Notes under the pieces: generated by a model | The model's database searches: none | Seen by the model: the letters and a program-made list of their open reading frames with translations, nothing else | Told to the model about the DNA's origin: nothing | Made by a program: the position numbers and the translations under genes | Shown here: in pieces, positions 1 through 18,900 of the stretch | Position numbering within the stretch: position 1 is the stretch's first letter | How the letters are laid out: every line of letters starts with the position of its first letter | Source: Thiotrichales bacterium HSG1 | Lineage (GTDB): Bacteria > Pseudomonadota > Gammaproteobacteria > Beggiatoales > Beggiatoaceae | NCBI GenBank assembly: GCA_030378125.1 | Contig: JAUCGN010000011.1 | Location: forward strand, 1 to 18,900 | DNA: 18,900 nucleotides | Direction: 5' to 3'

Positions 1-75
1 TAGGCCAAAACTATAGTTTTTTACATTCTGAAAAACATGATGACTATACAAAAATTTGGGATACAATTAGTGATA
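1..75 (+). repeat. 75-bp exact copy of part of the REC-PAS-PAS gene (gene fragment)
   Basis: These bases are identical to 10910-10984 and in the same orientation; identity stops abruptly at base 76. The copy encodes residues 299-322 of the REC-PAS-PAS protein (second PAS domain, starting GQNYSFLHSEK and ending DTISD), after which the frame runs into unrelated sequence and stops within a few codons. It has no start codon inside the window, so it is a gene fragment. A diverged paralogue would not normally keep 75 identical bases including third codon positions. A recent duplication, a rearrangement or a chimeric join at a contig edge is therefore more likely. The repeat may extend further left, outside the window. 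Confidence 0.95.
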
Positions 76-1064
76 GATATTTTTTCTAACAAATAAGCTA
101 ATAACAAAGCTAAAGCTGGTGAAGCTGGCAATAAATAATGTAACTGTTTACCACTTATCATAGAAAAACTAATAAAAACTGGTACAAACCACAATAAGCA
201 AAAAAGCACTCCTTTCTCATTCCGATATTTAGGTAATTGTGACAAGCTATACCATACGGGTGGCCAAAACGATAATGGAAACAGTGCCAATGGAAACCAA
301 ACCAAATACCACCAAATAGGTTCTTGATGAGCGAAGGAATTAACTAAACGATTAGCAGTTTGGCTAAAAAAGATGGCTTGTTGATATTCTTCTCCACCCT
401 GTAAACCAGCTGGAATCGCCCAAATTAAGGCAATTATAGCTCCAATAATGACACTAGCGAACAAGCCCAAATAATGTTTGCGTAAATTTCTTGTAGATGA
501 CCACCAAGGAACCAATAATGCGATGGGCAATAAATGTAATAAAATTACCGGGCCTTTAGTAAGCACACCCAAACCAATCACTATACCCAACAATACCCAA
601 CGCTGTTGCAAAATAGCAATTATGCCAATTAAAGTAAAGAAAGTCAGCAACATATCAAACATAGTGATGCCCGCAAAAATACACCACAACAAATTGCTCA
701 ATAAAATAAATGGAACCCAACGAGCTATTCTTGGTTGTTTAGGCCACAAAATACGGGCTATGTGGGATGCTAAAAATAAATTGCCTAAAGAAAATAATCC
801 TGGGATTAATCTTGGCCACCACTCACTTACTCCAAACACTGACCAACCTGAGTTTATTAGCCAGAATAATAAGGGAGGTTTATGGTGATAAGCCTCACCA
901 TTTAAATAAGGTACGAGCCAATTACCTTGTACCCACATTTCCCACGCCACAGTTACATAACGTGTTTCATCAATTTGGATTAAGGTTCTACTAACAATGG
1001 GAATAAGAATAAGAAGTAGCCATAAGCCAGCCCATTCTCCAAAGTAACGCATAGTACATCGCAT
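76..1064 (-). CDS. ArnT-like family 39 glycosyltransferase, 3'-truncated by a junction
   Basis: This is an integral membrane GT-C glycosyltransferase of the ArnT/PMT (GT39) family. These enzymes move a sugar from a polyprenyl-phosphate carrier to lipid A or another envelope acceptor on the periplasmic side. After an N-terminal membrane segment comes the conserved first periplasmic loop with the Asp-Glu pair (D32 E33 in IDETRYV) and the stretch GEAYHHKPPLLFW (residues 56-68). Many further hydrophobic helices follow. Native sequence ends near residue 330; the last 17 or so codons of the open frame (to base 21) are antisense of the PAS fragment. Family members are usually around 500 residues or longer, so the C-terminal part is missing. 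The start ATG overlaps the LAB_N stop by one base (TAATG) and is preceded by AGGA; M5 is an alternative start. It is the last gene of a four-gene minus-strand operon. Confidence 0.85.
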
Positions 1065-1333
1065 TAGTTTTCCTGTGTGGATTTCTTGATTAAATGTAAG
1101 TTGCGCAAGTAAATAAATAAACCGGTTGATTGTCCTAAAATAAATACTGGATCAGCCCGATAGATTGCATAAGTTAGTAAAGTAGCGGCTCCCAAAATGC
1201 TAAAATACCAAAATTCGATTGGAATCACGCTTTTTTGTTGCCGTTCACTTTGCCACCATTGAATTAAAAAACGCATAGAAAAAAAAACTTGACCAGTAAG
1301 TCCAATTATTATCCACATAGTTTCGCTAGTCAT
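1064..1333 (-). CDS. LAB_N domain membrane protein (lipid A biosynthesis N-terminal domain)
   Basis: This 89-residue membrane protein matches the LAB_N (lipid-A-disaccharide synthase N-terminal) domain family. It shows the typical pattern of a hydrophobic start, GQVFFSMRFLIQWWQSE (residues 14-30), a basic loop, PIEFWYFSILG, and a last helix with YRADPVFILGQ. Stand-alone LAB_N proteins have about three short membrane helices and resemble small multidrug-resistance/ArnE-type proteins. They are commonly encoded between a GT2 and a GT39 gene, exactly as here. A role in flipping or handling the lipid-linked sugar is an inference by analogy with ArnE/ArnF. The start overlaps the end of the GT2 gene by four bases (ATGA) and has a good GAGG seven bases upstream, indicating translational coupling. 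Confidence 0.9.
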   Translation of the reverse strand: MTSETMWIIIGLTGQVFFSMRFLIQWWQSERQQKSVIPIEFWYFSILGAATLLTYAIYRADPVFILGQSTGLFIYLRNLHLIKKSTQEN

Positions 1334-2043
1334 TCATTTTCCTCAACAATTTCTGCTGTGCAAGAACGCCTTTGTAACCACATCATTCCCAATAAGTCAA
1401 TGATACCAACTCCCAAACGGTCAAATATCCCGTATTTAGATTTACCTTTATTGCGTGGCCGATGGAATACTTCACATGCCATGACTTTATGACCATCGCG
1501 CAAAAATAATGCTGGTATAAAGCGGTGCATATGATTAAAACTAGGTATTCCCAAATAAGCAGTTCGAGAAAATAACTTTAAACCACAGCCGGTATCTAAA
1601 GTATAATCTTTCAATAAAAACCGCCGGACTGAATTGGCGATGCGAGAAGCCTTGCGTTTCAGCCAACTATCATGCCGAAGCCGTCGCCAACCAATGACCA
1701 TAATTGTCTCAGGATTATCAATTTGCAGGTGTAATAAAGATGGAATATCAGTTGGATCATTTTGGCCATCACCATCTAAAGTTACAATCCATTCAGCATC
1801 AGCGGCCTTCACTCCAGTTAATATAGCCACACTTTGACCATAACTACATTTATGCCGAATAGTGCGTAATTTTTTGAGATCAATTGACTTTAAAATTTGC
1901 CAACTATCATCTGTACTACCATCATCAATATAAATGATTTCGTAATCAACTACTTCATCCAAGGCTGATTGAATCTCACTTATCAAAGGAATAATATTGT
2001 CTGCTTCGTTATAAACTGGTACTATAACTGATAAATTTGGCAT
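1330..2043 (-). CDS. GT2 glycosyltransferase, dolichol-phosphate-mannose-synthase-like
   Basis: This 237-residue family 2 glycosyltransferase is predicted to load a nucleotide-sugar onto polyprenyl phosphate at the inner face of the membrane, making the donor used by the downstream GT39. The GT-A fold begins at residue 3 with LSVIVPVYNEADNI, followed by the nucleotide-binding IDDGSTDDSW (39-48) and the metal-binding DxD region TLDGDGQNDP (88-97, D90 and D92). The later stretch DTGCGLKLFSR and the basic block HRPRNKGKSKYG are typical of DPM1/GtrB/ArnC-like enzymes. It lacks the two C-terminal membrane helices of GtrB and ArnC, like short DPM1-type proteins. It starts two bases after the lipoprotein stop codon and overlaps the LAB_N gene by four bases. 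The sugar cannot be told from sequence. Confidence 0.9.
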   Translation of the reverse strand: MPNLSVIVPVYNEADNIIPLISEIQSALDEVVDYEIIYIDDGSTDDSWQILKSIDLKKLRTIRHKCSYGQSVAILTGVKAADAEWIVTLDGDGQNDPTDIPSLLHLQIDNPETIMVIGWRRLRHDSWLKRKASRIANSVRRFLLKDYTLDTGCGLKLFSRTAYLGIPSFNHMHRFIPALFLRDGHKVMACEVFHRPRNKGKSKYGIFDRLGVGIIDLLGMMWLQRRSCTAEIVEENE

Positions 2044-2045
2044 AA

Positions 2046-2531
2046 TTAGTCTACTTTACTAACGACACCAGAAAGGTTGGCATTTATTTCAATAATTTCA
2101 GCACCACAATTAAGTTTACCAAAAAAACAACCAGTTAATTTTCCAATCGTGGTATCATATTGCTCAATAATAAATTTAGAGTTTTGCTCATCATGTTTAC
2201 AGGTTTTCCCTTGTTTAAACAAAGTTAAGGTAAATTGTTCACCTGAATAACTACCTGCATGTAAATTTTTAACATTAAAATCAAATAATTCAAACAAACC
2301 AACTTCTCTAGTTAACAGTCCTATGGTTAATTTTTCACCATTAATGTCCATTCCCGGATTGGGTAAACCATCAAATGGATTAGGTGCATTTACCTGAATA
2401 GATTGGGAGTTAATTTTTGCAGTGGTACTTGTTGGACATTGATTAGGTGTAGATTTTGTATTTGGCTCACTGTCTGTGGCACAGGAAGTTAGCATTAAAA
2501 CCATCAAAATTAAACTTAATAAATTTAGCAT
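2046..2531 (-). CDS. Putative outer-membrane or periplasmic lipoprotein, unknown function
   Basis: I do not recognise the family of this 161-residue protein. A short hydrophobic signal (residues 2-14) leads into a lipobox LTSC with the lipidated cysteine at position 17. A Thr/Ser/Asn-rich linker follows, then a domain of about 110 residues with three cysteines (around NLHAGSYSG, GKTCKHDE and TGCFFGKLNCG). Cysteines near the C-terminus could form a disulphide. It is the first gene of the minus-strand envelope operon and ends two bases before the GT2 start, so co-transcription is likely. It may act with the glycosylation enzymes or simply share their transcript. It is divergent from the MipA-like gene across a 116-base spacer. 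Confidence 0.7.
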   Translation of the reverse strand: MLNLLSLILMVLMLTSCATDSEPNTKSTPNQCPTSTTAKINSQSIQVNAPNPFDGLPNPGMDINGEKLTIGLLTREVGLFELFDFNVKNLHAGSYSGEQFTLTLFKQGKTCKHDEQNSKFIIEQYDTTIGKLTGCFFGKLNCGAEIIEINANLSGVVSKVD

Positions 2532-2647
2532 TACATTTACTTTATAAGATGAAAGTGGATAGAATATATGGTTATACAGTTTTTTGCTTAAACCATGTCA
2601 AATATTATAGTAGTTATTTTCTTTTTTTAAATAGTTTGAGGATGAAT
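2532..2647. promoter_or_regulatory. Divergent intergenic region between lipoprotein operon and mipA-like gene
   Basis: This short, very AT-rich spacer separates two divergent genes and must hold both promoters. For the minus strand there is a consensus -35 TTGACA (complement of 2596-2601). The best downstream -10-like hexamer, TATAAC (complement of 2571-2576), is 19 bases away, which is long. For the plus strand no convincing pair is visible, only AT-rich hexamers near 2603-2610. GAGG at 2638-2641 is six bases from the ATG at 2648 and supports that start for the porin gene. Confidence 0.35.
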
Positions 2648-3412
2648 ATGAGAGCTTTTTGCCAGTTTATCAGCATGTTCATATTGGGATTTATCCCAAT
2701 ATTGTTGGCTACACCTTATCAAAAAGTTGATGAAGGGTGGCATGGTATTGCTGGAGCTAGAATGGGCTTGCGTGAAGAACCATATAAAAATGTTAATACC
2801 AAAATTCTGCTGTTACCTTATTTAGTTATGAGACGTGGAAATTTTTTTGTTGATGGTATAAAAATAGGTTATCGAGTAGTTGAGGGGGCTAGTGGTAGTT
2901 TTGACTTGATTATGGCCCCCCGTTTAGATGGTTTTAACGCTGATGATAGTTATATTTTAAATGGCATGGAGGATCGACCTTTTACTGTAGATGCTGGTAT
3001 TGATGTGGTTTGGAAGCGAGGATTATTTGATTTTAATTTGTCAGTTTTAAATGATGTAGTACATAAAAGTGAAGGTCGTGAAGTGACGGCATCAATCAGC
3101 CATACCTATATTTTAACTGTCAAAAAACTAATTTTAACTCCGGATATAGGTTTAAAATGGCAAAGTGAAAATTTGGTGAATTATTATTACGGAGTAGACT
3201 CCACACAAGCTAGAGCTAATCGACCAACTTATAGTGGTGAAAGCACCATGAATTATACTGCATCATTAGATGTAATCTATTCTTTGAGCAAACGTTCTAA
3301 TTTGTTCATAGCGGTTGAATATGAAAGTCTTGGCGATGACATCTATGACAGCCCATTAGTTGATAAAGAGCAGATCATTAGTTTTCTTTTTGGTTACGGT
3401 TGGCAGTTTTAA
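2648..3412 (+). CDS. MipA/OmpV-family outer-membrane protein
   Basis: A signal peptide (about residues 1-21, cleavage after LLA) is followed by alternating amphipathic beta strands and a C-terminal phenylalanine (GYGWQF), typical of a beta-barrel recognised by the BAM complex. The 254-residue length, the early block with GAGARMGLR-like sequence and PYLVMRRGNFFVDG, and the AGIDVVWKRG and SISHTY segments fit the MipA/OmpV (MltA-interacting protein) family. In E. coli, MipA scaffolds murein hydrolase MltA with PBP1B; other members are of uncertain role. ATG 2648 is chosen because GAGG lies six bases upstream; ATG 2642 has no room for a ribosome site, and the frame extends back to 2456 only as open sequence over the divergent gene. 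It stands alone, divergent from the lipoprotein operon. Confidence 0.8.
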   Translation: MRAFCQFISMFILGFIPILLATPYQKVDEGWHGIAGARMGLREEPYKNVNTKILLLPYLVMRRGNFFVDGIKIGYRVVEGASGSFDLIMAPRLDGFNADDSYILNGMEDRPFTVDAGIDVVWKRGLFDFNLSVLNDVVHKSEGREVTASISHTYILTVKKLILTPDIGLKWQSENLVNYYYGVDSTQARANRPTYSGESTMNYTASLDVIYSLSKRSNLFIAVEYESLGDDIYDSPLVDKEQIISFLFGYGWQF

Positions 3413-3582
3413 AAAAATGTTATATGAAGCTCTTCGATATCAGGACACTTATTAAATACTTGATAAACAAAATATTTATGTTAATTATGTTGAAATATAA
3501 AATGCAGCTTTCACTTATGCCAAATCTAAAAAAGATTTCTCAGTAAACTGTTCATCAACGAATATTTAAATATATTTTACCT
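3413..3582. other. Intergenic spacer upstream of the kinase pair
   Basis: This AT-rich 170-base spacer holds a small bulged hairpin at about 3423-3441 (ATAT-GAAG facing CTTC-G-ATAT), just after the porin stop. It has no T-run behind it, so it is a poor terminator. TTGATA near 3461 is a possible -35, but no clear -10 is paired with it. No Shine-Dalgarno sequence is seen before the kinase ATG at 3583. Confidence 0.3.
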
Positions 3583-5244
3583 ATGCCCAATCCAATACCT
3601 CCCCAAAAAAACTCTCTTAAAGATTTTATCATTATATTAGTTATTTCAGTACTAGCATTCTTAATAGCTGGAGAAATAGATGCATTTGAATTATTAGTAG
3701 AATTTGCTCATCAATATGAAGATTGGGAAATTGATGAAATTTTTACTCTTTCTGTTATCGTTGCCATTAGTTTAGGTGTTTTTTCTTGGCGTAGATGGCG
3801 TGAAACTAAACAAGAATTAATTTATCGCAAATGGGTTCAATCCCAATTAAAAATTGCTAAAGATGAAGCTGATATTGCTAGAAAACAAGCAGAAACTGCG
3901 AATCAGACTAAAAGTGAATTCTTAGCTAGTATGAGTCATGAATTAAGAACACCATTAAATGGAATTTTAGGTTATGCTCAAATTTTGCGGCGAGATAAAA
4001 CTCTTAATAATCAACAACAAGATGCCATTCATACTATGCAAAAATCTGGTGAACATTTGTTGACCTTGATTAATGATATTTTGGATTTGTCTAAGATTGA
4101 AGCTCATAAAATGGAGTTGAATACTAAAATTTTTCAATTACCTGAGTTTCTTAAAGATATTATTGATATGATACAAATTAAAGTTCATCAAGGTATTAAA
4201 TTTGAATACAAGTTTTGCAAAGATTTGCCAATAGCGGTTGAGGGAGATGAGGTAAGATTGCGACAAGTTTTAGTGAATTTGCTTGGGAATGCAATTAAAT
4301 TTACTACTCAAGGTCGAGTTTACTTCCAAGTTAGTTGTCAGACCGGAAAATTTCATTTTAAAATTCAAGATACTGGACATGGAATTGCTCCAGAACAACT
4401 ACAAACTATCTTTGAACCATTTCGGCAAGCAGGTGGTGGTTTTGTTGAAGGAACTGGTTTGGGATTACCTATTAGCAAAAGATTTATCGAAATGATGGGA
4501 GGTAAAATTCAGGTTCAAAGTGTTATTGGAGAAGGTAGTATATTTGAATTTGAGTTGCAACTGCCAAAAGTTAAGGATTGGCAACCAGAAATAATTCAAC
4601 AACATAATATCATTGGTTTTAAAAGCAAACAAAATAAAATTCTAATAGTTGATGATAAAATTCCAAATCGGATGGTAATGATCAGTCTGTTAACGCCTTT
4701 AGGTTTTATACTTAAAGAAGCAGAAAATGGAAAACAAGGGATTGAAATTGCTAATGAATTTTTACCAGATGTGATTATTATGGATTTAGTGATGCCAGTT
4801 ATGGATGGTTTGGATGCAATTAAACATATTAGCAAAATTTCTGAACTTGAACATACAACTATTATTGGTGCATCTGCCAGTGCTTTTGATATAAATCGGA
4901 GCGAATGTTTTGCTGCTGGTTGTCATGAATTTATTGCCAAACCTATTCAAACTGATGAATTATTGGATAAAATAGGGAAGAATCTAGAATTAGAATGGCT
5001 ATATGAAGAAAGTGAGATGGATATATCTGATATTTCATTGGAAATGATAGCACCATCAACTGATATTGTACAAAAATTATATGATTTAGTATTGGAAGGT
5101 GATATTGATGCTATTAGTGAACAAGTAGTTGAATTAAAAAATTTAGACGATAAATACATTCCATTTGCAAAACAATTACAACAATTAGCAGATGAATTTG
5201 ATTTGGATAAATTGCAAACATTCGTTGAGTCCTATTTAAATTAA
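3583..5244 (+). CDS. Hybrid sensor histidine kinase (TM-HisKA-HATPase-REC)
   Basis: This 553-residue membrane-anchored hybrid kinase has two membrane segments (about 14-31 and 53-69) enclosing a short acidic loop too small for a classical sensor domain. A helical linker (72-110) follows. HisKA carries the phospho-acceptor His119 in SMSHELRTPLNG. HATPase_c shows the N-box (N232, N236 in VNLLGNAIKF), DTGHG at 263-267 and GTGLGLP at 290-296. A receiver domain (about 352-470) has VDD, phospho-acceptor D401 and K453. The last 75 residues are a helical domain (LEGDIDAISEQVVEL, KYIPFAKQL) often seen at the end of such hybrids in cyanobacteria and large sulfur bacteria. No HPt or DNA-binding domain is present. 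It precedes the REC-kinase gene by only six bases and is probably co-transcribed with it. Confidence 0.93.
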   Translation: MPNPIPPQKNSLKDFIIILVISVLAFLIAGEIDAFELLVEFAHQYEDWEIDEIFTLSVIVAISLGVFSWRRWRETKQELIYRKWVQSQLKIAKDEADIARKQAETANQTKSEFLASMSHELRTPLNGILGYAQILRRDKTLNNQQQDAIHTMQKSGEHLLTLINDILDLSKIEAHKMELNTKIFQLPEFLKDIIDMIQIKVHQGIKFEYKFCKDLPIAVEGDEVRLRQVLVNLLGNAIKFTTQGRVYFQVSCQTGKFHFKIQDTGHGIAPEQLQTIFEPFRQAGGGFVEGTGLGLPISKRFIEMMGGKIQVQSVIGEGSIFEFELQLPKVKDWQPEIIQQHNIIGFKSKQNKILIVDDKIPNRMVMISLLTPLGFILKEAENGKQGIEIANEFLPDVIIMDLVMPVMDGLDAIKHISKISELEHTTIIGASASAFDINRSECFAAGCHEFIAKPIQTDELLDKIGKNLELEWLYEESEMDISDISLEMIAPSTDIVQKLYDLVLEGDIDAISEQVVELKNLDDKYIPFAKQLQQLADEFDLDKLQTFVESYLN

Positions 5245-5250
5245 AAGATT

Positions 5251-6324
5251 ATGAAAATCGAAACAAGTACATTGTTATTAGTGGATGATATTCCTACTAA
5301 CTTGAAAATGTTGTTTAGCTATCTTAAAAGTATTGGTTTTAAAGTTCGAATTGCTAATAACGGTGAAAAAGCCCTTGAGCAGGCTGAACGTACTCCACCA
5401 GATTTAATTTTATTAGATGTTATGATGCCTAATATGGATGGTTTTGAAGTATGTCAACGTTTAAAAGCCAATTATAAAACTAAAGATATTCCAGTTATTT
5501 TTATGACTGCTAAAACTGAAACTGTGGATAAAGTCAAAGGTTTTGATGTTGGTGCGGTTGATTATGTTACTAAACCAATTCAACAGGAAGAAGTATTAGC
5601 CAGAATTAATGCTCATTTAACCATTAGAAGTCTACAAAAATCCCTGCAACAAAAGAATGCTGATTTAGAATCTTTTGCTCATTCTGTCGCTCATGATATA
5701 AAAAATCCGGTCAATACAATAATTGGCTACTCCGATATTTTGCTTGAAGATTTAGCTGAAACTATAGATGCAGATTCATTAGCAATATTAAAAAAAATCT
5801 ATCAATCTGGCAATAATATAACTAACATTATTAATGCATTACTATCTTTGGCTAGCATAAATCAGGAACAAGTTGAAATGCTACCACTAGATATGAAGGC
5901 AGTTGTACAGCAAGTACAAGAACGTTTAGCAAAAATGATTACAGATTATAAAGCAGAAATTACTATAGCAAAACAATGGTCTATTGCTGTTGGTCATGCT
6001 CCTTGGATTACTGAAATTTGGGCAAATTATATCAGCAATGGATTAAAATATGGTGGTAATCCACCTCAATTAGAATTAGGTGCTACTGAACAAGATGAAC
6101 AAGTTCGTTTTTGGATACGTGATAATGGTAGCGGTTTAACTGCTGAAGAGCAGCAACAGTTATTTGTACCATTCACTCGCATTAGTCAGGCTCGTATTGA
6201 AGGACATGGTTTGGGTTTATCTATAGTGCATAGAATAATAGAAAAATGTAATGGACAAGTTGGAGTAGAAAGTGAAGTTGGAAAGGGCAGCACATTTTAT
6301 TTTACTTTACCAAAAGTTATATGA
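5251..6324 (+). CDS. Soluble response regulator-histidine kinase (REC-HisKA-HATPase)
   Basis: This 357-residue cytosolic protein begins with a complete receiver domain (acidic pair D12 D13, phospho-acceptor D56 in LLLDVMMPNMDG, K108 in YVTKPI). A coiled-coil linker (about 122-142) leads to HisKA with His148 (SVAHDIKNPVN), then HATPase_c with the N-box NYISNGLKYG (259-268), DNGSG (291-295) and GHGLGL (318-323). There is no membrane segment. A REC upstream of a kinase core usually makes kinase activity depend on receiver phosphorylation. The immediate upstream gene, a hybrid kinase, is the natural partner, so a two-step relay is an inference. Only a weak AAAAGA precedes the start, and reinitiation from the upstream gene is likely. 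Confidence 0.93.
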   Translation: MKIETSTLLLVDDIPTNLKMLFSYLKSIGFKVRIANNGEKALEQAERTPPDLILLDVMMPNMDGFEVCQRLKANYKTKDIPVIFMTAKTETVDKVKGFDVGAVDYVTKPIQQEEVLARINAHLTIRSLQKSLQQKNADLESFAHSVAHDIKNPVNTIIGYSDILLEDLAETIDADSLAILKKIYQSGNNITNIINALLSLASINQEQVEMLPLDMKAVVQQVQERLAKMITDYKAEITIAKQWSIAVGHAPWITEIWANYISNGLKYGGNPPQLELGATEQDEQVRFWIRDNGSGLTAEEQQQLFVPFTRISQARIEGHGLGLSIVHRIIEKCNGQVGVESEVGKGSTFYFTLPKVI

Positions 6325-6408
6325 CTTAAATTACTTTATGCCAATTAAGAGTTGAACTATAATGAATACATAGAACTTGAATATAAAATAAAAAGATGTT
6401 AGACATAA

Positions 6409-6467
6409 CTTTTTAACAAAAAATCATTAGGAGAATGGTTTCCTGATTTACCATCGTACCCAGCATA
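6409..6467 (+). pseudogene. Possible transposase remnant in intergenic region
   Basis: One forward frame starting at 6409 reads a short peptide containing GEWFPDLPSYPA and then meets TAA at 6466. The core WFPDLPSY resembles the FPxLPSYQAF block near the start of some IS transposases, as I remember them. No other part of a transposase, no terminal inverted repeats and no start codon were found, so this is weak and may be coincidence. The rest of 6325-6575 is AT-rich and without recognisable coding content. Confidence 0.22.
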
Positions 6468-6575
6468 ATCATTTAGAAAATGTTTTCGTATCTCTAATCG
6501 AAAAAATATAAAAGTCCTGTTTAGGTTAAAATATATTATATACCATAGTTTTGTGGCAAGGTAAACTCAATAATT

Positions 6576-7148
6576 ATGTTTAAATTTCTAACCCCTCTTA
6601 TCGGTGAATTACGCAGCAATACTCGACTTAGATTGGGAGTATGGTTAATTGTTGGATTATTGTTTGGTTATTCCATCATGTTGTTAAATGACTACCGTTT
6701 AAAAACCCAACAGGAATATACAAGGGTTGTGGCACGCTTATCTCAATTACAAACCATCGCTAATCAATCTCAGTGGCTTGACCGAACCGTTAAAATTCAG
6801 CAAGTACGTGAAAAGGTACAAGGACAATTATGGTCAGCTAATACTAAGGGCCTAGCTCAAGCTACATTTCAACAATGGTTGCGTACAATTACTAAACAAT
6901 TAAAAATAGATACAAAAAGATTGCAAGTTGATCCAGCATTGGATGTAGTTAAACATAAGGATATTTGGCAAGTTACGGCTAAAATACGGGGTAATTTTAC
7001 TAGCAAAAACTTAATTGCCTTCTTGTTGAAAATAGCAACCAATCCGTCAATTGTAGTGACAGAAATGTTAGATGTTTATGAGTCAAGAGAGGAATTAAGA
7101 TTTGTTGTTATAGTTAAAGCCTACTTTAAGCTTGAGACTAAAATTTAA
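6576..7148 (+). CDS. GspM/PilO-like bitopic inner-membrane protein
   Basis: This 190-residue protein has a basic N-terminus, one membrane helix (about 19-37), a periplasmic coiled-coil stretch (about 40-85) and a C-terminal alpha/beta domain. That domain follows the ferredoxin-like pattern of GspM and PilO: a helix before QLKIDTKRLQV, a strand IWQVTAKIRGNF, a helix LIAFLLKIATNP and strands VVTEMLDVYE and ELRFVVIVKAYF. In type II secretion and type IV pili such proteins form the inner-membrane assembly platform with GspL or PilN. No other secretion or pilus gene is next to it, so it is an orphan and the assignment rests on architecture alone. An AGG about 13 bases upstream of the ATG is the only ribosome site visible. 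Confidence 0.5.
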   Translation: MFKFLTPLIGELRSNTRLRLGVWLIVGLLFGYSIMLLNDYRLKTQQEYTRVVARLSQLQTIANQSQWLDRTVKIQQVREKVQGQLWSANTKGLAQATFQQWLRTITKQLKIDTKRLQVDPALDVVKHKDIWQVTAKIRGNFTSKNLIAFLLKIATNPSIVVTEMLDVYESREELRFVVIVKAYFKLETKI

Positions 7149-7265
7149 AAACCAACTACCTATCCTAAGGAATGCCAAAAAACCTTTGCAAAAACTATTT
7201 TTATAGTTTATATATTATTGATTTTTCTATATTATAGTTTTTAACTAGAATTGCTAAAAATTGCT

Positions 7266-7294
7266 TTGCAAAATTATAAGAAATATCTTATAAT
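7266..7294 (+). promoter_or_regulatory. Sigma70-type promoter of nuoE with overlapping inverted repeat
   Basis: TTGCAA at 7266-7271 (4 of 6 to consensus) is followed after 17 bases by a perfect -10 TATAAT at 7289-7294. This predicts a start near 7300 and a leader of about 60 bases before the nuoE ATG at 7360. An inverted repeat with nine-base arms occupies 7273-7295: ATTATAAGA (7273-7281) and TCTTATAAT (7286-7294), with a four-base centre. It lies between the -35 and -10 and covers the -10, where a repressor or other dimeric regulator would bind. GAGA at 7346-7349 serves as ribosome site. Confidence 0.6.
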
Positions 7295-7359
7295 CACATC
7301 TTCAGACTAATCAACTTTTAATATTACTGTTGAGCCAACCTAATAGAGAAATATTATAA

Positions 7360-7872
7360 ATGTCAACACATACTTTAAAGCCAAACACAGCAACTATTTT
7401 ATCTGAAGAATCTCGCATTAAAATTGATGCTTGGATAAACAAGTATCCGACAGACCAAAAGCAGTCAGCAGTGATGGGTGCTTTAACTATTGTCCAAAAA
7501 GCTAATGGAGGTTGGTTGACAACAGAATTAATGGACGCAGTAGCAAGTTATTTAAACATGCCACCTATTGCAGTTTATGAGGTTGCCACATTTTATTCTA
7601 TGTATGAACTTGAACCGGTAGGAAAAAATAAACTTTGTGTTTGTACTAACGTCTCTTGTATGCTGCGTGGTTCTGATGAGATTGTTGAACATCTGAATAA
7701 AAAATTGGGAATTAAATTAGGCGAAACTACAGAGGATAATAAATTTACCCTAAAAGAGGTTGAATGTCTTGGAGCTTGTGGTGGAGCTCCAATGATGCAA
7801 ATAGAAGATGAATACCATGAAAATCTCACCACCGAAAGGGTAGATGAAATTTTGGAAAAACTGGAAGATTAA
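7360..7872 (+). CDS. nuoE: NADH-quinone oxidoreductase subunit E (NuoE, 24-kDa 2Fe-2S subunit)
   Basis: NuoE is the peripheral-arm subunit of respiratory complex I that carries the N1a 2Fe-2S cluster beside the NADH-binding NuoF. The 170-residue length is normal. A helical N-terminal part contains KANGGWLTTELMDAVA (47-62) and VYEVATFYSMYEL (72-84). The thioredoxin-like domain carries the four cluster ligands as C95-x4-C100 and C136-x3-C140 (CLGACGGAPMM), with an extra Cys93. HoxE of NAD-reducing hydrogenases and formate dehydrogenase gamma subunits are related alternatives, but the sequence reads as NuoE. Unusually, neither nuoD before nor nuoF after it is present; it has its own promoter and is followed by the promoter of the rnc operon. 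Confidence 0.93.
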   Translation: MSTHTLKPNTATILSEESRIKIDAWINKYPTDQKQSAVMGALTIVQKANGGWLTTELMDAVASYLNMPPIAVYEVATFYSMYELEPVGKNKLCVCTNVSCMLRGSDEIVEHLNKKLGIKLGETTEDNKFTLKEVECLGACGGAPMMQIEDEYHENLTTERVDEILEKLED

Positions 7873-7875
7873 TAG

Positions 7876-7897
7876 CGGACAATTTCCGAACATTTTT
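7876..7897 (+). terminator. Possible weak terminator after nuoE
   Basis: A four-base GC-containing stem CGGA (7876-7879) / TCCG (7885-7888) is followed after four bases by five T residues (7893-7897). It sits just after the nuoE stop codon and before the promoter at 7946, so position favours a terminator, but the stem is short. Confidence 0.35.
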
Positions 7898-7945
7898 ACT
7901 CAAGAACTATCATGAAAAAATTGTCTCAAATTCTAAAAACTAGAC

Positions 7946-7975
7946 TTGACTGATAAAATGCTTTACGAGTATAAT
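7946..7975 (+). promoter_or_regulatory. Near-consensus sigma70 promoter of the DUF4845-rnc-era operon
   Basis: TTGACT (7946-7951, 5 of 6) and TATAAT (7970-7975, 6 of 6) are separated by 18 bases. Transcription would begin near 7982, giving a leader of about 55 bases before the ATG at 8037. The strong match suggests constitutive expression, which suits housekeeping genes. There is no lepB upstream, so the operon depends on this promoter. Confidence 0.75.
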
Positions 7976-7986
7976 GCTTCCGGGAG

Positions 7987-8014
7987 TTCTGTCTTTGTAT
8001 CAAAAGACCAAGAA
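7987..8014 (+). promoter_or_regulatory. Stem-loop in the leader of the rnc operon
   Basis: TTCT-GTCTTT (7987-7996) pairs with AAAGAC-(CA)-AGAA (8003-8014). This makes ten base pairs with a two-base bulge on the 3' side and a six-base loop GTATCA. It lies inside the predicted 5' untranslated region. In E. coli, RNase III cuts a leader stem of its own rnc operon and thereby lowers its own synthesis; this stem is a candidate for the same kind of control. The stem is shorter than a typical RNase III substrate, and longer-range pairing was not computed. Confidence 0.45.
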
Positions 8015-8036
8015 ATTAATAATTAGGCAATAGTAT

Positions 8037-8411
8037 ATGAATATCAACCGTCAACATGGTTCTGGAAGTTCAGTTTTTCTGTTAATTGTAGTCATAGTTT
8101 TTTCATTATGGTTTTTCTTTAAGCTATTTCCTATGTATATGGAAAACTGGGCTGTATCCAGTGCTTTAGAAAAAATTACTGAAGAACAGAATGTCTCCGG
8201 CAAAAAGGACAGAGAAATTTATCAAATTTTTCTTAGAAATTTGAATAAAAAAGATATTAAATTGTTTGACAACGATACGGTGGTACAGCACGTTACTGTG
8301 GAACGCCTAGGAGGCAGTATCGAGATTACAGTAGAGTACGAACGAGTCAAACAGTTGATAGGCAACATTTCGTTTTTAGTTGAATTTAAGAACACTGTAG
8401 AAGCATCTTGA
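8037..8411 (+). CDS. DUF4845 family membrane protein
   Basis: This 124-residue protein fits DUF4845, a family of small bitopic proteins found just upstream of rnc in beta- and gammaproteobacteria. It has a GS-rich N-terminus, one membrane helix (about 12-33, ending FFKLFPMYMENW, where the LxPxYxE-type motif is characteristic), and a soluble domain of about 90 residues with a late strand IEITVEYERV. Function is unknown. Its stop codon overlaps the rnc start (TTGA), so the two are translationally coupled. In related genomes lepB usually precedes it; here it is the first gene of the operon. AGG at 8025-8027 is nine bases before the ATG. Confidence 0.85.
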   Translation: MNINRQHGSGSSVFLLIVVIVFSLWFFFKLFPMYMENWAVSSALEKITEEQNVSGKKDREIYQIFLRNLNKKDIKLFDNDTVVQHVTVERLGGSIEITVEYERVKQLIGNISFLVEFKNTVEAS

Positions 8412-9073
8412 TTTACTCTGATTTATATCGTGTTTTAGCTTATCATTTTGAAGATGAACAGCTTTTAATTACCGCTTTAACACATCGTAGCGTTGGAACT
8501 CCAAATAATGAGCGTCTGGAATTTTTGGGAGATGCCTTGCTAAACTGCATTATGGCGAAGGTATTGTTTGAACGTTTTTCGGATGCTCGTGAAGGAGAAT
8601 TGACCCGTTTACGAGCCAACTTAGTTAAACGAGATGCTTTGGTTAAAATTGCTTATCAACTTGAATTAGGTAAGTATTTATTGCTTGGTTCGGGGGAGTT
8701 AAAGACTGGTGGTGAGCAACGAACCTCAATTTTATCTGATTCTGTTGAAGCAGTTATCGGTGCTATTTATTTGGATAGTGATATACAAACTTGTCAATCA
8801 GTAGTAGTAAAACTGTGGGATAAGTTATTACGAAACCTGCCACAACAGATGAAAGACCCTAAGACTCGTCTGCAAGAATATTTACAATCCCAACAAAAAT
8901 CTTTGCCAGCTTATAAGATATTTAAAGTAAAAGGCTCACCTCATTCCCAACTATTTGAGGTAAAATGCACAATACCCGGTTTAAAAAAACCTACTTATGG
9001 CAATGGAGGAACAAGGCGTAGTGCTGAACAGTCCGCTGCCGAAAAAGCATTAGGTATACTGAATGTCAAATGA
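8408..9073 (+). CDS. rnc: Ribonuclease III
   Basis: RNase III cuts double-stranded RNA and matures rRNA and some mRNAs. The catalytic domain (1-145) contains the signature NERLEFLGDAL with metal-binding E38 and D42, and the second cluster D111 and E114 in ILSDSVEAVIGAIY. A double-stranded-RNA-binding domain occupies about 150-221 (PKTRLQEYLQ to RRSAEQSAAEKAL). Length (221) is normal. The start is TTG at 8408-8410, overlapping the DUF4845 stop; no ATG nearby would keep the conserved N-terminus, and TTG plus overlap implies coupled and possibly limited translation. The gene overlaps era by 11 bases. Confidence 0.97.
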   Translation: MIYSDLYRVLAYHFEDEQLLITALTHRSVGTPNNERLEFLGDALLNCIMAKVLFERFSDAREGELTRLRANLVKRDALVKIAYQLELGKYLLLGSGELKTGGEQRTSILSDSVEAVIGAIYLDSDIQTCQSVVVKLWDKLLRNLPQQMKDPKTRLQEYLQSQQKSLPAYKIFKVKGSPHSQLFEVKCTIPGLKKPTYGNGGTRRSAEQSAAEKALGILNVK

Positions 9074-9959
9074 AGGACATTGTGGTTATGTGGCTATTAT
9101 TGGTCGTCCTAATGTTGGTAAGTCAACCTTACTTAATCATTTTATTGGACAAAAACTATGTATCACATCACGCAAACCACAAACTACTCGCCATAGTTTA
9201 CTTGGAATCAAGACAAAAAATAACAATCAAATAATTTATATAGATACTCCCGGTTTACATAATTTTACGCGTAATGCGATGAATCGTTATCTAAATCGAG
9301 CAGCGATAAACAGTATAAATGGGGTTGATGTTATAGTTTGGATAGTGGAGGTGTTGCAGTGGACTGATGAAGATAGTTATGTACTAAAAACTTTAACAGC
9401 AAATTCAGTACCAACTATTTTAGCTGTTAATAAAGTAGACAAAATTTCTAATAAAAATATATTATTACCTTATTTACAAGAGGTTACTGCTAAGTATAAT
9501 TTTATTGAGGTTTTTCCTATTTCGGCCCTTAAAAACCAAAATTTAGACCGGCTTGAAACAAGAATTATCACTTTATTACCAAAGGGTATCCTATTATTTC
9601 CAGAAGATCAAATTACTGACCGATCCGAGCGGTTTCTATGTGCTGAAATAATCAGAGAAAAGTTGGTACGTCGCTTAGGAGCGGAGTTACCCTACCGTCT
9701 CACTGTTCAAGTGGAACATTTTAAAACCTATCGTAATGTAAACCATATCAGTGCGTTAATTTGGGTTGAAACTGAAGGACAAAAGGGCATTATAATTGGA
9801 AAAAAAGGCAAAATACTAAAATCCATAGGAACAGAATCTCGCACAGATATGGAGGCTTGGCTTGACCATAAAGTTTATTTACAATTATGGGTTAAGGTAA
9901 AACGTGGTTGGTGTGATAGTGAAAGAGCATTACAACAGTTGGGTTATTCCAATACTTGA
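9063..9959 (+). CDS. era: GTPase Era
   Basis: Era is an essential GTPase that binds the 3' end of 16S rRNA during 30S subunit maturation. The 298-residue protein shows the P-loop GRPNVGKS (14-21), the switch region with TTRHSLLGI, DTPG (61-64), NKVD (123-126) and SALK (155-158). A C-terminal KH domain (about 200-298) carries the GxxG loop GKKG (247-250). All nucleotide-binding motifs are intact. It starts 11 bases inside the end of rnc, the common rnc-era arrangement. recO, which often follows, is absent; instead a signalling gene begins 58 bases later. Confidence 0.97.
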   Translation: MSNEGHCGYVAIIGRPNVGKSTLLNHFIGQKLCITSRKPQTTRHSLLGIKTKNNNQIIYIDTPGLHNFTRNAMNRYLNRAAINSINGVDVIVWIVEVLQWTDEDSYVLKTLTANSVPTILAVNKVDKISNKNILLPYLQEVTAKYNFIEVFPISALKNQNLDRLETRIITLLPKGILLFPEDQITDRSERFLCAEIIREKLVRRLGAELPYRLTVQVEHFKTYRNVNHISALIWVETEGQKGIIIGKKGKILKSIGTESRTDMEAWLDHKVYLQLWVKVKRGWCDSERALQQLGYSNT

Positions 9960-10017
9960 AGTCCCACCGATCTTAAATGTGGATTATAGTGAGAACTGCT
10001 TAAGGAAAAAAACATAA

Positions 10018-11127
10018 ATGTTTACAGAAAAAACTCCTTTAATACTAGTAGTTGATGACGATATTTTTATACGAGGTATGCTAAAAAACTTACTTAAGGG
10101 TAAGGGTTATAGTGTTGTCGTGGCGAGTGAAGGAGTTAATGCTCTGAAAGAATTTTTACGTTGTTCTCCAGATTTGGTATTAATGGATGCTGCGATGCCA
10201 GTTATGGATGGCTTTGTTGCATGTTCAGAATTAAAAAATTTACCCGGTGGAAATGATGTTCCGGTCATTATGATCACATCATTGGATGATGAAAATTCCG
10301 TTGATAAAGCTTTTGCAGTTGGAGCAGCAGAATATATAAATAAACCAGTACATTGGCCAGTATTAAGACATCGAGTAGAAATTTTATTACAAGCTCGTTT
10401 TGCAGACATTGCTTTAAGAAAAAGCGAAGCTAGATTCCGTGGTATTTTTGAACAAGTTGCAATTGGTATGGCTCTATTGGATATGGATGGTAAAATTATT
10501 CACAGTAATTCAGCCCTTCAAAATATGTTAAATATAGGAGAACAAGAAATATATGGTAAACAATTCAACAGTTTATTTCATTTTTATGATTCTGAGCTAG
10601 AGAAAGAGTTACATCAACAAATGTTAGATGGTTTTCGTGAACATTATCAACTAGAAAAGCATTTTTTTAATTCTGAAATTGTTTGGGTTCGTTTAACCAC
10701 TTCTATAGTTAAAAATGATGTAACCAATTTTTTTGTACAAATAGTTGAAAATATTACGAAACATAAGATGGATAAAGTTTCTCTTAACATTTCCAATAAG
10801 GTGTTTGAAACAACTTCAGATGCTGTTTTGATTACTAATGCTAATGGTAATATTATTAATGCCAATCGATCTTTTTTATCTATAACTGGTTATAAATACG
10901 AAGAGATTTTAGGCCAAAACTATAGTTTTTTACATTCTGAAAAACATGATGACTATACAAAAATTTGGGATACAATTAGTGATACTGGTTATTGGAATGG
11001 TGAAATATGGAATCGTTATAATGATGGTAAGGATTATTTAGTCTGGGCTTCAATAAAAGCTATTCATGGAGATGATAGTAATATTACTCATTATGTTGCT
11101 GTGTATTCAAAAGTTGATTCTATGTAA
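10018..11127 (+). CDS. REC-PAS-PAS signalling protein without an output domain
   Basis: Residues 7-125 form a receiver domain with the acidic triad D13-D15, phospho-acceptor D57 (LVLMDAAMPVMDG) and K109 (INKPVHW). A short linker (FADIALRKSEARFRGIFEQ) leads to a first PAS domain (about 138-255) and a second (about 262-368; ITNANGNIINANRSFLSITGY, later YLVWASIKAI). The protein ends seven residues after THYVAVY, where such proteins normally continue with a SxITERK-like linker into a GGDEF, EAL or kinase module. Either the protein works by protein-protein contact or the gene has lost its 3' part. Residues 299-322 are encoded by the segment repeated at 1-75. AAGGA lies 11 bases before the ATG. It is convergent with the minus-strand block to its right. 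Confidence 0.88.
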   Translation: MFTEKTPLILVVDDDIFIRGMLKNLLKGKGYSVVVASEGVNALKEFLRCSPDLVLMDAAMPVMDGFVACSELKNLPGGNDVPVIMITSLDDENSVDKAFAVGAAEYINKPVHWPVLRHRVEILLQARFADIALRKSEARFRGIFEQVAIGMALLDMDGKIIHSNSALQNMLNIGEQEIYGKQFNSLFHFYDSELEKELHQQMLDGFREHYQLEKHFFNSEIVWVRLTTSIVKNDVTNFFVQIVENITKHKMDKVSLNISNKVFETTSDAVLITNANGNIINANRSFLSITGYKYEEILGQNYSFLHSEKHDDYTKIWDTISDTGYWNGEIWNRYNDGKDYLVWASIKAIHGDDSNITHYVAVYSKVDSM

Positions 11128-11148
11128 TTTTTTAGAAAAAGTTCTTAT

Positions 11149-11189
11149 ACCCGACAGATTTCTGAATGAGAATCATATATCGGGTCTTT
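11149..11189. terminator. Bidirectional terminator-like hairpin between convergent genes
   Basis: ACCCGA (11149-11154) pairs with TCGGGT (11180-11185), followed by CTTTT on the plus strand. The loop contains a second small stem (GATT-TCT facing AGA-ATC, 11157-11174). On the opposite strand the stem is followed after a few bases by a T-rich stretch complementary to the A-run at 11133-11140. The position, 20 bases after the REC-PAS-PAS stop and just past the end of the minus-strand gene at 11197, fits a shared terminator. Confidence 0.5.
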
Positions 11190-11196
11190 TAGCCAA

Positions 11197-11928
11197 TTAT
11201 TTTATAGGCACTAACCGATCTCCAAATGGAGTTCTCACCACTCTCATACCAGGTGGCACATCTTCATCTTTAATAACTTTTCTCTTAAAATTCTTGTAGA
11301 TTTTTTTACGTTTTTCTAAATCTTCATCCCGCTTTTTATCTATTTCAGCTTTAGAAATTGCTGGTTTGAGTGTAACTGGGGGTTTCGGTGCTTTCAATGC
11401 TTTACGTTGCTTTAAACTCAAAGATGCTACCGTTACGCCATTACCTTTTTTGTTACAGACAACTCCATTTTTTTCTTTATCCTTTTGACAAGGAGCATCT
11501 AATGGATACTCTATTTGCACTTCACGGGCATTCACTTTTAACAAATAATAACCGCGATATTTTTCTGAATTTAAGTATTTTGTAGAATCTATTTCAGTCC
11601 GTCTATTATCTTTAAGATATTGAATAAACTCTTTTTTATTTGGAGCAAGTAATATTGCTGCTCGTTTCTCCCCAATTATGCTAGTACCTTTCAAAGCAAA
11701 ATCCTTTTGAGGTAATAATTTTCTAGGTTTTTTCTTAGGAATTGGCTTGACGGAAGTTTTAGCAGTGAACGGAGTTTCAAGTTTTTTTGAGCTTGAATCA
11801 ATTGTAGGAATGACAGGTTCGATAGGTTTTGGTGGTGGTTTGCCACGTTCTGGATTAAATAAATCAAATGCTCGCACATTACTAATAGTAAATAGCAAGA
11901 TTATAAAGAAGGTTATAATTTTTTGCAT
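11197..11928 (-). CDS. Exported protein with a GspC/PilP-like HR region, unknown function
   Basis: A signal peptide (1-20, cleavage after VRA) opens this 243-residue protein. A Pro/Lys-rich linker (about 28-75) is followed by a compact domain (about 77-147) of the pattern FALKGTSIIGEKRAAILLAP, then YYLLKVNAREVQIEYP. This order of a LxGTxxxGxxRxAxL strand pair and a late VxIEYP strand resembles the homology region of GspC and PilP, but the match is by eye only. Cys147 and Cys158 could form a disulphide. A highly charged helical C-terminus (190-225) ends with PPGMRVVRTPFGDRLVP. No membrane anchor other than the signal is seen. It lies 101 bases downstream of the large repeat protein on the same strand and has no clear ribosome site, so it may depend on that transcript. 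Confidence 0.6.
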   Translation of the reverse strand: MQKIITFFIILLFTISNVRAFDLFNPERGKPPPKPIEPVIPTIDSSSKKLETPFTAKTSVKPIPKKKPRKLLPQKDFALKGTSIIGEKRAAILLAPNKKEFIQYLKDNRRTEIDSTKYLNSEKYRGYYLLKVNAREVQIEYPLDAPCQKDKEKNGVVCNKKGNGVTVASLSLKQRKALKAPKPPVTLKPAISKAEIDKKRDEDLEKRKKIYKNFKRKVIKDEDVPPGMRVVRTPFGDRLVPIK

Positions 11929-11952
11929 ATTGTGTTGTTTTTAAATAGAAAA

Positions 11953-11979
11953 GGCATACCACGTTATCCATGATATGCC
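11953..11979 (-). terminator. Hairpin between the large surface-protein gene and the HR-like gene
   Basis: GGCATA (11953-11958) pairs with TATGCC (11974-11979) around a 15-base loop. There is no strong T-run, so it may be an attenuating or processing element between the two minus-strand genes, not a full terminator. Confidence 0.3.
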
Positions 11980-12004
11980 AATTCACTAAATAATGTTACA
12001 AATA

Positions 12005-12021
12005 TCGGGTTACTAGCCCGA
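12005..12021 (-). terminator. Hairpin after the 994-residue protein gene
   Basis: Read on the minus strand, TCGGG-CTAGTAA-CCCGA begins eight bases after the stop codon of the large gene and is followed by TATTTGT. The stem is short but GC-pure in its core. Its sequence resembles the hairpin at 11149-11185, and both sites contain ATATCGGGT. It is a probable, perhaps leaky, terminator that would lower expression of the downstream HR-like gene. Confidence 0.45.
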
Positions 12022-12029
12022 CTTAAAGA

Positions 12030-15014
12030 TTAAGGAAGTATAGTAACTTCAGTTGGTGTAGAACCAAACTTAACAGTACCATCCTCTAAACGATAACCAT
12101 AATATACAAGCAACACACCCGGAGGAAGAGTGTTCTCATTAAACTGGCCATTATATACTGGCAAACTAACAGTTAATTCATTCGCATCAATTGTAACTGG
12201 ATCACCATAAGCTCCTAAGGTAGCTGGATCACCACCCCAAGGATTAACTACTCCAGCACTTGGCAACTGATAATACAGTACACTAATATCTTCAATTGGT
12301 ATTGCTAAACCAAAGAGAGCGGCTGCAAGTACATCAACGGTTTGACCAGCATCAGCTTCATCAAAAGTCACACTACCAAAGAATGTTACATCAGTTGGCA
12401 TGTCTGCTACGGACATAACAGTAGTTGATACCATGTCAGCATCACCAATTCCAACTCCACTTTTGAAAATAGCAGCGGTGTCTATTTCTGTTATGTTACC
12501 TTCAGCATCTACCATTGAAGCCTTACCTTCAGTGCCAGAGATTGGCACAACATCACATTCTCCTCCAGCAGAATCCCAACGATCACCAGCTGCATCACAT
12601 TTTTCTTTGGCATCAGCTGTTGGATCAATTACAGTTGGAGTAGTAACTGTAAAGGTACGAGAAGCTTCTTCAACAGCATTTTTAGCTTCATTAAAGGAGA
12701 TACTGAACTGACCAGTCCTAGGACCAGCTTCAACAACGAATACCTTACGGCCATTACCACTAGCAAACTCTACCGATTGACCGGAGGTAATAATTTTTCC
12801 AGTATCAAGCTCTCTAATAGTTGGATCAATGTCGTCACCATCTTTACCATTCACGGTAACGGTAATTACGGTTTTCTCTTTATCAAACAATTTACCGTCT
12901 TTATCCAAAGTTTCTACGGTATATGCTACCACACTGTTTACTGGAATACTGTTAGTTTCAATGTAAGTATTGATACTACCAAGTTCCTGTAGTTTTGGTA
13001 CGGTGGTGGAAACTACCAGACTATCGCTACCCAAACCAGGTTTGGTAAAGGTTAAGTTTATGCTATCTTCGCCAGCAAATGCAGTAGCACCAGACATGGC
13101 ATACTTAGCAACTATATTATCATCAGTCTTATCACCATTGCTATTAGCATCAGTACGGCCCGGAACACCATAAGCATTTTCAGGAGTGTTATAAGATACC
13201 TTACCGTTAGCAGTAGTTCCTCGAACTTCACCAGTAATTTCTTTGGTAACTGGAGAACCGGTCACTGCATTACCGAAACTGTCAAGCATTTTGAGAGCTA
13301 TTTCAGGAATTGATGCTTCGTAGCTCTTCTCATCAGCAGTTTCTTTTGATGCTACAGAAGTTACCACATTACCATGAGCATTACGCATCTTAACTTCAGT
13401 GGCAGCAGCAACTGTAATAGGAGCAGCTTGTATCTTCACTTCAGCAAACAGACCCGCTTTATCAGATAGTAAGTACACATCTCCAGAAGTAGATTTCTTG
13501 AACAGACCCTTTATAATATCTTTTCCATCAGAACTTCTATTAACTTCCAGGTCTTCTTTAGTAGAAGTATTAGTGATTCTTACAGCACCCGGATCGTAAG
13601 TTCCAGTATCAGAAAGTCTAGGATTACCTTCTCCGTCAAGAACGGTCACTTCAAATGCATCAAACTCTGCTCCAGCTAATTGTGCAATATTGAAAGGGGA
13701 TACCACTTTAGCAAACAATGAATCAGATACAACCTTAAGAGTCATTGGATCGGACTCAGCAACTGCACCTATAGGATTGTTTTGTTTGTCAACAGCCATA
13801 CCAACTATTGAAGCTACACCAATTTTACTAACTTCATCCGCAGTATTACCATAAATAGCATCAGCACTACTGGCTTTTGACCAACTTGTATCCTTTAATA
13901 TGCTTAATCTAACCGCAGAATCACTAACCACCGCACTGGAATCTGTCAAAGCAATTTCATAATCTTGATCGGCAGTTGTTGGATTACCATATTGGTCTAA
14001 TACCGAAGCAGAAACAGATGCTCCTTGCTCAGCATTAACTCTCTTGGAAATACGTTCCCTGTCAGCTCTAACTGCAACTTTTCTTACTTCACCGGTTGAG
14101 TGAACTGTCAAAAGATCAGGATGAATTAACTGAATGCTATCACCATCAAAACCTTCAAAAGTGGCTTCTATGTAATATTGTCCAGTTGGCATACCCGAAC
14201 CGGTACTCTCTACGCTAGCATCCAAAGTTACGATAGATATCCCATCAATCATATCTTCTTGGAAAGAATATTCTTGAGTACCTTTCACTGACCTAAGAGT
14301 CAATGTAATTCCACCGGTTGCATTAGGATTGGCAGCTTGAACTGTTACTTGACCACCCTCAACACCAGCCATCATGCTTCCTTGGATGCCTTCCATAACA
14401 TCCATTGAAACTGTTGATGCTTCACCAAAAGAGTCAGCAGGAGATGGGATAAATGATATAATCCTTAATGCTTTAGGATCAATGCTAGGTGGATTCACAA
14501 CAACTGATTTAACAACTTCAGTTCCAATATCTGTAAAGGTAACACCACCATTATCAGTAGGAATTCGTTCTTGCAATTTAACCGTGATACTATCAGTGAT
14601 TGCACTTGTACCAATGACTTTAGGGTCATACGTTATATGTACAGCACCAACACCTTGGTTCAATCTAACATATTTAACTTCCGCAGCAAATGCACCACCA
14701 TATGGAAGTGCTTTACCATCGTTATCGGTAGCTTCTGGTGTACGACCAGGATGGCTAGTACCACCAACTACTGTACCCTTTTCAGAAGTAACAACTGCCA
14801 TGATGACAGAACCTTCTTTTTCACCATAACGGTCAACTTCATCATCTGCATTCAAACCAAGCAAAGCAAGGTTAACGATCCCTTGTGATCCGGCAGTTAT
14901 TTCAGTCTTATCAAGGATAAATTGCCCACTCTTAGTACTGGTTTCTGCTAAAACGCTACCACCACCTACAGCTAATGCTATAGCTGATGCTAATGCCGTT
15001 TTCTTAAAATTCAT
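12030..15014 (-). CDS. Large secreted Ig-like repeat protein, candidate surface or sheath protein
   Basis: I do not recognise a named family for this 994-residue protein. A classical signal peptide (1-23, cleavage VLA-ET) precedes a long, almost cysteine-free chain of beta-rich modules. The invasin-like (Big_1-type) strand motif LDxxGNxxT recurs near residues 340 (LDQYGNPTT), 461 (LDGEGNPRL), 580 (LDSFGNAVT) and 705 (LDKDGKLFD), a period of about 120 residues. Degenerate copies lie near 410 and 543. The only cysteines are C806 and C820, flanking W813 in a small loop that separates the repeats from a C-terminal domain (about 830-994). There is no LPXTG, SLH, autotransporter barrel or RTX repeat. 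Base composition and codon choice look richer in G+C than the neighbours, as in highly expressed genes. A good GGAG sits ten bases from the ATG. Confidence 0.7.
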   Translation of the reverse strand: MNFKKTALASAIALAVGGGSVLAETSTKSGQFILDKTEITAGSQGIVNLALLGLNADDEVDRYGEKEGSVIMAVVTSEKGTVVGGTSHPGRTPEATDNDGKALPYGGAFAAEVKYVRLNQGVGAVHITYDPKVIGTSAITDSITVKLQERIPTDNGGVTFTDIGTEVVKSVVVNPPSIDPKALRIISFIPSPADSFGEASTVSMDVMEGIQGSMMAGVEGGQVTVQAANPNATGGITLTLRSVKGTQEYSFQEDMIDGISIVTLDASVESTGSGMPTGQYYIEATFEGFDGDSIQLIHPDLLTVHSTGEVRKVAVRADRERISKRVNAEQGASVSASVLDQYGNPTTADQDYEIALTDSSAVVSDSAVRLSILKDTSWSKASSADAIYGNTADEVSKIGVASIVGMAVDKQNNPIGAVAESDPMTLKVVSDSLFAKVVSPFNIAQLAGAEFDAFEVTVLDGEGNPRLSDTGTYDPGAVRITNTSTKEDLEVNRSSDGKDIIKGLFKKSTSGDVYLLSDKAGLFAEVKIQAAPITVAAATEVKMRNAHGNVVTSVASKETADEKSYEASIPEIALKMLDSFGNAVTGSPVTKEITGEVRGTTANGKVSYNTPENAYGVPGRTDANSNGDKTDDNIVAKYAMSGATAFAGEDSINLTFTKPGLGSDSLVVSTTVPKLQELGSINTYIETNSIPVNSVVAYTVETLDKDGKLFDKEKTVITVTVNGKDGDDIDPTIRELDTGKIITSGQSVEFASGNGRKVFVVEAGPRTGQFSISFNEAKNAVEEASRTFTVTTPTVIDPTADAKEKCDAAGDRWDSAGGECDVVPISGTEGKASMVDAEGNITEIDTAAIFKSGVGIGDADMVSTTVMSVADMPTDVTFFGSVTFDEADAGQTVDVLAAALFGLAIPIEDISVLYYQLPSAGVVNPWGGDPATLGAYGDPVTIDANELTVSLPVYNGQFNENTLPPGVLLVYYGYRLEDGTVKFGSTPTEVTILP

Positions 15015-15032
15015 TATAATAAATCTCCGATA

Positions 15033-15048
15033 TAAAGTTTAAACTTTA
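15033..15048. promoter_or_regulatory. 16-base perfect palindrome in the leader of the large surface-protein gene
   Basis: TAAAGTTTAAACTTTA is its own reverse complement. It lies just upstream of the Shine-Dalgarno site (15025-15028 on the minus strand) and downstream of the predicted transcription start, so it could be an operator for a dimeric regulator or an mRNA structure. As an AT-rich palindrome it may be chance. Confidence 0.4.
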
Positions 15049-15070
15049 AGTAATCCATCTTGTGGTTAAA

Positions 15071-15100
15071 AAGATACACTCAAACTATAACCTGTGTCAA
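15071..15100 (-). promoter_or_regulatory. Promoter of the large surface-protein gene
   Basis: On the minus strand a perfect -35 TTGACA (complement of 15095-15100) is followed after 18 bases by TATCTT (complement of 15071-15076, 4 of 6). This predicts a start near 15063 and a leader of about 50 bases. A second candidate lies upstream: TTGACG (complement of 15193-15198), 16 bases, TAATAT (complement of 15171-15176). Confidence 0.55.
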
Positions 15101-15198
15101 TAGCACAACAGATTATTATTCTAAAAAAATTTAATCACAACGACAGATTACCAAGTCCCATTACTACTAAATATTACACATTGCCATTCTATCGTCAA

Positions 15199-15231
15199 GT
15201 GGTAGGTAAAGATTTTTTTACTTTTTACCAC
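15199..15231 (-). terminator. Stem-loop after the S8 protease gene
   Basis: GTGGTA (15199-15204) pairs with TACCAC (15226-15231), and an alternative inner pairing GGTAAA / TTTACC is possible. It lies about 20 bases after the protease stop codon on the minus strand. A T-run precedes the stem in that direction but none follows, so termination is uncertain. It does overlap the upstream candidate promoter of the next gene. Confidence 0.35.
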
Positions 15232-15248
15232 ATAAAAAAAGTTAAATC

Positions 15249-16757
15249 TTACTGGTTTGAGCCAAACAAGTAGACTACTTTTCGTGCCTTCAATGGCGGT
15301 TCATCAATAAATTCCAATGAAGCCGATAGTTCATAAAAACCCTCGTTCATCTCACTGGATATAATTCCATTTTCTAATAGAGCCATTGTAGTCCCATATA
15401 GAGGCAAAACCAAGTCGGTACTCATGGGATATGGAACAGCCAAAAGAGCATTATAAGCTATTTTTTTGTTATTGTCACCACTATTCCAAATTTTATATAA
15501 ATTTAATCTTTTATTAACGGTTGGAAAACTGACCCGCAAGTATAAATTGGCATTTTTACCAATTAAATTTTTTAAGGTTAAATCTAAATTGAAAATATCT
15601 TCTGGAAATAATACTTTGGCTGAAGTAGATGAAAATTTAAAACTATTATTTTCGAAAGTTTTAGTTGCCCTCAAATGACCAAATCCTGATTCTTCATCAA
15701 ATCCAGGAACATCAACATCGTTACAATTTGTTAGTAAATCAACAGCTAGTTCAATTGGTTGGAATAGTTCTAATGGGGAATACATTGATGCCAATACCCC
15801 ACTAACCAAAGCTGCAGCTGCTGAGGTTCCATTATACAAATCAGTATAACCAGTGCCGGGTAGAGTTGTCAGTAACTTAGTTCCGGGAGCTAAAAGTGAT
15901 AAACCATCTCCATAATTACTAGAATGTAATCGTTGGCCATTTTTATCAATTGCCCCAACTCCAATAATCCAAGGTATATTAGCTGGATAGGCAACTTCAC
16001 TTCCAGAATTACCGGCAGCCGCAACTATAATTTTATTTTTAGATTTGGCATATAATAGAGCATCTTGAATAATTTGTGAATATTTAGAATCCAAAACCAA
16101 ACTCAAAGATAAAATTTGGGCTGAACTGTCAGCAGCAGTTTTAATTGCAGCAGCCAAATCTGATTCAAAAAAATTATTGTCTCCAGATTTATTTATCTTA
16201 TAGGGTATGAGTTTAGCTTTTGGAGCAACTCCACAACCACCTATTTTATTATTACAAGTTGCTACCATCAAACCGGCCATTGCCGTGCCATGTCCATTAG
16301 CATCATAGGGTTTATCATCTTGATCTCCAAAATCATATCCCTGCTCAAATAAAATATTACCTTTTAAATCGGGATGATCGGGATCAACTCCACTATCTAG
16401 CAATGCAATGGTAACTCCACTACCTTGTTGAGTTTGCTGCCATAGCTTAGATACCCCAATTTCTTCTAAATGCCATTGTTTCTTATAATCAGGATCATTT
16501 GGAACTGATAAATCACTAGCAAAATGACCTTGACCATCAACTTGCCAATCAATATTTTCAGCAAAAAAATCTCTACGAGTGTTAGGTATTTCTAATACTA
16601 ACCAAGGTATAGGACGTAAATCCCAAATAATATTATCCCGGATTAACTCATTCATGTTAAATGAATTAGATAAATGTACTAGAACTCTATCAGCTGACAC
16701 ATTATTTGATAGATTGATAAGAAAAAATATTAACAATAAGTTAGATGTTCTGAACAT
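15249..16757 (-). CDS. Secreted subtilisin-like serine protease (peptidase S8)
   Basis: From ATG 16757 the protein has 502 residues. It opens with a signal peptide (1-22, ending NVSA) and a propeptide-like region of about 75 residues. The S8 catalytic domain (about 85-340) carries the triad D121 (IALLDSGVDPDHPDL), H156 (NGHGTAMAGL), the oxyanion N250 (AAAGNSGS) and S312 (NGTSAAAALVSG). A C-terminal beta-rich domain (about 350-502) lacks a membrane anchor or sorting motif. The frame also opens upstream at a TTG (16778), giving seven more residues before the signal; the ATG places the hydrophobic core better. No Shine-Dalgarno sequence is evident for either. It follows truB by 38 bases and precedes the large repeat protein, a plausible substrate. 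Confidence 0.92.
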   Translation of the reverse strand: MFRTSNLLLIFFLINLSNNVSADRVLVHLSNSFNMNELIRDNIIWDLRPIPWLVLEIPNTRRDFFAENIDWQVDGQGHFASDLSVPNDPDYKKQWHLEEIGVSKLWQQTQQGSGVTIALLDSGVDPDHPDLKGNILFEQGYDFGDQDDKPYDANGHGTAMAGLMVATCNNKIGGCGVAPKAKLIPYKINKSGDNNFFESDLAAAIKTAADSSAQILSLSLVLDSKYSQIIQDALLYAKSKNKIIVAAAGNSGSEVAYPANIPWIIGVGAIDKNGQRLHSSNYGDGLSLLAPGTKLLTTLPGTGYTDLYNGTSAAAALVSGVLASMYSPLELFQPIELAVDLLTNCNDVDVPGFDEESGFGHLRATKTFENNSFKFSSTSAKVLFPEDIFNLDLTLKNLIGKNANLYLRVSFPTVNKRLNLYKIWNSGDNNKKIAYNALLAVPYPMSTDLVLPLYGTTMALLENGIISSEMNEGFYELSASLEFIDEPPLKARKVVYLFGSNQ

Positions 16758-16795
16758 AATTAATGCTGTGTGTAACAAAAATTTAATTTAAATAA

Positions 16796-17683
16796 TTATT
16801 TGTAATTTATCAAACGTTTAGGAGCAATTTTACCATCTTCTAAAACTCTTCCAATCCCCAAAAATAACTCTCCAAGAAATAATTGTACTAAACCGTCAGC
16901 TGGAGCTTGGGAAATTTGTACTGCTTGACCTTGTTGAATATAATAAGCAAGTTCTTTTGATAATTCGATCTTAGGCCAATGAGAAACTGCTGTTTGCATA
17001 GGAATTAGTAATTTATCTAATTCTTCCGTGTTAACTTGTTGTTCTAAAGTAGCATAATCTATCATATCCCAATAATTACCCACCCCAATTCTATGTAAAC
17101 GACTAACAAAAGCCCCGCAACCCAACTTTTCACCAATATCTTCTGCTAAAGTACGAATATAAGTTCCTTTGGAGCAATGAACTTTTATGGACAGGTGTTC
17201 TTTAATAAAATTTTGAATTTCAATGTCATAAATAGTAATATTACGAGACTTACGTTCTATAGTCTTTCCTTGTCTAGCCAACTTATATAAAGGTTGACCC
17301 TGATGTTTAAGGGCCGAATACATAGGAGGTATTTGTTCACTAGAACCTATAAATGATTGAACAACTTGCTCAATTTGAGGATAGGTAATATTTTCAGTAG
17401 AACGTGTATTTAAAATTTCACCTTCACTATCTCCAGTCAGTGTTGTAGCACCTAAAGTTAAGGTAGTTTCATAATATTTGTCAGCCATTAACAGAAAGTT
17501 AGATATTTTAGTAGCCTCTCCCAAGCAAATGGGTAATAATCCACTAGCAAGTTTATCCAAACTGCCGGTATGACCAGCTTTACGGGCCTTAAATAGATGC
17601 TTCACTCGTTGTAAAGCTGCGTTAGAACTTATGCCTACTGGTTTATTGAACAGCAAGATTCCATTTATATTTCTTTTAACCAT
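16796..17683 (-). CDS. truB: tRNA pseudouridine(55) synthase TruB
   Basis: TruB converts U55 of the tRNA T-loop to pseudouridine. The catalytic aspartate lies in GHTGSLDKLASGLLP (D43 from the chosen start); the usual residue after it is proline, here lysine, while the rest of the motif is intact. Further family blocks are LLFNKPVGISSN near the N-terminus, IPPMYSALKHQGQPLYKLAR and CSKGTYIRTLAEDIGEKLG; the C-terminal part looks like a PUA-type domain. Length, 295 residues, is normal. ATG 17683 is preceded closely by AGGA; an in-frame TTG at 17695 would add four residues. It lies 16 bases after the COG2836 stop codon, suggesting co-transcription. It is not in the common rbfA-truB-rpsO-pnp order. 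Confidence 0.95.
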   Translation of the reverse strand: MVKRNINGILLFNKPVGISSNAALQRVKHLFKARKAGHTGSLDKLASGLLPICLGEATKISNFLLMADKYYETTLTLGATTLTGDSEGEILNTRSTENITYPQIEQVVQSFIGSSEQIPPMYSALKHQGQPLYKLARQGKTIERKSRNITIYDIEIQNFIKEHLSIKVHCSKGTYIRTLAEDIGEKLGCGAFVSRLHRIGVGNYWDMIDYATLEQQVNTEELDKLLIPMQTAVSHWPKIELSKELAYYIQQGQAVQISQAPADGLVQLFLGELFLGIGRVLEDGKIAPKRLINYK

Positions 17684-17699
17684 TATTCCTACCAATATA

Positions 17700-18181
17700 T
17701 CAGTGTTGGTGCGGCATGAATAGCATCATTAGACCAAATAAAATTATTATTACCCCAGCAACTCTACGAATTACAATATTCTGGGATAGTTTAGTAATCA
17801 ACTGTGCGGTTGTTCCTATTGCTAATAGCATTGGCAAAGTTCCCAGTCCAAAAGCGAACATTAATAAACCACCTTCCCATGCACTTTTTGAGACAAATGC
17901 AAATGATAAAACTACATAAACCAATCCACATGGTAGCCAACCCCAAATTAAGCCAAGTCCTAATGCTTGCAATGGATTTTGTACTGGTAAAAACTTTTTC
18001 CCTAATGGTTTAATTCGATTCCAAATTAATGTACCAGCTCGTTCTAAAATGGTTAGAGCTTGCCACCACGCTCCAATATATAATCCCAAAGCAATCATAA
18101 ATAACCCTGATACCCATTTGGCAACTACACTTGGATTTGCAAATGGTAACCATTGGGTAAACTGTCCTCCAAAAAAACCAA
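17700..18181 (-). CDS. TauE/SafE-family (COG2836) membrane protein, C-terminal part
   Basis: The open frame begins at the junction near 18181 (FFGGQFTQWLPFANPS) and ends with MLFMPHQH. It holds about four membrane helices, including GLGLIWGWLPCGLVYVVLS with the conserved Pro-Cys-Gly and a final helix VAGVIIILFGLMMLF. This is the C-terminal two thirds of the sulfite exporter TauE/SafE (COG2836) family, whose members often lie near cbb3 oxidase assembly genes. The internal ATG at 18098 is not the real start: homologous sequence continues upstream to the junction and then stops making sense. The missing N-terminus is the plus-strand fragment 18694-18900. The two together give a protein of about 230 residues, normal for the family. 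The real substrate is unknown. Confidence 0.88.
18174..18181 (-). other. Rearrangement or chimera junction with 8-base microhomology
   Basis: On the minus strand TTGGTTTT here marks the switch from mauG-like coding sequence to the C-terminal half of the COG2836 gene. The same octamer is at 18893-18900 on the plus strand, the last bases of the window, where the N-terminal half of that gene ends. Joining the halves through the octamer gives a continuous frame GILVGFFGGQF. Confidence 0.85.
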
Positions 18182-18532
18182 TGAATATTTAGCTTGTTCT
18201 TCCAAAGTTATAGATTTTCCATCCCAAAATAAAGCAGAAATAAATGCGCTATTCCATATAGTTGGCGTATTGCGAGTACCAATTTTTCCATTTGTTATGG
18301 ACGTTTTTCTACCATCATCACCTCCAGCAAATACGTTGTGACAAGAGTTACAAGATATAGTTCCAGTACGAGAAAGACGAGGATCAAAAAATAAATTTTT
18401 GCCAAGTTCTATTTTATCTTCCGTTTGAGGGTTGTTAATAGGTATAGATGGACTGTTTGGTAGAGCCTCCCATTGACTGGCCATAACTGGAAAATTAATT
18501 ACTAACATTAATATGTTATAGTATAATTTCAT
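18182..18532 (-). pseudogene. MauG/di-haem cytochrome c peroxidase, N-terminal fragment cut at the junction
   Basis: A signal-like hydrophobic N-terminus (1-18) is followed by KIELGKNLFFDPRLSR (40-55), the haem-binding C61-N-S-C64-H65, NVFAGGDDG and GTRNTPTIWNSAFISALFWDGK (86-106). These are hallmarks of the first haem domain of bacterial di-haem cytochrome c peroxidase/MauG proteins, periplasmic enzymes usually of 300 or more residues. Native sequence stops after LEEQAKYS (near residue 117); the frame then reads out-of-frame COG2836 sequence to base 18125. The second haem domain is absent from the window. In the native genome it should continue beyond the junction, divergent from the COG2836 gene. 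Confidence 0.85.
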
Positions 18533-18693
18533 TACAATATAATAAGTAAATTTCGCTAAGTCTTGAAAATATGGAAAATTTGACCTAAATTCATAGGTAT
18601 TCGGGATATTTTTTTTGCATTATACATCACTACCATAATATCGCAACAGTTGTTTTATTTCAAATAATTGAATGATATTAAGATTAACAAAAT
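18533..18693. promoter_or_regulatory. Divergent intergenic region between mauG-like and tauE-like genes
   Basis: This AT-rich 161-base region probably holds both promoters. An inverted repeat ACCTA-AATTCA-TAGGT spans 18583-18598, overlapping a TTGACC hexamer (18580-18585). No -10 at a good distance was found for it. No strong ribosome site precedes the plus-strand ATG at 18694. Confidence 0.3.
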
Positions 18694-18900
18694 ATGACAT
18701 TAACAATATTATCGGCCTTTATTGCTGGTTTAGTTGGTTCCACTCACTGCATTGGCATGTGTGGTGGTATTGTTGGTATGTTAACGATGGGTTTACCAAA
18801 CGATATACGCCAATCTTATTTACGTTTAATCCCTTATTTGTTAAATTATAACATTGGACGTATTACTAGTTATGTCATTGCTGGCATATTGGTTGGTTTT
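18694..18900 (+). CDS. TauE/SafE-family (COG2836) membrane protein, N-terminal part
   Basis: The 69 codons from ATG 18694 to the window end encode a first helix with GLVGSTHCIGMCGGIVG (13-29, including the conserved Cys19 and Cys23). NYNIGR-like sequence and a second helix ending GILVGF follow. The conserved HCxGMCGG motif identifies the amino end of COG2836 proteins. The last codon is in frame with, and directly adjacent in the family to, FFGGQF at the start of the minus-strand C-terminal fragment. The gene therefore reads on past the window or, in this assembly, stops at a break point. Conserved cysteines here and in WLPCG of the other half suggest a metal- or thiol-related role, which is inference. 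Confidence 0.88.
   Translation, partial: MTLTILSAFIAGLVGSTHCIGMCGGIVGMLTMGLPNDIRQSYLRLIPYLLNYNIGRITSYVIAGILVGF

Follow-up and report, generated by a model that had tools for sequence, protein, structure and literature searches.

The right end of contig C18 was found to carry a tauE-like membrane-protein gene divided into two inverted halves, with the 5' part of a mauG-like gene between them, an arrangement that is most likely an amplification chimera and no feature of the organism. The window analysed is the whole of this contig (18,900 bases), so that position 18900 is a contig end, as had been supposed in a preliminary description that placed the break at the window edge. The assembly to which the contig belongs (G000) comprises 2.22 Mb in 457 contigs and is 63% complete. 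Among named organisms, its truB gene was closest to those of Candidatus Halobeggiatoa sp. HSG11 (87% identity) and of three Thioploca MAGs (81%), so the host belongs to the large sulfur bacteria of the Beggiatoa group. The artefact suspected in the preliminary description was most likely the right reading, although its microhomology and its native gene order were overstated there, and the end of C18 is to be taken as an assembly warning and not as new biology.

A tauE-like gene divided between two strands

The 5' part of the tauE-like gene (18694-18900, plus strand; 69 codons, open at the contig end) matched positions 2-55 of the 199 in the PF13386 (DsbD_2) profile (E 1.9e-17). The 3' part was located on the opposite strand (17700-18181, minus strand), where 17703-18179 matched profile positions 54-198 (E 8.3e-34). 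Both matches were above the family cut-off, and the whole domain (positions 2-198) is divided between them. An intact truB gene (16796-17695, minus strand; PF01509, PF09157 and PF16198) adjoins the 3' part.

When the 3' half was searched in 40 genomes, G000 included, matches were obtained in 33 of them. In all 19 relative loci compared (L005-L023), with identities to the halves of 52-90%, the two halves followed each other on the same strand and in the same frame; the overlap was 6 bases in 18 loci (the GF codons) and 3 bases in L017. Together with four same-genus relatives, the halves from C18 formed a single alignment of 226 columns, gapless between the halves and made up of 69 + 159 residues, with GF common to both. 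The earlier claim that the two fragments are parts of one membrane protein (labelled COG2836 there) was thereby borne out by adjacent profile regions and contiguous loci, and the same loci and alignment confirmed that joining the fragments keeps the frame.

In the contig, 0.7 kb separates the ends of the halves, which lie on opposite strands; the native distance is presumed. The octamer TTGGTTTT at the contig end (18893-18900, plus strand) makes a second, inverted appearance at the join with mauG, on the minus strand of 18174-18181 (as AAAACCAA in the contig). This octamer, common to both halves, represents one stretch of tauE that occurs twice in the contig.

The truncated mauG-like gene and the inverted join

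The segment between the tauE halves contains the 5' part of a gene for a mauG-like di-haem peroxidase (18182-18532, minus strand, 117 codons). Its CCP_MauG match covers positions 2-81 of the 149 in PF03150 and ends at 18182, leaving the domain incomplete, in agreement with the earlier statement that a cut mauG fragment separates the two halves. The frame continues into tauE DNA as far as a stop at 18125 (ORF 18125-18532), and the mauG open frames of the three closest relatives have 340, 345 and 341 codons. The 3' part of mauG had no match in the longer contigs of G000, a weak negative result from a search with no positive control in an assembly that is 63% complete. Elsewhere in this assembly, a weak second PF03150/MauG-like match was noted (L003, G000:C209:2623-2934), below the family cut-off and with two internal stops.

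The sequence over the mauG break was inspected in seven relatives and gave a readable line in five, two of them of the same genus. These two read EEQAKYP-FVDS (CCA-TTT-GTG-GAT) and EEQAKHP-LVDS (CCA-TTA-GTA-GAT), and C18 at the break reads TCA TTG GTT TTT. As mauG of the same genus continues with P-(F/L)-V-D-S, the native mauG would have supplied only TTGGT, or at most TTGGTT, and the exact stretch common to mauG and tauE is likely to be 5-6 bases, TTGGT(T). Two bases further back from it, ATATT also matches, and a looser pairing at the join can be written as ATATTnnTTGGT, with 10 of 12 positions matching. The preliminary description had taken the full octamer as the microhomology through which the pieces were joined; it is indeed present at both tauE ends, but on the mauG side the same-genus genes speak for 5-6 bases and eight are unproven.

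Inverted 8-base matches no more than 800 bases from the cut were obtained at 1288 of 39,000 random cuts (3.3%), so the octamer alone is weak evidence and was rejected as a stand-alone argument. The strength of the case for a split gene is the protein evidence, not the octamer.

A second chimeric join at the left end of C18

The left end of C18 is a second chimera, in this case direct and between sites 10.9 kb apart. Bases 1-75 (plus strand) are an exact direct copy (75/75 identical) of 10910-10984 (plus strand), joined into an ArnT-like gene (76-1064, minus strand) that is cut near codon 330, the open frames of relatives having 524-526 codons. The native source of the 75 bases lies inside a gene at 10018-11127, labelled as response-regulator/PAS-like from its translation by eye. 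At the DNA level, the homology of four relatives with the ArnT-like gene begins at window positions 67-76, at about codon 330; at the protein level, three of the four can be aligned as far as residue 343-345, with low similarity by eye. The two sides of this join would share at most about 4 bases, GATA.

Self-copies at contig ends across the genome

The ends of 84 of the 457 contigs, C18 among them, were scanned for copies of sequence from the same contig. Self-copies of at least 50 bases were detected at 4 of 168 ends, or 3 of 166 without C18, compared to 17 of 16,800 random cuts. In contig C10 (L043), bases 1-118 repeat bases 2449-2566 of the same contig exactly and in inverted orientation. 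A large gene in the loop is cut at this join, as the DNA homology of four out of four relatives begins at 115-125 and their open frames of 392-668 codons (some clipped by the ends of the fetched stretches) extend beyond the cut. Judging from one relative, about 4 bases may be shared at the join. In the same contig, about 100-340 intergenic bases of the stretch 2112-2450 have many dispersed matches in genome G004 and further ones in G001 and G002, as a dispersed repeat family.

Similarity is lost sharply at the join both in C10 and at the left end of C18. Self-copies were also present at the left ends of L198 (G000:C67; 96 bases, direct) and L200 (G000:C69; 94 bases, inverted), and these are probably native repeats. 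In both, the similarity extends past the exact match, and therefore only C10 and the left end of C18 were counted as sharp joins. Short inverted matches (at least 8 bases) showed no excess, being found at 9 of 82 contig ends compared to about 11% of random cuts.

Gene order in the relatives

A native order of mauG (divergent), tauE, truB and an S8 protease had been proposed as the source of the rearranged end. This order was not found in any of the relative loci compared, and in G004, which is 99% complete, the four genes lie on four different contigs, C194 (tauE), C136 (mauG), C257 (truB) and C296 (S8 protease). Synteny was assayed in nine pairs of relative loci (four for tauE, two for mauG and three for truB) by counting blocks of at least 150 bases, the loci being 5-18 kb long and some having little flank on one side. 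Eight pairs shared one block of 0.7-1.3 kb and the ninth shared two (1.3 and 0.5 kb). In loci L065-L071, L024, L025 and L027, from relatives of the same group, almost no common gene order was seen around tauE, mauG or truB, and little beyond the single gene aligned.

With genes so reshuffled across the lineage, synteny carries no weight for or against the proposed order, and mauG, tauE and truB may have been adjacent in the native chromosome. Of the large blocks that C18 has in common with relatives, those inspected end near gene boundaries (3414, 7874, 9957, 16764 and 17687). The breaks at 76, 18182 and 18900 lie inside genes, at or near the contig ends.

Origin of the right end of C18

The features of the right end are those of an inverted chimera of the kind produced by multiple displacement amplification (MDA): inverted segments less than 10 kb apart, and a few complementary bases, TTGGT(T), as deduced from the mauG of relatives. 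Moreover, tauE and mauG are cut at one point and the contig ends at the partner point. Joins that share about 4-6 bases are shorter than the overlaps used by assemblers, so the chimeric molecules were probably present in the DNA that was sequenced.

In the course of strand-displacement (phi29/MDA-type) amplification, a 3' end that had been set free, with TTGGT on it, would have annealed to a similar site in the opposite sense about 0.7 kb away. Its extension would then have fused the 5' part of mauG, in inverted order, to the 3' part of tauE. Past 18900, the true sequence would be the tauE 3' part again, already present in the contig in inverted orientation, and this may be the reason why the contig stops there. 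In the part of the MDA study cited here (PMC1855051), 406 of 475 chimeras were inverted, 337 of these 406 joined sites less than 10 kb apart, and 93.5% of the near inverted joins had complementary bases. The same part attributes them to displaced 3' ends that prime on nearby strands, hairpin self-priming not being the main route; the geometry of C18 fits either. Direct joins more than 10 kb apart, the class to which the left end of C18 belongs, are rarer in those data (58 of 475).

The inverted amplification chimera suggested in the preliminary description is thus the best explanation, with further support from the joins at the left end of C18 and in C10, and the junctions themselves point to MDA as its cause. 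Other genomes of the Beggiatoa group were made with MDA, according to the portions of three reports cited here (PMC4971068, PMC5728499 and PMC4914600). Against a chimera, the overlap of the right end with its inverted partner is no more than 8 bases, compared to 75 and 118 at the other two sharp ends, and the native adjacency of mauG, tauE and truB was not seen in the relatives compared. Short inverted matches at contig ends were also not in excess, and of the four ends at which long self-copies occur, two resemble ordinary repeats.

A real inversion of about 0.7 kb, comprising the mauG 5' and tauE 5' segment and either fixed or carried by some of the chromosome copies in a polyploid cell, is unlikely. 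It would agree with the strongly shuffled gene order of the lineage, and a mixed inversion would branch the assembly in the same manner. Large sulfur bacteria are thought to be polyploid, and a single Achromatium cell is reported, in the part of the source cited, to harbour copies that differ in synteny (PMC5587575), although the genome copies of Marithrix are described, in a report likewise cited in part, as highly conserved (PMC4971068). However, such an inversion would break two genes at a site where 5-6 bases match and would leave the chimeric left end of C18 and the join in C10 unexplained. A fixed form would also run into the 3' part of mauG, where the contig instead stops, and that part was not found in G000, which weighs little at the completeness of this assembly.

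That the inversion is real but confined to some of the many chromosome copies in a polyploid giant sulfur bacterium is more doubtful still. If this were the case, cut genes could persist beside intact copies in one cell, joins at microhomologies could contribute to the marked loss of gene order seen across the lineage, and the observation would bear on genome shuffling in polyploid giant bacteria.

A chimera produced by ligation or PCR while the library was made, or a misjoin by the assembler, in place of MDA, is improbable. False joins at contig ends would likewise be expected from these sources, and the genome is fragmented, with some contig ends in repeats. Nevertheless, an assembler would need a longer overlap than the few bases shared at these joins, and no bias would be expected from ligation to inverted segments 0.7 kb (right end of C18) and 2.3 kb (C10) apart.

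Finally, a site-specific invertible switch is scarcely credible and was rejected, for its imperfect 15-base inverted arms (18174-18188 and 18886-18900, 87% complementary) lie in coding sequence and are accounted for by the tauE and mauG frames of relatives, and 8-base inverted matches are common by chance. The assembly shows the segment bounded by the arms (18174-18900) in one orientation.

The amplification chimera preferred here amounts to a warning on the draft genome, in which contig ends may carry false gene fusions. Three genes are cut in this way in C18 (tauE, mauG and the ArnT-like gene) and one in C10, and claims on gene order made from such drafts require the support of reads.

Comparison with known systems

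Like other DsbD_2 proteins, the tauE-like product spans nearly the full PF13386 profile when its halves are taken jointly, but the copy in C18 consists of two inverted parts. Similarly, the mauG-like product has the N-terminal part of the CCP_MauG domain of di-haem peroxidases, including CNSCH, whereas the remainder of the domain beyond position 81 is missing. The coexistence of rearranged copies in a large sulfur bacterium, described for Achromatium in the cited part of its report (PMC5587575), could offer a parallel; there, however, the differences concern gene order and transposable elements, whereas in C18 the break runs through two genes, at a match of 5-6 bases beside a contig end. There is also a likeness to the inverted MDA chimeras, which in the cited part of that study (PMC1855051) also combine an inverted join over less than 10 kb, a few complementary bases and an intervening deletion. 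Those chimeras were demonstrated in reads against the known genome of E. coli, whereas C18 is an assembled contig whose junctions suggest MDA.
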